Shown here one piece after another: positions 1-64,000 of a DNA stretch of 64,000 bases. The stretch is from positions 1-64,000 of the forward strand of contig VGOM01000006.1 in assembly GCA_016875915.1 (NCBI GenBank). Direction: 5' to 3'. How positions within the stretch are numbered: position 1 is the stretch's first letter; each line of letters begins with the position of its first letter. Below the pieces are notes generated by a model that saw nothing but the letters and a program-made list of their open reading frames with translations, was not told the origin of the DNA and searched no databases. The position numbers and the translations under genes are program-made. Source of the stretch: Chloroflexota bacterium (GTDB lineage: Bacteria > Chloroflexota > Dehalococcoidia > UBA2247 > RBG-13-53-26).

Positions 1-702
1 GGGGGGGCGGGGGGGGGGGGAGGGGGCGGGCAGACGTTCGAGGGAGAGAGGGTCAGCAGCAGGGATTTGGCGGACGTTATGTTAACTCTCCGACGAAGGG
101 GGGCGGAAAACATCAATTTCGTTACGTCAACTCATTTCCTGCCTCCGGTGATGGAGTCGCTGTCCATGGCCTTCCGGGAGGTACTGGGGCTGCCCCTGGT
201 GTACAACACCTCGGGGTACGAAAAGGCGGAGACCATCGATATCCTGGACGGCATTGTGGACATCTACCTGGCCGACCTGAGGTATGTCACGCCGGAGGCG
301 GCGGAGAGGTACTCCAACGCCCCGGACTACCCGGCGGTCAACCGGGAGGCCCTGCTGAGGATGTACCGCCAGAGGCGGGCCAGGTGGGAGGGCGAGCTGC
401 TGAAGGAGGGCCTGGTGGTCCGCCATCTGGTGCTGCCGGGATACGTTGAGGAGTCGAAGAGGGCGCTCCGCTGGGTGGCGGAGAACACCCCCGGGGCGGT
501 GATCAGCCTGATGTTCCAGTACCAGCCCTACTTCAGGGCCGGCCTCTACCCGGAGATCAACCGCAGAGTGAACGAGGAGGAGTACCACCGGGTGAGAGAC
601 TTCCTGGAGGGGCTGGAACTGGAGGGGTGGTGTCAGGAGCTGTCACCCGAAGAGGGGCTGGCGGGGATACACTTCAGGCCTTCGCTGGAAGGGTTGCTGT
701 AG
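1..702 (+). CDS. Radical SAM protein, PflX-like (COG1313), C-terminal part
   Basis: The frame is open from the first base of the window, so this is the 3' part of a gene that began upstream. The segment GERVSSRDLADVMLTL followed by GAENINFVTSTHF is typical of the PflX-like radical SAM family (relatives of pyruvate formate-lyase activase), as is the late MFQYQPYFRAG region. The CxxxCxxC cluster motif lies outside the window. The first 24 bases are almost pure G and would encode Gly-rich residues where the family has a conserved Cys/Gln/Asn region, so that end is suspect. A TTG at 67 is an internal codon, not a likely start. The target of this enzyme is unknown. Confidence 0.8.
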   Translation, partial: GGAGGGGGGGQTFEGERVSSRDLADVMLTLRRRGAENINFVTSTHFLPPVMESLSMAFREVLGLPLVYNTSGYEKAETIDILDGIVDIYLADLRYVTPEAAERYSNAPDYPAVNREALLRMYRQRRARWEGELLKEGLVVRHLVLPGYVEESKRALRWVAENTPGAVISLMFQYQPYFRAGLYPEINRRVNEEEYHRVRDFLEGLELEGWCQELSPEEGLAGIHFRPSLEGLL

Positions 703-734
703 GACTGGGGAGGCTGCCGCCCGGCGCCGGGCTG

Positions 735-905
735 GTGTAGAGCTTCGTAGATGTCGTTGGGTGGAGTCGTGGCACGCCACCCCGCCCCATGGATCCCGCA
801 TCAAGTGCGGGATGACATGATTAGGGGGAGTGCGGGATGACCCGCCGCAGGCGGACCTGGCGGCATCCCTTGCCCCCCATCACAGGTCGGGTCGGGGACC
901 TGAGG
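735..905. repeat. Dispersed intergenic repeat R1, copy a
   Basis: This roughly 170-base block matches the block starting at 5040 along most of its length and the start of the block at 1037. It holds a strong hairpin (ATCCCGCA at 793-800, TGCGGGAT at 806-813, loop TCAAG) and a second small hairpin (CCGCC-GCA-GGCGG near 842-855). It lies just 3' of a stop codon, as does the copy at 5040. The stretch 703-1279 holds no other intact gene. Confidence 0.75.
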
Positions 906-912
906 CCCACAG

Positions 913-1005
913 GGGCTGGAACTGGAGGGGTGGGCACAGGAACTGTCGCCGGAAGAGGGGCTGGCGGGGATACACTTCAGACCTTCGCTTGAAGGGTTGC
1001 TGTAG
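913..1005 (+). pseudogene. Remnant of a second PflX-like gene (last 30 codons)
   Basis: This segment encodes the same last 30 residues and stop as the radical-SAM gene ending at 702. The two copies differ at six codons, and five of these changes are synonymous; the exception is Cys to Ala after GLELEGW. That pattern suggests a paralogue kept under protein-level selection before its body was lost, rather than a fresh tandem copy. No start or upstream coding sequence remains: the bases before 913 are repeat R1. The downstream sequence also matches the region after 702. Confidence 0.7.
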
Positions 1006-1036
1006 GACGGGGACGCTGCCGCCCGGCGCCGGGCTG

Positions 1037-1200
1037 GTGTAGAGCTTCGTAGATGTCGTTGGGTGGAGTCGTGGCACGCCACCCCGCCCCATGGATCCCG
1101 CATCAAGTGCGGGATGACACCATCGGCTTTTTCAGAGATGACATCGGTGTCGGGTCAGGGACCCGACACCGACCGAACGTACGACTGCCAGGCTAGCGAA
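1037..1200. repeat. Dispersed intergenic repeat R1, copy b
   Basis: It begins with the same 80 bases as copy a, including the ATCCCGCA/TGCGGGAT hairpin at 1095-1115. It then diverges into another palindrome (TGTCGGGTC ... GACCCGACA around 1147-1168). Its end resembles the end of the copy at 5040 (GACACC...GCCAGCGAA). Confidence 0.65.
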
Positions 1201-1279
1201 CCGGCGGGGCAAAGCACCAGCCGCTGCCGGCGGATCAGTCATGGAGCAGACGACGTTGCCGGCAGCAGACCGAAGAGGA

Positions 1280-1453
1280 CTAGGCTTCCGGATGGGGCTC
1301 TGCTGCTTCCTTCTTGTGCCTGACGTGGGGCTTCTTCAGCGGCTTGATGAATGGCTCATCGGGGTGTAGTTGGGGTTTGAAGCCCCGCTTGCCCAGCTTG
1401 CTGTGCTTGCTGCGGCTCTTCTTGGCCGCCTTGAGTTGCGATCTGCCCGACAT
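1280..1453 (-). CDS. Small basic protein (57 aa) at the end of the sodium-pump operon
   Basis: Unrecognised small protein starting MSGRSQLKAAKKSRSKHSK, rich in Lys, Arg and His with a Pro/His tail. The start is well supported by GGGAGGAG ahead of the ATG, and the gene begins only about 18 bases after the beta-subunit stop on the same strand, so it is probably co-transcribed with the sodium-pump genes. There is no membrane segment or Cys motif. The composition suits nucleic-acid or ribosome binding, but that is only inference. Confidence 0.6.
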   Translation of the reverse strand: MSGRSQLKAAKKSRSKHSKLGKRGFKPQLHPDEPFIKPLKKPHVRHKKEAAEPHPEA

Positions 1454-1471
1454 ATTTCACACTCCTCCCAC

Positions 1472-2641
1472 CTAGGGCGCCGCCACCATCTCCGGCACCA
1501 GGGATATCAGCACTCCGGCGGCGATGGCCGTGCCGATGACGCCGGCCACGTTGGGGCCCATGGCATGCATCAGAATGAAATTACCGGGGTCTTCCCTCTG
1601 GGCCTCCTTCTGGCAGACCCGGGCCGCCATGGGCACGGCGGAAACCCCGGCGGCCCCAATGATGGGGTTGACCTTGCCCCGGGAGATCCAGTACATCAGC
1701 TTGCCCAGCATAACGCCGCCGGCGGTGGCAATCACGAAGGCGAAGGCCCCCAGGATGAATATCTTGATGACATACCAATTCAGGAAGACCTCGGCAGTCA
1801 TGGTGGACCCCACTGTGATCCCCAGGATGATGGTGACGATATTCATCAGCTCGTTCTGGGCAGCGCTGGAAAGCCGCTCCACCACCAGGCACTCGCGGAG
1901 CAGGTTGCCGAAGGCGAACATGCCGATCAGGGGCGCGGCATGAGGCACCAGCACACCGACAACGAGAGCCATGATGATGGGGAGGAGGATCTTGGCCAGC
2001 TTGGGAACCGGCCGGGGGGCGTACTCCATCCTGACCAGCCTCTCTTTCCGGGTGGTCAGCAGCCTGATCACCGGTGGCTGGAGCACCGGGACAAGGGCCA
2101 TGTAGGAATAGGCGGCCACGGCCACCGGGCCGAGGATATCTTTGCCCCCGATCTCCTGCATCTTGGTGGCCACATAGATGGTGGTCGGGCCGTCGGCACC
2201 GCCGATGATGCCGATGGAGGCCGCCTCGGTGAGGGCAAAGCCCAGGGCCACCGCCCCGGTAAGGGCCACGAAGACGCCGAGCTGAGCGGCAGCGCCCAGG
2301 AGCAGCGTATAGGGGTAATTCAACACCGGGGTGAAGTCCGTCAGCGCCCCCAGTCCCAGGAAGATGAGCAGGGGGATGACCTCGGTGCGCAGCAGGTACT
2401 CGTGGAAGTAGTACAGAATGCCGCCAACTTCGTCGCCGACGGGCACCTTGACGATCTCGCCGATGGGGAGATTGGCCAGGATGATGCCGCTGCCGATGCC
2501 CACCAGCAGCAGGGGCTCGAAGTTCCGCCTGATGCCCAGATAGAGGAGGACGCAGCCGATGGCCATCATGGCCAGCAGCCGGGGGTCATCACCGATCCCG
2601 GTGAAGCCCTCCAAGAGCTTCTCTAGGCTCTCCCAATCCAA
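1472..2641 (-). CDS. oadB: Sodium-pump decarboxylase beta subunit (OadB/MmdB/GcdB family)
   Basis: Membrane subunit that couples decarboxylation of the biotin-bound carboxyl group to Na+ export. The 389 aa are close to the family norm and contain many hydrophobic segments. The family hallmark GGADGPTTIY (around residue 148) carries the Asp implicated in Na+ and proton handling, and the GAAGVSAVPMAARV and NFILMHAMGPNVAGVIG regions are also typical. It follows the biotin carrier by about 20 bases. The carboxyltransferase alpha subunit is not in the window, so the substrate (oxaloacetate, methylmalonyl-CoA, glutaconyl-CoA or malonate) cannot be decided; the gene symbol is for the family. Confidence 0.93.
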   Translation of the reverse strand: MDWESLEKLLEGFTGIGDDPRLLAMMAIGCVLLYLGIRRNFEPLLLVGIGSGIILANLPIGEIVKVPVGDEVGGILYYFHEYLLRTEVIPLLIFLGLGALTDFTPVLNYPYTLLLGAAAQLGVFVALTGAVALGFALTEAASIGIIGGADGPTTIYVATKMQEIGGKDILGPVAVAAYSYMALVPVLQPPVIRLLTTRKERLVRMEYAPRPVPKLAKILLPIIMALVVGVLVPHAAPLIGMFAFGNLLRECLVVERLSSAAQNELMNIVTIILGITVGSTMTAEVFLNWYVIKIFILGAFAFVIATAGGVMLGKLMYWISRGKVNPIIGAAGVSAVPMAARVCQKEAQREDPGNFILMHAMGPNVAGVIGTAIAAGVLISLVPEMVAAP

Positions 2642-2661
2642 GGCGGCTGACTCCCTCTGAC

Positions 2662-3129
2662 CTACTCGATCTCAACCAGGACCGTGCCGTGGACCACGCT
2701 CTGCCCCACGGCGACGCAGACCTTCTTCACCACGCCATCGGCGGTGGCCATGATGTTCAACTCCATCTTCATGGACTCCAGGAGGCAGACCTCCTGCCCC
2801 CGGTGGATGCGGTCGCCATCCTTGACCCTCACCGCCAGGACCACGCCGGGCATGGGGGCGGTGATGTTCTTGCCGCTGCCGGCGGCAGGGGCGGGCGCCG
2901 GGCCCCTGGGCTGATCCGCTGCCGGCCGGGCTGGTGCGGCGGGAGCGGGGGAAGGGACTGAAAACACCGGAACGGCTGCTGCGGCCGGGGCCGACACGGG
3001 GGAATCCTTCTCCAGCTCAACCTGAAAGACCTGGCCATCTACCCTGACCTCAACGGGTGATGCCGCCAGATCGCCCACCTCCACCGTATAGGGTCTGCCG
3101 TTGACGGTTATTCTGAACGTCTTCCCCAT
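2662..3129 (-). CDS. Biotin carrier protein of sodium-pump decarboxylase
   Basis: Has an N-terminal MGKTFRITVNGRPYTVEVGD strand region, a Pro/Ala-rich flexible linker (about residues 45-85) and a C-terminal biotinyl domain. ITAPMPGVVLAV opens the biotinyl domain and ESMKME carries the biotinylated Lys. At 155 aa it matches MmdC/GcdC-type separate carriers. It would shuttle the carboxyl group from an alpha subunit encoded elsewhere to the beta subunit next door. Its start overlaps the end of the upstream gamma-subunit gene by 22 bases, which suggests translational coupling. Confidence 0.92.
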   Translation of the reverse strand: MGKTFRITVNGRPYTVEVGDLAASPVEVRVDGQVFQVELEKDSPVSAPAAAAVPVFSVPSPAPAAPARPAADQPRGPAPAPAAGSGKNITAPMPGVVLAVRVKDGDRIHRGQEVCLLESMKMELNIMATADGVVKKVCVAVGQSVVHGTVLVEIE

Positions 3130-3503
3130 TTGTGCCCTACCTTCCCTCTGGAACGCATCAACTGCTCCCTGCCAGCTGCAGCCCAGGTGCCGCCGGCCGG
3201 AGCACCGGATGGTGGGATGCCTCCCATCAGCACCCCCGAAGGAGCGACTCTGTCCTTCTGCAAAGACAACGCCAGGGCGACGGCCATGGCAGCGATGGCC
3301 TCACCGTCACGTTCGCGGTGTTCAGCCGCTGGAACAGGCACGGCCCTGGTCTGGCCGGCCAGCCCGCCGTTGTTGTTCCGCTGGGACAGTCTGACCACCG
3401 CAGTGGCCGCCACCATGAGGATGAACAGCCCCACGAAGACGACAGCCATGCCGACCACCACCAGCAGGGCCGATTCCTTCAGTGCACTGGTATCGATGTC
3501 CAT
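3108..3503 (-). CDS. Sodium-pump decarboxylase gamma subunit (OadG-like)
   Basis: A 131-aa protein with one N-terminal membrane segment (SALLVVVGMAVVFVGLFILM, residues ~12-31), followed by a polar Pro/Ala-rich tail that includes AIAAMAVALALS. This is the layout of OadG/MmdD, which anchors and assembles the complex. The ATG at 3503 is preferred to an in-frame GTG 24 bases upstream because the protein then begins right before the membrane helix. First gene of the gamma-carrier-beta operon. Sequence is weakly conserved in this family, so context carries much of the call. Confidence 0.8.
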   Translation of the reverse strand: MDIDTSALKESALLVVVGMAVVFVGLFILMVAATAVVRLSQRNNNGGLAGQTRAVPVPAAEHRERDGEAIAAMAVALALSLQKDRVAPSGVLMGGIPPSGAPAGGTWAAAGREQLMRSRGKVGHKWGRRSE

Positions 3504-3847
3504 AGCTAGCCCGCCAGCCTGCCGCACATCACCCGGATGGATGCCGAAGAGGGAAGGTGTGGAGAGGGGTCAGGAGTCTCCCTCACCGAGGGGGCGGCCG
3601 GGCGTATCATACTGGCTATGGATTCTACAGGGTTTGAAGGCCCGTGGCAATTCGAGCGTAGTCCTGCAACTCGGTCGTGAACCAGCCTCCCTGCCGCGGG
3701 ACAGCATACCCTACCGTGGTGAACGCGGGCAAACCGGAAGGGTCGAGGCGGGGCGGGGCGGCAATGGTTGCCGAGCGGCCGGGGCCTTCCTATACTCATA
3801 CCGGGGCAGAGGAGGCGAGGAGCGATTCAGCGAGGGAGGGCGAAGGC

Positions 3848-4303
3848 ATGAAGCAGGCGGACCTCGAAGCAAGGATACGGACACTGGAGGACATCGAAGA
3901 GATCAAGAGGCTGAAGTGCCGGTACTGGCGCTGCCTGGACAGGAAACTGTGGGCCGAGATGGAGGAGTGCTTCGCCAGACGAGCCACAGCGGACTACGGT
4001 CCCAGTTTCCGATTCAGAGGCAGGAAGTCCATAGTGGCCTTCCTGAGGCAGTTCCTGGGCCGGGACTCCGTGACCACCTTCCACATGGGCCACAACGCTG
4101 AGATCGAGATGACCGGCGAGGGCAGAGCCAGGGGCCGGTGGGTGCTGAACGACTTCTTCATCGTGGAGCCAGGCACGAAGAGACGGGGGTGGGGCTTCTA
4201 CGACGACGAGTACGTCAAAGAAGACGGCCAGTGGAAGAAGAAGAGCACCAGACTGACCACCCAGTTCGAGGAGTGGGAGCCGCCCCGGGGCGGGAAGGAA
4301 TAG
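3848..4303 (+). CDS. SnoaL-like (NTF2-fold) domain protein
   Basis: A 151-aa single-domain protein with the pattern LEDIEEIKRLKCRYWRCLDRK near the N-terminus, FRFRGRKSIVAFLRQFLG, THFHMGHNAEIEMTG-like middle strands and FYDDEYVKEDGQWKKKSTRL near the end. This fits the SnoaL_4 group that includes bile-acid dehydratase-like enzymes and many unassigned proteins. The start at 3848 has GAGGGAGG upstream and agrees with family length; a longer in-frame extension to 3677 lacks protein-like composition. A sirtuin gene follows 32 bases later on the same strand. Substrate unknown. Confidence 0.75.
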   Translation: MKQADLEARIRTLEDIEEIKRLKCRYWRCLDRKLWAEMEECFARRATADYGPSFRFRGRKSIVAFLRQFLGRDSVTTFHMGHNAEIEMTGEGRARGRWVLNDFFIVEPGTKRRGWGFYDDEYVKEDGQWKKKSTRLTTQFEEWEPPRGGKE

Positions 4304-4335
4304 CCCGGGGAAGCACGAGGGAGGACAGGGCAAGG

Positions 4336-5040
4336 GTGGCCGCGCCGGACCTGAGCAGGCGGATCGAGACTCTGGCCAGGTGGATGTATGAGGCCAGGCA
4401 CCTGGTGGTGTTCACCGGGGCCGGGATCAGCACCGAGTCGGGCCTGCCGGACTTCCGGGGCCCGGAGGGGATCTGGACCAGGCAGGCCAAGGGGCTGCCC
4501 ACGGAGGGCAAGGACTTCGCCTCAGCGGAGCCGAATCCGGGGCACATGGCCATCGCGGAACTCCAGGAGATGGGCAGGCTGGCCTTCCTCATCTCTCAGA
4601 ACGTGGACAATCTCCACCTGAGGTCGGGTATCCGACCCGAGCTGATCGCCGAGCTGCACGGCAATGTCACCAAGCTGAGATGCGGCACCTGCGAGTTCCT
4701 GATGGACAACTTCGACGACGGGATGCCCTGCCCCGTCTGTGGCGGCCAGATGGCTTCCAGCGTGGTCAACTTCGGCCAGTCGCTGCCCCAGAAGGACCTG
4801 GCCGACGCCTACCAGCAATCGAGGAGAGCCGACCTCTTTCTGGTGGTTGGCTCCAGCCTGGTGGTCACGCCCGCGGCGGACATGCCCCGGGTGGCCCTGA
4901 AGGCAGGCGCCCGCCTGGTGATCATCAATCAGGGCGAGACACCGCTGGACCGGGGGGCCCACCTGCGCTTCCACGAGGGCATCAGCCAGGTGCTGCCGCC
5001 GGCGGTGATCCGGCTGAAGGAGCTGCTCAAGGCTGGGTAG
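4336..5040 (+). CDS. cobB: Sir2-family NAD-dependent protein deacylase
   Basis: Sirtuin of 234 aa. It shows GAGISTESGLPDFRG (NAD binding), SQNVDNLH, the catalytic His in ELHGNV, two CxxC pairs for a structural zinc (RCGTC, PCPVC) and SSVVNFGQSLP. The late VGSSLVVTPAADMP completes the Rossmann part. It removes acyl groups from protein lysines using NAD. The GTG start at 4336 has GGAGGACAGGG upstream and gives a normal length; upstream in-frame codons overlap the SnoaL-like gene. The gene ends directly at repeat R1. Confidence 0.93.
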   Translation: MAAPDLSRRIETLARWMYEARHLVVFTGAGISTESGLPDFRGPEGIWTRQAKGLPTEGKDFASAEPNPGHMAIAELQEMGRLAFLISQNVDNLHLRSGIRPELIAELHGNVTKLRCGTCEFLMDNFDDGMPCPVCGGQMASSVVNFGQSLPQKDLADAYQQSRRADLFLVVGSSLVVTPAADMPRVALKAGARLVIINQGETPLDRGAHLRFHEGISQVLPPAVIRLKELLKAG

Positions 5041-5262
5041 TGCAGGGCTTCGTAGATATCGCTACGTGTAGTTGTGCCACACCACCCCAGCCCTGGATCC
5101 CGCATCAAGTGCGGGATGACATGACGAAGACGGGCGTGCGGGATGACCCGCCGCAGGCGGACCTGACGGCGTCCCTTGCCCCTCATCGCGGGTCGGGTCT
5201 GTCTGCCTCAGGCAGACGACACCCACCCAACACACGACAATCAGGCCAGCGAAGTGTTGGAA
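5040..5262. repeat. Dispersed intergenic repeat R1, copy c
   Basis: This copy starts at the sirtuin stop codon. It carries the ATCCCGCA/TGCGGGAT hairpin (5097-5117), the GATGACCCGCCGCAGGCGG segment, and a third palindrome (TCTGCCTCAGGCAGA near 5200-5214). It matches copy a across about 170 bases. The rest of the gap to 5382 shows no gene. Confidence 0.75.
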
Positions 5263-5382
5263 ACACCACGCCAGAATGATTCCCGGCTCCGTCTGGCCCG
5301 GCGCCCTGAGGGCCGCCTAGCCCGCCGCTGCTCAGTCCGTGACCGTTGGTCTGGCCCGCTGCTTTCGTGCTAGGATGTATCC

Positions 5383-6270
5383 ATGAGGCTGGGTGCGTTC
5401 GAGATCAGGGAACCGGTGCCCCAACTGAAGGAGCCGCACGCCCTGGCGGTGCTCCGTCCCTGGATCGACGTGGGCAACGTGGGCAGCCTGACCCTGTCCG
5501 GCCTGGAGTCCCACTTCAAGGCCACAGAGCTGGCCAGGCTGGCCAAGCCGGGGAACTTCTTCGACTTCACCCGCTACCGCCCCACCCTGTACCTGGAGAA
5601 CGACCGCCGCGAGGTGTGGATCCCCAACACCACCATCACTTACAGCAGAGGGGAGGGCGAAAGCGACTTCCTCTTCCTGCGGCTCCTGGAGCCGCATATG
5701 CTGGCCGAGATCTACATCGATTCCGTGCTCAAGGTCCTGAAGAGGATGGGGGTGAAGCGATACCTGCTGCTGGGCTCGATGTACGACATGGTGCCCTACA
5801 CCCGGCCGCTGCTGATCACCGGAACGGTGAGCAACCTGAAGCTGCAGAACGCGCTGGAGACGGTCCGAGTGGTGGGCAGCGACTACGTGGGCCCGACCAC
5901 CATCGCCTTCCTCATCTCCCAGAAGGCCCCCCTGATGGACATCGAGACGGCCAGCCTGGTGATCCATCTGCCCCAGTACCTCACCCTGGAGAACGACTAC
6001 AGGGGCAAGAAGGGGCTGCTGGAGGTGCTCTCCGCTCTCTACGGGATCCCCATAGCCCGGGAGGACATCGACCAGGCCAAGGAACAGGAGGAATCGGTGA
6101 GGCGGATGGCGGAACACATCATGCAGCAGGAGCCGAGGTACAAGCCCATCCTGGAGCATCTGGAGTCCACCTACGACGCCCGGGTAGGCAAGCAGAAGGG
6201 GGAGACGCCGCTGTCGCCGGAACTGGAGCAACTCCTCCAGGACCTGAGCAAACGATTCGGCCAGCAGTAG
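5383..6270 (+). CDS. PAC2-family protein (proteasome assembly chaperone-like)
   Basis: A 295-aa protein. VLRPWIDVGNVGSLTLSGLESHF is the usual PAC2 opening, and LLEPHMLAEIYIDSVLKVLKRMGVKRYLLLGSMYD and TIAFLISQKAPLMDIET follow in the family order. The fold resembles a purine nucleoside phosphorylase-like hydrolase. In archaea and actinobacteria relatives associate with proteasome or PEP-related functions, but no proteasome gene is visible here. Start choice is the first ATG after the repeat, without a strong ribosome site. Followed by two membrane or secreted proteins on the same strand. Confidence 0.85.
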   Translation: MRLGAFEIREPVPQLKEPHALAVLRPWIDVGNVGSLTLSGLESHFKATELARLAKPGNFFDFTRYRPTLYLENDRREVWIPNTTITYSRGEGESDFLFLRLLEPHMLAEIYIDSVLKVLKRMGVKRYLLLGSMYDMVPYTRPLLITGTVSNLKLQNALETVRVVGSDYVGPTTIAFLISQKAPLMDIETASLVIHLPQYLTLENDYRGKKGLLEVLSALYGIPIAREDIDQAKEQEESVRRMAEHIMQQEPRYKPILEHLESTYDARVGKQKGETPLSPELEQLLQDLSKRFGQQ

Positions 6271-6320
6271 CCCGGGGCGGCCAGCGGTGTGCCAGATGAT
6301 CACCCCGGAGGCGCGGTGAG

Positions 6321-7052
6321 ATGACAACGGCCGGGACCGCGAAGAGGGGCTTCATCAGGGTCTTCTGCCTGCTCTTCCCCCTCATTCTCATCCTGTGGGT
6401 GCTGCTGGTCCTCTACCCTAACCCGGTGAGGCTGGTCACCAGCGTGCAGAGGCTCATTGACCCCGGCGTGGATGCACCGGCGGTGGAACAGGCGGCGGCC
6501 GGGCTTCCCGACGACCCTGCAGCCATTGAGGAGGCCGTGCTGGAGGACATCCCCTACCGCTACGACTGGCAGGCGTACGGCATGCCCTGGTACTTCCCGA
6601 CGGTGAGGGAGGTGCTGCAGAAGGGGGAGGGGGACTGCAAGGGCCGGGCCCTGGTTCTGGCCTCCGTGCTCGAGACCAAGGGCATCCCCTACAGCCTGAA
6701 CACCACCCCCATCCACGTGTGGGTCGACTATGAGGGCAAAGAGGAGACGGACGTCGAGAGCCAGAGGGCCAGCTTCTACCAGATCGATCCGGAGACCGGG
6801 GAGAGGTCCTTCGGGCTGCCCCACATCAACCCCATAGAGGTGATGGACACCTTCTGGGAGGGCTTCTGGGACCCCATGCCGGCAGCGAGGAAGGCCCTGC
6901 TCCTGGCCGGCGTGATCGGGCTGACTGCGGCCCGGGTGATCTGGTCCAGTGAGGTGAGGAGGATGAGGGCGGCCAGGAAGGGCAGGAGGAGTCCGCTGCC
7001 GGCGGCCGGATACCAGGGATGCAACGGAGAGGGGGGAAGAGGCGAGCCGTAG
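6321..7052 (+). CDS. Membrane-anchored transglutaminase-like protein
   Basis: A 243-aa protein with an N-terminal hydrophobic segment (residues ~12-32), then a transglutaminase-like core. GEGDCKGRALVLASVLE carries the candidate Cys, and PIHVWVDYEG carries the His, with an acidic third member plausible in YQIDPETGE. A second hydrophobic stretch lies near residues 195-210, followed by an Arg-rich tail, so the core likely sits outside the membrane between two anchors. The stop is one base before the ATG of the phosphoesterase gene, so the two are likely co-expressed. Confidence 0.75.
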   Translation: MTTAGTAKRGFIRVFCLLFPLILILWVLLVLYPNPVRLVTSVQRLIDPGVDAPAVEQAAAGLPDDPAAIEEAVLEDIPYRYDWQAYGMPWYFPTVREVLQKGEGDCKGRALVLASVLETKGIPYSLNTTPIHVWVDYEGKEETDVESQRASFYQIDPETGERSFGLPHINPIEVMDTFWEGFWDPMPAARKALLLAGVIGLTAARVIWSSEVRRMRAARKGRRSPLPAAGYQGCNGEGGRGEP

Positions 7053-7053
7053 C

Positions 7054-7914
7054 ATGAAGGCGTCCGTTCTATGGCGGAACAAGTTCCGCACCCTGCTCAT
7101 CGCGGCCATCCTGCTCCTGCTGGCACTGTCCATCGTCTCCACCAGGGAGGGGTGCCAGCCCTCCGCGGAACACCTGCCCCGCAACGCCATCGTGGTCTAC
7201 GGGGACAGCCGGAGCGGTCAGCGCGTTCACGATGCCATCGTGAGGGCCATACTCAAGACCGATCCCGCCGCCGTGTTTCACACCGGCGACCTGGTGAACG
7301 ACGGGGCCAGCTCGGCAGACTGGGCCACGTTCAACGGGATCACAGCGGAACTGGCGCAGACCACGCCGTTCTATCCCGCTCTGGGGAACCACGACCTGCC
7401 GCCGGAGCTGTACCTGGACAACTTCGACCTGCCCCACAACGAGAGGTGGTACGCCGTGGAGGTCGAGGGCCGGCACTTCGTGGTGCTGGACAGCAACAGC
7501 GACCTGGCCCCGGGCTCGGAGCAGTACCAGTGGCTCGAGGCCGAGCTGGGCCCGATCGCCGATGAGTTCGCCGCAGTGGTCTTTCACCATCCGGTGCTGA
7601 GCACCGGGAGCCACGGCGACGAACTGGGCCTGGGCTCTGCGCTGATCCCCCTCTTCGAGCAGTACGACGTGGAACTGGTGCTGAACGGCCACGACCATGA
7701 CTACGAGAGGTCCTTCAAGGAGGGCACCTACTACGTGGTCAGCGGCGGGGGAGGGGCACCGCTCCGCGGGCAGTCGGGGAGCAACCCCTACAGTGAGGTG
7801 TTCAAGAGCACCTACCACTTCTGCACGCTGTCCGCCGCCGAGGGCGGAGCAACCTTCGAGGCGTTCGATCTGGACCTCCGCTCCATCGACCGGTTCACCA
7901 TCGAGGAACCCTAG
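7054..7914 (+). CDS. Calcineurin-like metallophosphoesterase, membrane-anchored or secreted
   Basis: A 286-aa protein with an N-terminal hydrophobic segment (residues ~13-30) and the metal-binding series YGDSRSG, HTGDLVND, LGNHDLP, FHHPV and NGHDHDYER. This is the purple-acid-phosphatase-like branch of the calcineurin superfamily, with two metals expected. The position after a transglutaminase-like membrane protein suggests a cell-surface role. Substrate cannot be read from the sequence. The ATG at 7054 begins just after the upstream stop. Confidence 0.88.
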   Translation: MKASVLWRNKFRTLLIAAILLLLALSIVSTREGCQPSAEHLPRNAIVVYGDSRSGQRVHDAIVRAILKTDPAAVFHTGDLVNDGASSADWATFNGITAELAQTTPFYPALGNHDLPPELYLDNFDLPHNERWYAVEVEGRHFVVLDSNSDLAPGSEQYQWLEAELGPIADEFAAVVFHHPVLSTGSHGDELGLGSALIPLFEQYDVELVLNGHDHDYERSFKEGTYYVVSGGGGAPLRGQSGSNPYSEVFKSTYHFCTLSAAEGGATFEAFDLDLRSIDRFTIEEP

Positions 7915-8026
7915 CCGCAGCGGGCACGGGCCGCTGTTCGCGGCCCCGGGCAGGGTCTATAATCTAGATCAGGCGCCGCACTCAGAACGGCGGGGGCAGC
8001 GCCCAGGGACCACAGGGCAGCGGGGC

Positions 8027-8536
8027 ATGACTGAAGCCTACCTGGACATCGAGACCACCGGCCTGTCTCCCTACCTGGACGACATCACCGTGATCGGCAT
8101 CTACCTGGTGACCGGCGACGCCCCCAGGTTCGTGCAACTGGTGGGCGAGGATATCACCAGAGAGAACCTGCTCGGCATTCTGGAAGGAACTGACACCATC
8201 TTCACCTACAACGGCAGGCGCTTCGACCTGCCCTTCATACGCGACCGCCTGAACCTGAACCTTGAGGACGAGTTCCACCACCATGACCTGATGTACGACT
8301 GCTGGAGGAAGAACCTCTACGGCGGCTTCAAGTCCGTGGAGCAGCAGCTCGGCATCCCCCGGCGGCTGACTGGCATAGGCGGTTTCCAGGCCGTGATCCT
8401 GTGGTGGAAGTACCGGAGCGAGGGCGACCGGGCGGCACTGGACCTGCTCCTGGAGTACAACAGGGAGGACGTGGTCAACCTCAGGGTGCTGAGGGAGATC
8501 CTTCAGGAGCGAGGAAAGCCAGAACCTCCCTGTTGA
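8027..8536 (+). CDS. RNase H-like 3'-5' exonuclease domain protein (YprB-like)
   Basis: A 169-aa protein of the DnaQ/RNase H-like fold. YLDIETTGLSP gives the first DxE pair, TYNGRRFDLPFI the second conserved Asp region, and LLEYNREDVVNL the final Asp. This order is that of the YprB group of predicted exonucleases, and the length is that of a stand-alone domain. The ATG at 8027 begins right at the conserved core. The 3' end overlaps the oppositely oriented hydrolase gene by 56 bases. Confidence 0.82.
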   Translation: MTEAYLDIETTGLSPYLDDITVIGIYLVTGDAPRFVQLVGEDITRENLLGILEGTDTIFTYNGRRFDLPFIRDRLNLNLEDEFHHHDLMYDCWRKNLYGGFKSVEQQLGIPRRLTGIGGFQAVILWWKYRSEGDRAALDLLLEYNREDVVNLRVLREILQERGKPEPPC

Positions 8537-9314
8537 AACGCCTCTTCATCTCCACATGGAGGGCATGTGAACCGCCCTCGACCTTGACCAGCCGGGCGTT
8601 GGGGATGCGGCTGGCCAGGATGTCCGACATGGCCGGCGGGACGAGCCGGTCGTTCGTCCCGGTGATGACCAGGGTGGGGCTCTGGATGAGGTGCAGCCGG
8701 TCGACGGTGGTGTGAGAGGAGATGGCCTGCATCTGCTCCGTCATGCCCTTGAACTGGGAGGGCCTGATGTAGAGAGTGGCCATGAGCGTGTAGAACAGCC
8801 TGCGGATTCTGCTGTTGAAGGACAGGGCGATGTGGGCCCTCATGGCCCTGCCGATGTTGACCCTGGCCGGGTCGAAGCCAGTGTCGGTGACGCCGTCCCT
8901 CCGGCCATAGGCCTTCATCAGAGAGGGATGGGGTTTCATGTCCCCGCCCCGGCCGACAGTGCTGTTGGCCAGGATGAGCTTCATCACCCGCCCGGGATAG
9001 CCGATGGCCACCTCCTGGGCCACGATGCCCCCCAGCGACTCGCCCAGGATGTGCGCCCTTTCCAGCGACAGGTGGTCCAGCAGGCCGACCACATCGGCGG
9101 CCAGGGTCTCGAAGCTGTACAGTCCGGGGGGGCGGTCGGTCTTGCCAATGCCCCGGCCATCGAAGGTGATCACCGTGAAGTGCCGCTTGAGGGGGCGCAT
9201 CTGGGGGAACCACGACCGGTGGTCCGCCCCCATGCCGGCGACCAGGACCAGCGGCTCCCCCCGGCCGTGGACTTCGCAGTAGAGATTGATGCCGTTTACC
9301 AGTGCCTTGGGCAT
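8481..9314 (-). CDS. Alpha/beta hydrolase
   Basis: A 277-aa hydrolase. VLVAGMGADHRSW gives the oxyanion-hole region, GESLGG the nucleophile elbow with Ser, ITGTNDRLVPP the acid residue and GGSHALHVE the His. Closest in look to 3-oxoadipate enol-lactonase-type or esterase-type hydrolases, but the substrate is not readable. The ATG at 9314 (MPKALVNGINLYCEVHG) fits the family start; a 40-residue upstream extension has no family character. The end overlaps the exonuclease-like gene tail to tail. Confidence 0.88.
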   Translation of the reverse strand: MPKALVNGINLYCEVHGRGEPLVLVAGMGADHRSWFPQMRPLKRHFTVITFDGRGIGKTDRPPGLYSFETLAADVVGLLDHLSLERAHILGESLGGIVAQEVAIGYPGRVMKLILANSTVGRGGDMKPHPSLMKAYGRRDGVTDTGFDPARVNIGRAMRAHIALSFNSRIRRLFYTLMATLYIRPSQFKGMTEQMQAISSHTTVDRLHLIQSPTLVITGTNDRLVPPAMSDILASRIPNARLVKVEGGSHALHVEMKRRFNREVLAFLAPEGSPSAP

Positions 9315-9545
9315 TGGGCCAACTACTCCGGAGAGGCGGCCATTCTTCCCGAATACGCCCCGCAGCTGAATCGGTCCTCGGAGAACACCGCCATTCTGAT
9401 CCCCTGGGAGCGGATTGTATGACCACGGCGACACGGGGTCAAATCACATAGGCGGTCGGCTCCGCAGAGCGGAGTGTGACGACGGTCAAGGTCAGCGGCG
9501 ATCGACAAGCGGGCTGGGACACTTGTAGTGATGTCGGTGCGTCAG

Positions 9546-9625
9546 CTCGCGCCGTATACGGTTCAAGTCCACTACCGCCCACCACTTCTTGTCTACTTGC
9601 AGAAGTCTGCAGGTCCCCATCATCC
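9546..9625. repeat. Dispersed repeat R3, copy 1 (partial)
   Basis: The string around 9566-9620 (ACTACCGCCCACCACTTCTT then GTCTACTTGCAGAAGTCTGCAG) aligns with copies at 12739, 13875 and 20828. The preceding GGTTCAAGTCC looks like a tRNA T-arm, but no matching acceptor stem pairs with it. The gap 9315-9914 otherwise holds only the tRNA-Gly-like sequence and a short leader for the next gene. Confidence 0.5.
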
Positions 9626-9671
9626 CCTAGTTCCTGATCTCGAACGGTATTGCTGCCGGTGTGGGTCTATT

Positions 9672-9746
9672 GTGGGCCTGCCATCCTGGTAGAGCGACTG
9701 CCTTCCAAGCAGGCCGTCGCGGGTTCGAGTCCCGTCTCCCGCTCCA
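9672..9746 (+). tRNA. tRNA-Gly(UCC)-like gene, probably decayed
   Basis: The 3' half is a good tRNA-Gly(UCC): anticodon loop CTTCCAA, T-arm GCGGG-TTCGAGT-CCCGT, acceptor strand CTCCCGC and encoded TCCA. Total length is 75 bases, as expected. The 5' half does not fit: the acceptor strand GTGGGCC pairs at only five positions, the D-stem does not form and the outermost anticodon-stem pair is A-G. The two sound tRNA genes in the window (Ile, Glu) lack an encoded CCA, whereas this one has it, which hints at a foreign origin. Related fragments recur at 10832, 12662, 21119, 22140 and 22800. Confidence 0.5.
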
Positions 9747-9914
9747 ATCCCTCCCAGGCTCGATGGTCATCCAAGGCTCTGCGGAACCTGAGCCACCCCC
9801 TCTCCATCAGCGCCTGCTTCATCCCCAAATAGGGACCAAGGTCCCAAGACAGCGGATTGACTCATATGGGATACTGGTCGTGCGATTGGGGAGAGGTGGG
9901 GAGGTGTAAAGACC

Positions 9915-10694
9915 GTGTTCTGTGCGAAGTGTGGGAAAGAGAACAAGGATGATGCCGGTTTCTGCATGTACTGTGGTGCGAGGCTAGCCCAGAATGTCGC
10001 TGTGGGCACTGAGCAGCAGTCACCCAAGACTCCAGGTGGTTGGATGAGAATAGCAGCCACAATCCTAGGCGTTGTTGGTTGCGGCATTGGCCTGACCTTT
10101 GCAGGAACATCAGTCTTGGTGGGCCTCCTTGACTGGGGCTTTGGGGGCAATCCAGGCGATTGGTTTGGACTGGCTGTGCTTGAAGGGTCGCTGTCCATCG
10201 TTGGAGTCTGGGCTGGTGTACAAGCTACTCGGAAGCCAAAGGTGGCAGGTATTGTGATGCTGGTGGTAGGCATCTTGACGATCCTGCCCGCGGCTTGGCC
10301 GATTGAAGAACGTCGCCAGCTGATATCGGCGTTGCGCTCCATCCCCTTTATCGCTGGTGGCATCGTTTCCCTCTTTGCTTGGCGTCGCTGGGGTGACATC
10401 AAAGAGAACTTGAAACAAGAGAAGAAGGGCGGTGTCACTGAGGCCAGGTCGAGGAACGACCGGGTCTGCCGGAACTGCGGGTCACGGAACAAGCAAGAGG
10501 CAGTGGCGTGTAGATACTGTGGGAGTAGCCAGCAGGTCACAAAGAGGCCTTCTAGCACAGAAGTGGGACGCAGAGGTGACAAGTTCTGCCCCAGCTGCGG
10601 TAGGACACTGCCCGGTGGCGCCAAGTTCTGCGAGGAGTGCGGAGCCAGGATAGAAGACTACATTCCTGGTTCTGGGTCGAGGACCGAAGAATAG
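9915..10694 (+). CDS. Multi-zinc-ribbon membrane protein
   Basis: A 259-aa protein with three zinc ribbons: an N-terminal CAKCGKENKDDAGFCMYCG, a middle CRNCGSRN...CRYCG (about residues 183-200) and a C-terminal CPSCGRTLPGGAKFCEECG. Between the first and second are three or four hydrophobic helices (residues ~47-160). The GTG start at 9915 has GGGGAGGTG upstream and places the first Cys at residue 3, as usual for the zinc_ribbon_2 type. Function unknown; such proteins are common single genes. First gene of the repeat-rich island. Confidence 0.8.
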   Translation: MFCAKCGKENKDDAGFCMYCGARLAQNVAVGTEQQSPKTPGGWMRIAATILGVVGCGIGLTFAGTSVLVGLLDWGFGGNPGDWFGLAVLEGSLSIVGVWAGVQATRKPKVAGIVMLVVGILTILPAAWPIEERRQLISALRSIPFIAGGIVSLFAWRRWGDIKENLKQEKKGGVTEARSRNDRVCRNCGSRNKQEAVACRYCGSSQQVTKRPSSTEVGRRGDKFCPSCGRTLPGGAKFCEECGARIEDYIPGSGSRTEE

Positions 10695-10754
10695 GACTAC
10701 CCCTCCCCCTTCAGCCCCAGATGGTCACATTGACAGTGGCGATGCGACAGTTGG

Positions 10755-10877
10755 GATCTTTTGACGAGTAGATAACTGGACGGCTTTCGCTCCCCTGGCT
10801 GTTCGGGGTGCCACACCGTTCAGAGCCAGATACCTTCCAAGCAGGCCGCCGGGGGTTGGAATCCCCTCTCCCGCTCC
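10755..10877 (+). repeat. tRNA-Gly-derived repeat R2, copy A
   Basis: It starts GACGAGTAGATAACTGGACG, contains TTCGGGGTGCCACACCG, and ends in a tRNA-Gly(UCC)-like 3' half (CCTTCCAAGCAGGCCG, a T-arm GGGGG-TTGGAAT-CCCCT and TCTCCCGCTCC). The T-arm stem has compensatory-looking changes relative to the copy at 9672. The gap 10695-11089 also holds a promoter at 11016. Confidence 0.75.
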
Positions 10878-11015
10878 GTTCTCCCGCAGAACCGTCCTTC
10901 CGTCAGCATGTAGACTGAGCTGACAACTGGATTTTCTGTCATCCCAGAACTTGATGTATGGCTCCCTCAGATTTCGCGAGATCGGGGTGCGATGGGGCAG
11001 GGCGAGTCGGCCGGT

Positions 11016-11045
11016 TTGACCTTTGCCGTGTCTCACTCGTATGAT
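11016..11045 (+). promoter_or_regulatory. Sigma-70-type promoter of the acyl-CoA synthetase-like gene
   Basis: TTGACC (11016-11021) and TATGAT (11040-11045) are separated by 18 bases and lie about 45 bases ahead of the ATG at 11090. Confidence 0.5.
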
Positions 11046-11089
11046 CATTGCTGCCGCTGACGTCACCCATTTGAGCGGGGGCTGTGGTG

Positions 11090-12532
11090 ATGCTCAAAAG
11101 GAACGCTGACACACTCGATAGTCTGTTCAATCCCGGGTCTGTGGCCATTGCCGGAGCGGGCAGCCTTGGCATAGGGCAGGCGTTTCTCACCTGCCTGCTC
11201 GACTCGGGGTACAAGGGCAAGATCTATCCTCTCAGTCCCAAGGGGGGAGAGGTCATGGGCTTGACAGTCTATCCCAGTGTCACAGATGTCCCAGATGCGG
11301 TTGACCTTGTCATTGCCTGCGTGCCAGCCAGGCTGGCGATCCAACTCCTTCGAGACTGTGCTGCCAAGGGCGTGAAGGCCGTGTCCTTCTATACTGCCGG
11401 GTTCGGTGAAAGGGGAGACGAGCAGGGTCAAGATCTAGAGAAGGACCTGCTTCGGATTGCTCGGTCTGCAGGTGTGCGCATACTTGGCCCCAACTGTGTT
11501 GGGGTGTACCACCCAAGGGTGGGACTGTCCTTCTCATCTGACAATCCCAGGGAAAGCGGAGCCGCGGCCCTGATCTGCCAGAGCGGCGGAAATTCCATCT
11601 ACACGGTGCGAGCTGCTGCCTGCAGAGGCATTCGTTTCAGCAAAGCCGTCTCCTATGGCAACGCGCTTGACATCGACGAGAGCGAGTTACTGGCCTACTT
11701 CAGGCAGGACAGCGAGACCGAGCTGGTGGCCGCCTACATTGAGGGCGTCAAGGATGGCAGGAGATTCTACCGGACTCTACGAGAACTGACTGCCGTGAAG
11801 CCCGTGATAGTCTTCAAAGCCGGCCGCAGTGAGGCAGGAGCCAGAGCAGCGGCATCTCATACAAGCGCTTTGGCGGGATCGGATGGAGTATGGGATAGAC
11901 TTCTGCACCAGGCTGGCGCCATTCGGGTTGAGAGCACTGACGAGATTGTTGACATGTTGGTTGCCTTCTCATACCTGGGTGTTCCGCGTGGAAGAAGAAT
12001 CGGTGTCTGGGGCGGGGGAGGCGGACTTAGTGTGATGATGTTGGACGAATTCTCCGGCGCCGGCTTTCTTCTGCCAGCCTCTCCCCCAAGACTTCAGCAA
12101 GAGGTCTGGGAGGAGGTCAGACCTTTTGTCAACACCGATGCGGGGTTCATCCTGAACAATCCATTTGACCTGACGACTCTGAACTCCGCTGAGGGGCACT
12201 ACCGAGTGCTCAAGAAGCTGGCATCTCATGAGGGTTTCGATCTAATGGTTGGACAGGTGAGCATCAACAACTCAGGATGGCCGCACAAAGACTTTGGGCT
12301 AAGCGTGTGGCCCGACTACTTCACTGATGCTGCCATCAGGGTTCGCAGCGAGACTGGTAAGCCAGTGGCCGTGATAATCCACTCTGTCCTCTCCAACTGG
12401 GACTCCGATCGGGCTGTGACGCTTCAGCAGAAGTGCTGTGACGCGGGCCTACCCGTCTTTCGTTCGATACCGAGTGCAGCAAGGGCCATGGATCGATTCC
12501 TGCGCTACCACGAACGACGAAACGGGATCTAG
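11090..12532 (+). CDS. ADP-forming acyl-CoA synthetase alpha-type protein (CoA-binding, no ATP-grasp)
   Basis: A 480-aa protein of the acetate-CoA ligase (ADP-forming) superfamily. The CoA-binding Rossmann domain opens with LFNPGSVAIAGAGSLG, LGPNCVGVYHP and ALICQSGGNS mark the middle domain, and SHTSALAGSDGVWD holds the phosphorylated His expected in these enzymes. The C-terminal part follows the ligase-CoA domain to DRFLRYHERR. The ATP-grasp (beta) part is absent, so it needs a partner subunit or acts otherwise. Two GTG codons lie directly ahead of the ATG at 11090, so the start is uncertain by two residues. Confidence 0.85.
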   Translation: MLKRNADTLDSLFNPGSVAIAGAGSLGIGQAFLTCLLDSGYKGKIYPLSPKGGEVMGLTVYPSVTDVPDAVDLVIACVPARLAIQLLRDCAAKGVKAVSFYTAGFGERGDEQGQDLEKDLLRIARSAGVRILGPNCVGVYHPRVGLSFSSDNPRESGAAALICQSGGNSIYTVRAAACRGIRFSKAVSYGNALDIDESELLAYFRQDSETELVAAYIEGVKDGRRFYRTLRELTAVKPVIVFKAGRSEAGARAAASHTSALAGSDGVWDRLLHQAGAIRVESTDEIVDMLVAFSYLGVPRGRRIGVWGGGGGLSVMMLDEFSGAGFLLPASPPRLQQEVWEEVRPFVNTDAGFILNNPFDLTTLNSAEGHYRVLKKLASHEGFDLMVGQVSINNSGWPHKDFGLSVWPDYFTDAAIRVRSETGKPVAVIIHSVLSNWDSDRAVTLQQKCCDAGLPVFRSIPSAARAMDRFLRYHERRNGI

Positions 12533-12591
12533 GTCTGGCTGCCGTGGATGTCATTCTGTATGAACGGTGGCATACGAACATTCGAGGCATC

Positions 12592-12705
12592 TGACGAGTA
12601 GATAACTGGACGCCTTTCGCTCCCCTGTCCGTTCGGGCTGCCACACCGCTTAAGGCCAGATACCTTCCAGGCAGGCTCTCGCGGGTTCGAGTCCCGTCGG
12701 GGTCA
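12592..12705 (+). repeat. tRNA-Gly-derived repeat R2, copy B
   Basis: Begins GACGAGTAGATAACTGGACG like copy A. Its tRNA-like end (CCTTCCAGGCAGG then GCGGGTTCGAGTCCCGTC) keeps the same T-arm as the sequence at 9719-9735 but loses the acceptor strand. Repeat R3 copy 2 follows directly, making a compound element in the gap 12533-12968. Confidence 0.75.
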
Positions 12706-12738
12706 GCGGGCATCATCCAGACTCCATCGGCCTCACAG

Positions 12739-12845
12739 ACTGAAAGCCAGTTCGAAGGGTGTGTTCCTTGATATCGTCCAGTATAGCCCACCGCTTCATG
12801 TCTGCTTGCAGGAGTGTGGCAGAAGTTGGCAGATCCCTTGCTCCC
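12739..12845. repeat. Dispersed repeat R3, copy 2
   Basis: Shares CAGTTCGAAG, ATATCGTCC, TATAGCCCACC and TGTCTGCTTGCAG in the same order with copies at 13875 and 20828. Confidence 0.7.
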
Positions 12846-12968
12846 TCTTCCCAAGCTACCATCGCGGCCAACACCCCGACCCTAGAGCCTGCACCCCAAC
12901 GAGTGGTATGATTGCGGCGGCAGGAGAGATTGCCTCCAGGTGTCTGCGCATCTCAGTGGGAGGACGGC

Positions 12969-13784
12969 ATGGAAGACGCTCCAGGCAGTGCTACACCATC
13001 GTTGATCAAGAACCCACGTCGAATGTTCACCACAGACTCCGACATGGGGCTTGCTGCCCGTCATCTGCGGCGGTCACGGCAGATACAAGCTGTGGCCATT
13101 CTAGCCGGTGTGCCACTCGTATTGATCGTTTGGGCTATCCTTTCCCGGGCACTTGATCTCGATGTCATCTTCACAGCGCGCGCAGCGATGCTTACCGCCC
13201 TGCCCTTTGTCGTCATAGGCATATTCTCTCCGCTGGTGCTGCGCTACCCAAAGGAGGTACGCTGGCGCGGGTACATCGTGCAGTGGTTCTGCCTGGCCTT
13301 GTTCTTCAATGTTGTCTGGCAAATACCACCGGTGGCCCTGAGATCTGTCTTCGAAGGCGTGGAGCACACGCAGGCCAATCTGCCCTACTACATATTCTGG
13401 TGGGGCTATCACTCTTCTGATCTCGACTATGGGGATATGACACGCTTCTGGGTGCTGGCCGAGGTCTCGTTCTGGGTGATAAGCGTCCTTGTGGTTGCGG
13501 GGTTGGTGCAGCTGTGGCGCGGCCGGGAGGCGCAAGCCTTCGCCCTGCTCGGGGTGTGCGGCGCCCTGCAAATCTACAATGTGGCGTTCTTTATCGGCTA
13601 CGGTGGTATTGTCCTGGACTTCGACAACATCGCTGCGGACTCCGTGCTTGCGCCCATCCTCTACTGGACCTTCAACCTGCTATGGGGTATTGCCGGTTGT
13701 ATCGCTTCCATTCTGTCCTTCTTGTGTCTTTCTCACATCTACAGGAGGCAGTCTGCAGGCGGAGTCAGTCCAGACAGAAGCTGA
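12969..13784 (+). CDS. Integral membrane protein, possibly EXPERA/emopamil-binding-like
   Basis: A 271-aa protein with about seven hydrophobic segments. The start at 12969 has GGGAGGAC five bases upstream; the in-frame extension to 12912 lacks that support. The arrangement SSDLDYGDMTRFWVLAEVSF followed by a helix and later LQIYNVAFFIGYGG is reminiscent of the emopamil-binding/EXPERA fold, where conserved Asp/Glu and an aromatic-rich helix line a sterol-like pocket. The similarity is from motif order only and could be wrong. A solitary gene between two R3 repeats. Confidence 0.6.
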   Translation: MEDAPGSATPSLIKNPRRMFTTDSDMGLAARHLRRSRQIQAVAILAGVPLVLIVWAILSRALDLDVIFTARAAMLTALPFVVIGIFSPLVLRYPKEVRWRGYIVQWFCLALFFNVVWQIPPVALRSVFEGVEHTQANLPYYIFWWGYHSSDLDYGDMTRFWVLAEVSFWVISVLVVAGLVQLWRGREAQAFALLGVCGALQIYNVAFFIGYGGIVLDFDNIAADSVLAPILYWTFNLLWGIAGCIASILSFLCLSHIYRRQSAGGVSPDRS

Positions 13785-13874
13785 TCTCTCTTCGTACGCA
13801 GCAATGCGGCCCTCCAGCCAGTATGCCATGATCTGCTCGCAGTACCTATGAAGCTCCTCAGGCTGCAGCCGCCA

Positions 13875-13965
13875 GCCTGAAGGTCAGTTCGAAGCGGGGA
13901 GTTCTGCCTCTCGTCCGGTATAGCCCGCCATCTTTGGGTCTGCTTGCAGAAGCTAGCATGTGGGA
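13875..13965. repeat. Dispersed repeat R3, copy 3
   Basis: CAGTTCGAAGCGGGGAGTTCT, then CGTCCGGTATAGCCCGCC and GTCTGCTTGCAGAAG, match the other R3 copies. The promoter-like module P (copy 1) follows immediately. Confidence 0.7.
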
Positions 13966-13968
13966 CTT

Positions 13969-13996
13969 CCCTTTGTATCCAAGCCAATGTTGACAG
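13969..13996 (+). promoter_or_regulatory. Recurrent promoter-like module P, copy 1
   Basis: CCCTTTGTATCCAAGCC followed by AATGTTGACAG. The same module occurs at 14884, 15781 and 18001, each time on the plus strand ahead of a plus-strand gene. This copy may serve the small membrane protein at 14063. Confidence 0.45.
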
Positions 13997-14062
13997 CTTG
14001 ACATGTCCGCCGGCTCTCACATTTTCGGCATGTGTGTTTCCACAGTGCGGTACAATTGGGGT

Positions 14063-14242
14063 ATGAAGCATAGTTGGCCCGTATCGCAGCGCCGGGTGAT
14101 GCAAAGGTTTGGCCATCTTGCTGCACCCATCGGACTTCTAGGCTATGTGGGCGCGTGGCTCCTGCTGGTCGGGGTGATTGCCGTCGTTATCGCCGTGGTC
14201 AGCGTATTTGACCTGCTTGTTGGGGTTCTTTCGGTTGTCTAG
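14063..14242 (+). CDS. Small membrane protein (59 aa), tentative
   Basis: Begins MKHSWPVSQRRVMQRFGHL and then runs into a long hydrophobic stretch ending VVSVFDLLVGVLSVV, giving one or two helices. TACAAT at 14050-14055 lies too near the ATG to be an ordinary -10 unless the transcript is nearly leaderless, and no clear ribosome site is present. The plus-inside pattern (basic then hydrophobic) is protein-like, but there is no family match that I recognise. Confidence 0.35.
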   Translation: MKHSWPVSQRRVMQRFGHLAAPIGLLGYVGAWLLLVGVIAVVIAVVSVFDLLVGVLSVV

Positions 14243-14440
14243 CCGCGCTGCTGTCCCCGGCGCAGGAGAATCCCCAGGTCAGCCCTTCTGACTTGCGCTC
14301 ACGCCGCAGCCCCTCTCATCCCCATGGCTTCGCCGAAGGCCGCAGGACCCTTGTTTCGGAATGGGGAGATGTGTTCTGTGCCTCATTCAGCGCAGCTGCT
14401 CCCGAAAACTGAGTGAAGACTGCCCGAAGCGGTGGGATAT

Positions 14441-14794
14441 CTATCGTTCTCGTTGCGCCCCGAAGTCTTCAATAGCCTTCACTTCGTGAACGCCCACGTA
14501 GATAGGGGGGCGCTTGACTCCCCTGTTCGGAGTACAAACAAAATACAGAACTGGTCCCTGAGTTGCCATTGACTCCAGGATAGCTATCACCTCTTCCCCA
14601 GTCGCTGTAGCTTCTTCACCGACTTCGGCTCTGTGATCTTTCCCATCGAGTGTGTATTCAATCCGGGATACCCGCCTTCCCGAAATACTATGGCCCGTGA
14701 CACTCTTGACCGAATGCTTGATTTGTTCGTATATCTGTTCAGCCTGCTCTGGTGTTGCTGCGCCGGGGACGAAGAACCGTTTAGCGCTGCCCAT
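14441..14794 (-). CDS. Hypothetical protein (117 aa)
   Basis: The only minus-strand gene in the island. Protein starts MGSAKRFFVPGAATPEQAEQIY, with QIKHSVKSVTGHSISGRRVSRIEYTLDGKDHRAEVG and a closing PPIYVGVHEVKAIEDFG. No domain recognised; the amphipathic helix and strand pattern look like a real soluble protein. The start at 14794 has a short AGGA three bases upstream and CATAAT a few bases further, which suits a short leader. A longer reading to 14899 would run into promoter module P copy 2 and is less likely. Confidence 0.6.
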   Translation of the reverse strand: MGSAKRFFVPGAATPEQAEQIYEQIKHSVKSVTGHSISGRRVSRIEYTLDGKDHRAEVGEEATATGEEVIAILESMATQGPVLYFVCTPNRGVKRPPIYVGVHEVKAIEDFGAQRER

Positions 14795-14883
14795 ATCCTG
14801 TTGAATTATGGGCGTTTGTGCAGTCAGTTTCAATACCGTCCTGGCGCGACGCTGCACAACACAGAGAAGGAGGCCCTTCACAG

Positions 14884-14918
14884 CCCTCTTTGTCTCCAAG
14901 CTGAGCTTGAAGTACTAT
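14884..14918 (+). promoter_or_regulatory. Recurrent promoter-like module P, copy 2
   Basis: TTGTCT (14890-14895) and TACTAT (14913-14918) are exactly 17 bases apart, with CCAAGCTGAGCTTGAAG between them. The lipoprotein gene starts 44 bases downstream. This is the copy that best shows the module as a promoter. Confidence 0.55.
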
Positions 14919-14961
14919 TCTAGGTGGCGCCTGAATCGAGACAGCTGCAGGGAGGGGGGCA

Positions 14962-15672
14962 ATGGAGCGAATCGCAGCGGCACTAGCACTTGTCCTGGCG
15001 TCAACTCTTGTGCTTGTGGCGGGATGCCGGAATGAGACAGAAACGTACAATCCAAGCATAGACCCCGCTGACTTCGTGGCGGCAATCGACAGTCAGTACT
15101 TGCCTCTGATACCAGGAACAACGTTCATCTACGAAGGCCAGACAGGCGATGGTGCCGAGAGGAATGAGGTCTACGTCTCTCACCAGACCAAAGAGATCCT
15201 GGGTGTATCGTGTGTCGAGGTGAGAGATAGAGTCTGGCTTGAAGGTGATCTGATCGAAGACACTCTCGACTGGTATGCTCAGGACAAAGACGGAAACGTG
15301 TGGTACTTCGGAGAGGACTCCAAGGAATACCATAGCGGCAAGGTTGTCAGCACTGCCGGCTCGTGGGAGGCCGGCGTCAATGGTGCCAAACCGGGGATCA
15401 TAATGGAGGCAAACCCCGAGATAGGTGATTCGTACCGCCAGGAGTACTACAAAGGTGAGGCCGAGGACATGGCTGAGGTTCTCGGCCTCGATGAGTCTGT
15501 CGCAGTTGCCTACGGCTCATTCAACAGCTGCCTGAAGACAAAGGAGTACTCGCCCCTTGAGCGGGGAGTCGTTGAGAACAAGTACTACGCATCGGGCGTC
15601 GGCAACATCCTCACCATCACGGTCAAGGGTGGATCAGAACGCTCGGAACTGGTGGGTATTACCACCCAGTGA
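14962..15672 (+). CDS. Putative lipoprotein of unknown function
   Basis: A 236-aa protein with a signal peptide and lipobox (LVLVAGC, Cys at residue 22), so it is probably anchored to the outside of the membrane. The mature part contains YLPLIPGTTFIYEGQTGDGAERNEVYVS, CVEVRDRVWLEGDLIEDTLDWYAQDKDGNVWYFGED and a closing GVGNILTITVKGG. This layout is shared by a widespread family of uncharacterised secreted proteins. GGAGGGGGGC lies just ahead of the ATG. Promoter module P sits about 45 bases upstream. Confidence 0.8.
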   Translation: MERIAAALALVLASTLVLVAGCRNETETYNPSIDPADFVAAIDSQYLPLIPGTTFIYEGQTGDGAERNEVYVSHQTKEILGVSCVEVRDRVWLEGDLIEDTLDWYAQDKDGNVWYFGEDSKEYHSGKVVSTAGSWEAGVNGAKPGIIMEANPEIGDSYRQEYYKGEAEDMAEVLGLDESVAVAYGSFNSCLKTKEYSPLERGVVENKYYASGVGNILTITVKGGSERSELVGITTQ

Positions 15673-16094
15673 ACTGCTCCAGCAGGGCGCTTGAGGCTAC
15701 CTGAGACCGGCTCCACACAACAAGGGGGGGCCTGCCCAAGTGTCCTGTCCCACCAGCACTAGGCCGAAGTTCATGCTGTCCCTGTGCATCCAAGCTGAGG
15801 TTGACAGTCTACTCACTTTTGTGATAGTGTCCGAGACGAATCCCACATACACGCACCATGGCGGTTGGTTTCAGCCATCGGTCGCAGTGGCAGGCGCCGT
15901 CCAGAGGAGGTGGTGCCAATGCGCTTATGACATGCCTCACAGCGAGTGCCGCAAAGTAAGGTATCTTCCTTTGTTCTGGTATTGAGGCTCGGCATATGCC
16001 TTGCCAGCGACAACCAGGGGCTTTGCAGTAGGGACACCAGCCAGTGCGTGGTGTTGGGGTTTGCAGGAAGAAGCAGAGGGGAAGGAGGGGAACG
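15673..16094. other. Intergenic stretch with promoter-like module P, copy 3
   Basis: No convincing gene; an 81-codon frame at 15740 has no ribosome site or protein-like pattern. At 15781-15810 lies GCATCCAAGCTGAGG followed by TTGACA (15801-15806), the third copy of module P. It could serve the gene at 16095 with a long leader. Confidence 0.45.
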
Positions 16095-16388
16095 ATGTAC
16101 TCAAGAGTGACGTTTGCCACCGCTCAGCCGGGGAAGATTGATGAGACAGTCAAGGTCATGCGGGATTCCGTGCTGCCGGCGTTGAAGAAACAGAAGGGCT
16201 TCAAGAGCATGTTGTTTCTAGTGAACCGCAACATGGCCAAGGGCATTGTCATCGGCCTGTGGGATACAGAAGCTGACATGAAGGCAGGTGAGAGCAGCGG
16301 GTTCTACCGAGAGCAGGTTGCCAAGGTGGCGCCACTCCTCGCCGGGGCACCCACCATGGAGCACTATGAGGTCAGTGTTCAAGGATAG
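16095..16388 (+). CDS. Antibiotic-biosynthesis-monooxygenase-like (dimeric alpha/beta barrel) protein
   Basis: A 97-aa protein starting MYSRVTFATAQPGKIDETVK, with VLPALKKQKGFKSMLFLVNR, GIVIGLWDTEADMKAGESSGFYREQVAKV and MEHYEVSV. This order of strands and helices is the ABM/YgiN-like ferredoxin-type barrel that usually dimerises. Members include monooxygenases, heme-degrading enzymes and many of unknown role; no heme ligand is obvious here. AAGGAGGGGAACG precedes the ATG at 16095. Solitary gene. Confidence 0.8.
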   Translation: MYSRVTFATAQPGKIDETVKVMRDSVLPALKKQKGFKSMLFLVNRNMAKGIVIGLWDTEADMKAGESSGFYREQVAKVAPLLAGAPTMEHYEVSVQG

Positions 16389-16599
16389 CCCCAGGCAACC
16401 ATTCCCTAGTCATGCCAGACTGGCGGGAACAGCGAAGTGGCTAGAATGCCCTTCCCCCAGAAGTAGAATGGATGTCGGTCATTCCTGAAGAGTTGACCAA
16501 AGGAATGCCTGCTGCAGCAACTCTAATGAAGAGCCAAGGCACCTAACTCAGGCCAGTCTACTCATCTGCAATGGCCAAACAGTAGGAAGGAGGTGGGAC

Positions 16600-16974
16600 A
16601 TGCGTAGTTCGTTCAAGGATATGGCAGTAGCCTTCGAAATGCCCGAGGGCACAATCCACCACGTCGAATTGGGTGGCATGACTGCGGAGTTCGGCAAGTT
16701 CAAGAAGACCATCGACCCAAGCCCGCTCTTCAAGGGTCTACCCAACGATCGCTGCCAGTGTCCGCACTGGGGCTTCGTCATCAAAGGCCAGCTGCGCTAC
16801 AGGTTTGCGGACAGGGAGGAGGTGTACAAAGCGGGCGACGTCTACTATGCTCCACCAGGCCATCTTCCTCTCGTTGAGGCATCCGAGTGGGTGGAGTTTA
16901 GTCCGAGTGATCTGATGAAGAAGACCATGGAGGTTGTTGCGCGGAACATGGCCGCGAAGCAGGCTGCTCGTTAG
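16600..16974 (+). CDS. Cupin-domain protein
   Basis: A 124-aa protein with a cupin core: CQCPHWGFVIKGQLRYRFAD and EEVYKAGDVYYAPPGHLP correspond to the two cupin motifs. The first motif keeps a single His (CPHWG) plus a nearby Cys and lacks the usual HxH pair, and the second keeps PPGHLP, so the metal site is non-standard or lost. AGGAGGTGGGAC precedes the ATG closely. Function unknown. Confidence 0.8.
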   Translation: MRSSFKDMAVAFEMPEGTIHHVELGGMTAEFGKFKKTIDPSPLFKGLPNDRCQCPHWGFVIKGQLRYRFADREEVYKAGDVYYAPPGHLPLVEASEWVEFSPSDLMKKTMEVVARNMAAKQAAR

Positions 16975-17251
16975 GAATGGGAGTGGTCTGCGTCGGCGGC
17001 GTGATTGAGACGTCTAGTCCCCTCTGATGGTGGGGCCAATGGTTTGCTGATGCAGGCGATGTCCTTGGGCGCGCCGAGCATTGGGGTTCTTGATGTGGTC
17101 CGTGCATCGCATTCGGAGATGGCAAATGCAGCCGTCTCTCACATTGCGGGTTACTATTGAAGCCCGGCCGTGCGTGGTTCCGGATCGATCGACGTGATTC
17201 CGGATGTCAGGCGCGTAGTTCAACGCGGTTTCTTGACAAGGAGGGAAAGAC

Positions 17252-17614
17252 ATGGCAAGCCAACTCTTCATCGGACTTCATGGCAGCGAAGACCCGACAA
17301 AGGCCACCTTCCCCTTTCTAATGGCTGGAGGTGCCTTGGATGCCGGGCAACAGACGGGAATAGTCCTGCTCGGTGACGCGGTGGTGCTGATGAACAGCGC
17401 CGTCGCGGACAACGTGCAAGGCGTTGGATTCCCGCCTCTGAAAGACGTGATGGCGAAGGTGATTGCCGCCAAGGTCCCCATTTACATATGAGGGCTTTGT
17501 GCCCGCGGTCGCGGGATCGCCGAAAAAGACTTGGCTGGCAAGAACGCGAAGTTCGCCATGCCAGCAGACGGAGCAAAGCTCATCGCCCAGTACGACAAGG
17601 TTGTCAGCTTCTAG
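17252..17614 (+). CDS. DsrE-family protein with in-frame UGA: candidate selenoprotein
   Basis: Read through the TGA at 17489-17491 this is a 120-aa DsrE/DsrF-like protein. GLHGSEDPTKATFPFLMAGGAL and GIVLLGDAVVLM open the fold, and GVGFPPLKDVMAKVIAAKVPIYI leads into UGA-Gly-Leu-Cys-Ala-Arg-Gly-Arg-Gly-Ile. Family members carry a CGxC motif at exactly this place before ARGI. After the UGA the same frame runs on (AEKDLAGKNAKFAMPADGAKL) to TAG at 17612. A hairpin with a GGTC loop follows the UGA. The family transfers sulfur or handles thiol redox. AAGGAGGGAAAGAC is the ribosome site. If the UGA is not decoded, this is an otherwise intact gene with one nonsense change. Confidence 0.75.
17502..17515 (+). 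promoter_or_regulatory. SECIS-like hairpin just after the in-frame UGA
   Basis: CCCGC (17502-17506) pairs with GCGGG (17511-17515) around the four-base loop GGTC (17507-17510). Fifteen bases separate the UGA from the loop. Bacterial SECIS elements are short stem-loops at about this distance inside the coding region with G at the start of the apical loop; E. coli fdhF has GGUC in its loop. The stem is only five pairs as drawn. Confidence 0.55.
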
Positions 17615-17891
17615 CTCTGAAGCTGTTGGTGTCACTCCGTAATCAATGAAATCAGCGGTTGGTGCTGGGAGGAAGGTCACTCGGCCCGTATTCTCTGGTT
17701 GGGGACCTGGCTCTGGTCCATCGGCACTAGCTTCATCTGGAACTGCTACAGTAGAGTTTGCGACAGACCATTGGATGATAAAGGGCGGTACTCTTGATGC
17801 ACCAGTGGTACCCCTAGCTGTACGCTACAGCGCAACCGAAACCTGGATGCCCCAACCTTGAGATGGACTGATACGCTCGCTTCCTAGTCAC

Positions 17892-17917
17892 AAGGGAGTC
17901 TCTTCGGAGGCTCCCTT
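17892..17917 (+). terminator. Rho-independent-type terminator hairpin
   Basis: AAGGGAGTCTC (17892-17902) pairs with GAGGCTCCCTT (17907-17917) around a TTCG loop, 11 pairs including one G-T, then a C/T-rich run. It lies well after the DsrE-like gene. The gap 17615-18072 has no convincing gene, and module P copy 4 sits at its end. Confidence 0.6.
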
Positions 17918-18000
17918 CCTCTTCTATGACCTTGTCCCGGGATTGGCATCACCCCTGGGGGGAGCCCGATCGCTGCTGCAACATACTCCCTTGGTCCTCC

Positions 18001-18035
18001 CCCTTTGTCTCCAGGCTGAGGTTGGATGGTACAAT
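18001..18035 (+). promoter_or_regulatory. Recurrent promoter-like module P, copy 4
   Basis: CCCTTTGTCTCCAGGCTGAGG followed by TTGGATGG and TACAAT (18030-18035). TTGTCT (18005-18010) is 19 bases from TACAAT. The ferredoxin gene starts 37 bases downstream. Confidence 0.5.
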
Positions 18036-18072
18036 GTTGTGTCGGATTCCAGCTTCCACAGGAGGGCACCAC

Positions 18073-18339
18073 ATGGCTCGAAGGATTATCGACAACTGCA
18101 CTGCGTGCGGTGCATGCGAACCTGAATGCGCGAACGGGGCCATCTCTGAGGGAAGAGCCGCATTCATCATTGACCCGGACAAGTGCACGGAATGCGTGGG
18201 AATTGCCGCATCGCCGAAATGCGCGGAGGCATGCGGGGTGGACGCCTCTCAGCCTGATCCCAAGCATGTGGAGACCCGAGAGCAACTGCTCGCCAAGTGG
18301 CGACGGCTGCATCCCGGGCAAGAGCCAGCGGCGCTGTGA
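18073..18339 (+). CDS. 2[4Fe-4S] ferredoxin
   Basis: An 88-aa ferredoxin starting MARRIIDNCTACGACEPEC. The first cluster has the regular CxxCxxCxxxC ligands. The second is CTECVGIAASPKCAEAC, with an eight-residue insertion between the second and third Cys as in Alvin-type ferredoxins, which usually have low and split potentials. The C-terminal tail after residue 60 is a charged helix. CAGGAGGGCACCAC precedes the ATG. Likely a soluble electron carrier; partner not evident among its neighbours. Confidence 0.9.
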   Translation: MARRIIDNCTACGACEPECANGAISEGRAAFIIDPDKCTECVGIAASPKCAEACGVDASQPDPKHVETREQLLAKWRRLHPGQEPAAL

Positions 18340-18568
18340 ATCGGGCATGATCGCCGGAGCCCTGATCTCAGAAGGCTAGCTGGTCCCAGAGATCTGCCGG
18401 TCGGTTATTGAGACATGTCTACAAGTGCCATCACAGAGCAGAGGCCCGGGGTCATCCTACATGGATGGAGACGGCGAATTCCGCGGCCTGTGCGGATCAA
18501 CGTGGTCACGGCTAGCCGGAAGCCCCCTCACGGGGGCACCAATAGGTAGTCTCACGCAGGAGGTTGCC

Positions 18569-18970
18569 ATGTGCGCTTCCCGGTCTCTACTCGAGTTACT
18601 CTTCACCGCAGGCGATGCCGGCGACCTGGGCTCCTTCGGCCGGTACATGCACGAAGACGTTGTCGTCCACGCCCCGGCTGGCCTCTCGACAATCGGGCTT
18701 GAAAGCGAGAAGGAGTCGTGGCGCAAGGCCAAGTCGGCGATTCCCGATCTGCACCATGAGTTGGCCGATGTGCTGACGACTTCGTCGAGTGAGGCCGCCC
18801 GGACCGTGGTCACGGGGACTCTGCACGGCACCTACGGGGGGTTCACTGCCAAAGGGCGACCCTTCAAGATCGACCAGGCGGTGTTCGCTCGAGTCCGTGA
18901 CGGCAAGATCTGCGAGCTTTGGGAGATCGTCGATGTCGCCTCTCTCAAGGACCAGCTAGGCACGGACTAG
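18569..18970 (+). CDS. SnoaL-like polyketide cyclase/ester cyclase-family protein
   Basis: A 133-aa NTF2-fold protein. YMHEDVVVHAPAGLSTIG, SAIPDLHHELADVLTT, GTLHGTYGGFTAKGRPFKIDQAVFARVRDGKICELWEIVD match the SnoaL/ester-cyclase pattern, including the PDLH motif and the late F...R.GKI.E.W. CAGGAGGTTGCC directly precedes the ATG at 18569; a longer frame upstream lacks such support. Substrate unknown; a related fold is found at 22276 and at 3848. Confidence 0.82.
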   Translation: MCASRSLLELLFTAGDAGDLGSFGRYMHEDVVVHAPAGLSTIGLESEKESWRKAKSAIPDLHHELADVLTTSSSEAARTVVTGTLHGTYGGFTAKGRPFKIDQAVFARVRDGKICELWEIVDVASLKDQLGTD

Positions 18971-19031
18971 CACGAATTGGCGGGCTGTGCGCCACTCCGG
19001 GCCGAGTTTGGTGTAATGGGAGCATCCCACC

Positions 19032-20816
19032 TTGCCTCGAACTAGCAGCCTGATTCTGAAACGGCTCGTATTCGGCTTCATCCTTCTTCTGGCCATAGCA
19101 GCCGGACTGCTTGTCTTCAGAACGCCAGAGGTCAAACCAGCTACCACGTCACTCCAGGAGTTCTCAGCTGCGCGAGCCGTCAAACACGTAGAGGCGATTG
19201 CCCAGTATCCGCATCCCATGGGCTCCAGCCAGATAGATGAGGTTCGTGACTACATCGTCGCTGAGCTGGTTGGAATGGGCATTCCCCCGGAAGTCCAGGA
19301 GACGACTGTTCCAGACTACTTCGGCACCAACAGCAATGAGCCAGTCGATGTCCACAACATCTTCGGAGTGCTCCCCGGGGCAAACCCCACCGGCAGCGTT
19401 GTTCTGGCCGCTCACTATGACACGGTACCACCATCGCCGGGCGCCAATGACGACAGCTCAGGCGTAGCCACGCTTCTTGAGACCGCCCGAAGTCTAAGGG
19501 CAGCACCGCCACTCCGGAATGACATCATTGTTCTCTTCACTGACGCAGAGGAGCCTGGACAATTCCGCTACGGCGCCAGCTTCTTCGTGGCGAAATATGA
19601 ATCCATGGATGACGTTCGCCTGGTCCTCAACTTCGAGGCACTTGGGCGTACCGGTCCTTCGATAATGTTCGAAACGGCTCCCGGCAATAGCTGGCTGATA
19701 GAAGGACTGACACAAGGAGCACCTGATCCGGTGGCCTTCTCCTTCATGAGTGATCTGTATAGACTGGTCGCCGAAGGCGGCACAGACTTCGCCGCCTTCG
19801 AAGAGGCAGGCGTCAATGGATTGAACTTCGCCTATTCCTTTGAACGAACTGTGTATCATAGCAGTCTGGACAACATCGAGAGCCTGGATCAACGTAGTCT
19901 TCAGCATCACGGTGACTGTGCGCTGAATCTGGCTCGATATTTCGGAGACCTCGATCTCGACCCAGCAGGCTCCACCACGCAGGGGGACTCGATCTACCAT
20001 TCGGTTGCCGGACTGACCACTATCAGATACCCGACGCCCTGGGGAATTCCTTTGGTCTTGATAGCCGGTGCTCTTCTGGTATGGCTGGCAGTGTTGGCCC
20101 TGAGGAAGGGCCTCATAGCCGCAGGGGATATCGTCCTCAGTGGTGCTGTCTTCACTGCGGAAATCATTGCGGTCACCGTTGTGCTGACCCTTGCATGGTG
20201 GGGGGTAGATGAGATTCACCTGGCATTCGGCAAGGTCGTCGAGCCGACCTACAAGGCACACGTGCTGTTTGTGGCATTCCTGGTTCTGGCTGTCGCAATG
20301 ATGGTTGCTTTGAGAGCCCTGCTCCACAAGCAACTGGGCTCCCTCAGTATTGCCTTGGGCGCGATTCTGTTCTGGTGGATGCTGGCACTGGTGGCCGGTT
20401 TCTGTCTGCCCGGTTTCAATATCATCCTAGTATGGCCGCTGCTGTTCAGCCTTCCCCCGTTGGGTTGGGTAGTACTCAGAAAGTCCGGTGAAGATAGATC
20501 CTGGGGCTATCTCTCTTTGATATCTGTCTGCGCAATAGTCTCCGTTGTGCTGATGACCGTACCCGTCTATTTGTCGTTCCAGGCGATGGGTACAGCTTCG
20601 CCGGGATTCTCCGGGTCCCCCTCCTTCCCGATCATTGGCCTCTCCATCTTCTTCTGGGTGATGCTTCTTGGTCTGCTTCTGCCACACTTGGAGTTCCTGG
20701 TCGACTGGAGGCAACGGAAAGTGATACTCGGACTAGCGGCAATAGCGGTTCTGTGTCTGATCGCCGGATGCATCATTCCGGGTGTGGACATGACGAGCTT
20801 CGGTCTGTCGGGCTAG
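19032..20816 (+). CDS. M28-family membrane metallopeptidase
   Basis: A 594-aa protein with an N-terminal membrane anchor (residues ~10-30), a peptidase domain to about residue 310 and then seven or so hydrophobic helices. Zinc ligands are visible in VLAAHYDTVP, GANDDSSGVATLLE and FTDAEEPGQ, with an acidic residue in LNFEALG and a His in TVYHSSLDNIE. The layout resembles ER-type aminopeptidases (FXNA-like) with a C-terminal membrane domain. The start is a TTG with no clear ribosome site; TGTAAT 15 bases upstream might allow a leaderless transcript, so the first residues are uncertain. Confidence 0.85.
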   Translation: MPRTSSLILKRLVFGFILLLAIAAGLLVFRTPEVKPATTSLQEFSAARAVKHVEAIAQYPHPMGSSQIDEVRDYIVAELVGMGIPPEVQETTVPDYFGTNSNEPVDVHNIFGVLPGANPTGSVVLAAHYDTVPPSPGANDDSSGVATLLETARSLRAAPPLRNDIIVLFTDAEEPGQFRYGASFFVAKYESMDDVRLVLNFEALGRTGPSIMFETAPGNSWLIEGLTQGAPDPVAFSFMSDLYRLVAEGGTDFAAFEEAGVNGLNFAYSFERTVYHSSLDNIESLDQRSLQHHGDCALNLARYFGDLDLDPAGSTTQGDSIYHSVAGLTTIRYPTPWGIPLVLIAGALLVWLAVLALRKGLIAAGDIVLSGAVFTAEIIAVTVVLTLAWWGVDEIHLAFGKVVEPTYKAHVLFVAFLVLAVAMMVALRALLHKQLGSLSIALGAILFWWMLALVAGFCLPGFNIILVWPLLFSLPPLGWVVLRKSGEDRSWGYLSLISVCAIVSVVLMTVPVYLSFQAMGTASPGFSGSPSFPIIGLSIFFWVMLLGLLLPHLEFLVDWRQRKVILGLAAIAVLCLIAGCIIPGVDMTSFGLSG

Positions 20817-20827
20817 TCCTCTGACAG

Positions 20828-20920
20828 ATCAAAGGCCAGTTCGAAGCGTGGAGTTCTGGATATCGTACGGAGTCGCCCACCACACTTGTGTCTGCCTGCA
20901 TGAGTCTACAGGTAAGAGCA
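20828..20920. repeat. Dispersed repeat R3, copy 4
   Basis: GGCCAGTTCGAAGCGTGGAGT, then ATATCGTACGGAGTCGCCCACC and TGTCTGCCTGCATGAGTCTACAG, in the same order as the other copies. It lies just after the peptidase stop in a 520-base gap (20817-21337) that also holds an R2-type tRNA fragment. Confidence 0.7.
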
Positions 20921-21118
20921 GTCAATTGTGCCTCCCTCATCCGATTCCCGCCTTGCACCCACTCTTGCACCAACCCTCTCGACCCTGAACTCCTGGGGCG
21001 GCAGTGTCTACATATGTGAACGCCTGGCCATGGACATGCGGAGGCGGAAGGGTAGTGGGGTACGGGTCTAGAACGGGGGAGTCTCAGCAGGTTGACTCTA
21101 GGGCTGGCCTGTGGCTTT

Positions 21119-21170
21119 GGAGCAACTGCCTTCCAAGCAGGCCGCCGGGGGTTCCTATCCCCTCTTCCAC
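21119..21170 (+). repeat. tRNA-Gly-derived repeat R2, copy E
   Basis: ACTGCCTTCCAAGCAGGCCG followed by a T-arm GGGGG-TTCCTAT-CCCCT and CTTCCACTTCA. It keeps more of the 5' similarity to the tRNA-like sequence at 9672 than copies A to D do. A TATAAT at about 21250 further along may be the -10 of the MBL-fold gene. Confidence 0.65.
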
Positions 21171-21337
21171 TTCAATCGTTCACAGAATCGGTGCCCACTT
21201 GACTAGCCACATTGCGAGGCATGCGCTGCAATCGCGCTGGGCGTCGATGTTATAATGTCGGACAGGAGAGGTTCTTTGTTGCCAGCGGGGATTGGATGGT
21301 GCAGAGCCCCGCTCGAGCGAAGCAAGGAGGGGCTACA

Positions 21338-22012
21338 GTGGCCATTGAGGTCCGGCGATTTCCAATTGGATTGACCAACTCGTATCTCATCAAGGGACAG
21401 GGGCTGATCCTGGTCGACGCCGGTTCGAGACGGAACCCTGACGTAGTAGAGGAGAAGCTTAGGGCCCTGTCGGTCAACCCAAAGGACATTGCTCTGATTG
21501 TGCTCACTCATGGGCACTGGGACCATATCGCCTGCCTTAGCGACCTGAAGAAGATGACAGGAGGCAAAGTGGCAGTCAATCACCGCGAAAAGGAATGGGT
21601 GGAGAAAGCCCTCAAGCCGCTGCCGAGGGTGCTTACTCCTTGGGGAGCATTGGCCAAGATCTTGAGCAGGCTTGTGGCTACTGCCACCCGTTTCAGCGGA
21701 ACCCCTGTTGACTTCTCCCTGCAAGACGATGGTGTGTCACTGGAAGCCTTCGGAATATCGGGGAAAGTGGTTCACACCCCGGGACATACGCAAGGCTCTA
21801 TGACTGTGCTGCTGGACACAGGAGACGCCTTTGTTGGCGACCTGGCTATGAATGGTTTCCCATTGGGGTTCGGACCGGGGATGCCATGTATTGCGGAGGA
21901 CCCGAATACCGTGAAGACGAGTTGGCGATTGCTGCTAGAGAGAGGAGCAAAGAAGATATACCCAGCTCATGGGAAACCGTTTCCAGCAGATGTTCTGGAA
22001 AAGAAGCTGTGA
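21338..22012 (+). CDS. Metallo-beta-lactamase-fold hydrolase
   Basis: A 224-aa protein. THGHWDHIACL provides HxHxDH, VVHTPGHTQGSM the next His, FVGDLAMNG the bridging Asp and KKIYPAHGKPF the last His, so both metal sites look complete. This is the glyoxalase II-like branch, not a lactamase as such. The GTG at 21338 has AAGGAGGGGCTACA upstream and puts the fold start (VAIEVRRFPIGLTNSYLI) at residue 1; earlier ATGs would add non-homologous residues. Solitary gene between R2 copies. Confidence 0.88.
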   Translation: MAIEVRRFPIGLTNSYLIKGQGLILVDAGSRRNPDVVEEKLRALSVNPKDIALIVLTHGHWDHIACLSDLKKMTGGKVAVNHREKEWVEKALKPLPRVLTPWGALAKILSRLVATATRFSGTPVDFSLQDDGVSLEAFGISGKVVHTPGHTQGSMTVLLDTGDAFVGDLAMNGFPLGFGPGMPCIAEDPNTVKTSWRLLLERGAKKIYPAHGKPFPADVLEKKL

Positions 22013-22070
22013 CCCAGTCTCATCTGCGCCTTCAGGAAGATCAGTCTTCCTGCCATGGATTGAGGCCTTT

Positions 22071-22181
22071 GCACGAGTAGATAGGTGGACGGCTTGCGCT
22101 GCCCTGTCCGTTCGGGGTGCCACACCGCTTGGAGCCAGACGCCTTCCAAGCAGGCCGCCGGTGGTTGGAATACCCTCTCCA
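22071..22181 (+). repeat. tRNA-Gly-derived repeat R2, copy C
   Basis: CACGAGTAGATAGGTGGACGG, TTCGGGGTGCCACACCGCTTGG, then GCCTTCCAAGCAGGCCGCC, T-arm-like GGTGGTTGGAATACCC and TCTCCAGG. The acceptor strand is partly lost. Confidence 0.72.
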
Positions 22182-22275
22182 GGTGCAGAACCTGGCAAGA
22201 CGAGCCACACTGGTACAGCATGCGCCCCCGCCCCTGTATAATCTCGGTTTGACCATCGATAGTAGAGGAGGGCCT

Positions 22276-22629
22276 ATGGAAGCTGCTGCAATGCAGAAGG
22301 TTGTCCAAACGTACGTTGAGGCCTTTGAGAAAGCTGATCTGGAGATGCTCCGCGGGCTCTTTGCGGAAGACGCCACCCAGGAAGACCCAGTGGGCTCACC
22401 AGCGCGGCACGGCATCGAGGAAATCCTCAAGTTCTACAAAGGCGGCATTGCCATGGGGATGAAGTTGAGACTGACCGGGAAGGTGAGGTGTGCAGGGAAT
22501 TCGGTGGCGTTCAGTTTTGACGGCGTGATGAGGAAGATGACCGTGAGCCCAATTGATGTGTTCGATTTCAACGCCGATGGCAAGATTCAACGCATGAGAT
22601 CCTACTGGGGACCTGAAGACGTCAGCTAG
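22276..22629 (+). CDS. SnoaL/ketosteroid-isomerase-like protein
   Basis: A 117-aa NTF2-fold protein: VVQTYVEAFEKADLEMLRGLFAEDATQEDPVGS at the start, HGIEEILKFYKG, SPIDVFDFNADGKIQRMRSYWGPEDV at the end. This resembles steroid delta-isomerase/limonene-epoxide-hydrolase-type folds; an Asp at DPVGS and the late Asp are possible active-site residues. AGAGGAGGGCCT precedes the ATG at 22276, and a TATAAT lies about 40 bases upstream. Last gene of the repeat-rich island. Confidence 0.8.
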   Translation: MEAAAMQKVVQTYVEAFEKADLEMLRGLFAEDATQEDPVGSPARHGIEEILKFYKGGIAMGMKLRLTGKVRCAGNSVAFSFDGVMRKMTVSPIDVFDFNADGKIQRMRSYWGPEDVS

Positions 22630-22724
22630 CCTCTCCAGGCCTTCTTGGCTTGCCCTATGGCGCGGGGGTGTCACCTGCAGAATCGCTCGGGGCCAGATAG
22701 CTCCGACACGACAGGTGGCGCCAT

Positions 22725-22820
22725 TTGACGAGTAGATAGGTGGACGACTTTCGCTCCCCTGGCCGTTCGGGGTGCCACACCACTTGGAGCGAAATACCGT
22801 GCGAGCAGGCCGCGGAGGTG
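22725..22820 (+). repeat. tRNA-Gly-derived repeat R2, copy D
   Basis: TGACGAGTAGATAGGTGGACG and GGTGCCACACCACTTGGAGC match the family, but the tRNA-like end is the most decayed (GCGAGCAGGCCGCGG, no clear T-arm). It abuts the 3' end of the DEAD-box gene and marks the island edge. Confidence 0.65.
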
Positions 22821-22865
22821 CCGTTGAACGAGGTGGAGCGCGAACCCCAGGCGGACGAAGTAGGG

Positions 22866-24197
22866 CTATCTGGCGGCGGGCCGCCTGCTTCTGATGGGCC
22901 GCCGGCCATCCCGCCGCGGTGCGCGGAGGAACTCGCCGACCGCGGGGCGGGCCCTGTAGTCGAAGTTGGGCAGCCTGCGGCGCTCCAGCGGCGCGTTCAG
23001 CAGATGCTCGATGGAGCGAACCATGTCCTCGTCCTTGTCGGTGACGAAGGTGAAGGCCTCGCCAGTGGCCCCGATGCGCCCTGTCCGGCCGATTCGGTGG
23101 GTGTAGGCGTCGGGGCTATCCGGCATGTCGTAGTTGATGACGTGGGAGATGCTCAGGACGTCGAGGCCGCGGGCGGCAACGTCGGTGGCCACCAGTATCT
23201 TGACCGAGCCGGCACGGAAAGCGTCTAGCGCGGCCTGGCGCTGGTACTGGGAGAGATCCCCCTGGAGTGAGGCGGCCCGGTAGCCGGCGCCCCTGAGCTG
23301 CTGAGAGACACGCTCGGCGCGATGCTTGGTGCGGGTGAACACCAAGACCGATTCCATGCTGTTCCCCTTGAGGATGGCCTTCAGGAGCGGGGTCTTCAGG
23401 TGCTGGCCCACCGGATAGAGGGCGTGAGACACCGAGGCTACCGGACGCATGAGGCCGATCTGCACTGTGACCGGGTCGTGAAGGATTTCCCGGACCAGGT
23501 GCCGGACATCATCGGGCATGGTGGCCGAGAAGAGCAGCGTCTGCCGCTCATGGAGCAGGCACTGCAGGATCTTGCGGATGTCGGGCAGAAAGCCCATATC
23601 AAACAACCGGTCTGCCTCGTCGATGACCAGGACTTCGATATGCGATGGGTCGAAGGTGCCCTGCCACAGGTGGTCGAGCAAGCGGCCGGGGCAGGCCACA
23701 GCGATCTCAACGCCGTCGCGCAGTTTCTGTGTCTGCTGGTAGATGCCCACCCCTCCGTAGATGGCCACGCTGCGCAGGGGGGTCCGCCTCCCCAGTTGGG
23801 TCACCGTCTCGTGGGTCTGCTCCGCCAGCTCACGCGTGGGGGAGATGATCAGAGCGCCCACCTGACCCCTGGGGCGGGCCAGCAGGCGGTGCAGAATGGG
23901 CAGGACGAAGGCGGCGGTCTTTCCGGTGCCGGTCTGCGCCAGGCCGATGAGATCCCGGCCCTGCATGACGGGGGGGATGGCCTTCATCTGGATAGGCGTG
24001 GGGGTGACGTAGCCGGCCGCCTGCACCCCGGCCATGATGCTGGGGTGAAGGTGGAAGGCTTGGAAACCGTCCGTGGCGGATGGAGAGGGACCCTGCGCGG
24101 GAACCGTCTCGGGAATGGGGGAATACCTGGTGTTCGACGCCGAAGGCAGTGATTCTGCTTCAATCAGCGCCGAGGGCGACTTGCCCTGATGGCTCAT
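22866..24197 (-). CDS. DEAD-box ATP-dependent RNA helicase
   Basis: A 443-aa helicase with the full motif set: Q motif GYVTPTPIQ, Walker A AQTGTGKT, PTRELAEQ, DEADR, SAT in FSATMPDDV, then the second domain with LVFTRTKHRAERV, VATDVAARGLD and HRIGRTGR. The C-terminal tail is short and Arg/Pro-rich (RAPRRDGRRPIRSRRP), as in RhlE-like proteins, and may bind RNA. The ATG at 24197 has TAGGAGGTCATCC upstream; the longer frame to 24242 does not. It probably unwinds structured RNA during ribosome assembly or decay. Confidence 0.93.
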   Translation of the reverse strand: MSHQGKSPSALIEAESLPSASNTRYSPIPETVPAQGPSPSATDGFQAFHLHPSIMAGVQAAGYVTPTPIQMKAIPPVMQGRDLIGLAQTGTGKTAAFVLPILHRLLARPRGQVGALIISPTRELAEQTHETVTQLGRRTPLRSVAIYGGVGIYQQTQKLRDGVEIAVACPGRLLDHLWQGTFDPSHIEVLVIDEADRLFDMGFLPDIRKILQCLLHERQTLLFSATMPDDVRHLVREILHDPVTVQIGLMRPVASVSHALYPVGQHLKTPLLKAILKGNSMESVLVFTRTKHRAERVSQQLRGAGYRAASLQGDLSQYQRQAALDAFRAGSVKILVATDVAARGLDVLSISHVINYDMPDSPDAYTHRIGRTGRIGATGEAFTFVTDKDEDMVRSIEHLLNAPLERRRLPNFDYRARPAVGEFLRAPRRDGRRPIRSRRPAAR

Positions 24198-24301
24198 TGG
24201 ATGACCTCCTATCTCTAATACCCTGGCTAGAGTCCGGGTCATCCAACGCTTGAGAGAACTGGGAGTGGATTCTATGAAGCTTGTAATAACCTAAACCGTA
24301 A

Positions 24302-24327
24302 CCTTGGTTCAGTACTATACACCAAGG
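24302..24327. promoter_or_regulatory. Inverted repeat in the divergent helicase/HD-GYP promoter region
   Basis: CCTTGGT (24302-24308) and ACCAAGG (24321-24327) are a perfect 7-base inverted repeat, with GTACTATAC between them. It sits in the 314-base gap between two divergent genes, where an operator would be expected. The rest of that gap shows no gene. Confidence 0.4.
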
Positions 24328-24511
24328 AGTCCCCGGTGTAAAGGGCATTTCGCCAGTCTCTTCCGCACCACCAAGAGACAAACCGGCTGTCATGGTATGA
24401 AATCTGTAAGACCCGAAGGCGCCATAGAGACAGGCATGCAAGACGCCGGTGATAGACTCGACTCGAACATCAGGCAACGGACACACCCCAGAATCGAAGG
24501 GAAGGCGAGGC

Positions 24512-25564
24512 ATGGCCGGAGAATCATTGCTGCTCCTGAGACTGAGCAAGGCGGTGGCCCATGTCAGAACAATAGAGCAGGAGAAGGAAGAACTGCTGGC
24601 CCGCCTGCGCACCGTGGGAGAGACGGCTGACGACCCGACATGGGAGGTGGACGAGAAATGGATCTACACATCGGTCAGCTGCAGTGCCAGCGCGATCCTG
24701 GGCCGCAAGCCTGACGATCTGATCGGCAAGCCCTTCTGCGACTTCATGCCCCTGAAGGAGACAAACCGCATGTCCCGCATGCTGGCCTCCTTTGCCACCG
24801 CGGGGAAGTCATTCAGTCTCATCCAGAGCAACCACCTGCACCGGGACGGCCATTCAGTCAGCCTGGAGACCAGCGGCATACCCTTCTTCGACGAGGAGGG
24901 CAACCTGCGCGGCTACCGGGGCGTGCACCGGGACGTGACCCAGAGCAGGGAGGCCAGGGCTGAGGAGGAGCGGGTGCTGAAGAAGCTGGAAGGGACCGCG
25001 GACGGCACTATCCGGGCGATGACCCTTATGGCGGAGGTGAAAGACCCGACCATAGCCGGTCACCAGCAGAGGGTGGCCGACCTCAGTTGCGCCATGGCCA
25101 CGCTTCTCAGCCTCCCCTACGAGCGGCGGGAGATGCTCCGCGTGGCGGCATGTCTGCACGACCTGGGCAAGACGTTCATTCCGGCGGAGATACTGAACAA
25201 GCCCGACAGGCTGACCCAAGAGGAGCTGGCCATTGTCAGGACCCACCCCCGGGCGGGATATGACGTGCTGACCAAAGCCGAGTTCCCCTGGGCCGTCGCC
25301 GATGCCGTGCTTCAGCACCATGAGAGGATGAATGGGTCCGGTTATCCGGCGGGGCTCAAGGGGGAGGAGATCATGCTCGAAGCCCGCATCATGGCGGTGG
25401 CCGACGTGGTGGAGGCGATGTGCTCCAAGCGGTCATACCGTCCGGCACAGCAACTGGACTCCGCCTTGAGGGAGCTGGCCAGGGACAAGGGTCAGCTCTA
25501 TGACATCGATGCCGCGGAAGCATGCCTGACCGCCTTCCTGGATAAGGGCTTCAAGTTCGCCTGA
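24512..25564 (+). CDS. PAS domain plus HD-GYP phosphodiesterase
   Basis: A 350-aa signalling protein. A short coiled N-terminus (residues ~8-35) leads into a PAS domain with a PAC-type ending (LHRDGHSVSLETSGIPFFDEEGNLRGYRGVHRDVT). The HD-GYP domain shows HDLGK (LHDLGKTFIP), HHERMNGSGYPAGL and the late VADVVEAMCSKRSYR. HD-GYP enzymes break down cyclic di-GMP; the GYP triplet is intact here as SGYP. The PAS part may sense redox or a small ligand, with no transmembrane segment. GGGAAGGCGAGGC precedes the ATG. Confidence 0.9.
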   Translation: MAGESLLLLRLSKAVAHVRTIEQEKEELLARLRTVGETADDPTWEVDEKWIYTSVSCSASAILGRKPDDLIGKPFCDFMPLKETNRMSRMLASFATAGKSFSLIQSNHLHRDGHSVSLETSGIPFFDEEGNLRGYRGVHRDVTQSREARAEEERVLKKLEGTADGTIRAMTLMAEVKDPTIAGHQQRVADLSCAMATLLSLPYERREMLRVAACLHDLGKTFIPAEILNKPDRLTQEELAIVRTHPRAGYDVLTKAEFPWAVADAVLQHHERMNGSGYPAGLKGEEIMLEARIMAVADVVEAMCSKRSYRPAQQLDSALRELARDKGQLYDIDAAEACLTAFLDKGFKFA

Positions 25565-25598
25565 TGGCCGGGGCGGCCGACGGCCATCCCAGACCACG

Positions 25599-26129
25599 TC
25601 AATCCCCCGGAGCGCTTCCCACAGCGAAGAGGAGGCAGTCCCTCCGCCTGCCGTCTTTGACGACGTGCCTTCTTGACCTGCCTTCGAACCCGTAGCCGGC
25701 CTTCTCGAGGACCCTGGCCGAGGCCTTGTTGGAGGAGAACACGTAGGCATACACCCTGGCCAGCCGCAGATCGTTCAGGGCATATGCTGAGAGCGCCTCC
25801 ACAGCGGAGGTGGTGATCCCCTGTCCCCAGTACCTTTCGGCCAGCCAGTAGCCGATCTCCGCCTGGTGCCCATCCATCTTGCTCAAGCCGATGCCGCCGA
25901 TGACCTGCCCGCCCATGTCGATGGCAAGGTTGATCTCGGTCTTCTTCCGCTTCCTGGCGGCCTTCAGGTTCTGGTCGATCCAGGAGAGGGCATCGGCAAT
26001 GGTGTAGGGATAGGGGATGGTCAGGGTGGCCCTGGAGATCTTGGGGTTGTTGATGTTCTCCACGATGGAGTGCTCGTCTCCCTTCCTGTAGGGCCTGAGG
26101 TTGAATCGGGCCAGGCGGATGATGGGCAT
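25599..26129 (-). CDS. GNAT-family N-acetyltransferase (RimJ/RimL-like)
   Basis: A 176-aa protein. FNLRPYRKGDEHSIVENINNP opens the domain, EIGYWLAERYWGQGITTSAV is the acetyl-CoA binding motif A, and ARVYAYVFSSNKASARVLEKAGYGFEG the typical C-terminal part. This is the group that acetylates protein N-termini or small amines; the acceptor is unknown. The start at 26129 begins at the family boundary, though the ribosome site is weak (GGTGTAGCGC). Confidence 0.9.
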   Translation of the reverse strand: MPIIRLARFNLRPYRKGDEHSIVENINNPKISRATLTIPYPYTIADALSWIDQNLKAARKRKKTEINLAIDMGGQVIGGIGLSKMDGHQAEIGYWLAERYWGQGITTSAVEALSAYALNDLRLARVYAYVFSSNKASARVLEKAGYGFEGRSRRHVVKDGRRRDCLLFAVGSAPGD

Positions 26130-26302
26130 TGCGCTACACCTTATAGAGCCAGCGGCGGCTGATGTCAAGGCGCTCCGCCGCGGTGCCGGTCAACAAGTGG
26201 TGTCAGCGATTTGATCCTATCTGAGGAGTGGTAGAATGGTGGAGAATCGGGGACGGGAGATGACATGCGTGCCCAGGGAAGGAAACGAGGAAGGGAGGGC
26301 CA

Positions 26303-26539
26303 ATGAGCACGGGTGAATGGGTCAAAGATGTTGTCAGGTCTGCGGTACGCAAGGAGCTTGGGGAGGAACCTCAGGGCATCACCATGACCTCTACCAGGCT
26401 GACTTCGAAGAAGGTCTTCCCGGCATCAGCCTCGGTGAAGATGGCCGACGGCCGCACTGTTGAGGTGGCCATGACAATCGAGGCTGACATGTACAGGGAT
26501 TTCAAGGTGATCCGGGGGAGCCGCAAGGAACCAGCGTAG
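26303..26539 (+). CDS. Hypothetical protein (78 aa)
   Basis: Small soluble protein, MSTGEWVKDVVRSAVRKELG at the start, then TMTSTRLTSKKVFPASASVKMADGRTVEVAMTIEADMYRDFKVIRGSRK. The alternating pattern suggests a small beta-sheet domain. GGAAGGGAGGGCCA gives a strong ribosome site. I do not recognise the family, and the neighbours give no clear functional link. Confidence 0.65.
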   Translation: MSTGEWVKDVVRSAVRKELGEEPQGITMTSTRLTSKKVFPASASVKMADGRTVEVAMTIEADMYRDFKVIRGSRKEPA

Positions 26540-26607
26540 CAGCGGGGTCAAGGCGGCTCGGCGGGCAACAGGACGGCCGTGCCAGTCTGACCGGGGATGC
26601 GTGGCCG

Positions 26608-28587
26608 CTACGCGACCATCCAACTGGCCGAATCAGCGAGAGTCCCGTCAGTAACCTCGACAGTTGACGACAGACTAGGCATGACCAGGGTTACACTGAA
26701 GGTGTGGGTGCCGCCATCGGAGGGGGTGAAGGTGAAGGGGCCGGGGAGGGTGGCAGAGCCGTCTGTTGAGGCGAAGGTGACAGTCCCCGTGTAGCCCGTG
26801 GCCACGTTGTCATAGGCGTCGTAGGCGGTCACAGTCACATTGAAAGCCACTCCCGGGGTGGCGACCCCGCCGTCCGGCGTGAGATCAAGGCGCGTGGCAG
26901 CGCCGGCAGTGACGGTGAGCAGGGTGTCATCATTGATGACAGCGTAGGTAGCTCTGACGGTCCACGTGCCTACTTTGCGAGAAGTGTAGACATTGGCAGA
27001 CCATGTACCACCATGGCCAGGCTGCAGTATGGAGAAGAGGGTGCTGGTGGTGACATCACCCAGACTGTTGTTGAACTGGTCGAAGGCCTCGACGGTGTAG
27101 GCTTGGCCGCTCCCGGCCACGACGCTGACGTTGTCGGGGGAGACAACGATGGAGAACGGAGTGGCGGCGGCGACGGTCAGAGTGGCAGTGGCGGTGAAGC
27201 TCTGGTAGCTGCCGGTGACGGTCCAGGTGCCCTTCTTCTGTGAGGCATAGACGTTGGCCAGCCAGCTGCCACCGGCGGCGGGCTGTATGGAGAAGCCGGT
27301 GCCGGCAGTGACGTCGCCCAGACTGTTCTGGAACTGGTCGAAGGCCTCGGCGGTGTAGGCCTGGATGTTCCCGGCTATGACAGTGCCCACCGCCGGGGAG
27401 ATGACGATTGAGCCGGCCGCCGCCTTGGTGACTGTGAGTGAGGCGGTGTCAGTGCGGCCGGCGTAGCTGCCGGTGACAGTCCAGGTGCCCGCCTTGCGGG
27501 AGGTGTAGACGTTGGCCACCCATGAGCCGCCAGCGGCGGCATCCATCGAGAAGATGGTGCCGGTGGTGACGTCACCCAGGCTGTTGCTCAGCCGGTCGAA
27601 GGCCTCGGCGGTGTAGGCCTGGGTATTCCCGGCGATGATCGCGCTGGAGGCCGGGGAGATGACGATTGAGGCGACGGAGCCGGCGCCGACCGTGAGGGTC
27701 GCCGTGCCGGCGAGTCCGGTGTAGGTGCCGGTAACCGTCCAGGTGCCTGGTACCTGAGAGGTGTAGACGTTGCGGGCCCAACTGCCTCCGGCGCCAGATT
27801 GAATGGAGAAGGCCGTCGCGGAGGTGACATCGCCCAGGCTGTTGTTGAACTGGTCGAAGGCTTCGGCGGTGTAGGCCCGGGTGCTGCCAGCGGTGATCGA
27901 AGCGGTGGCCGGGGAGATGACCAGGTAGCCGGCAGAACTGGTGGTGAAGGTGTGGTCATCCGAAAAGCCTTCGTGGTTCAGGGCGTCCTTGGATCTGACC
28001 CTGTAGTGATAGGTGCTGCCGGCGGTGAGCCCCGTCAGGCTGACGCTATGGCTGGTGACCAGGTTTGTATTCACTGCTGTGGCCTGACCGTACTGGTCGG
28101 TCAGGCCGTAGTCCACCTGGCTGGTGGCCGGCTCGCTGGTGGTCCAGGTGATGGTGGCGCCCACGCCGGTGATAGCGCCAGCGGCGACTCCGGTGATGAG
28201 CGGCGCGTCGATGTCCGGCGTGCCGAAGGTGCGGTCCGCCGAGAAGGTTCCGTTGCCGGCGGCGTCCTCTGAGTAGACCCGGTAGTGGTAGGTGGTGGCC
28301 GGGACAAGCCCCATCAGCCCCACTTCGTGGCTGACAGCCCGTCCGCTGCCCGTGGTGGTGCTCCGGCCGTACTGGTCAGTGAGGCCGTGGTCCACCCGGC
28401 TGGTGGCCGGCTCGTTGGTGGTCCAGGCAATGACGACGCTGGTGGCAGTCAGATCCTGCGTGGTGATGTCCGCGATCTCCGGCGCAACGGCATCCTGGAC
28501 GCTCTGGCCGCAGCCGGCCAGGAGCAAAGCCAGCAGGACGGCGGCGGCCAGCGCCAGAGAGGCTCTTCTAGCGGATTCCCTCATCAA
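26608..28587 (-). CDS. Surface lipoprotein with FN3-like and tandem Ig-like repeats
   Basis: A 659-aa protein with a signal peptide and lipobox (LLLAGC, Cys ~26). Two fibronectin-III-like domains follow (residues ~33-125 and ~127-217; each with WTT.EPATS.VDYGL.DQYG and TTYHYRVRS). Then come four tandem copies of an ~86-residue module (SIVISPA...AGN.QAYTAEAFDQF.NSLGDVT...GGSW.ANVYTS...GTWTVTGSY). A last module (about residues 560-655) is of a different bacterial Ig-like type. No enzyme domain is seen. It is likely exposed at the cell surface and has an adhesive or structural role. The repeated 258-base DNA unit makes recombination and copy-number change likely. Confidence 0.85.
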   Translation of the reverse strand: MMRESARRASLALAAAVLLALLLAGCGQSVQDAVAPEIADITTQDLTATSVVIAWTTNEPATSRVDHGLTDQYGRSTTTGSGRAVSHEVGLMGLVPATTYHYRVYSEDAAGNGTFSADRTFGTPDIDAPLITGVAAGAITGVGATITWTTSEPATSQVDYGLTDQYGQATAVNTNLVTSHSVSLTGLTAGSTYHYRVRSKDALNHEGFSDDHTFTTSSAGYLVISPATASITAGSTRAYTAEAFDQFNNSLGDVTSATAFSIQSGAGGSWARNVYTSQVPGTWTVTGTYTGLAGTATLTVGAGSVASIVISPASSAIIAGNTQAYTAEAFDRLSNSLGDVTTGTIFSMDAAAGGSWVANVYTSRKAGTWTVTGSYAGRTDTASLTVTKAAAGSIVISPAVGTVIAGNIQAYTAEAFDQFQNSLGDVTAGTGFSIQPAAGGSWLANVYASQKKGTWTVTGSYQSFTATATLTVAAATPFSIVVSPDNVSVVAGSGQAYTVEAFDQFNNSLGDVTTSTLFSILQPGHGGTWSANVYTSRKVGTWTVRATYAVINDDTLLTVTAGAATRLDLTPDGGVATPGVAFNVTVTAYDAYDNVATGYTGTVTFASTDGSATLPGPFTFTPSDGGTHTFSVTLVMPSLSSTVEVTDGTLADSASWMVA

Positions 28588-28770
28588 GATCGCCAGTCAG
28601 CGGGCCTGAACGGCCCCGGATGCGATATCCGATCATGTAGTATGAAGCATTGCGGCCTGATGATCAAGGCACGGCCTCGACACGTTCCCGTGGGACGTGA
28701 TGACCAAAGTCACAGACCGGCACCAGGCAGGCTGGTAGGCTGACATCAAACGCGAGGGAGGTGAAGGAGT

Positions 28771-28998
28771 ATGTGGTGCTGGACAGGTAGCGCAGGGTGG
28801 CTGATGCCGATTGGAATGCTGCTGATGGTGGTCTTCTGGGGGGCGGTGATCGGATTCGGGGTGTGGCTGCTATCCAGGTGGGTCAGGGGCTCGGACTCCG
28901 GAGGGAACGGCGCGCTGGCATTGGCCAGAGAACGCTACGCCAGGGGGGAGATATCGAAGGAGGAGTTCGAGAGGATCCGGAGAGACCTCTCCTGGTGA
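28771..28998 (+). CDS. Small SHOCT-domain membrane protein
   Basis: A 75-aa protein: one membrane helix (residues ~12-35), a short Gly/Ser-rich linker, then ALARERYARGEISKEEFERIRRDL, the SHOCT motif. These small proteins are common in bacteria and are thought to aid oligomerisation; the exact role is unknown. GGGAGGTGAAGGAGT precedes the ATG. A YHS-domain gene follows on the same strand. Confidence 0.85.
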   Translation: MWCWTGSAGWLMPIGMLLMVVFWGAVIGFGVWLLSRWVRGSDSGGNGALALARERYARGEISKEEFERIRRDLSW

Positions 28999-29062
28999 CT
29001 CCGAGTAGAGCGATTCCGAGAGGGGACACGCGCCAGGGCGTGTCCGCCGAAGGGGGTTGGAC

Positions 29063-29218
29063 ATGGCAATCGACCCGGTGTGCAAGATGACCGTGGATGA
29101 GAAGAAGCCGGCAGCCACATCCGACTACAAGGGCAAGAGGTACTACTTCTGCGCCCCGGGATGCAAGAGGGCCTTCGATCAGAACCCGGAGAAGTACCTC
29201 GTCGCCGAGAAGAAGTAG
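29063..29218 (+). CDS. YHS-domain protein (51 aa)
   Basis: MAIDPVCKMTVDEKKPAATSDY followed by YYFCAPGCKRAFDQNPEKYL is a complete stand-alone YHS domain. It has Cys residues in DPVCKM and in FCAPGCK that can bind a heavy metal such as copper. Similar domains form the N-terminus of metal-exporting ATPases. No metal transporter lies next to it. A longer reading is not possible. GGGGGTTGG is a weak ribosome site. It follows the SHOCT gene. Confidence 0.88.
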   Translation: MAIDPVCKMTVDEKKPAATSDYKGKRYYFCAPGCKRAFDQNPEKYLVAEKK

Positions 29219-29246
29219 TCACTGCAGCGGCCCAGGGCAGGACGGC

Positions 29247-29996
29247 CTATGAGGCCGGGAAGGGGGCCGCCGAGGGAAGCCTTACCTCGGTGCTGGACTT
29301 GACCTGCCGGAGGAACTGGGCCATGATCCGGCTCTTGAACTGGTTGCGCTGGCGGACCGGGGCGACGAACTTGCCCTTGATCCAGATGCAGTTCGGTTCC
29401 ACGTGGATGAGCACCCGGGGGCCGCTGACGGCCTCCTCCAGGAACTCGGGGTAGCCGTCCCGGAAGACCTCACGGACCTGCTGCAGATAGACCTCGTCCT
29501 CAGACCTGAGGATATCCTCCAGAAGCTCGGTGGCCTTCTTGACGTTGCTGTCGCGGCTGACCGGGATGCGCGCCTCGTCGAACATGTAGTCGGAGGCAAT
29601 GCGCTTCTGGCGGACCGAGTAGTCCTTGGAGTAGTTGAGGACCGCCTGATCGAGGACCACCAGGTTGGGCAGGTGCATGATCCGGCCAGTAAGCTCTCCC
29701 CCCAGCTTCTCGTCCTCCCCCACCTCGGCCAGGGTGGTGTGGATCAGGCCCACCCAGCGGACATCGCCCTTGATCTCTCCGACACGGATCCTGTCACCGG
29801 GACGGTAGATCCCGGAGATGAGGATGTCGAAGTAGGCGAAGAAGCAGGCGATGTAGCGCTGCAGGGCGAAGGTCAGGCCGAAGGTGAGGATAGGCACGGC
29901 AATGGCCACCTTGGTTGAGTAGAGCATGGCCATGACCAGCCCGGTGAGGAAGGCCAGGACCAGCGTGAAGGCGATGGAGAACTGCAGGATCCTCAT
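29247..29996 (-). CDS. MscS-family mechanosensitive channel
   Basis: A 249-aa protein. Two hydrophobic segments (residues ~5-25 and ~28-60) are followed by FFAYFDILISGIYRPGDRIRVGEIKGDVRWVGLIHTTLAE, the start of the MscS beta domain, with an insertion (GEDEKLGGELTGRIMHLPN) longer than usual. The channel opens when the membrane is stretched. Its start overlaps by four bases (ATGA) with the stop of the upstream regulator gene, so the two are translated together. Confidence 0.8.
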   Translation of the reverse strand: MRILQFSIAFTLVLAFLTGLVMAMLYSTKVAIAVPILTFGLTFALQRYIACFFAYFDILISGIYRPGDRIRVGEIKGDVRWVGLIHTTLAEVGEDEKLGGELTGRIMHLPNLVVLDQAVLNYSKDYSVRQKRIASDYMFDEARIPVSRDSNVKKATELLEDILRSEDEVYLQQVREVFRDGYPEFLEEAVSGPRVLIHVEPNCIWIKGKFVAPVRQRNQFKSRIMAQFLRQVKSSTEVRLPSAAPFPAS

Positions 29997-30388
29997 CGTT
30001 TGGATGGCAGCGGCGACGCCCCTCTCTCAGCGGTCCCTCCCGGGCCGGGTCGATGGCGACTGGAGCCCGGACGCCTGCCCCGAGGCCGGGGCGGCGGGGG
30101 ATTGCCGGCCACCCTCTCCCAGGCCAGCGCCTCCAGGAAGTTGCCGATGGCGACGTGCTGATGCGTCTGATGGCGAAGCGGCATGTTCAGGTCGATGGTG
30201 TAGGTGTTCCTCCTGCCTTCCTTCTTCTTTTTGATGTACCCGGCGGCCTCAAGATCGGCGATGATCCGGCGGATGGCCCTCTCCCGGACGCCGATGGACT
30301 CCGCCAGATCCAGGGCGGTTATCCGCGGGTGCTTGGCCAGCAGGCTGAGCACCAGGGCATGATTGGTGAGGAAAGTCCACTCAGACAC
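29993..30388 (-). CDS. Winged-helix transcriptional regulator (MarR-like)
   Basis: A 131-aa protein whose first 75 residues form a winged helix: LVLSLLAKHPRITALDLAESIGVRERAIRRIIADLEAAGYIKKKKEGRRNTYTIDL. The C-terminal half (residues ~100-131) is Pro/Arg/Gly-rich and probably disordered. The four-base overlap with the MscS gene downstream suggests it belongs to the same transcript and may regulate it or the nearby energy genes. Signal unknown. Confidence 0.8.
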   Translation of the reverse strand: MSEWTFLTNHALVLSLLAKHPRITALDLAESIGVRERAIRRIIADLEAAGYIKKKKEGRRNTYTIDLNMPLRHQTHQHVAIGNFLEALAWERVAGNPPPPRPRGRRPGSSRHRPGPGGTAERGASPLPSKR

Positions 30389-30437
30389 GGCATTCCTTCA
30401 AGAGGCTGGTGCAGAGCCACGGGCAGACCGAGGCTAT

Positions 30438-30466
30438 TTGACATGCCAGCCGCTCACAACTAGAAT
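30438..30466 (+). promoter_or_regulatory. Strong sigma-70-type promoter ahead of the pyrophosphatase region
   Basis: TTGACA (30438-30443) and TAGAAT (30461-30466) with a 17-base spacer. The next gene start on this strand is at 30666, so a leader of roughly 190 bases is implied, then hppA. The leader has no riboswitch that I can name. Confidence 0.6.
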
Positions 30467-30665
30467 GATAACCCACTAGACGCGTCCCACCAGTCATGAT
30501 TCGTAAAACACGGATACGGTAGCACAGCAGAGGACGGATTTCAACAGTGCTCGATGTACTCTGCCACTGCTCCAAGACAACCCTCGGCGCTCCCTTTCGT
30601 TCCCCAGGTCAGTCGGCTCTGCCGGCACTCGAGGGGCCCAGGCGGAGTCGCCAGGGTAAGTAGAG

Positions 30666-30950
30666 ATGTCCAAACCAGGCAGCTATGCATCCAGAAAGGG
30701 CGCGCCGCATCACCGGCGGAGGAGGGGAGGCCGGAGAGCGGGCGGCTTCAGACCTCCCGCGGCTGCGGCGCCAAGACCGCCTCTTCAGAGAAGCCCCACT
30801 CCCGGCACCGCACCACCTGCGCCCGATAGCCGAGCGCGCGTTCAGAAGCCGATCCCGGATCTGTCGCACGTGCGCCGCGACTTGATCAGGGTGGGACTAG
30901 TCGCCGGAGTGGTCATTCTGATTCTGATCATTCTCTGGCTGGTGCTGTGA
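30666..30950 (+). CDS. Small tail-anchored membrane protein (94 aa)
   Basis: The N-terminal two thirds are basic and Pro/Arg-rich (MSKPGSYASRKG, then many Arg). The C-terminus is DLSHVRRDLIRVGLVAGVVI followed by a hydrophobic run to the end, which is a membrane anchor with the bulk inside the cell. The pattern VRRDLIR before the helix is one I associate with small proteins in this group of bacteria. GGTAAGTAGAG precedes the ATG. It sits between the strong promoter and hppA and may be co-transcribed. Confidence 0.55.
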   Translation: MSKPGSYASRKGAPHHRRRRGGRRAGGFRPPAAAAPRPPLQRSPTPGTAPPAPDSRARVQKPIPDLSHVRRDLIRVGLVAGVVILILIILWLVL

Positions 30951-31004
30951 AACCAGCGTGGCACCGAATCCCAGGATGTTTGACGCAGTGGAGGAGATGA
31001 GTAG

Positions 31005-33341
31005 ATGGACATAACGCTGTTCAATGGTTTCGAGGAGGCCAGCTCCTTCGAGAAAGGGGCCCTGATCGCAGTGGTCATCGTGGCCCTTCTCGGTCTGCTC
31101 TACGCTGCCTTCCTGGCCCGTCAGATCATGCGGGAACCCGAGGGCGACGACAAGATGAAGCGTATCGCCAAGGCGATCCGCGACGGCGGCAACGCCTACC
31201 TGAAGCGGCAGTTCCGGACCATCATCCTGCTCATCTTCGTGCTGGCCGCCTTCGTCTTCGCCACCGGCTGGTTTGCGGGGGGCGAGTCCGAATACAACAA
31301 CCCCAAGTGGCTCATCGGCCTGGGCCGTGCCGGGGGCTTCCTTATGGGGGCGCTGTTCTCGGCACTGGTGGGCTACATCGGCATGAACATGGCCCTGCGG
31401 GGCAACATCCGGGTGGCCCAGGCGTCGCGAACCAGCTTCACCAAGGCTCTCCAGATAGCCTATCGCACAGGCACCATCACCGGCATGCTCACCGACGGCC
31501 TGGGGCTGCTGGGCGGGACGGTGATCTTCCTCATCTTCTTCAGAGACGCTCCGCTGGTACTGCTGGGATTCGGCTTCGGCGGAACGCTGCTGGCCCTGTT
31601 CATGAGGGTGGGCGGCGGCATCTACACCAAGGCCGCCGACGTCGGCGCCGACCTGGTGGGCAAGGTGGAGAAGAACATCCCCGAGGACGATCCCCGCAAT
31701 GCCGCGGTGGTCGCCGATCTGGTGGGCGACAACGTGGGCGACTGCGCGGGCATGGCGGCGGACATCTTCGAGTCCTACGAGGTGACCATCGTCTCGGCCA
31801 TGATCCTGGGCCTCTTCCTCACCGACGCCACAGGAAGCCTGATCTGGATCGTCTTCCCCCTGCTGGTGCGGGCGGCCGGGGTGTTCTCCTCTATCATCAG
31901 CACCTACTCGGTGCGGGCCCTGCGGGAAGGGGAGAACGCCATGAAGGCCATCCACCGGGGCTACATCCTGGCGGCGATAATGTCGGTGGTCTCCTTCTTC
32001 CTCTTCTCGCACTTCTACTGCCACGATCTGCGCTTCTTCTGGGCCACATCCATCGGGGTGGTCCTGGCCATTGCCATCAACTACCTCACCGACTACTACA
32101 CCGGCACCGACAGGGGTCCAGTGAAGGATATCGCCAAGTCCACCAAGACCGGTCCGGCAACCACCATCCTGAACGGGCTGGGGGTGGGACTGGAGAGCTC
32201 GGTGACGTCAATCATCGTCATCGCCCTGTCCATCATGGCCTCGGCGCTGATCTGGAACAACGGCCTCGACGGCGGGCAGACCCTGCTCTGCATCTTCTAC
32301 GGCGTGGCCCTGTGCGGAATCGGACAACTGACGCTGACGGGGAACAACATTTCCATGGATGCCTTCGGTCCGGTGTCCGACAACGCCAACGGCATCGGGG
32401 AGATGGCGGGACTGGAACCGAAGGCCCGTCAGACCCTGGCCGACCTCGACGCGGTGGGGAACACCACCAAGGCCATCACCAAGGGCATCGCCATCGCCTC
32501 GGCGGTGCTGGCCGCCGTGGCCCTGTTCGCCTCCTTCTACTTCGAGTACGGCGTGGAGCAGATCGACATGATCCAGTGGAAGGTCTTCGTGGCCTTCCTC
32601 ATCGGCGGGGCCATCCCCTTCCTGTTCAGCTCGCTGACCATCGCGGCGGTGGGCCGGGCGGCCTACTTCGTAGTCAATGAGGTCCGCTGGCAGTTCGCCA
32701 ACATCAAGGGTCTGTGGGAAGGCAAGGCCGATCCGGACTACGAGAAGGTAGTCTCCATCGTCACCGGAGCGGCCCAGAAGGAACTGCTCACCCCGGCGCT
32801 GCTGGCCATAGTCTCGCCGATAGTCATCGGCTTCCTCTTCGGGCTGGAGGCGCTGGGCGGCTTCCTGGCCGGGGTGATCCTGGTGGGACAGCTGATGGCG
32901 GTTTTCCAGGCCAATGCCGGGGGCGCCTGGGACAATGCCAAGAAGACCATCGAAGACGGTCTGTACGGAGGGAAGGGCTCCGAGGCCCACAAAGCCAGCG
33001 TGGTTGGCGACACCGTGGGCGATCCCCTGAAGGACACCGCCGGGCCGGCGCTGAATCCGCTGATCAAGGTGATCAACCTGGTGTCAGTCATCGCCGCCTC
33101 GATGATGGTGGTCAAGGTTGGCGACGATTGGGTGGACAGAGACAAATCCCCGGCAATCATCGCGGCCATAGTCATCGGCATCCTGGTCATCGCCGTGTCC
33201 CTGTACTTCTCCAAGAGACAGACCTCGTTCGGGCGGGATACCGAAGAGGCGGCGCCGGAGACCGTGTCGTCCGCGGCGGGTCCGGCGGCTGCTCCCGCCG
33301 GTTCAAAGAGCCCGAAGAACCCCAAGAAAGGGAAATCGTAA
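31005..33341 (+). CDS. hppA: Membrane-bound proton-translocating pyrophosphatase
   Basis: A 778-aa integral membrane pump that links PPi hydrolysis to ion export. Catalytic motifs: DVGADLVGKVE, VADLVGDNVGDCAGMAADIFESYE, DAFGPVSDNANGI, GGAWDNAKK and VGDTVGDPLKDTAGPALNPLIK. At the site that decides K+ need it has GNTTKAITKG: Lys in the first marked position means the K+-independent class, which pumps H+ (with or without Na+). The tail after residue 745 is polar and Pro/Lys-rich. GGAGGAGATGAGTAG precedes the ATG. Confidence 0.96.
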   Translation: MDITLFNGFEEASSFEKGALIAVVIVALLGLLYAAFLARQIMREPEGDDKMKRIAKAIRDGGNAYLKRQFRTIILLIFVLAAFVFATGWFAGGESEYNNPKWLIGLGRAGGFLMGALFSALVGYIGMNMALRGNIRVAQASRTSFTKALQIAYRTGTITGMLTDGLGLLGGTVIFLIFFRDAPLVLLGFGFGGTLLALFMRVGGGIYTKAADVGADLVGKVEKNIPEDDPRNAAVVADLVGDNVGDCAGMAADIFESYEVTIVSAMILGLFLTDATGSLIWIVFPLLVRAAGVFSSIISTYSVRALREGENAMKAIHRGYILAAIMSVVSFFLFSHFYCHDLRFFWATSIGVVLAIAINYLTDYYTGTDRGPVKDIAKSTKTGPATTILNGLGVGLESSVTSIIVIALSIMASALIWNNGLDGGQTLLCIFYGVALCGIGQLTLTGNNISMDAFGPVSDNANGIGEMAGLEPKARQTLADLDAVGNTTKAITKGIAIASAVLAAVALFASFYFEYGVEQIDMIQWKVFVAFLIGGAIPFLFSSLTIAAVGRAAYFVVNEVRWQFANIKGLWEGKADPDYEKVVSIVTGAAQKELLTPALLAIVSPIVIGFLFGLEALGGFLAGVILVGQLMAVFQANAGGAWDNAKKTIEDGLYGGKGSEAHKASVVGDTVGDPLKDTAGPALNPLIKVINLVSVIAASMMVVKVGDDWVDRDKSPAIIAAIVIGILVIAVSLYFSKRQTSFGRDTEEAAPETVSSAAGPAAAPAGSKSPKNPKKGKS

Positions 33342-33390
33342 CAGAGGCCACCAGAGCACGGATTCTGCAGACAGGCAAGGGAAACCGAAG

Positions 33391-33418
33391 GGACTGAGAG
33401 GCTGCGGCCTCTCAGTCC
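33391..33418 (+). terminator. Strong hairpin after hppA
   Basis: GGACTGAGAGGC (33391-33402) and GCCTCTCAGTCC (33407-33418) pair perfectly for 12 bases around TGCG. There is no clear T-run after it, so it may stabilise the message 3' end rather than terminate alone. Confidence 0.5.
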
Positions 33419-33497
33419 ATGTTCAAGGGCCGGTCAACCCGCCTGTCTATCCCCACAGGCGACCACCCGCACCCGATTCGCCCACCCGGTCAAGACC

Positions 33498-34736
33498 ATG
33501 ATATCGCTGGTCGTCCTGCTGCTGGTCTTCCTGCTCATCGCAGTCCGTCAGGTGGGCCGGATAAGGCTGCCGATCTGGCAGATCATGCTGCTGGGCGCCG
33601 TGGCGGTCCTGGCGACAGGGCAGATCTCTCCGATTGAGGCCCTCGAGGCGGTCAACCCAGACGTGATGCTCTTCCTCTTCGGGATGTTCGTGGTGGGGGA
33701 GGCCCTGGAGGAGAGCGGCTACCTGTCCCATCTTTCGCACCGTCTGTTCGGCAGGGCCCGCACCCTGGACGGCCTGGTGCTGCTCATCCTGTTCGGCATG
33801 GGAACCCTCTCGGCATTCCTGATGAACGACACCCTGGCCATCGTGGGCACACCGGTGGCGCTGGCCCTGGCTGCGAAGTTCAAGGCCGACCGCAAGGTCC
33901 TGCTGCTGGCGCTGGCCTTTGCCGTGACCATCGGCAGCGTGATGAGTCCCATCGGCAACCCGCAGAACCTGCTGGTGGCCATGAACGGTGACATCACCAA
34001 TCCCTTCGTCACCTTCCTGAGATACCTCTTCCTGCCAACGATGATCTGCCTGCTGCTGGCCTACCTGCTGCTGCGACTGAACTTCCGGGCGGACTTCCGG
34101 AGCCGGTCACCGGGCTGGCGCGAGGAGTCGATATCCGATCCGAAGCTGGCCCTTCTCTCCCAGGTTTCCCTGGCCCTGCTGATAACCCTGGTGCTGGCCA
34201 AGATAGTCACGGTGTTCGCCGGACTGAACATAGACTTCCGGCTGACCTACATCGCCCTGGCCAGCGCCGCGCCCATTCTCATGTTCAGTCGCAAGAGGCT
34301 GACGCTGGTCAGGGATATCGACTGGCCGACACTTGTCTTCTTCGCGGCCATGTTCATCCTGATGGAGGCCGTGTGGAACTCCGATGTCCTACAAAGGGCG
34401 CTGGACTCGGCGCTGCCCCACATGACCTCGCTGGGCATGATCCTGGTGGTGAGCATCGTCCTGAGCCAGTTCATCTCCAACGTGCCGCTGGTGGCCCTCT
34501 ACCTGCCCATGCTGATGGAGATCGGGGTGTCCACCAGGCAGTTGATGGCCCTGGCGGCGGGAAGCACCATCGCCGGCAATCTGTCCATCCTGGGAGCAGC
34601 CAGCAACGTGATCATCATCCAGAACGCGGAGGCGAAGTCAGACCAGACCCTGACCTTCTGGGATTTCGTGAAGGTGGGACTGCCGCTCACCGTGGTCTGC
34701 GGCGGGGTCTACTGGCTGTTCCTGACCTTCGTCTGA
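33498..34736 (+). CDS. ArsB/NhaD-superfamily ion transporter
   Basis: A 412-aa membrane protein with about 11 helices. The pairs NPDVMLFLFGMFVVGEALEES and TIGSVMSPIGNPQNLLVAMN, then SQFISNVPLVALYLPMLM and STIAGNLSILGAASNVII, show the two inverted halves of the ion-transporter superfamily, each with a helix break near Asn-Pro. The family includes Na+/H+ antiporters, arsenite efflux proteins and anion carriers; the substrate cannot be fixed. Its position after the pyrophosphatase would suit Na+/H+ or anion exchange driven by that gradient. Confidence 0.85.
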   Translation: MISLVVLLLVFLLIAVRQVGRIRLPIWQIMLLGAVAVLATGQISPIEALEAVNPDVMLFLFGMFVVGEALEESGYLSHLSHRLFGRARTLDGLVLLILFGMGTLSAFLMNDTLAIVGTPVALALAAKFKADRKVLLLALAFAVTIGSVMSPIGNPQNLLVAMNGDITNPFVTFLRYLFLPTMICLLLAYLLLRLNFRADFRSRSPGWREESISDPKLALLSQVSLALLITLVLAKIVTVFAGLNIDFRLTYIALASAAPILMFSRKRLTLVRDIDWPTLVFFAAMFILMEAVWNSDVLQRALDSALPHMTSLGMILVVSIVLSQFISNVPLVALYLPMLMEIGVSTRQLMALAAGSTIAGNLSILGAASNVIIIQNAEAKSDQTLTFWDFVKVGLPLTVVCGGVYWLFLTFV

Positions 34737-34783
34737 AGGCAGGGGAGCGGGGGTCCGCGGTCACCGGCGTGGAAGCGCCGGAC

Positions 34784-35467
34784 CTAGCTGCGGATGTGGT
34801 ACTCCGTGAGAAGGTAGTTCTCGATCACCGACAGGTCGAGGAACTTGTTGGCATGAAGGCCGACCCGGATCATGTTGGGGATGAAATGGAGCAGGCCGCC
34901 GAAGTAACGGACCGGATTGGTGACGTCCCGGCGGGCCCGGACATGCTCCTCCACGATGCCGTCGAACGCGGGGGAGCCCTCGACAACCGCCGATTCCACC
35001 ACGTTGCGGATGTAGTTCCACAGGGGATGGATCCGCACGGCCATGGGGGTGTGATGGCCGAACCACTCATCCATGAACTGCTTGTGGTGCAGGCGGGCGT
35101 TCCGCTTCATGATGGTCAACATGACCATGCCCGGTGAGGCCTCACCATCCTTCCAGTCCTTGCGGTAGGCCACCGGCGTGGATTCGGCCACCTGGTAGCC
35201 GAACACCTTCCAGTCCAGGCCGGCCACCTCCGATTGCCACTGATGCGCCCGGTCATCCCAGCCGTCCCAGATGGATATCATGGCCAGTCCGGTCCGTTTC
35301 AGGGGCATGACGGCGAACCTGGGCAGCTTCGGCTCGGTCAGGTCGAGCTTCAGCTTCTGCGGGTCCAGGGCGAGCAACCGGGGCACCAGCGTATCGAACA
35401 GGCGCGACTTGAAGGCTGCCCTGTCAACGGCTTCCGGGCTGTGGATGAGGAAAATGTACTTCGTCAC
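34784..35467 (-). CDS. EthD-like dimeric alpha/beta-barrel protein
   Basis: A 227-aa protein made of two ferredoxin-like halves. MTKYIFLIHSPEAVDRAAFKSRL opens the first; VMLTIMKRNARLHHKQFMDEWFGHHTPMAVRI opens the second with the typical EthD His-rich WFGHHTP. The family includes proteins that accompany monooxygenases or degrade hydrocarbons and many of unknown role. Followed downstream on the complementary strand by nothing within 50 bases; upstream on this strand lies a cupin gene. Confidence 0.8.
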   Translation of the reverse strand: MTKYIFLIHSPEAVDRAAFKSRLFDTLVPRLLALDPQKLKLDLTEPKLPRFAVMPLKRTGLAMISIWDGWDDRAHQWQSEVAGLDWKVFGYQVAESTPVAYRKDWKDGEASPGMVMLTIMKRNARLHHKQFMDEWFGHHTPMAVRIHPLWNYIRNVVESAVVEGSPAFDGIVEEHVRARRDVTNPVRYFGGLLHFIPNMIRVGLHANKFLDLSVIENYLLTEYHIRS

Positions 35468-35514
35468 GGTTCCCTCCGGCCACTGCGGTCAGGATCGCTG
35501 ACCCAGTGCAGCTA

Positions 35515-35865
35515 TCACTCGTACTCCACCGGAACAGCGCAGATCATGACCAGGCGCTCGGTCGGGGACTGGTTGCGGTACTGGTGTTTCTCATGGGGCA
35601 GGATCAGGGCGAAGTCCCCCTTCTTGATGGGCCGTGTCTGGCCGTCCTCCCTGACAATGACCCCCTGGCCCTCGATGACGTAGTTGATGTGCTCGTTGGG
35701 ATGGGTGTGGAACGGGGTGTGGCCGCCGGGCTCGAAGGTGAACACCCGAAAGGAGAACGAGGGCGAGCCATCGGTCCTGGAGACGGGGATCTGTTTGGCG
35801 ATGCCCGAGGCACCCTCCATGTTCACAGCGGCCTTCTCCACCCTGTCCAGAGGCACAACCTTCAT
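35515..35865 (-). CDS. Cupin-domain protein
   Basis: A 116-aa single cupin. FEPGGHTPFHTHPNEHINYVIEGQG gives the first motif with HxH, an acidic residue and later His (HTHPNEH), and GDFALILPHEKHQYRN gives the second. The metal site is complete. The ATG is directly after the stop of the AlkD-like gene, and AGGAGGATCC within that gene's end is its ribosome site, so the two are coupled. Function unknown. Confidence 0.88.
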   Translation of the reverse strand: MKVVPLDRVEKAAVNMEGASGIAKQIPVSRTDGSPSFSFRVFTFEPGGHTPFHTHPNEHINYVIEGQGVIVREDGQTRPIKKGDFALILPHEKHQYRNQSPTERLVMICAVPVEYE

Positions 35866-36555
35866 CTAGGATCCTCCTCTCTTCAGCCTGGCCTGAACAG
35901 CCTGGCCCTCCAGTTCCCTGATGGCGTCGGCGGCGATCCAGCGAGCGGCCCTGGAGTCCAGACGCTGGATCTCCCGGGCCACGGCGATGGACTCCCTGTT
36001 GAGGCGGGGGTTCCTCTTGCCGATGTTCCGCAGGGCCCAGTTGACCGCCTTCTTGACGTAGTTGCGCTCGTCGGTGGCCCCTCGGACTATCAGCGGGAAG
36101 ATCTCGGTGAACCGGTCGTCCCCGGCCTTCTTGTCGTGCCAGGCCAGGCACGCCATCAGGGCGAAGGCGGCCCTCTTGACGAACTCCTCCTCCCGCTCAG
36201 ACCAGTCGGCTATCTTCTTCCAGACGAAGGGGGCTTTCTCGAAGAGATTGTCACAGACCTGGTCGCAGACGTCCCAGGAGTCGAAGTCCTTCACCCATGC
36301 CTCCATCTGGGCCTCAGTCAGCCTGGCGGGATCGTCCACCATGGAGGCCAGGATGCGGGCATCGGCGATGCCGGTCCGCCACAGGCCAAGGGCCAGTCGG
36401 TGATCCCGGCCCAACTCCCGGGCCAGCTTCCTCAGCTCAGGTATGGACACGCCCAACCGGCGGTCAACGCTGATGCCGTACCGGGCCATGCCCCCCAGTT
36501 GATCGGGCCGGGCCCGGGCCTTGAGCTTGTCGACTACCTCCGTCACTGACGACAT
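35866..36555 (-). CDS. DNA alkylation repair protein (AlkD family)
   Basis: A 229-aa HEAT-like repeat protein of the AlkC/AlkD DNA glycosylase superfamily. YGISVDRRLGVSIPELRKLARELG opens it, FDSWDVCDQVCDN holds the catalytic Asp region, and FVKRAAFALMACLAWHD and ERNYVKKAVNWALRNIGKRN show the typical Trp and Arg/Lys surface. It removes bulky or cationic alkylated bases. The ATG at 36555 follows the upstream gene's stop by eight bases; an in-frame extension to 36651 overlaps that gene and has no family character. Confidence 0.9.
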   Translation of the reverse strand: MSSVTEVVDKLKARARPDQLGGMARYGISVDRRLGVSIPELRKLARELGRDHRLALGLWRTGIADARILASMVDDPARLTEAQMEAWVKDFDSWDVCDQVCDNLFEKAPFVWKKIADWSEREEEFVKRAAFALMACLAWHDKKAGDDRFTEIFPLIVRGATDERNYVKKAVNWALRNIGKRNPRLNRESIAVAREIQRLDSRAARWIAADAIRELEGQAVQARLKRGGS

Positions 36556-36562
36556 GGCTGAC

Positions 36563-37141
36563 CTATCTATGGCTGACTGGCCTCTTCTTGGCTTCGACGA
36601 CCCTGACGGTCTCGGCAATGCGCTTCTGCCTGGTGGGGTCGGTCTTGGCACTGTTAATCCAGTGGAGGTACTGCTTCCTCAGTGAGGGAACCAGCTTCTC
36701 GAAGTCGGCCGGCGTCATCCCGTTCGCCTGTAACGCCGCGCCCAGATCGGGGGGAATGGAGGTGACGTCCTCCCGCAGCGCGGCCCGGTCCCACTCCCCG
36801 TTCTCCCTGGCCTCTCTCACCCTGGCCAGCCCGGCTGCGGTCATCCGGCCCTGCTCGATCATCCGCTGGACCCTGGCCTTGTTCGATTCCGACCAGATGC
36901 TGCCCCGCCGCCGGGGAGTGAATCTGAGGATATGCTTCTGATCATCGATCCGCCTCAACTTGCCGTCTATCCAGCCGAAGCAGAGGGCTTCCTCCGCCGC
37001 ATCATCGAGGGAGAGGCCCGGCCGGGCCAGATGCTTCTTGTAGAGCACCAGCCAGACCTCTTTCTCTGCGGTGTGGTGTTGCTCCAGCCAGGCCCGCCAG
37101 CCGGCTCTGTTCTTCACCTGCAGGGGGCTGTTCATGTCCAT
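36563..37141 (-). CDS. YdeI/OmpD-associated (OmdA)-family protein
   Basis: A 192-aa protein. AGWRAWLEQHHTAEKEVWLVLYKK, EEALCFGWIDGKLRRIDDQKHILRFTPRRRGSIWSESNKARV and QRMIEQGRMTAAGLARV are the conserved core of the YdeI/OmdA family, whose members are linked to stress and peptide resistance without a defined reaction. The C-terminal LRKQYLHWINSAKTDPTRQKRI is also typical. It lies in a run with the AlkD-like and cupin genes on the same strand, with spacing under ten bases. Confidence 0.9.
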   Translation of the reverse strand: MDMNSPLQVKNRAGWRAWLEQHHTAEKEVWLVLYKKHLARPGLSLDDAAEEALCFGWIDGKLRRIDDQKHILRFTPRRRGSIWSESNKARVQRMIEQGRMTAAGLARVREARENGEWDRAALREDVTSIPPDLGAALQANGMTPADFEKLVPSLRKQYLHWINSAKTDPTRQKRIAETVRVVEAKKRPVSHR

Positions 37142-37236
37142 CCCGCACGTCCCCCGGATGGGAATCCCGGCCCACAGTATACCCCAGAAGATGCTGGCGC
37201 GGCGATCGGGGCAGCCTTGGGGGGTCGCGAAGGCCT

Positions 37237-40200
37237 TCAGGCAGTGAGATCGATGACCTTCCCGGGTTGGACGAAGACCAGCCGGAGTTGAATCCTGGTC
37301 GGCTTGAGGCGAAGGATCTGCGACAGGGCATCCCGGTAGAGGACCATCTGGGGACGGTAGCGTTCCGCCAGTGCGGCCGGATCGGCGCCGTCGGCCACCT
37401 CATCGCTCTTGAAATCGAGTATGGTGGCCCGCAGCGGAATCCCCGCTTCGTTCCGCTCCGTCACCACGCGGTCGAAGGTCCCCGACACCCAGCGGTTGCC
37501 GAGCACCGTCTCGAAGTCCTTCTCCTGCCACAGCCAGACATTGCCCCGGGGCTTGGATAGTGCCTGGAGGATCTCGGGCAGGGCGACGGCCCGGCGGAAC
37601 AGCCCCTCCACCCGCCCCCGCAGCTCCTCCGTCAGGGCGGTTGTCTTGCTCCACTGGCGGACCATCTCATCCGTATCCATCTCGCCAAGCCAGGATACCC
37701 TTCGAAACAGCTCATGGATGGCCGTGCCCAGATCCAGGCTGTCCTTGGCCTCGGGGGCGAAGAGCCAGCCCGCCTTGCGCTCGATATCGGCGCTCCTGGA
37801 GGGCTGAACATGGACCAGCCGCCGCCTGTGCGACGGCCTGCGCCGGAAGTCGGCCGGCAGCTCCGCCGGCAGGGCAGCCGCCACAGATGGCGCAGGCTCG
37901 GGGGCAGCCAGGTACCAGTGGCGCTCCCCCGTCTCGTAGAGGCAGGTGAACTCCTCGCCGGCGATGTTGACCGGGCGGCCGCTGACCGGCCGGGGGTCAC
38001 CGGCAAGCTGCTGCTTGACGAAGGCCGCCGGGCTGAACAGGGTGGAGGTCCGGCCGGGGAAGGCGGTGATTATGTAAAGACCCTTCCTGGCCCTGGTCAT
38101 GCCCACGTAGAGGAGGCACAGGGCATCGAAGGCGGTCGTCTCGTCGCCGGCCTGGAGTTCCCCCTTCAGGACGGCATCCTGCTGGGCCACCAGGCGCCGG
38201 GGCATGACCAGGGCCCAGGCCGGCCTGCCGGTGATCTCATTCCGGGCGACGGCGAAGTCGACCGGGCCGGCAGCCATGTTGCCTGTCTGCAGGTCCGGGA
38301 GGATGACAACGTCGAATCCCAGGCCCTTGGACTGGTGAATGGTCATGACCCGGACGGCATCGTCGCTGGCCAGGTCGTGGATCTCATAGCCGTCGATGAA
38401 GCGGAGGAACTCGTTGCAGTCCCGGCTGTCCGTCCCGTCGAACTCGATGGCGGCGTTGATCAGCTCGTTCAGCCTCTTCCGCCCGAACTCATCCAGGGGA
38501 TGCCGGGCGTCAAGCCTGCCGCCCCAGGTACGGATGAGGGACTGGAAGCCCTCGGACTGTATCTGGCGGAGCAGCAGCGGAGGCAGGCTGCCCCGGCTCA
38601 GCCGCTCCCCGGCCAGGGAGCCGCCGAGGGGGCTCATCTGGAGGTGCCGCCAGGCAAGGGTATCCCCCGGATGCGCAGCGAACTTCACCAGCGAGAGCAG
38701 GGCGGCCACCACGGGGTTGTCCTTGATGGAGGCCCTGCCTTCATGGACGATGCGCATGCCGCCGCATTCGCGGCGGAGGAAGTCCACCAGTTCGTTGCCG
38801 CTCTTGTTGGTGCGGACCAGGACCGCCGCCGACAGCCTCCGCCCGGGGGGATCGATCTCCTGGAGGAGGCGGGCCACAGCGCGGTAGCGGTCTTCGTCGC
38901 CGGGCTTGGTCCGGCCTTCATCACAGGGCGGCTCCAGGACGGCAACGCAGCCGTGGTCGGGGACCTTGCCCTTCTCACAGCGATGGACCTGCCACAGGCT
39001 CTGCCACTGGGCCACCGCCCCTGCGGGGAGCGGGTCCGCCGAAATCGCCCCGAAGACATTGTTCACGGCGTCGATGACGGCCTGACAGGAACGATAGGAG
39101 GTGGCCAGGTGGTCCAGCTGGATGTGCTCCCTGTACCGGGCCAGCACCTGGCTGAACAGCCGGGCGTTGCCGCCCCGCCACCCGTAGATGGCCTGCTTGG
39201 CATCGCCGACGTAGAAGAAGCTGCGCCGTCCGCTGTCGTCCTGCAGGATTTCATCGGCCAGGTTGCTGAGGACCTCCCACTGGAGATCGCTGGTATCCTG
39301 GAACTCGTCCAGCAGCCAGTGGTCCAGCCGGCAGTCCAGGCGGTAGTCGATGTACAGTCGCGCCTCCGCAGAGGGCAGGCGGCTGAGCAGCGCCCCTCCG
39401 CTGTAGCGGTTCCCCGCGGTGAGCAGGTACTGGACGTCAGTGAAGGTGAGCCTGCCCTGCCGCCGCAGCAGGCTGTCGTAGAACCGCTCGTAGAGGTCCA
39501 GAACCTGGTATATGCCCCGGGTCTTCTCCACGGCCACGCTGAGCTCGGTCTTCATGATGTGGGCCACCAGGGTCAGGGCCAGGCGGCATTCCTGGGGCGA
39601 CAGATGGCAGGTGCCGCCATCGGTCTTGACCGTGCAGTCGCCCCTCCTCAGGGCATCAGCCAGAGGGGCCAGCCTGCCGAAGAGGTACTCCATCTCCCTC
39701 TTCCAGGCTGAACCGGTGCCGAAATCGCGGGCGGCCTCAATGAAGGTGATCCAGCGGTGCATCATCTTGTCGGAGAGGCCGTCCCCGCGGAGCAACCCCT
39801 CCAGCTCGCCGGCCGCCGACTTCACATCTCCGTCGGCTTTCAGCCAGAACGACCCCTCGGGCCAGATGGTCCGCTCGTCCCCCCAGGCCGCCGGCTCGGG
39901 GAGGACCTGATAGTGTCCGTGGTAGCCGCCGATCAGCCGGTCGAACCTGTCGGCCAGTCCCTTCTCCTCCCTGCCGAAGGTAGCCTGCTTGAAGGCCCGG
40001 AGGAACTGGCGGCGCACCGCCGGGTCCGCCTGGCGGCGGTTGAAGGCCCGGGCCAGCACCTCCTGCTGAGCACCGGAGGCCGTCCCGCTGTCCTCCACCA
40101 GCTGGAAGCGGGGGGGGATGCCCAGTTCCATGGGGAAGGCCTGGGCCACGCCCACGGTGAAGCTGTCGATGGTGCTGATGCGCAGGGACTGAAGGCTCTG

Positions 40201-40488
40201 CATCAGCTCCCGGAGGATGGCTAGGAAATCGCTCTGCGTCATCCCGGGTCTGCCGATGAGTCCGCCGGTCTGAGCCGCCTGCTCCGGGGCGGCGGCCGCT
40301 TTGCAGAGGTGCTCCACGATGGAGTCGAAGATCTCCCCGGCGGCCTTCCGGGAGAAGGTCAGGGCGATGATCCGCTCCGGCTTCACCCCCCGGGCCATCA
40401 GCTCGATGTAGCGGTGGGCCAGCTGAAAGGTCTTGCCCGACCCTGCCGAGGCGGAGATGGCCTTGTGGCCAATGCCTTCCATGGTCAT
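37237..40488 (-). CDS. AddA-like helicase-nuclease (UvrD/RecB family)
   Basis: A 1083-aa protein. Walker A is SASAGSGKTFQLAHR, followed by IALTFSRKAAGEI; motif II is LLDEFQDTSDLQW, motif III FYVGDAKQAIYGWRGG, and VRVMTIHQSKGLGFDVVILPDL and LLYVGMTRARKGLYI complete the helicase. The C-terminal part has LDFKSDE and a distant acidic residue, matching a RecB/AddA-type PD-(D/E)XK nuclease. It would unwind and degrade DNA ends at double-strand breaks. Its ATG overlaps the stop of the upstream AddB-like gene (ATGA), so the two subunits are translated together. Confidence 0.9.
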   Translation of the reverse strand: MTMEGIGHKAISASAGSGKTFQLAHRYIELMARGVKPERIIALTFSRKAAGEIFDSIVEHLCKAAAAPEQAAQTGGLIGRPGMTQSDFLAILRELMQSLQSLRISTIDSFTVGVAQAFPMELGIPPRFQLVEDSGTASGAQQEVLARAFNRRQADPAVRRQFLRAFKQATFGREEKGLADRFDRLIGGYHGHYQVLPEPAAWGDERTIWPEGSFWLKADGDVKSAAGELEGLLRGDGLSDKMMHRWITFIEAARDFGTGSAWKREMEYLFGRLAPLADALRRGDCTVKTDGGTCHLSPQECRLALTLVAHIMKTELSVAVEKTRGIYQVLDLYERFYDSLLRRQGRLTFTDVQYLLTAGNRYSGGALLSRLPSAEARLYIDYRLDCRLDHWLLDEFQDTSDLQWEVLSNLADEILQDDSGRRSFFYVGDAKQAIYGWRGGNARLFSQVLARYREHIQLDHLATSYRSCQAVIDAVNNVFGAISADPLPAGAVAQWQSLWQVHRCEKGKVPDHGCVAVLEPPCDEGRTKPGDEDRYRAVARLLQEIDPPGRRLSAAVLVRTNKSGNELVDFLRRECGGMRIVHEGRASIKDNPVVAALLSLVKFAAHPGDTLAWRHLQMSPLGGSLAGERLSRGSLPPLLLRQIQSEGFQSLIRTWGGRLDARHPLDEFGRKRLNELINAAIEFDGTDSRDCNEFLRFIDGYEIHDLASDDAVRVMTIHQSKGLGFDVVILPDLQTGNMAAGPVDFAVARNEITGRPAWALVMPRRLVAQQDAVLKGELQAGDETTAFDALCLLYVGMTRARKGLYIITAFPGRTSTLFSPAAFVKQQLAGDPRPVSGRPVNIAGEEFTCLYETGERHWYLAAPEPAPSVAAALPAELPADFRRRPSHRRRLVHVQPSRSADIERKAGWLFAPEAKDSLDLGTAIHELFRRVSWLGEMDTDEMVRQWSKTTALTEELRGRVEGLFRRAVALPEILQALSKPRGNVWLWQEKDFETVLGNRWVSGTFDRVVTERNEAGIPLRATILDFKSDEVADGADPAALAERYRPQMVLYRDALSQILRLKPTRIQLRLVFVQPGKVIDLTA

Positions 40489-43349
40489 GCCGCATCCCCC
40501 TTGAGATAGGCCTGGAAGGCCTCCCCGTTGACGCAGTCGGAGACGTCGCCGGGGAACAAACCTTCGAAGTCGTCATAGCGCACCCTCGGGGCGGGGGGCC
40601 AGAACGTGCGGCTGCGGATGTCCCTGATCACCCCGGCGGCACAGGCCCGGGCCGACTGGAGGAGGTGGGCGGCGAAGGATTCCCAAATGACCGGGCCGGT
40701 ATCCGGCAGGGCCTTGGGCAGGTTGAAGTAGCCCAGCTCGCAGCGCCCCGGGAAGTCGGGCTCGGACGACAGCAGGATGGCATAGAGGGGCAGTTGCAGG
40801 TCGGTCCAGCGTCGCTGGACGCCGTTCAGGGTCAGCGTGGCGTGCTCCGCGATCTCCCGGTCCCTGGGCAGCGAGGAGATGTGGGCCTCCTCTGGCGTTT
40901 GGGGCTGCTCCGAGGTCTTGTAGTCCAGCAGCCTGATGCGGCCGTCCTCCCTGTGCCGGTCGATGCGGTCTATCTTGCCCCTGATGACCATGCCCTCAAT
41001 TTCATCCTGGATGGGCCTCTCGCAGGCCAGGATCTCCCAGCCCTGCCGGACCAGCCTGGCCTGCACCCTGGCGGCCTCACGGAGGCGCTGCCTGGCTGAC
41101 TCCAGTTGCACCTCCACCTGGAGGGGCGGGTGCCGGCCCAGCCGCCTGGCCACCCAATCATCCGCGCTGGCACAGAGGAAATCGGCCAGTTGCCCGGCCT
41201 CACGGCAGCAGCGCATGGCCTCATCCTGGGCCATCGCCTGGAGCACGTCGTGGACCAGCGAGCCGAAATCCATGGCGTCCAGCTCCGGCTTCAGATCGTC
41301 CAGTTCCTCCATGCCCAGAATCCTCTTCAAATAGAAGCGGAAGGGGCAGGCCAGGTACTGGCTGAAGGCGGTCACCTGGATGGAGGCCAGCGTGAGCTTC
41401 CCGGCCCCTACGTCCCTGGGGGGCGTGACCTCCAGGCGGAACGAGATACTGGAAGGGACATTGGCCCTGGTCTCAGCCGGGCTGCCGAAGAGACGCTCCG
41501 CCCGCTGAGGCAGCTCCTCATCGCTGCAGAGGAAGAGGAGGCGCGACGGCTTGAGAACATCCCCCGTGCCGCCCGTTTTGCCGGCGATGAAACACACCCG
41601 GCCCCGCTCCCGGCGCGACTCGATGAGGGTGTTCATGAGATAGGCATCACGGGCCAGCCGGTCGGCATCGTGGCGCAGCGCCAGTTTCCAGCGCAGGGAG
41701 TCGGGCAGGAAGACATCATCGAGGCGGGTGGCAGGCACCGACCCGTCGTTCATGCCGGTGACGATGAGGAAGGGGGCGTCGTTCCAGGGCAGCTCCAGCC
41801 AGCCCTCCAGATCGATGACGGCGCCCTCCTGCGGCTCAGGGTTGTAGGTCTGGCTTCCCAGGGACGACAGCAGCAGCTCCAGGGCCTGCCTCTTGTCCAG
41901 TCCCAGGGCCAGCACCGCGTCGCTCTTCAGCCGGCGCAGCGCATCGTCGATGGACTCCGCCACGGTGATGAAATCAGCGTCGTCGGGGCGGCGGGGGTTG
42001 ACGGTGCGCTTCTCATAGACCTCCTGCAGGAAGCCCCGCAGCGCGGTGTCCAGATCGGCCCTCTCGAACTCGCTCACCTGATCCAGAAGGAAGCCAGCCG
42101 CCCGGGACAGGTTGGGGGATTCGGGGCGGGCTTCCGGCCCAGCCCGGGGGAGCAGTCCCTGCTCGATATCGTCCAACGTCTGGGGCAGGCGGTTGTTCTG
42201 GAAGTTGTCCAGCTCCTCCAGCAGGCGGTACGCAGACAGCCGGTGTTCCCCGGCAAGCAGATCAAGGAGATCGGCGTTCCTCACCGCAGTGCTGAACGCC
42301 TGGTAGCTGGCTTCGCTGACCAGTTCCCGGAAGGCGTCCAGCAGCAGATACAACGGATGCTGGGAAATCGACCTGCCGGCAGGGTCGAAGGGCACCAGCC
42401 CCTTCCTGACCAGATCGGCTGCCAGGAAAGGGGTCACCTGGCCGTCGGGAACGCCGATGGCGATGTCGGCCGGGCCGAAGCGCTCCGCCTCAGCGGCGAT
42501 CAGCTCCACGGCCCGGGCGCTCTGGGCCCAGGGGGACCCGGACAGGATGATGTTGGCCCCGGCGTCCGGTACGGCAATGCGGGACTCCGCCCATGCGGCG
42601 GCCAGGGGACGGCCCCAGCCATCGAAGTGGTCGGCCAGCGACTGCGGCGCATGGACCATCACGATGACGGGCATCCTGGCGGCCAGCCGTTCCAGCGCCC
42701 GGACGGTCAGCGGGGTGGGGTCGGGCACGGCCGCAACGATGATCCGCTCCACTCCCCGGCTTACCTCGGGGTTCTCGGCGGACTGGATCATACTCCGGTA
42801 CTTGTCAGTCAGCCTCAGCGAGGCCAGGCGCTCCAGGTAGGCGGTCTCCAGCGCCGCCACGTCCCGCCACCGCTCCAGCTCCTCCAGCAGGTTGCTGCGG
42901 TCACGGACAATGTGGCTGATGAGGTACCCGCCGTCGGCCAAGTCTTTGCGCAGATTCTGAATCAGGCCGGCGGTGTGCAGGGCCCAGGTGAAATCCGGTG
43001 AAGGGACACCCGTGGGGAAGAGCCCCCTGTACCGGTTGAGGTCTGTCCTCAGCAGTACCTCGACCCAGACCGCGATCGTCTCCAGCGGGCCGGCAATGGT
43101 GGCCGCGCCTTCCCCGGGCTGCAGGAAATAGGTCGGCTCGACCACCCATGGTGAGAGGAGGGCCGTCTTGTGAGAGGCACAGTATGCCGCCAGCGCCTCC
43201 CGCAGCCGCCGTCCCGCCTGGTTGGTGGGCACCACGACGAGCTCCCTGCCCAAGTCAACCGCCTTGGAGGGCGGCCCGGGGATGAGGAACTCCCGCACCT
43301 TGGTGGTGGCGGGGGCATCCCAGCCGAGAAAACGGATTTCAACGCTCAT
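40485..43349 (-). CDS. AddB-like PD-(D/E)XK nuclease subunit
   Basis: A 954-aa partner of the AddA-like protein. The helicase-like N-terminal half is degenerate: GRELVVVPTNQAGRRLREAL stands where a Walker A would be, with no GKT. The C-terminal nuclease shows CPFRFYLKRILG, then IRGKIDRIDRHREDGRIRLLDYKTS with the catalytic Asp and Lys. Classical AddB has an iron-sulfur cluster made by this first Cys plus three near the C-terminus; here only one late Cys is present, so no cluster is expected. The ATG at 43349 starts at the fold; GGAG lies 15 bases upstream. Confidence 0.85.
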   Translation of the reverse strand: MSVEIRFLGWDAPATTKVREFLIPGPPSKAVDLGRELVVVPTNQAGRRLREALAAYCASHKTALLSPWVVEPTYFLQPGEGAATIAGPLETIAVWVEVLLRTDLNRYRGLFPTGVPSPDFTWALHTAGLIQNLRKDLADGGYLISHIVRDRSNLLEELERWRDVAALETAYLERLASLRLTDKYRSMIQSAENPEVSRGVERIIVAAVPDPTPLTVRALERLAARMPVIVMVHAPQSLADHFDGWGRPLAAAWAESRIAVPDAGANIILSGSPWAQSARAVELIAAEAERFGPADIAIGVPDGQVTPFLAADLVRKGLVPFDPAGRSISQHPLYLLLDAFRELVSEASYQAFSTAVRNADLLDLLAGEHRLSAYRLLEELDNFQNNRLPQTLDDIEQGLLPRAGPEARPESPNLSRAAGFLLDQVSEFERADLDTALRGFLQEVYEKRTVNPRRPDDADFITVAESIDDALRRLKSDAVLALGLDKRQALELLLSSLGSQTYNPEPQEGAVIDLEGWLELPWNDAPFLIVTGMNDGSVPATRLDDVFLPDSLRWKLALRHDADRLARDAYLMNTLIESRRERGRVCFIAGKTGGTGDVLKPSRLLFLCSDEELPQRAERLFGSPAETRANVPSSISFRLEVTPPRDVGAGKLTLASIQVTAFSQYLACPFRFYLKRILGMEELDDLKPELDAMDFGSLVHDVLQAMAQDEAMRCCREAGQLADFLCASADDWVARRLGRHPPLQVEVQLESARQRLREAARVQARLVRQGWEILACERPIQDEIEGMVIRGKIDRIDRHREDGRIRLLDYKTSEQPQTPEEAHISSLPRDREIAEHATLTLNGVQRRWTDLQLPLYAILLSSEPDFPGRCELGYFNLPKALPDTGPVIWESFAAHLLQSARACAAGVIRDIRSRTFWPPAPRVRYDDFEGLFPGDVSDCVNGEAFQAYLKGDAA

Positions 43350-43504
43350 GTCCGCTCTGTCTGCTCCTGGGAGGGTCACACCTCAGCGGCTGCTCTGCCG
43401 GAAAAAGGAGAGATGGACGGCGGGGGACCTGCCCTCAGTCTCCAGCATGCTTCCTTCCCCTGGATGGGTGCCGCAGAATGCCATGGGTGTCATCCGGAAC
43501 GGCC

Positions 43505-46231
43505 CTAGACGGCGCCCGCCCTGCCGGCCGCCAGCAAGTCCTCCAGATCAATGAACAGCGCCCCGTTCAGCCCCCGGTACCTCTCCGGGTGGCAGGTAAG
43601 AATGACGATCTGCAGGCGCTGGGCTTCCTCTTCGAGGATGGCCATCACCCGGGCCATCCGCCCGGCATCGGTGAAGGTCATGACATCGTCGAGGACCACC
43701 ATCTGGCGTTCTTCTCTGGCCAGCACCTCGGCCAGTGCCAGCCGCGTTGCCAGGTAGATCTGCTCCCGCTCGCCGCCGGAGACACTGTCCAGAGGGGCCT
43801 CTTCCCCGCTGATCTCGGGAACCACGCCGGCCGGCCCAAAGGTCTGGCCCAGCTTCAGCCGGCCCAGCCGTCCGCCGGCGATCCGCTGGACCATCTGGGT
43901 GGCCACGGCCTCCACCGGCCCGGCCACGGCAGCCGCAGCCTCGGCCTGGCACTGCTTGAGCGTGTCATACAGCAAACGTATGGCTCCGGCGCGCAACTCC
44001 TCGGCAGCCACCTCAGCCTGCAGAGAGGCCACCTTCTCCTCCGCAGCGACCAGCTCTGAGTAGGGGCCCTGGCCGCCCAGCATCTGCAGCTTCCCTTCCT
44101 CCGTCTTCTCGTCTTCACCTGCCTTCCTGGCTGCGTCCTCCGCCGATTGCAGTTGCCTCTCCAGCCGGGATGCAGTGTCCACGGGGTCGTCCCTGAACTC
44201 CGAGAGCTGCCTCTCAATATCCTGGAGCTTCGTCCTGGCCGCATCCCACGAGAGCCTGATCCCCGTGATCTCTTCGGCGCGCTGCTCATCCGACTTGCCA
44301 TCGCCGGTGAGTTCCGCCAGCCTGGTCTCCAACGACGTGATCATGGTTCTGATGCCTTCAGCCTGGGAGCTGGCCTGCTCACTCCTGCCACGGGCAGCAG
44401 TCAGGGCGTTCTGTGCCGCATCCCAGCCGGATTCCGCCTTCTCCACTTGACGGACGAAGGAGTACCCGGCAGCATCCGCGTCAGATTTGAGGGCAGAGGG
44501 ATCAGGGGGTTTCCTCTCCCACTCGGGATGATCCTGGATCACCCTGGCACAGACCGCCTGGACCTCCGAACGCTGCCGCTGGATCTCGTCAAGAGTACGG
44601 CCTGAGAGCCAGGTTTCAATCTGGGTATCCGCCTCAACTATCTTTCTGTCCAGAGCCCGGCGTTTCTCCACCAGGGCTTCGAGTGATTCGACGTCGGATG
44701 TCCCGAATGGCTCGGTGAGTCTCCTCAGCTCACGTTCAACCTCAGCCCGCTCCGCGCGGTGTTCCTCGACCGATCCAGCGGGCCCGGATGCCCTGAGCCT
44801 GGAGATGCCCGGCAGGTCAGCCACCACCTCCGGCGAACCGCTGACTCGTGTGGGAACCCCGGCACTGAGCTGGACCTCGCCCAGCTCTTCTCCGGCAATG
44901 ACAACCAGCTTGCCACCCTTCTCGGGGACGACCTCCAGGGTTATCAGGGATGCCTCGATCAGGAGCTGTGCCTCATCGCGCTTCTTCACCACCCTGCGGA
45001 TGGCCCTCATGGCGTTGTCATCCGGGGCGACATGTTCAGCCCGCTCCCTCTTCCGCCGGTTCAAAGCTTCCAGTGCCGTTGTGATCTTCTGCAGTTCTGC
45101 GTCCAGGGCGGCCAGGGCCCTGGCATTCTCCACAAACTGGCGGGCCTGTTCCGCCAACTCCCGTGCCGCATCGACCTTGGGTCGTTCACTACGCACATTC
45201 TCGAGGGCCGACTTGGCCCCTGCCGCTTCCTTCTCGCGCTGCCGGAGTTCGCGCTGGTGCAAAGGCAGGTCGCCTACCATCTTCTGCAGGGAGTCGGCGG
45301 CCTTCTTGATTTCCCCCCTGGTATTCACGATCTCGTCCATGCGCCGCTTCAAATCGGCGTGCTTCGCTTCTTGCTCGCCGGCTCGCGCCGTCCTCTCGTT
45401 CCTTTCGGACATCAGCTCCCGGAAGGACTCCGCTCTTGCCCGCGCTTGCTTCATCTCTTCACCAAGACGCTGCTCGTCGCGTCTGGCCTGGGCACGCCTG
45501 GCCCGCAGGTCCTCCACACGCCTGGCCGCTTCTTCGTAGTCTCGCTGCCTGGTCACGGCAGCGGCCCTTTCCCCCCGAGCGGATTCGAGGCTGTGCCCGA
45601 GTTGGACAACAAGTGAGGCATCCTTGCCAACCCTGTACTTGCCTCCGGGCGTGTAGATCCTGAGGTAGGACTCTTCCACCTTCCTCTCTACGGGGCCGGC
45701 GGACGGCTCGGCCACCTGTCTCCCAAGCGACGAACTGATGTCAGCCACGAGGTCGCCGGAGAGGCCTTCCAGCGCCAGGTCGCCCTGCGTCGTCCAGAGC
45801 ACCTGCGCCAGTCCCCAGTTCTCCGGCCTGGAGAGGCCCCTTCCCGGGGCATTCCTGCTGATCATGGTCCGCACCATCTCGTCGGCTTTGCCGGCCTCAG
45901 CCAGGCTGACGAAGCGGCTGCCTTCCTTCCTTCCTAGCTTCGAGGACGGGTTGTCCAGGAACCGCTTCGCGATGCGGTACTCCTGGCCGCCGTGGCTGAA
46001 CTCCACCGTCACCGCGGGCGCCAGGGCACGACCCCAGGGACGGATGACCTCGACTTCCTTCCCGCCAACACGGTGTCCGTCCAGCAGGCCGCGGCGGATA
46101 GCCTCGAAGAGGGTGGACTTCCCGGTGGCGTTGGGGGCATGGATGACATTCAGGCCCTCCTGAAACGGCCCCACCGTGATGACGTCGGCGAAACAGCGCC
46201 AGCCCGAGACGCGGATCGAACGGAGGATCAC
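43505..46231 (-). CDS. SbcC/Rad50-like ATPase without zinc hook
   Basis: A 908-aa SMC-like ATPase. N-terminal Walker A is APNATGKST (residues ~33-41). Long coiled coils run from about 210 to 370 and 500 to 800. The end has the signature DSVSGGEREQIYLATRLAL and Walker B QMVVLDDVMTF. Between the coils (about residues 430-480) there is no CxxC hook; a strand-rich segment (GGKLVVIAGEELGEVQLS, TRVSGSPEVVADLPG) takes its place, as in YhaN-like proteins. It acts with the SbcD-like nuclease, whose gene overlaps its start by four bases, in processing DNA ends. Confidence 0.87.
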   Translation of the reverse strand: MILRSIRVSGWRCFADVITVGPFQEGLNVIHAPNATGKSTLFEAIRRGLLDGHRVGGKEVEVIRPWGRALAPAVTVEFSHGGQEYRIAKRFLDNPSSKLGRKEGSRFVSLAEAGKADEMVRTMISRNAPGRGLSRPENWGLAQVLWTTQGDLALEGLSGDLVADISSSLGRQVAEPSAGPVERKVEESYLRIYTPGGKYRVGKDASLVVQLGHSLESARGERAAAVTRQRDYEEAARRVEDLRARRAQARRDEQRLGEEMKQARARAESFRELMSERNERTARAGEQEAKHADLKRRMDEIVNTRGEIKKAADSLQKMVGDLPLHQRELRQREKEAAGAKSALENVRSERPKVDAARELAEQARQFVENARALAALDAELQKITTALEALNRRKRERAEHVAPDDNAMRAIRRVVKKRDEAQLLIEASLITLEVVPEKGGKLVVIAGEELGEVQLSAGVPTRVSGSPEVVADLPGISRLRASGPAGSVEEHRAERAEVERELRRLTEPFGTSDVESLEALVEKRRALDRKIVEADTQIETWLSGRTLDEIQRQRSEVQAVCARVIQDHPEWERKPPDPSALKSDADAAGYSFVRQVEKAESGWDAAQNALTAARGRSEQASSQAEGIRTMITSLETRLAELTGDGKSDEQRAEEITGIRLSWDAARTKLQDIERQLSEFRDDPVDTASRLERQLQSAEDAARKAGEDEKTEEGKLQMLGGQGPYSELVAAEEKVASLQAEVAAEELRAGAIRLLYDTLKQCQAEAAAAVAGPVEAVATQMVQRIAGGRLGRLKLGQTFGPAGVVPEISGEEAPLDSVSGGEREQIYLATRLALAEVLAREERQMVVLDDVMTFTDAGRMARVMAILEEEAQRLQIVILTCHPERYRGLNGALFIDLEDLLAAGRAGAV

Positions 46232-47355
46232 CGCGGCCCCTCCGTGACCAGAGCATAGAGCTCGATGAGTGCCCGGGAGGCCACCTCCGGTGAAGCGCCA
46301 TCGGGACGCTGTCCGGAGAAGCCCGGATCAGACAGCTCCTGCAACCGTGCCGCCACTGTCTGCAGCATGCCGGGCGGCAGACCGGCCAGCCAACTGGCGT
46401 CCCCGGGCGAGGGCCGCAGTCCGGAGATGTCGATCTGATGGAAGAGGAAGCGGGAGGCCAGGATCTCCTCCATGCGGGCCATTTCGTCGCGCTCATCCAC
46501 GGCCAGCAGGCCCTTCAGGCGCAATTCGACGAGGGTCGATCCCGGATTCCCCTCTGCCTCGATATCAGCGCGGACCCGGCGGAGGTCACCCGGCTCGCGG
46601 ATGTCCTTCTCCACCACCCTCCAGGTCAGGCCTCCGGTGCGCAGCGGCGTGACCCGCGGTGGTGATCCCGGGCCGGCGATGTCCACGGCCAGGACATTGC
46701 CGCTGTCCCGCTCGCCGAAGCTGGTGGTCTCATGGGTCCCGGAATAGGCCATTCTCACCGCACCGTCAGGCGCGGCGTAGGTGGCCGTGGAATGCCAGTG
46801 GCCCAGGCCCAGGTAGTCCAGTCCGCTCCGCGCCGCAGCATCGCGGGCAATGGGGTGGTCCGGCTCCAGCTGGGGAACGCCCTCGACGGTGCCATGGGCC
46901 AGGCCGATCCTGATGGCCCCGGCATCGCCTGCCGCTATCCACGAGGTGGGGTCCCTGCGCGACTGCCGGTCCTTCACCGGGCAGGGGTAGAGGATGCCGC
47001 CCGGGACCTCCACCGGCTGCTCCTCGCGGAGGACATGGACGTGCTGCATGGTCTTCCACGCCGGGTGTTCCCAGACCGATCCGGGAGTCAGCGGATCGTG
47101 GTTGCCGGGTATGACATAGACCGGCACGGGGCTGCCGCCGAGGATGTCCGCCGCCTTCTGGATCAGGGTCCGCTCCACGCCGTTGTCTTCGAAGGTGTCG
47201 CCGGCCACCAGGATGAACCCCGCTGCCTGGTCCCGGGCCACTGCGATCACCCGCCTGGCGGCGGCGAGGCGCTCTTCGCGCAGGCGGGGGGCGACGCCGC
47301 CAACGCGGGCCGCCTTCATTCCCAGCTGCCAGTCTGCGGTCTGGATGAACCTCAC
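46228..47355 (-). CDS. SbcD/Mre11-like metallophosphoesterase nuclease
   Basis: A 375-aa protein with the Mre11-type metal motifs: FIQTADWQLG, LVAGDTFEDN, VIPGNHDPLT, GLAHGTVEG and LGLGHWHS. The first motif has Asp-Trp-Gln where SbcD has DxH; the Gln in place of His is unusual and is shared with some YhaO-like relatives. The C-terminal part (about residues 260-375) likely contacts the ATPase. ATGA overlap with the downstream SbcC-like gene shows coupling. First gene of the break-processing set. Confidence 0.87.
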   Translation of the reverse strand: MRFIQTADWQLGMKAARVGGVAPRLREERLAAARRVIAVARDQAAGFILVAGDTFEDNGVERTLIQKAADILGGSPVPVYVIPGNHDPLTPGSVWEHPAWKTMQHVHVLREEQPVEVPGGILYPCPVKDRQSRRDPTSWIAAGDAGAIRIGLAHGTVEGVPQLEPDHPIARDAAARSGLDYLGLGHWHSTATYAAPDGAVRMAYSGTHETTSFGERDSGNVLAVDIAGPGSPPRVTPLRTGGLTWRVVEKDIREPGDLRRVRADIEAEGNPGSTLVELRLKGLLAVDERDEMARMEEILASRFLFHQIDISGLRPSPGDASWLAGLPPGMLQTVAARLQELSDPGFSGQRPDGASPEVASRALIELYALVTEGPR

Positions 47356-47460
47356 CGTACTATGTCCTCATCCCTGGGGGCTTGGCCCGGCCGCAGTAAT
47401 GCTAGCACGACTGTCGGCCGGTTTGAAGAGCCTGTTGGCATTCAGGCCGACATGCCCAGG

Positions 47461-47490
47461 TTGACAGAGGCCGGGAAACTGTGGTGCAAT
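47461..47490 (+). promoter_or_regulatory. Promoter of the nucleotidyltransferase-like gene
   Basis: TTGACA (47461-47466) and TGCAAT (47485-47490) with an 18-base spacer, about 38 bases ahead of the ATG at 47528. Confidence 0.5.
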
Positions 47491-47527
47491 TGCGATGGTC
47501 GCCACCACAGCGGGGAGACGAGGGGAG

Positions 47528-48445
47528 ATGGAGGACGTACTGACTTACCCACCCTTCCAGGTCGACAGGAAGGAGTCGTGCTATAGAGAGGTCCCCGTCG
47601 ATGCCCTGGAACGACTCTACCTGAAGGAATTCGGGAGAGCCGAGAACGAGAGCGTCCTCTCCTGCGGGTCGGCGGCGTACGGCATCTCCAATGATGATCA
47701 AGTCAACCCCCTGCGGCGGTTCAGCGACATAGATTTCATTGCCATATCGGGCAAGCAGGGACGCAAGCCCCACTACCAGGTGAAGAAGAGGCCCCGATGG
47801 GATATCGACGTGCTCAGGATGGAGTACGATTCCTGCCTCAGGGGTTTGCAGGATGGGGCCCTGCTAGTGATGCTTACCCTGGCCAGGTTTGCCGTGCCTC
47901 TCTTCGATTCCGAGAAGTCATACCTGGAGCTGACATCCAGGGCATTAGCCAGAATCCTGGAGATCAGCCTGCTGGCCGAGGGGGTCCTGATCACGCCGAG
48001 CTACGCCATGATGCAGATCAACGACACCAGGATGCGTTTCAAGCCCCACAGATGGTGGAGCGTCTACGGCGAGTTCGCCCTGTCGCCCAACGCCAGGAGG
48101 AACATCGAGGTCTACTACGACCGGGTTTCCAGCGCCCTGGAGTGGCTGTGCGAACAGGGATGCCTGGCGAGGGTGGAGGCCGACTACCCGGAGCCGGTGT
48201 ACGACACCTCCCGGCTGGCCAGGGAGCGCCGGAAGACGCCGTGGCTGGTGGACGTGGCGGCCCTTCATTGCGAGCAGGTGCTGGCCTTTCTGATCAGGGG
48301 CAGAGGCAACATCCCAAGCGTGAAGAAGATGATCCACGTGGCCTATGACGGCTGCAATGTGGTGGGCGGCGTTCTCCAGGGAAAGAGCCGCTGTGACGCC
48401 CTCTTCGGCGTCGCCCCGCAGACGGTGAGGGTCTGCGTAGCCTGA
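47528..48445 (+). CDS. Possible nucleotidyltransferase-fold protein
   Basis: A 305-aa protein. VLSCGSAAYGIS followed after 12 residues by RFSDIDFIAIS matches the GS...DxD signature of pol-beta-like nucleotidyltransferases, and RPRWDIDVLRMEYDS may give the third acid. The C-terminal half is helical (ALARILEISLLAEGVLITPSY, FALSPNARRNIEVYYDRVSSALEWL), like the helical domain of kanamycin-type or tRNA-type NTases. I do not recognise the exact family. GACGAGGGGAG precedes the ATG at 47528. Confidence 0.6.
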   Translation: MEDVLTYPPFQVDRKESCYREVPVDALERLYLKEFGRAENESVLSCGSAAYGISNDDQVNPLRRFSDIDFIAISGKQGRKPHYQVKKRPRWDIDVLRMEYDSCLRGLQDGALLVMLTLARFAVPLFDSEKSYLELTSRALARILEISLLAEGVLITPSYAMMQINDTRMRFKPHRWWSVYGEFALSPNARRNIEVYYDRVSSALEWLCEQGCLARVEADYPEPVYDTSRLARERRKTPWLVDVAALHCEQVLAFLIRGRGNIPSVKKMIHVAYDGCNVVGGVLQGKSRCDALFGVAPQTVRVCVA

Positions 48446-48535
48446 CTGCCCCGAACCGGGAGCGCCGGTTGCTGCTATAATAGCGCCGGATCCTTCGGGG
48501 TCCCACCGTCAGGCTCAGAGAAGGAGGGAGAGCTG

Positions 48536-48877
48536 ATGAGGAACATAGCTATCTTCGGGTCATCGGTGTTTGGCCACGGGCCGTGGCGTCCCGGCAAGAA
48601 GGTCTGGTCCATCGCCTTCTGCGGCGCTTCCACCACGGACTTCCGCCAGGCCCAACTGGACGAAGGCACGACCAGCGTAGTGTGCCTGGTGCTCTTCGGC
48701 GCCGGGAAGGTCCAGGTCTCACCGGAGATGCCGGTGACCCTCACCGGCCTGTCCGTGCTGGGCGTAAGAAGCATGAAGCGGGCGCAGGCCAAGGAGATCC
48801 CGCCCATATCCGCCCGGGGACTGCAGGTGCGCGCGCTGTGTCTCTTCGGCACCTTTCAGGTCACTGACAGGGGCTGA
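48536..48877 (+). CDS. LiaF C-terminal-like (cell-wall response) domain protein, tentative
   Basis: A 113-aa protein, MRNIAIFGSSVFGHGPWRPGKK, then a repetitive strand pattern (SIAFCGASTTDFRQAQLDEGTTSVVCLVLFGAGKVQVSPEMPVTLTG). This right-handed beta-helix-like pattern resembles the C-terminal domain of LiaF and other 'cell wall-active antibiotic response' proteins; here it stands alone without membrane helices. TATAAT at 48476-48481 and GAAGGAGGGAGAGCTG before the ATG support expression. Confidence 0.6.
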   Translation: MRNIAIFGSSVFGHGPWRPGKKVWSIAFCGASTTDFRQAQLDEGTTSVVCLVLFGAGKVQVSPEMPVTLTGLSVLGVRSMKRAQAKEIPPISARGLQVRALCLFGTFQVTDRG

Positions 48878-49056
48878 ACCCCCACAGCCAGCCGTCTGGT
48901 GTCCACGGACGGGGGGCCATCCCGCAGGGGGCTGCATCCCTCATGCCTATTGTGAGGAGCGGCAGGGCAGTTGAGACGCAGTTGAAAGGCCCGCCGTGTA
49001 TCCTGCAGGTTGTGCAGTAGGACTGCCGGTCCACTGCTGCTGCAGGAGTCATTCCA

Positions 49057-49440
49057 GTGCTGACCAGGATTCAGACCACACACCCGGCACCAGCGCCGGG
49101 GAGGAACTACTGCTCCCATCAGAACATGGGGGCTCCGGCCGACAACGGCGTTCCCTACAAGCGAGTCAGGAAGGCCAAGCCGGGGCCGCAGAAGCCCGTT
49201 TCCGGTGATGTGGCCATGCGCTGGTTCCCCTGTGGAGATGCCGGCACCTGGCACATCATTGGCCCCTGTCCGCGCTGCCGGCACACCAAGTGGGGCCTCC
49301 TGCTGGGCACGATGGACAGCGGCGTCGCGGGTTTGGTCAGGCTCTGGTGCGCCGCCTGCGAATACGAGGTGTACTACTACGCCGACGCCCGGGAAAAACA
49401 GATCTGGCGCCGGGAGCAGGTCGAGGCGATCAGGGACTAG
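49057..49440 (+). CDS. Zinc-ribbon protein of unknown function
   Basis: A 127-aa protein whose C-terminal half is a two-CxxC zinc ribbon: CPRCRHTKWGLLLGTMDSG and WCAACEYEVYYYADAREKQIW. The first half is basic and low in pattern (PYKRVRKAKPGPQKPV). The GTG start at 49057 has GCAGGAGTC upstream. No family recognised; it stands alone. Confidence 0.65.
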   Translation: MLTRIQTTHPAPAPGRNYCSHQNMGAPADNGVPYKRVRKAKPGPQKPVSGDVAMRWFPCGDAGTWHIIGPCPRCRHTKWGLLLGTMDSGVAGLVRLWCAACEYEVYYYADAREKQIWRREQVEAIRD

Positions 49441-49627
49441 AAAGCGCCGCCGAATACATCGTCGGCCAAGATAGACAAACCCCACCAGCCGAATCCACGG
49501 ACACCCCTCCACACTTCCTCCGTCAGTCTCAACTCTGTTCGAGCCACGGCGCGAGTCACAAAGGCTCCATCAGGGATCATTGACACGCGGCGCATGCAGT
49601 GAGAGAATTGACTGAGGCACTAATAGT

Positions 49628-49640
49628 AATGATTCTCGTT
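49628..49640. promoter_or_regulatory. Fur-box-like sequence ahead of the DUF5661-like gene
   Basis: AATGATTCTCGTT differs by one base from AATGATTCTCATT, a common half of Fur operators. It lies between a TTGACA/TTGACT-containing region (49579-49605) and the GAGGAGG ribosome site. Confidence 0.3.
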
Positions 49641-49657
49641 TAGATGAGGAGGCTGGA

Positions 49658-50095
49658 GTGAAACTACCGGAGTACATATCCAAAGCGGAAGTGAAGAGGG
49701 TGTGCAAGCAGCTGGGTTTCCGGGACTGGACGGCGCTCAAGACCCCCAGCGTCACCAAGGCGGAGGCATCACTGATACTGAAGACGGTGAACACCGACGG
49801 CATGAAGATACCCGTGGAGGAGTTCAAGGCCGGCCTTGAGGTGGAACTGGAGCACGGCACCAGGTACAAGGACGCCAACGTGACCAACAATCATCCGGTG
49901 CTGACCGGGATGATCGTCCTGGCCCACCTGAAGGAGGCCATGGACTACTACGAGCGGCTGGAAGTGGCCGAGATCGAGGGAGATCTGCTCAAAGCGGCCA
50001 AGGCCAAGGATGCCAAGAAGCTGGAGGCCAAGTACCGCAAGCTGGCCGCGGCCCAGGCCACGCTGTGGAAGTCGGTGGCCAAAGAGCTGGCTTGA
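49658..50095 (+). CDS. DUF5661-like protein
   Basis: A 145-aa protein. FKAGLEVELEHGTRYKDANVTNNHPVLTGMIVLAHLKEAMDYYERLEVAEIEG matches the core of the DUF5661 family (EHG, NVT, PVLTG, AHLKE..DYY), of unknown function. The first 50 residues resemble a helical module (KRVCKQLGFRDWTALKTPSVTKAEA). The end is a Lys/Ala-rich helix. The GTG start has GAGGAGG nearby. Confidence 0.8.
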   Translation: MKLPEYISKAEVKRVCKQLGFRDWTALKTPSVTKAEASLILKTVNTDGMKIPVEEFKAGLEVELEHGTRYKDANVTNNHPVLTGMIVLAHLKEAMDYYERLEVAEIEGDLLKAAKAKDAKKLEAKYRKLAAAQATLWKSVAKELA

Positions 50096-50117
50096 ACACC
50101 GTCACGGGGCAGTCGCG

Positions 50118-50978
50118 ATGGCTGAAGGCAGAATCAGAAAGATAGACGCCAACGGCGTCTCTTTCGCCTGCCTGGAACAGGGCAAGGGGCCGCTGGTGCT
50201 CTGCCTTCACGGATTCCCCGACACGGCTTTCGGCTTCGAGCAGACCCTGGCCCACCTGGCCGGGGCGGGCTATCACGCTGTGGCCCCTTTCATGCGCGGC
50301 TATCACCCCACAGGCCTGGCGCCAGACGGCAACTACTCCGTGCTCAGACTGGCCGGTGACGTCCCGGCCCTGACCGCCAGCCTGGGCCACGAACGTGCCT
50401 CCATCATAGGACACGACTGGGGGGCGTTCGCGGCGTACACCGCGGCGAACCTGCACCCGGAGAGGATAGACCGACTCGTGCTGATGTGCGTCCCGCACAT
50501 GCACGCCACCCATCTCACTCTGTCCCAACTGAGGAAGTCCTGGTACGTCTTCTTCTTCCAACTGCCGTGGCTGCCGGAATACATCGTGCGGAGGCGGCAC
50601 TTCGCCTTCATCGACCGGCTCTACCGCAGCTGGTCACCCAACTGGGACCCGGCGCAGTTCCATCTGGAGCCGGTGAAGAAGGCCCTGTCCGCCCCGGGCG
50701 GACTCAAGGCCGCCCTGGCCTACTACCGCTCGATGATCCGAGGGGCCTCCAAGGAACAGCGCCGGATCATGGCACAGCAGACCAGCATACCCACCCTGTT
50801 CGTGGTCGGCGAATCGGACGGCAGCGTCAGCACCGACCAGTTCATCGACGTGGAGAAGGCCTTCACCAGCTACATCGAGGTGGTCCGCTTCCCCGGCGCC
50901 GGCCACTTCCCCCACCGGGAGGACTTCCCCCGGTTCTGGCAGAAGCTCCAGCCCTTCATGCAGCGCCAGTTCGCCTAA
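50118..50978 (+). CDS. Epoxide-hydrolase-like alpha/beta hydrolase
   Basis: A 286-aa hydrolase. LCLHGFPDTAFGFEQ gives the oxyanion region, IIGHDWGAFAAY has Asp as the nucleophile in place of Ser (as in epoxide hydrolases and haloalkane dehalogenases), and GAGHFPHRED the catalytic His. The acid may be in VVGESDGSVS. A Tyr-rich cap (SWYVFFFQLPWLPEY) is present. Epoxide hydrolase is the first guess, dehalogenase the second. Start at 50118 by family length; the ribosome site is weak. It follows the DUF5661-like gene by 22 bases. Confidence 0.85.
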   Translation: MAEGRIRKIDANGVSFACLEQGKGPLVLCLHGFPDTAFGFEQTLAHLAGAGYHAVAPFMRGYHPTGLAPDGNYSVLRLAGDVPALTASLGHERASIIGHDWGAFAAYTAANLHPERIDRLVLMCVPHMHATHLTLSQLRKSWYVFFFQLPWLPEYIVRRRHFAFIDRLYRSWSPNWDPAQFHLEPVKKALSAPGGLKAALAYYRSMIRGASKEQRRIMAQQTSIPTLFVVGESDGSVSTDQFIDVEKAFTSYIEVVRFPGAGHFPHREDFPRFWQKLQPFMQRQFA

Positions 50979-51042
50979 AGACGCGGCTACACCGGAGATC
51001 TGCGCCGGGATGGGGTGAGAGCGGCGGGGGATCTAGAACAAG

Positions 51043-51116
51043 TGGGCCATTGTGGTCTCGAACCACAGACCTCAGTCTTATCAGGACTGCGCTCTAACCA
51101 ACTGAGCTAATGGCCC
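51043..51116 (-). tRNA. tRNA-Ile(GAU)
   Basis: A full cloverleaf on the minus strand: acceptor GGGCCAT/ATGGCCC, D-arm AGCTCAGTTGGTTAGAGCG, anticodon stem CAGTC/GACTG around loop CTGATAA (GAU), and T-loop GTGGTTCGAGACCAC. No CCA is encoded. It lies after the 16S gene and beyond its processing stem, as in many rRNA operons, but no 23S gene follows. Confidence 0.95.
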
Positions 51117-51186
51117 ACGCAGGTGTAGAGTATACGTACCGCCCGAACGGAGTGTCAAGGCGGCGCGTTCGGGCAAAAGAAAAACC

Positions 51187-51211
51187 TTAACTCCTGGATA
51201 GTGGAAGGAAG
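51187..51211 (-). other. 16S rRNA processing stem, 3' (trailer) strand
   Basis: The 18 bases at 51194-51211 are the exact complement, in the transcript, of 52809-52826 on the other side of the 16S gene. A further 7 pairs (51185-51191 with 52829-52835) follow across a 2-by-2 mismatch. This is the long stalk cut by RNase III. A competing short hairpin (GGAAGAAA/TTTCTTCC) overlaps it. Confidence 0.85.
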
Positions 51212-51298
51212 AAAGAGGTTTTCTTCCTTGCTTGACTAAGTTCTCTGTATGCTTGACTCCCCGAATCGGAGAGACCGACCTAGGAGTGTTGATCTCCC

Positions 51299-52806
<1,508 letters not shown>

Positions 52807-52853
52807 AACTTCCTTCCACTATCCAGTTGTTAAGGTAATTGAGCTGAACTACT

Positions 52854-52883
52854 ACGATAGCATACTGCCCAAATCATTGTCAA
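52854..52883 (-). promoter_or_regulatory. rRNA promoter
   Basis: On the minus strand TTGACA (52883-52878) is followed by an 18-base spacer and TATCGT (52859-52854), about 48 bases ahead of the 16S 5' end. The 5' strand of the processing stalk (52809-52835) lies between promoter and gene. Confidence 0.6.
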
Positions 52884-52924
52884 TGGGAATACGGCCCCCG
52901 AACGGGCAGTGCCGACCGCGCCGA

Positions 52925-53500
52925 CTAGCTGTTCAGCTTCTTGAGCAGCCAGGCCATGTTCTGCCCCAGGACCTTCATGGTCTGAACGCCCTCGGCATCC
53001 CTGTCTACGTCGCCCTTCTCCAGCCCGAAGGCGAAGTTCCAATACGATGAGCCGGGCACTATCATCTCGCTGAGCAGGAAGAAGTGATTGATGGTGTCCA
53101 GGGCATTGACCTGTCCGCCGCGCCGCACCGCGACCACCGCCGCCCCGACCTTGTGTCTGAAGAGCCCGCCGTTGGCCTTGCCCACCATGGTGGCCCGGTC
53201 GATCAGGGCCTTCAGAACCGGGGAGATGCTGGCCACATAGACCGGCGAGGCCAGGATCATGCCATCGGCACCGGCCATATCCCGAACATACTCGTTGAGG
53301 GGGTCCTTCTCCTGGACGCAGCGTTTGTCGGCGTTGACGTAGCATTTGTAGCAGGCCAGGCAACCCCTGATCTCCTTGCCCGCCAGCTGCGTCAACTGGG
53401 TCTCGATGCCTTCCTTCTCCAGTTCGGCGAAGACATGCCGGACCAGAATGGCGGTGTTGCTGTCCTTGCGGTTACTGCCGTTGAAGGCCACGACTTTCAT
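52925..53500 (-). CDS. Iron-sulfur flavoprotein / NADPH-dependent FMN reductase family
   Basis: A 191-aa flavodoxin-fold protein. VVAFNGSNRKDSNTAIL is the FMN phosphate loop, ASPVYVASISPVLKALIDRA the second FMN region. The insert CLACYKCYVNADKRC gives CxxCxxCx7C, the cluster motif of the Isf-type iron-sulfur flavoproteins, which transfer electrons to ferredoxin or reduce oxygen species. The length agrees with that group. The GGAGGACTCCAG ribosome site precedes the ATG. Confidence 0.88.
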   Translation of the reverse strand: MKVVAFNGSNRKDSNTAILVRHVFAELEKEGIETQLTQLAGKEIRGCLACYKCYVNADKRCVQEKDPLNEYVRDMAGADGMILASPVYVASISPVLKALIDRATMVGKANGGLFRHKVGAAVVAVRRGGQVNALDTINHFFLLSEMIVPGSSYWNFAFGLEKGDVDRDAEGVQTMKVLGQNMAWLLKKLNS

Positions 53501-53787
53501 CTGGAGTCCTCCTCTTCAAACCCTGCCCGCACAGGAACCGCGGGCGCCCGATGACGTATGGTAGCAGCCCTGCACAAGCAGTGGCAACCGTGGATCCCGC
53601 GCCTCAGCGGGTCGCCACCGCACCGGCACCCTTGATCCGCCGCGTGCAGGGTGCTACCATTTGCGAATCGATCGTCAGGACTGAAAGGGGAAATCGCTTG
53701 GCAGGCAATCACCAGAACATGATCAAGGATCTCGTCGACAGCTACGGCACGTGGTTCCGGGACGAGAGGCGCCTGGAGGACGGCCGC

Positions 53788-55968
53788 ATGACCGACCTGC
53801 TCCATCCATACACTCACCTTTTCTCGCCCATCCAGGTGAACTCCGTCAAGATCAAGAATCGCATCGTCATGGGTCCCATGGGGAACGTGGGCATGGCGGA
53901 TGAGACCGGCCGGCCGGGCAACAAGCTGATTCGCTACTACACCGAGCGCGCCAGGGGCGGCGCCGGCCTGATCACTTCCGGGCTGGTCCCGGTGAGCTAC
54001 AACGTGGAGCCCTCACTGACCGAACCGGGCGACCTGAGCGTCCTGCCCAGAATCGACCGCTCGAGGACCGTCTTCCCCGGCTGGCGGGTTCTGGCCGAAA
54101 GCATCCACGCCCACGGGGCGAAGTTCTTCATCCAGCTCAGCCCCGGCTTGGGCCGGGTGGGTTCGCCCGAGTGCCTGCTGAAGAAGTGGAGGCTGCCTGT
54201 CTCCGCTTCATGGAATCCCAACTTCTATCTGCCTGTGGTGCCCTGCCGCCCCCTGCGCGATGGCGAATGCCTGAAGATCATCAAGAACGCCGGCCAGGCT
54301 GCCGCCGATGCCAAGGCCCTGTTGATCGACGGGGTCTACCTCCACGGACACGAGGGATACCTGCTGGAGCAGCTGGTCAACCCGGCCTTCAACCGCCGTC
54401 GTTTCGGCCGCTTCGCCAAGTGGCAGGCCTTTGGAATCGAGCTGGTGAAGCACATCCGACAGCGCTGCGGCGACCAATACCCCATCATGTACCGCATCGA
54501 TCTGTCTCTGGCTTTGAACGAGACCTACGGCCAGCGGATGCGCCAGGTCAATCCTCTGAAGAGATTCAGCAGGGAGCGCACCGTTGAAATGACCCTGGAC
54601 TACATGGCCAATCTGGTCAAGGCCGGCGTGGACATGTTTGACGTCGATCTGGGCTGCTACGAGAACTGGTGGCTGCCGCATCCGCCGACGTTCATGCCGC
54701 CGGGATGCTACCTGCCCCTGGCCAGGCTGGTGAAGGAGCACCTGGCAGGACAGAATATCACCTCAAACGCGGGGCTGCCCGTGCCGGTCGTAGCCGTGGG
54801 CAAGCTGGGCTACCCCGATCTGGCCGAGCGCGCCCTCCGCGAAGGGATGTGCGACATGATCATGCTGGCCCGGCCTTTGCTGGCCGATCCAGAGTGGCCA
54901 AACAAAGCCTTTGCCGGCCGCGTGCGTGACATCCGGCCCTGCATCGGCGATCAGGAGGCCTGCATCAATGAGTTCTTGGAAGGCGGCCATCCCCAGTGCA
55001 CCGTGAACCCGCGCGCGGGGTTTGAGGACGTCTTCCCGGCGGCACCGTCACCGGCAGCAGAGGCGAAGAGGGTGGCCGTCGTCGGCGCCGGACCGGCCGG
55101 GATGATCTGTGCCTGCACTGCCGCCCGGCGGGGGCACCGGGTCGTTCTGTTCGAGAAGGCCGACAGACCAGGAGGCCAACTCATCCCTGCTTCTGCACCG
55201 CTGGCGAAGCACGACCTGGCCAACTACCTGGGTTATCTTGAACGCCTGATGGAGCAGACCAGCAAGGACTGCCATCTCACGCCGCGCTTCGGACTGGAGG
55301 CCACGCCGGGTCTGCTCAGGTCTGAAGGCTTCGAGGCCGTGGTCATCTGCACCGGCGCCCGGCCGACCAGGCCGGCGGTGGAAGGAGCTGGCCTGCCACA
55401 CGTGATCCACGCTGTCGACCTGCTGCGCCGGCCCTCGCTGGCTGAGAAATCGCACAGGGTCGCAGTTGTCGGCGGCGGGCCGGAGGGTTGCGAGACTGCC
55501 GCTATGCTGGCCGGCCAGATGGGCAAGCAGGTCACTGTGATAGAGATTCTGCCGCATTTCATGAAAGGGGTATGCACCGCCACGCGCGGCTACCTGATTC
55601 ACTACATGGAACTGGCTGGCGTGAGACTGCTCAATTGCACCATTCTGAAGAGCATCACCCCAACCTCGGTCAAGGTGGTCAGAAACGTCTCACCTAGCGT
55701 GCCCGACCCCTACAACACCTGGACCCCTCTGCTGCCGGATAACGTCAAGAATCCGCTCGCCAGGAAGATCGGATTGAAGCAGCAGGAGACTGACATCGAG
55801 TCCGATCTTGTGGTCCTTGCTGTCGGGTTCAGGCCGGATGACGGCCTCTATGAAGCCTGCGTGTGCGAACGCGTGGCGCCTGACATCCGCAACATCGGTG
55901 ATTCCTTCTCCGTGGGACGCGTCTTCGAGGCCACCAAGGCCGGATACGCCGCAGGCATCGGCCTGTAG
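53788..55968 (+). CDS. Old-Yellow-Enzyme/FadH-type NADH:flavin oxidoreductase with altered Fe-S site
   Basis: A 726-aa two-domain reductase. The FMN barrel starts LFSPIQVNSVKIKNRIVMGPMGN and the FAD/NAD(P) part has VAVVGAGPAGMICACTAARRG and VAVVGGGPEGCETAAMLAG. Between them the [4Fe-4S] motif, normally CIGCNQxC...C as in FadH, reads CIGDQEACINEF...PQC: the second Cys is Asp. The ATG at 53788 has CTGGAGGAC upstream and starts at the family N-terminus; the in-frame extension is not family-like. Reaction is likely reduction of an enoyl or nitro or amine substrate, not fixed by sequence. Confidence 0.87.
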   Translation: MTDLLHPYTHLFSPIQVNSVKIKNRIVMGPMGNVGMADETGRPGNKLIRYYTERARGGAGLITSGLVPVSYNVEPSLTEPGDLSVLPRIDRSRTVFPGWRVLAESIHAHGAKFFIQLSPGLGRVGSPECLLKKWRLPVSASWNPNFYLPVVPCRPLRDGECLKIIKNAGQAAADAKALLIDGVYLHGHEGYLLEQLVNPAFNRRRFGRFAKWQAFGIELVKHIRQRCGDQYPIMYRIDLSLALNETYGQRMRQVNPLKRFSRERTVEMTLDYMANLVKAGVDMFDVDLGCYENWWLPHPPTFMPPGCYLPLARLVKEHLAGQNITSNAGLPVPVVAVGKLGYPDLAERALREGMCDMIMLARPLLADPEWPNKAFAGRVRDIRPCIGDQEACINEFLEGGHPQCTVNPRAGFEDVFPAAPSPAAEAKRVAVVGAGPAGMICACTAARRGHRVVLFEKADRPGGQLIPASAPLAKHDLANYLGYLERLMEQTSKDCHLTPRFGLEATPGLLRSEGFEAVVICTGARPTRPAVEGAGLPHVIHAVDLLRRPSLAEKSHRVAVVGGGPEGCETAAMLAGQMGKQVTVIEILPHFMKGVCTATRGYLIHYMELAGVRLLNCTILKSITPTSVKVVRNVSPSVPDPYNTWTPLLPDNVKNPLARKIGLKQQETDIESDLVVLAVGFRPDDGLYEACVCERVAPDIRNIGDSFSVGRVFEATKAGYAAGIGL

Positions 55969-55991
55969 TCGGGGGAATCCACCAAACAAGA

Positions 55992-56017
55992 AAGCCTACC
56001 CTGGTCAGGGTAGGCTT
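55992..56017. terminator. Bidirectional terminator hairpin
   Basis: AAGCCTACCC (55992-56001) pairs with GGGTAGGCTT (56008-56017) around TGGTCA. It lies between the reductase gene (plus) and a small basic gene (minus) whose ends face each other. Confidence 0.75.
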
Positions 56018-56039
56018 ATCCTGCAAATGGCGGGCTGTT

Positions 56040-56144
56040 CTACTTCTTGGCCTTCTTGGCCGTTGCCTTGGTAGCCTTGGCCTTGGGGGCCTTCTTGGCT
56101 ACAGCCTTCGCCTTGGGTTTCGCTGTCTTTGCCTTCGTCGCCAT
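56040..56144 (-). CDS. Tiny Lys/Ala-rich histone-like protein (34 aa)
   Basis: The product is MATKAKTAKPKAKAVAKK followed by more Ala-Lys-Thr-Pro repeats, ending AKKAKK; about two-fifths of residues are Lys. It resembles the tails of histone H1-like or HU-type bacterial proteins and likely binds nucleic acid. The start at 56144 has a perfect AAAGGAGGTG upstream, so it is probably well translated. A longer reading to 56240 would not have this. Confidence 0.65.
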   Translation of the reverse strand: MATKAKTAKPKAKAVAKKAPKAKATKATAKKAKK

Positions 56145-56511
56145 GCTCGTAACACCTCCTTTCGCCACGCGGTACAACGCCCGGTCGCTCACATGCTGAG
56201 CAACCTGTATCGCTCTCCGCTCATCGCGGGTACCGCTCAACCATCACAAGGATAGAATTGTGCATAGCGAGCGCAGCATCGTAAAGGCCCAAATGGCCCG
56301 ATATTCCGACCCAAAGCGCTCAAATTGCCGACAGATCCTTGAAGCGAAGGGTGAAGCCGCCGCCGGCCGGCATCTGATGAGGATCACGAAGGATCGTTCC
56401 CGCAGGAGACTGCGGTCACATACGCGCACCGTCGGCTGGTGTAGATTGGCCGTTGTGGGGTCTTTGATGAAGGCGCTCAACGGGCAAGGAGCAGACAGGG
56501 GGAGTCCGACG
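56145..56511. other. Intergenic stretch, nothing recognised
   Basis: About 370 bases between the tiny Lys-rich gene and a small zinc-finger gene. It should hold the leader and promoter of the former and the promoter of the latter, but I see no clear -35/-10 pair. A 126-codon plus-strand frame from 56260 has a protein-like end only from 56512. Confidence 0.4.
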
Positions 56512-56640
56512 ATGGGAGCGATGGCCAGGTGTTCGTACTGCAGGCGGGTGCCGCGCTACAAGGCGGGCGAGGTGTACCTGTGCAGCTATCACGCCAGGTA
56601 CAAGAGGCCGGGTGGGCTGCTGCCGATGAGGATCTGGTGA
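56512..56640 (+). CDS. Small zinc-finger-like protein (42 aa), tentative
   Basis: MGAMARCSYCRRVPRYKAG followed by EVYLCSYHARYKRPGG contains CxxC and CxxH, enough to hold one zinc. Basic residues follow, as in small ribosome- or nucleic-acid-binding proteins. GGGGGAGTCCGACG precedes the ATG at 56512. No family recognised. Confidence 0.5.
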   Translation: MGAMARCSYCRRVPRYKAGEVYLCSYHARYKRPGGLLPMRIW

Positions 56641-56679
56641 CGGGCAGGTTGTCAGCCCCGGCATGCCTCAGAAACAAGA

Positions 56680-56707
56680 AAGCTCGTCTACTCCTCGTAG
56701 CGAGCTT
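56680..56707 (+). terminator. Terminator-like hairpin
   Basis: AAGCTCG (56680-56686) and CGAGCTT (56701-56707) with an inner CTAC/GTAG stem and TCCTC loop; one T bulges. Confidence 0.55.
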
Positions 56708-56795
56708 ACTTGCTCAGAAAGGGGGGTGAACCCTCCTGATCCCAGAACAACTACCTCACTACCCCCCCCTCATACCCCAACGAAAAGTTACATCC

Positions 56796-56819
56796 AGGGT
56801 TATCCTATGAGATAACCCT
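56796..56819. promoter_or_regulatory. Perfect inverted repeat of unknown role
   Basis: AGGGTTATC (56796-56804) and GATAACCCT (56811-56819) are perfect inverted copies around CTATGA. It lies after the MarR gene (minus) in an A+T-richer gap. No T-run follows on either strand, so an operator or an RNA stem is as likely as a terminator. Confidence 0.4.
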
Positions 56820-56938
56820 ATAGTGGACTGTATAACGTTTCCCCGCGGTTTGTCAAGCCCTAAATGACCGTCGTGCGCAAAATGTGACATTTATGTAATA
56901 CTCTGCGCCTGGATACCGTCGCGCCGCAGGTCTATGAT

Positions 56939-57409
56939 CTAGTCGTATGGAGTAGGCTGCATCTCCCGGATTATCTCCACCGCCCTGGCGCGGAGCTTCT
57001 CCAGGGAGGTTCCCAGCACCTCCATCTCTTCATCTGAGAGGCATGAGGTGATGCTGGTGGTCACCTTGGCGGCCCACTGACGCTTGAAGGTCTGCTCACC
57101 CTTCCTGGTTATGGAGATGCGGACCAGATTCCTCTGCTCCAGGTCCTTGGTCCTCTCGATCAAGCCCTGCTTCTCCATGCGTTGGAGCAGAGCCGACATG
57201 GAATGCGGCTCCCTGTAGAGAGTCCGGGCCAGTTGGGTCGGGGTCACCGGTCTGGTGGCCGTCTTGAGTATCATCAGCACCCCGGCTTGAATGGGGGTGA
57301 TGCCCACTTTGGCCAACTCCAGCTCTCTGGCCCTCTGAACCACGGTCGCCGTGGCAAACAGCCTGACCCACATCCTCTCATTCCTGCTCAGTTCCAGTGC
57401 TTGTTTCAT
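56939..57409 (-). CDS. MarR-family transcriptional regulator
   Basis: A 156-aa winged-helix regulator. VGITPIQAGVLMILKTATRPVTPTQLARTLYREPHSMSALLQRMEKQGLIERTKDLEQRNLVRISITRKGEQ gives the helix-turn-helix and wing in MarR order; flanking helices form the dimer. Family members usually repress their own and neighbouring genes until a phenolic or oxidant ligand binds. The glyoxalase-type gene upstream is a candidate target. A palindrome AGGATATCCT about 90 bases upstream may be its operator. Confidence 0.9.
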   Translation of the reverse strand: MKQALELSRNERMWVRLFATATVVQRARELELAKVGITPIQAGVLMILKTATRPVTPTQLARTLYREPHSMSALLQRMEKQGLIERTKDLEQRNLVRISITRKGEQTFKRQWAAKVTTSITSCLSDEEMEVLGTSLEKLRARAVEIIREMQPTPYD

Positions 57410-57499
57410 CGATACTGACCGCCTCTCATTTCCAGAGCCTCCCGCAGCTGTCTGTCTGTTTCAGCCACGATATCCGTGCAGCAACTGTGATTTCTTATA

Positions 57500-57509
57500 A
57501 GGATATCCT
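57500..57509. promoter_or_regulatory. Palindrome AGGATATCCT upstream of the MarR gene
   Basis: A perfect 10-base palindrome between TTATA and CTAAG, in the region where the MarR gene promoter is expected (minus strand). Could be the regulator's own operator. Confidence 0.35.
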
Positions 57510-57677
57510 CTAAGTAGATCCAGCGTACGATAGCACGGCGCGGGACAGGTTGTCAACCGGCGGATGGGGAAGCACCGAGATGGTGCAGTGGTACACGAGG
57601 CCAGTGGCGTCCGAAGACAGCTTGAAGTGGTAGAAGGCACCTCCGAGGGGAGCCCATCTGCAGAAGCCCGACCGAGA

Positions 57678-58145
57678 TCACGACAAGGGACTTTCGAAGA
57701 GCTCAAGGCGGAAGCCGACTATCTCCTCGCTGCCTACCATGTACACCGGGGCTGCATCTCCCCGTACGTTGTTGGCCCCAAAGAGCTTGCCCCAGTCCAG
57801 GGGAAAGGTGAACAGTGTCGGCGCGCCCTCCCTGGCGAGAACCTCCGATGTCTCCGTGACGTTGTCCACCTGAAAGGTCAGGTTATGGACGCCTGGGCCT
57901 TTCCTGCGAAGGTGTTCCGCCCACACATCGTTCCCCTCAGACAATGGCTCGATGAACTGAAGCACAACATTCCCAAGCTGGACATGCTCTACCTTCAGCA
58001 AGCCAAGGGCCGTCTCATTGAGCAGCCTGACAAGGTCTGCCTCTGTTTTCTTGGCTCCGAAGACTCTCTCTAGGAAATCAGCGGCCGCATTGGCGTCTCT
58101 CACCACAATCTCGATATGAACCAGCGGCGACACGTTCACTGACAT
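57678..58145 (-). CDS. VOC-superfamily (glyoxalase-like) protein
   Basis: A 155-aa protein. SPLVHIEIVVRDANAAADFLERVFGAKK and VHNLTFQVDNVTETSEVLAREG are the two beta-alpha-beta-beta-beta halves, and VYMVGSEEIVGFRLELFE closes with a Glu ligand. It resembles methylmalonyl-CoA epimerase-like and glyoxalase-like members; His, Glu and the second His at HNLTF are probable metal ligands. TGGAGGTGGAGT precedes the ATG at 58145. Confidence 0.85.
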   Translation of the reverse strand: MSVNVSPLVHIEIVVRDANAAADFLERVFGAKKTEADLVRLLNETALGLLKVEHVQLGNVVLQFIEPLSEGNDVWAEHLRRKGPGVHNLTFQVDNVTETSEVLAREGAPTLFTFPLDWGKLFGANNVRGDAAPVYMVGSEEIVGFRLELFESPLS

Positions 58146-58419
58146 ACTCCACCTCCATAAATACACTGGCGCTGGTCGCTGCGACAAGATGCGCAGCCGG
58201 CCCTCGCCTCTGACAGTATCAACGATCACCGTCGGGTGTCACCTCGGCTTGCATACGAGGGGACTGTCCCCAGAGGCTTCCGCTCGCGTTGTGTGTGCCA
58301 GGAGTCCGTCCCCACTCACGTGTGGATGGTTGCCGAAACCTCGCAGTTGAGAATCTGGGGCAGAAGGGGCAGCCAAGGTTCGTTGAGCAATCAACCAGCG
58401 CTGATGCTCACAGCGGGAA

Positions 58420-58492
58420 TGCCCTCAAGGGAATTCGAATCCCTGTTTTCGGCTTGAAAGGCCGGCGTCCTAGTCCACTAGACGATGAGGGC
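58420..58492 (-). tRNA. tRNA-Glu(UUC)
   Basis: Minus strand. Acceptor GCCCTCA pairs with TGAGGGC, D-arm GTCTAGTGGACTAGGAC, anticodon loop CTTTCAA (UUC) on stem CCGGC/GCCGA-like, T-arm CAGGGATTCGAATCCCTTG-like. No CCA is encoded. Confidence 0.95.
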
Positions 58493-58536
58493 ACCAACGT
58501 GATGAGTATACAATGGCCGTGCCCGGATCACAATCG

Positions 58537-59577
58537 TCACGGGTACACGGGGAGGGCCTGCAGACCCGTGGTCTCCGGGAAGCCCAGCATGAGGTTCATA
58601 TTCTGGATGGCCTGCCCGGCACCGCCCTTGACCAGGTTGTCGATGCAGCTGATCACGATCAACCTGTCGGCTCTCGGGTCAACAGCCGGGTAGAGGAGAC
58701 AGAGGTTGCTGCCCCAGGTCTGCTTGGTCTGCGGCGGGGCATCCACGATCTTGACGAAGGGCTCGTCTTTGTAGAACTCCCGGTAGAAATGCAGCAGTTC
58801 GGCCGTGCCCTGCTGCCCACCGGCAATCCTGCCCTTCACCAGCGGGGCATAGCAGGAGCTGAGGATGCCCCGGGTCATGGGCACCAGGTGGGGCACGAAG
58901 GTGACCGAGACCGGCCCTCCGGTATGAAACGCGCCCAGTTCCTGAATGATCTCGGGTAGATGGCGGTGCCCTTCCAGGGCGTAGGCAGCGACGCTCTCGT
59001 TGACCTCGGCGTAGTGCGTTCCCAGGCTGGGAGACCTGCCGGCCCCCGAGACTCCCGACTTGCTGTCAACAACGACATCAGGGCCGATGAGCCCCGCCTT
59101 CAGCGCCGGGGCCAGGGCCAGGACGGCACTTGTGGGGTAACAGCCGGGATTGGCCACCAGCGATGCCGCCGCCACCTCGGAACGGCGGAGCTCGGTCAGG
59201 CCGTAGACCGCGGCGGGCAGTAGCTCCGGCGCGGGATGGGTGAAATCGTACCAGCGGGGGTATTCGGCCGCATCCTTGAGCCGGAAGTCGGCGCTGAGGT
59301 CGACCACCTTGATCCCCTTCCTGACCAGAGGGGCACAGGCGTCGGCGCTGGCCTTGTGAGGCAGCGATGAGAAGACCAGGTCCGCCTCTCCGTGTTCCGC
59401 CTCGATGGTGAGGTCGATGTCGGACAGATGAGGCATGACCTTGCCCAGCTTCTTGCCGGCCTCGCTGCGGCCGGTGACCGAGACGATCCGCACGCCGGGA
59501 TGGCCGTGGAGAAGCCGGGCTACCTCGGCGCCGATGTAGCCGGTGACGTTGATGATGGCCACTCTATACTGCTTCAT
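58537..59577 (-). CDS. argC: N-acetyl-gamma-glutamyl-phosphate reductase
   Basis: A 346-aa NADP-dependent enzyme of arginine biosynthesis. INVTGYIGAEVARLL is the nucleotide-binding loop (the family usually has GASGY), NPGCYPT holds the catalytic Cys, and EGHRHLPEI the catalytic His. KSGVSGAGR and VPHLVPMTRGI are also typical. The ATG at 59577 has GAGGGAAAGAGCAG upstream. Other arg genes are not in the window. The next gene upstream is nth. Confidence 0.94.
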   Translation of the reverse strand: MKQYRVAIINVTGYIGAEVARLLHGHPGVRIVSVTGRSEAGKKLGKVMPHLSDIDLTIEAEHGEADLVFSSLPHKASADACAPLVRKGIKVVDLSADFRLKDAAEYPRWYDFTHPAPELLPAAVYGLTELRRSEVAAASLVANPGCYPTSAVLALAPALKAGLIGPDVVVDSKSGVSGAGRSPSLGTHYAEVNESVAAYALEGHRHLPEIIQELGAFHTGGPVSVTFVPHLVPMTRGILSSCYAPLVKGRIAGGQQGTAELLHFYREFYKDEPFVKIVDAPPQTKQTWGSNLCLLYPAVDPRADRLIVISCIDNLVKGGAGQAIQNMNLMLGFPETTGLQALPVYP

Positions 59578-59635
59578 CTGCTCTTTCCCTCTGCATTCCG
59601 CCCTCTTCCGGAATCCGTCGCGGGCATAGAGGATT

Positions 59636-60331
59636 CTAGCGCCTGCGCCTGGACACGGGCAACCCCGATGATGGCCGTCGCCTCCGGGGCTCCATGCGGC
59701 TGGGGCAGAGTTCCGCCAGGACGCAGTGGCCGCAGCCGGGCCGCTGTGCCCGGCAGACCTTCCGGCCATGCTCCACCATGTGGACGTGGAACTCGTAGAC
59801 CCGGCCCGCCGGGACGAGTTGCTGCAGGACTTCGTGGGCCCGGTCTGCCGAGACACCCGGCTGCAGCAGGCCCAGCCTCCGGGCCACCCGGAAGACATGG
59901 GTATCCACGGGCAGTGCCGGCCTCCCCAGGGAGAAGAGCAGCACGCAGGCCGCAGTCTTGGGTCCCACACCGGGCAGCCGGCGGAGCCAGTCCCCGGCCT
60001 CCGGGAGGTGGAGTTCCTTCAGGAAATCCAGGTCGAAGTCCCCGCGCTCCCCTCTGATCTCCCGGAGGATGCTCTTGATGCGCCCGGCCTTGATGTCCGC
60101 CAGGCCGCCGGCTCTGATGGAGCGGGCAATATCTGCCGGAGAAGCCTCGGCCATGGCCTGCCAGCCGTCGAAGGCAGCCATGAGGGAGCGAAAGGCCCGC
60201 TCCGAGTTGACATCCGAGGTGTTCTGAGAGAGGACCGTGGCCACAAGGGTGGACATGGGGTCACCCCTGGACTTCCAGCGCCGCGGTCCGTACTCCTGCC
60301 TCAGGAGGCGGAGAACTTCATCTATCCGCAC
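59636..60331 (-). CDS. nth: Endonuclease III (DNA glycosylase/AP lyase)
   Basis: A 231-aa HhH-GPD enzyme. RLPGVGPKTAACVLL holds the hairpin and the catalytic Lys, VDTHVFRVARRLGL the catalytic Asp, and CRAQRPGCGHCVLAELC the four Cys of the [4Fe-4S] loop with normal spacing (6, 2, 5). The C-terminus is Arg-rich beyond the usual end. It removes oxidised pyrimidines. The gene overlaps the end of the upstream phosphatase gene by 14 bases. Confidence 0.93.
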   Translation of the reverse strand: MRIDEVLRLLRQEYGPRRWKSRGDPMSTLVATVLSQNTSDVNSERAFRSLMAAFDGWQAMAEASPADIARSIRAGGLADIKAGRIKSILREIRGERGDFDLDFLKELHLPEAGDWLRRLPGVGPKTAACVLLFSLGRPALPVDTHVFRVARRLGLLQPGVSADRAHEVLQQLVPAGRVYEFHVHMVEHGRKVCRAQRPGCGHCVLAELCPSRMEPRRRRPSSGLPVSRRRR

Positions 60332-60947
60332 CGGACTCCTTCAGGTGGCAGGTGTCGTTGAGCAGCACCACCAGGGGCGAGTCACTCTCGATGTCAACGA
60401 TGTTGATGGCGCAGAGTCCCTGCTGGATCTGCCAGAAGTGCGAGTTGTCCACTCCCAGAAGATGGCAGAGCAGGATTCTGCAGACCACCTTGTGCGAGAC
60501 CAGCACCACCGTCTGCTCCGGACGACTCGCCAGGACGGTCTCCACCGCAGCAGCGGCCCTGTTCCTGACCTGCTCCAGGCTCTCGCCGCCGGGGAAGGTG
60601 ACCTGGTGGGGGCTTCTCAGCCACAGCCCGTACAGCTCCGGGTCATCCGCCTCGGCCTCACTGAGGCTGAGTCCCTGCCACCTGCCGTAGTCGATGTCAA
60701 CAAGGCCGTCCAGGGGCTGGACCGGCAAGCCCCGGGGCCCGGCCAGGATCTCGGCCGTCCTCATGGCCCTCTTCAGGGGGCTGGCGTAGACCGCCCCTGC
60801 CGCCCATCTGTTGAGCCGGGCGGCCGTGGCAGCAGCCTGCCTCAACCCGGCTTCATCCAGGTCCAGGTCCGCTCTGCCCCTGAGCCTCTCTTCCTGCCCT
60901 TCGTTCCAGGCCGTGCGGCCGTGCCTGACTATGATGAGTCTCGTCAA
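60318..60947 (-). CDS. Histidine phosphatase family protein
   Basis: A 209-aa protein. LIIVRHGRTAWNEGQEERLRG carries the RHG phosphate-binding motif with catalytic His, YASPLKRAMRTAEIL the second Arg, and VVLVSHKVVCRILLCHLLG the second His. This is the phosphoglycerate mutase-like/CobC-like group; the substrate is open. Start is a TTG at 60947 with GGGAGGTGAC upstream; the next ATG further up would add residues without family character. Confidence 0.88.
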   Translation of the reverse strand: MTRLIIVRHGRTAWNEGQEERLRGRADLDLDEAGLRQAAATAARLNRWAAGAVYASPLKRAMRTAEILAGPRGLPVQPLDGLVDIDYGRWQGLSLSEAEADDPELYGLWLRSPHQVTFPGGESLEQVRNRAAAAVETVLASRPEQTVVLVSHKVVCRILLCHLLGVDNSHFWQIQQGLCAINIVDIESDSPLVVLLNDTCHLKESGADR

Positions 60948-61095
60948 GGAAGTCACCTCCCTGCCTGGCGGCTTCTGCCCGGCCACCGCTCTCCTCGCAG
61001 TGCCTCGGCCAGCAGCCATTCTACCAGATTCGAGTGGGGACTCAGCCGCCGGACCTGAGGACGGGGGGCAATCCACCGGGCTCGCTGGAAACAGA

Positions 61096-61119
61096 AAAGG
61101 CTGCACTGGTGCAGCCTTT
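61096..61119 (-). terminator. Terminator hairpin after the desulforedoxin-like genes
   Basis: AAAGGCTGCA (61096-61105) and TGCAGCCTTT (61110-61119) pair fully around CTGG, with T/A-rich flanks on the minus strand. Confidence 0.7.
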
Positions 61120-61181
61120 CTCGCTGAGAGCGCGTATCCGGGTCAGAGTTCAGAACGCCCGCGCCCTGCCCTCCAGCGTCG

Positions 61182-61325
61182 CTAGTCTGAAGAGGGCAGA
61201 GGCCTGGGCTGCTGCTCTGCCATTTCCTTCCCGCAGCAGACGATGGAACCGGCGCCCTGCTTGGTGCAGAGGACCTCGGTATTGCACACTTCGCAGCGGT
61301 ATCTCTTGCCTAGAGTGTTGGCCAT
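61182..61325 (-). CDS. Desulforedoxin-like iron protein (47 aa)
   Basis: MANTLGKRYRCEVCNTEVLC followed by TKQGAGSIVCCGKEM has CxxC and adjacent CC, the four ligands of the rubredoxin-like iron site of desulforedoxin and of the N-terminal domain of desulfoferrodoxin. A short Pro-rich tail follows. GAGGAGGTTGCG is the ribosome site, overlapping the upstream stop codon. Probably an electron carrier in oxidative-stress defence. Too short to be desulfoferrodoxin, whose second domain is missing. Confidence 0.85.
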   Translation of the reverse strand: MANTLGKRYRCEVCNTEVLCTKQGAGSIVCCGKEMAEQQPRPLPSSD

Positions 61326-61343
61326 GTCAGTTCGCAACCTCCT

Positions 61344-61463
61344 CTACTTCTTGATCTCCATGGGCTGCCCGCAGCACTGCACGGTGCCCTGTCCCCCGCG
61401 GGTGACGATGAACTCCGAGCCGCACTTGCTGCAGAAGTACCTCTTGCCTATCTGGTTTGCCAT
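61344..61463 (-). CDS. Desulforedoxin-like iron protein (39 aa)
   Basis: MANQIGKRYFCSKCGSEFIV followed by TRGGQGTVQCCGQPMEIKK is a second copy of the same fold, with the same CxxC and CC ligands, about as short as true desulforedoxin. AGGAGTTGAGTCG precedes the ATG. It is 18 bases ahead of its sibling; the two differ at about half of positions, so the duplication is old. Confidence 0.85.
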   Translation of the reverse strand: MANQIGKRYFCSKCGSEFIVTRGGQGTVQCCGQPMEIKK

Positions 61464-61496
61464 CGACTCAACTCCTTCTCAGAATAGTATCCCGGG

Positions 61497-62150
61497 CTAC
61501 TGCTCAAGCTTGAATTCCCACTGGCAGGCGATCTCGTCCGGGCTCTTGCGCGGTGGCAGCTTGAGCGGGGTGACCTTGATCTTGCGATTGACCAGATACC
61601 TCTCGATGATCCTCTTCTCGTTCACGTGACACACGTGGCGGATTCTCTCCGGCTCCTTGGCCTCGAAGAACTCCAGCGAGCGGCACCTAGGGATGGTCCA
61701 TATCACGTGGTTGGGATTGATCACCTTGGCCTCGGCGGGGAACAGCCCGCCGGTGGTGTTGTCCAGAGGCAACTGGAGGCACTTCAGGGAATCGAGCACG
61801 GTGTTCAGCTCTATGTTGGCCACCTTGGCGAACCTGGGGTTGACCCGCTCCCCGATGGTCTCCCAGGCCTGGGTCTCGCAATCGTTGGCCGCATCGACGC
61901 CGTACCTCTGCTTCACGGCGTTGTACCACGCCTCTGTCATGTGAAGCCAGCCGTACTGCCAGACATGCATCAGCTTCAGCAGGAACTCCTTGGAGAAATC
62001 CTCGAAGGTGAGGTTGGGGATGAACGGGCCAGTGTAGTCATTCATCTCCCTCTTCTTGGGCTTGGGCGCCGCCGCCTTCTTCACCGGCGCCCTGCGGGCA
62101 GTCCTGGCCTTTGGTGCGGCCGTCTTCTTCTTTGGCGTCTCCTTTGCCAT
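61497..62150 (-). CDS. DUF6125-like protein with basic N-terminus
   Basis: A 217-aa protein. The first ~35 residues are Lys/Ala/Pro/Arg-rich (MAKETPKKKTAAPKARTARR). The rest begins YTGPFIPNLTFEDFSKEFLLKLMHVWQYGW and ends RSLEFFEAKEPERIRHVCHVNEKRII...SPDEIACQWEFKL. The core matches proteins annotated DUF6125 in Chloroflexota, often thought related to thiazoline hydrolase-like folds; function unknown. The ATG at 62150 has GGAAAGGAAGG upstream. Confidence 0.7.
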   Translation of the reverse strand: MAKETPKKKTAAPKARTARRAPVKKAAAPKPKKREMNDYTGPFIPNLTFEDFSKEFLLKLMHVWQYGWLHMTEAWYNAVKQRYGVDAANDCETQAWETIGERVNPRFAKVANIELNTVLDSLKCLQLPLDNTTGGLFPAEAKVINPNHVIWTIPRCRSLEFFEAKEPERIRHVCHVNEKRIIERYLVNRKIKVTPLKLPPRKSPDEIACQWEFKLEQ

Positions 62151-62365
62151 CCCGAACCTTCCTTTCCGTTTGATCAGACTGCGATTCCGGTTGATGCCCG
62201 GCCGTCTCCGTCCCGCGCTCAACTTCCAGCGCCGGGCGCAAGCGTCAGACGATCATAATTATTCCAACTCCGCGCTTCTACGTCAAGTTCAGCCGATTGC
62301 CTCTCATGCGTGAGGATGATACAGTATAGTCGTTCCTATCCCCGCAGGCAGACCGGAGCCAGCTG

Positions 62366-63226
62366 ATGCGTTTCTCGGACTTGGGCGTCACCCGCTGTGG
62401 AGACAGAGAGTTCAGGTGGGGTCAGCGGACCTACATCATGGGCATCATCAACGTCACCCCGGATTCCTTCTCGGGGGACGGCCTGGGCCGGGACATCGAG
62501 GCCGCCGTGGCCCAGGGCAAGCGATTCGCCGCTGAGGGGGCCGACATCCTGGACATCGGAGGCGAGTCCACCCGGCCGAATGCGGCGCCGGTATCTGATG
62601 ATGAGGAGATGGGGCGGGTGATCCCGGTCATCGAGCGGCTGTCCGCCGAGGTGTCGCTGCCCCTGAGCATCGACACCTACAAGGTGGAGGTGGCCCGCCG
62701 GGCCCTCTCGGCGGGGGCTGCGATGATCAACGACATCTGGGGCCTGCAGCGCGATGCAGGCCTGGCCGAACTGGCCGCCGAATGGAAGGCGCCGCTCATC
62801 CTGATGAGCAACCAAAGGGGCAGGGACTGCCGGGACATCGTTGCCGAGGTGATCTCCACCCTCAGAGCCGGCATGAACCTGGCCCTGGAACGGGGCGTGC
62901 CCTGGGAGAACATCATCGTCGATCCCGGTGTCGGCTTCGGGAAGACGCTGGAGCAGAACCTGGACATCATCCGCCAGCTGGATGAGCTGAAGTGCCTGGA
63001 GAGGCCCATCCTGATCGGCACCTCCCGCAAGTCCATGATCGGGCTGGTGCTGGATCTGCCCCCCGGGCAGCGCATCGAGGGCACGGCGGCCACGGTGGCC
63101 GTCAGCATCGCCAAAGGCGCCGACGTTGTCCGGGTGCACGACGTGGGCCGGATGGCCCAGGTCTGCCGCATGAGTGATGCCATCGTCAGGGGACGATCGC
63201 CGTCGAGAGACCAATGCACCCGGTGA
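62366..63226 (+). CDS. folP: Dihydropteroate synthase
   Basis: A 286-aa TIM-barrel enzyme that joins hydroxymethyl-dihydropterin pyrophosphate with p-aminobenzoate. IMGIINVTPDSFSGDG, GADILDIGGESTRP, LSIDTYKVEVARRAL, MINDIWG, IIVDPGVGFGKT, ILIGTSRKS and the late VRVHDVG are all in place. The usual start lies near the 20th residue here, so the first ~20 residues are an extension. folK overlaps its end by 13 bases. Confidence 0.96.
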   Translation: MRFSDLGVTRCGDREFRWGQRTYIMGIINVTPDSFSGDGLGRDIEAAVAQGKRFAAEGADILDIGGESTRPNAAPVSDDEEMGRVIPVIERLSAEVSLPLSIDTYKVEVARRALSAGAAMINDIWGLQRDAGLAELAAEWKAPLILMSNQRGRDCRDIVAEVISTLRAGMNLALERGVPWENIIVDPGVGFGKTLEQNLDIIRQLDELKCLERPILIGTSRKSMIGLVLDLPPGQRIEGTAATVAVSIAKGADVVRVHDVGRMAQVCRMSDAIVRGRSPSRDQCTR

Positions 63227-63714
63227 CCGCCTGCCTCGGCCTGGGAGCCAACCTGGGGGACAGGGAGGCGAACATCTCCCGGGCCATCGACATGATGTCC
63301 AACGCAGTCCGGGTGACGAAGGTTTCGTCCTACTACGAGACCGAACCGGTGGGCTCGGTGGGGCAACCCCGCTTCCTGAACGCGGTGTGCACAGGCACAA
63401 CAGCCCTTCCCGCAGAGGAGCTGCTTGCCGCGGTGAAGCGCATCGAGGCCGCGCTGGGGAGGAGGCCGGGGCTCGTCAATGCCGCCCGGCCCATAGACAT
63501 CGACATCCTCCTCCTCGGTGACACCGTGATGCAATCGCCCGATCTGATCATCCCTCACCCCCGCATGGAGGAGAGGGCGTTCGTCCTGGTTCCGCTGTCA
63601 GAGATCGCCCCCGGACTGGTCCATCCGGTGAACGGCAGGACGGTCAGGGAGATGCTGGCGGCACTGGGGAGGATAGAGGGAGTGACCAAGTGTAAGGAGG
63701 TCAGGGATGTATGA
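63214..63714 (+). CDS. folK: Hydroxymethyl-dihydropterin pyrophosphokinase
   Basis: A 166-aa kinase that makes the substrate of FolP. CLGLGANLGDREANI, VSSYYETEPVGSVGQPRFLNAVC, LGRRPGLVNAARPIDIDILL and PHPRMEERAFVLVPL are the four family motifs. The overlap with folP and the eight-base overlap with the next gene indicate an operon. Confidence 0.95.
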   Translation: MHPVTACLGLGANLGDREANISRAIDMMSNAVRVTKVSSYYETEPVGSVGQPRFLNAVCTGTTALPAEELLAAVKRIEAALGRRPGLVNAARPIDIDILLLGDTVMQSPDLIIPHPRMEERAFVLVPLSEIAPGLVHPVNGRTVREMLAALGRIEGVTKCKEVRDV

Positions 63715-64000
63715 GGTCGCCGTTGAGGCGGATTTCGATGCGGCCCACTATCTGAGGGGATACGAGGGGAAGTGCGAGAACGTCCACGGGCACAGGTTCC
63801 GGGTCAAGGCCAGGGTGAGGACCAAGGGGACGGATGCCGTGGGCATGGCCTACGACTTCACCAAGCTGAGGCGGCAACTGGGGGAGGTGGTGGGCCGGCT
63901 GGATCACGTCTGTCTGAACGAAACTCCCCCCTTCGACAAGATCAACCCTTCCTCGGAGAACATCGCCTCCACAATCTTCGCTGAACTCCAGGGCATGCTC
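63707..64000 (+). CDS. 6-pyruvoyl-tetrahydropterin synthase/QueD family protein, partial
   Basis: The first 98 residues are visible; the window end cuts the gene. FDAAHYLRGYEGKCENVHGHRFRVKARV has the first His, the nucleophile-position Cys and the HGH zinc ligands, and AYDFTKLRRQLGEVVGRLDHVCLNE follows. AAGGAGGTCAGGG precedes the ATG. It could be QueD (queuosine pathway) or, given the folP-folK context without folB, a PTPS that makes the folate pterin. The Cys and a Glu three before HGH are both present, so the motif alone does not decide. Confidence 0.88.
   Translation, partial: MYEVAVEADFDAAHYLRGYEGKCENVHGHRFRVKARVRTKGTDAVGMAYDFTKLRRQLGEVVGRLDHVCLNETPPFDKINPSSENIASTIFAELQGML

Follow-up and report, generated by a model that had tools for sequence, protein, structure and literature searches.

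The gene at positions 17252 to 17614 of the DNA analyzed here (a stretch of 64,000 nucleotides, hereafter the window, which forms bases 1-64000 of an 87,882-base contig) almost certainly encodes a DsrE-like selenoprotein in which the UGA at 17489-17491 is read as selenocysteine (Sec). A preliminary description had put forward this reading, with a U-G-L-C active site, and it is supported by the conservation of the TGA among relatives, a covarying hairpin downstream, the presence of Sec machinery in the genome, and homology along the full length of the read-through product. The features concerned are as follows.

17240-17244, plus strand: Shine-Dalgarno sequence GGAGG, 7 nt 5′ of the ATG (from the sequence)
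17252-17614, plus strand: predicted gene for a DsrE-like selenoprotein of 120 aa, in which UGA encodes Sec and TAG is the stop (homology and AlphaFold2)
17489-17491, plus strand: in-frame UGA, codon 80, predicted Sec at the first UxxC position (homologous TGA codons and alignment with YchN)
17492-17504, plus strand: small predicted hairpin (GGGC/GCCC) right after the UGA, adjoining the SECIS stem (predicted fold)
17498-17500, plus strand: TGT for Cys83, the second (resolving) UxxC position (sequence and relatives)
17505-17520, plus strand: putative SECIS hairpin, with arms 17505-17510/17515-17520 and apical loop GCGG at 17511-17514 (fold and relatives)

Read-through product and DsrE fold

The frame proved to be exactly as first described, running from an ATG at 17252 to the TGA at 17489 and then through 40 more sense codons to the TAG at 17612-17614. 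Read through, it gives a protein of 120 aa (MASQLFIGLHG...VPIYI-U-GLCARGRGIAEKDLAGKN...VVSF). An open frame beyond a TGA is weak evidence by itself; at least 40 open codons follow the TGA in 63 of the 145 mechanically called open reading frames in the window (62.5% GC) that are at least 79 aa long and end in TGA. Given that 43% of comparable frames match it in this respect, we rejected the length of the open frame as evidence. What counts instead is homology on both sides of the UGA: identity to the UGA-bearing relatives is 35 to 59% on the 5′ side and 24 to 55% on the 3′ side. The GC content by codon position also is alike on the two sides within 17252-17614.

The Pfam DsrE profile (PF02635) matches residues 6 to 120 of the read-through product with an E value of 3.6e-14 and a score of 53.4 bits, against a gathering cutoff of 22.7; among NCBIfam models, none names the protein. 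An AlphaFold2 model built from an alignment of 52 homologues has the DsrE fold with a mean pLDDT of 97, and the best Foldseek matches to this predicted structure are YchN, DsrEFH, the Sulfolobus DsrE, and TusBCD. In the model, a beta strand ends at residue 80, where the active helix starts, and the UxxC motif comprises Sec80-Gly-Leu-Cys83. In the alignment, the counterpart of codon 80 (the UGA) in Escherichia coli YchN is the first Cys of its CxxC motif, which bears out the prediction that the UGA would fall at this Cys. Equally well founded was the claim that a gene caller would truncate the protein at residue 79, and that the active site would thereby be lost.

The UGA could be a real stop that yields a 79-residue protein, the frame downstream being a relic; UGA does end translation normally at other places in the window, as in the ferredoxin gene at 18073-18339. 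We consider a real stop highly improbable here. Half of the redox motif falls within the last 40 residues, as do conserved positions and several of the secondary-structure elements that build the DsrE core; such residues would not have been retained without translation. Taken with the conserved UGA, the SECIS hairpin, and the Sec machinery, the family match argues that the 79-residue product is not the real product of this gene.

Conservation of codon 80, the hairpin, and the Sec machinery

The search for relatives covered some 900 genomes, most of them from the same class and phylum, and a set of 84,980 species genomes whose records are named. Across these, 49 distinct sequences (the window's own included) have TGA at the codon corresponding to codon 80, while deeper relatives have TGC or TGT at this position; L023, L037-L039, and L041-L046 are Cys homologues of this kind. 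The earlier concern that relatives might carry unrelated residues there is thus not borne out, Ser being confined to one two-member clade. The UGA carriers are mostly Chloroflexota. The others are metagenome-assembled genomes (MAGs) labeled Acidobacteria, Acidimicrobiia, Rokubacteria, Desulfobacterales, Deltaproteobacteria, and Planctomycetota, for some of which binning errors are possible; two Desulfobacterales MAGs (L091 and L092) fall within the UGA clade of the tree. With the root not fixed, the tree has 3 label changes at codon 80, compared with a mean of 12.9 when labels are shuffled, and the labels would fit a single Sec clade with later losses.

Several sequences depart from the common pattern. 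L034, which lies inside the UGA clade, has Cys at position 80, and its second Cys is replaced by Ser. In L057 and L069, Ser occupies the two active positions (SGMSS), a pattern that may indicate a nonredox role or a degenerate paralogue. This Ser clade is the neighbor of the window gene in the tree, with moderate support (84/83).

As for distribution, the alignment query returned 21 loci from the 84,980 species genomes, and a single-sequence search of genome contigs gave no match. No match to the window gene was found in two genomes of the same genus (63 and 68% complete), so the gene appears to be patchily distributed. No phage homologue of the protein was found, and three plasmid matches were all below 40% identity.

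These comparisons bear directly on whether the TGA could be a recent pseudogene mutation or a sequencing error, in which a Cys codon (TGC or TGT) became TGA and no Sec is inserted. TGA is indeed one base from either Cys codon, and the genome is a draft of 115 contigs. However, the TGA at this codon is shared by 49 distinct sequences drawn from many independent assemblies, it is followed by a covarying hairpin, and conservation on its 3′ side is about equal to that on its 5′ side. We regard this explanation as very unlikely for the window gene; at the level of the family, the sequences already contradict it.

The hairpin common to the relatives was defined from 39 sequences, aligned free of gaps from the UGA. 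Its apical loop starts 19 nt past the UGA, and its top has the form GCCC-GUG-GGGU. Below this, one pair is C-G in 17 sequences and G-C in 17, and the next is U-A in 13 and A-U in 11; 31 double changes were counted in all. Paired cells make up 88.6% of this alignment, in contrast to 33 to 61% when the 3′ arm is slid by one to three columns, and the covariation score of 0.258 (versus 0.108 in shuffles) was reached by none of 500 shuffles.

The window's own hairpin (GCGGUC-GCGG-GAUCGC) has a 6-bp stem, 19 nt between the UGA and the loop, and G as the first loop base, and it falls inside all the limits that PMC13188914 gives for the bacterial SECIS model. Its stem stands at the same distance from the UGA as the hairpin of the relatives, shifted by one column relative to the consensus pairing, and the near-invariant sequence of the relatives' hairpin (GCCCGUGGGGU) is not in the window copy. 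The 39 nt after the UGA (17492-17530) have a minimum free energy of −17.1 kcal/mol and an ensemble frequency of 0.90. This fold is only moderately better than that of shuffled sequences (z = −1.88), and energy alone would not have proved the window SECIS. An alternative hairpin picked out by eye, CCCGC-GGUC-GCGGG, was discarded, as the minimum-energy fold is instead the stem with loop GCGG. The GGGC/GCCC hairpin at 17492-17504 may be incidental, because it is absent from the conserved structure of the relatives.

The preliminary description had pointed to the Sec machinery as a check, and selA, selB, selD, and a tRNA-Sec are all in the genome. selB lies at about 66.4 to 68.3 kb of the same contig as the window, with selD directly upstream in the same orientation (at about 68.3 to 69.4 kb; L009, 8309-9370, minus strand). 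Beyond selD, and still on this contig, are a cysteine desulfurase family gene, a YedE selenium transporter, and selA. The tRNA-Sec gene (selC, anticodon UCA) is on another contig of the same genome. Among genomes with a UGA-type DsrE, selA was found in 20 of the 21 tested, the exception being 81% complete. The presence of selA nevertheless separates Sec from Cys carriers poorly, because most Cys carriers have it too.

selD carries an in-frame UGA of its own, in the N-terminal active-site motif GAGUASKL, and the TIGR00476 match runs through it. Judged from this sequence, the SelD of the source genome is itself a predicted selenoprotein, whose start a gene caller would place too late. A scan of the window for additional Sec genes, by motif and codon periodicity, returned 13 candidates; among these, the DsrE gene alone has, by eye, a credible redox-protein context.

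An in-frame UGA within a conserved gene might also arise if the source organism had reassigned UGA to Trp or Gly. We find this extremely improbable: the complete Sec system is present, relatives have Cys at codon 80, and UGA terminates other conserved genes, including the ferredoxin gene. With UGA acting as a stop in conserved genes, reassignment is already contradicted.

Proposed mechanism and the ArsM-like neighbors

For the selenoprotein reading, we propose that SelB and Sec-tRNA(Sec) would decode the UGA at 17489-17491 with the aid of the hairpin at 17505-17520, giving Sec80-Gly-Leu-Cys83. The product would be a thiol/selenol protein of the DsrE family, probably cytosolic. Sec80 would occupy the place of the active Cys in YchN, TusD, and DsrE; the Cys of DsrE receives sulfane sulfur, and in Allochromatium vinosum DsrE the sulfur-binding residue is Cys78 (PMC3397948). 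The likeliest course is that Sec80 makes the nucleophilic attack and that Cys83 then resolves the product as a selenenylsulfide, a couple that would be fast and reversible. Attack by Sec80 and resolution by Cys83 would suit a redox factor or a sulfur- or selenium-transfer factor. Sec insertion, the chemistry, and the substrate of this protein are matters that we infer, as is the step from the modeled DsrE structure to a reaction; confidence in the exact reaction is far lower than in the selenoprotein reading.

The recognized neighbors of the window gene are an ABM-like protein, a cupin, a YfhL ferredoxin, and a SnoaL protein, from which no functional link was found. Among relatives, an ArsM-like methyltransferase gene adjoins the DsrE family gene on the same strand in 11 independent loci, two examples being the following.

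L077, 5147-5932: ArsM-like methyltransferase beside DsrE
L079, 6072-6857: ArsM-like methyltransferase beside DsrE

In nine of these loci (L077, L020/L083, L035, L019/L080, L053, L047/L076, L079, L078, and L022/L093), the DsrE is of the Sec form, and in two (L037 and L042) it is of the Cys form. Beside a Sec-type DsrE, the ArsM-like neighbor is itself a predicted selenoprotein wherever the codon is readable, with UGA at the place of its motif (mostly WTGU). L037 combines a Cys-type DsrE with a Sec methyltransferase, and in L042 both are of the Cys form.

No methyltransferase lies beside the window gene, and the ArsM of the source genome is unlinked to it and of the Cys type; the ArsM link thus stands as a hypothesis about the subfamily and not as a finding on this gene. 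One possibility, which we offer tentatively and hold to be rather doubtful, is that the Sec-DsrE subfamily is a dedicated partner of the ArsM-like Sec methyltransferase. The two genes would form a metalloid-handling pair with selenium in both active sites (some members being UxxU), and the window gene, as a solo member, would act with the unlinked Cys-form ArsM of its genome. Pairing of ArsM with a redox selenoprotein is not without precedent, since NCBIfam holds fused ArsM/AhpD and ArsM/DUF2284 proteins. The linkage provides a testable substrate hypothesis for DsrE-like selenoproteins.

Two lineages have UGA at both active positions (UxxU), namely, L020 at 1735-1746 (the same as L083, from 4276 on) and L078 at 6238-6249. 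The second UGA is 10 nt from the SECIS loop, which is outside the stated spacing, and a search with a narrow UxxU DNA pattern found no instance in 60 relatives. This apparent UxxU form needs confirmation.

Comparison with known systems

The preliminary description was right that DsrE-like selenoproteins had already been described. A 2005 report gave members with a UxxC motif from the Sargasso Sea, and one of 2006 gave them from Desulfovibrio vulgaris; the GOS data also contain them, and they appear in current lists (PMC1088965, PMC1794560, PMC2398784, and PMC13188914). The window protein shares with them PF02635, the UxxC motif, and a single Sec, the likeness being one of family and motif, and its gene is a new member of this known group. 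Those reports list few members (1 to 21), whereas the subfamily described here is common in Chloroflexota and has UxxU forms in two lineages; the 2026 list gives the DsrE-like family as UxxC with one Sec, and UxxU is not given there. The subfamily is likely missing from annotation, because standard gene callers end the protein at residue 79, without its active site. The family offers a natural series in which a single small redox protein occurs in Sec, Cys, Ser, and double-Sec forms.

E. coli YchN (1jx7) has the same fold (Foldseek E value of 3.2e-6) and a CxxCxxxRGI motif at the same place, but it has Cys where the window protein has Sec, and a structural alignment of the two gives 19% identity. 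DsrE of DsrEFH and TusD of TusBCD also share the fold, with the active Cys78 at the corresponding place; these proteins have a single active Cys rather than CxxC. Unlike those systems, the window gene has no DsrF/DsrH or TusB/TusC partner among its recognized neighbors (no dsrF/dsrH or tusC/tusB was found there). Finally, the double selenoproteins ArsM/AhpD (NF041537) and ArsM/DUF2284 (NF041536) likewise join an ArsM-like Sec methyltransferase to a second selenoprotein domain, whereas the relatives of the window gene have a separate, unfused DsrE-like gene as the partner.
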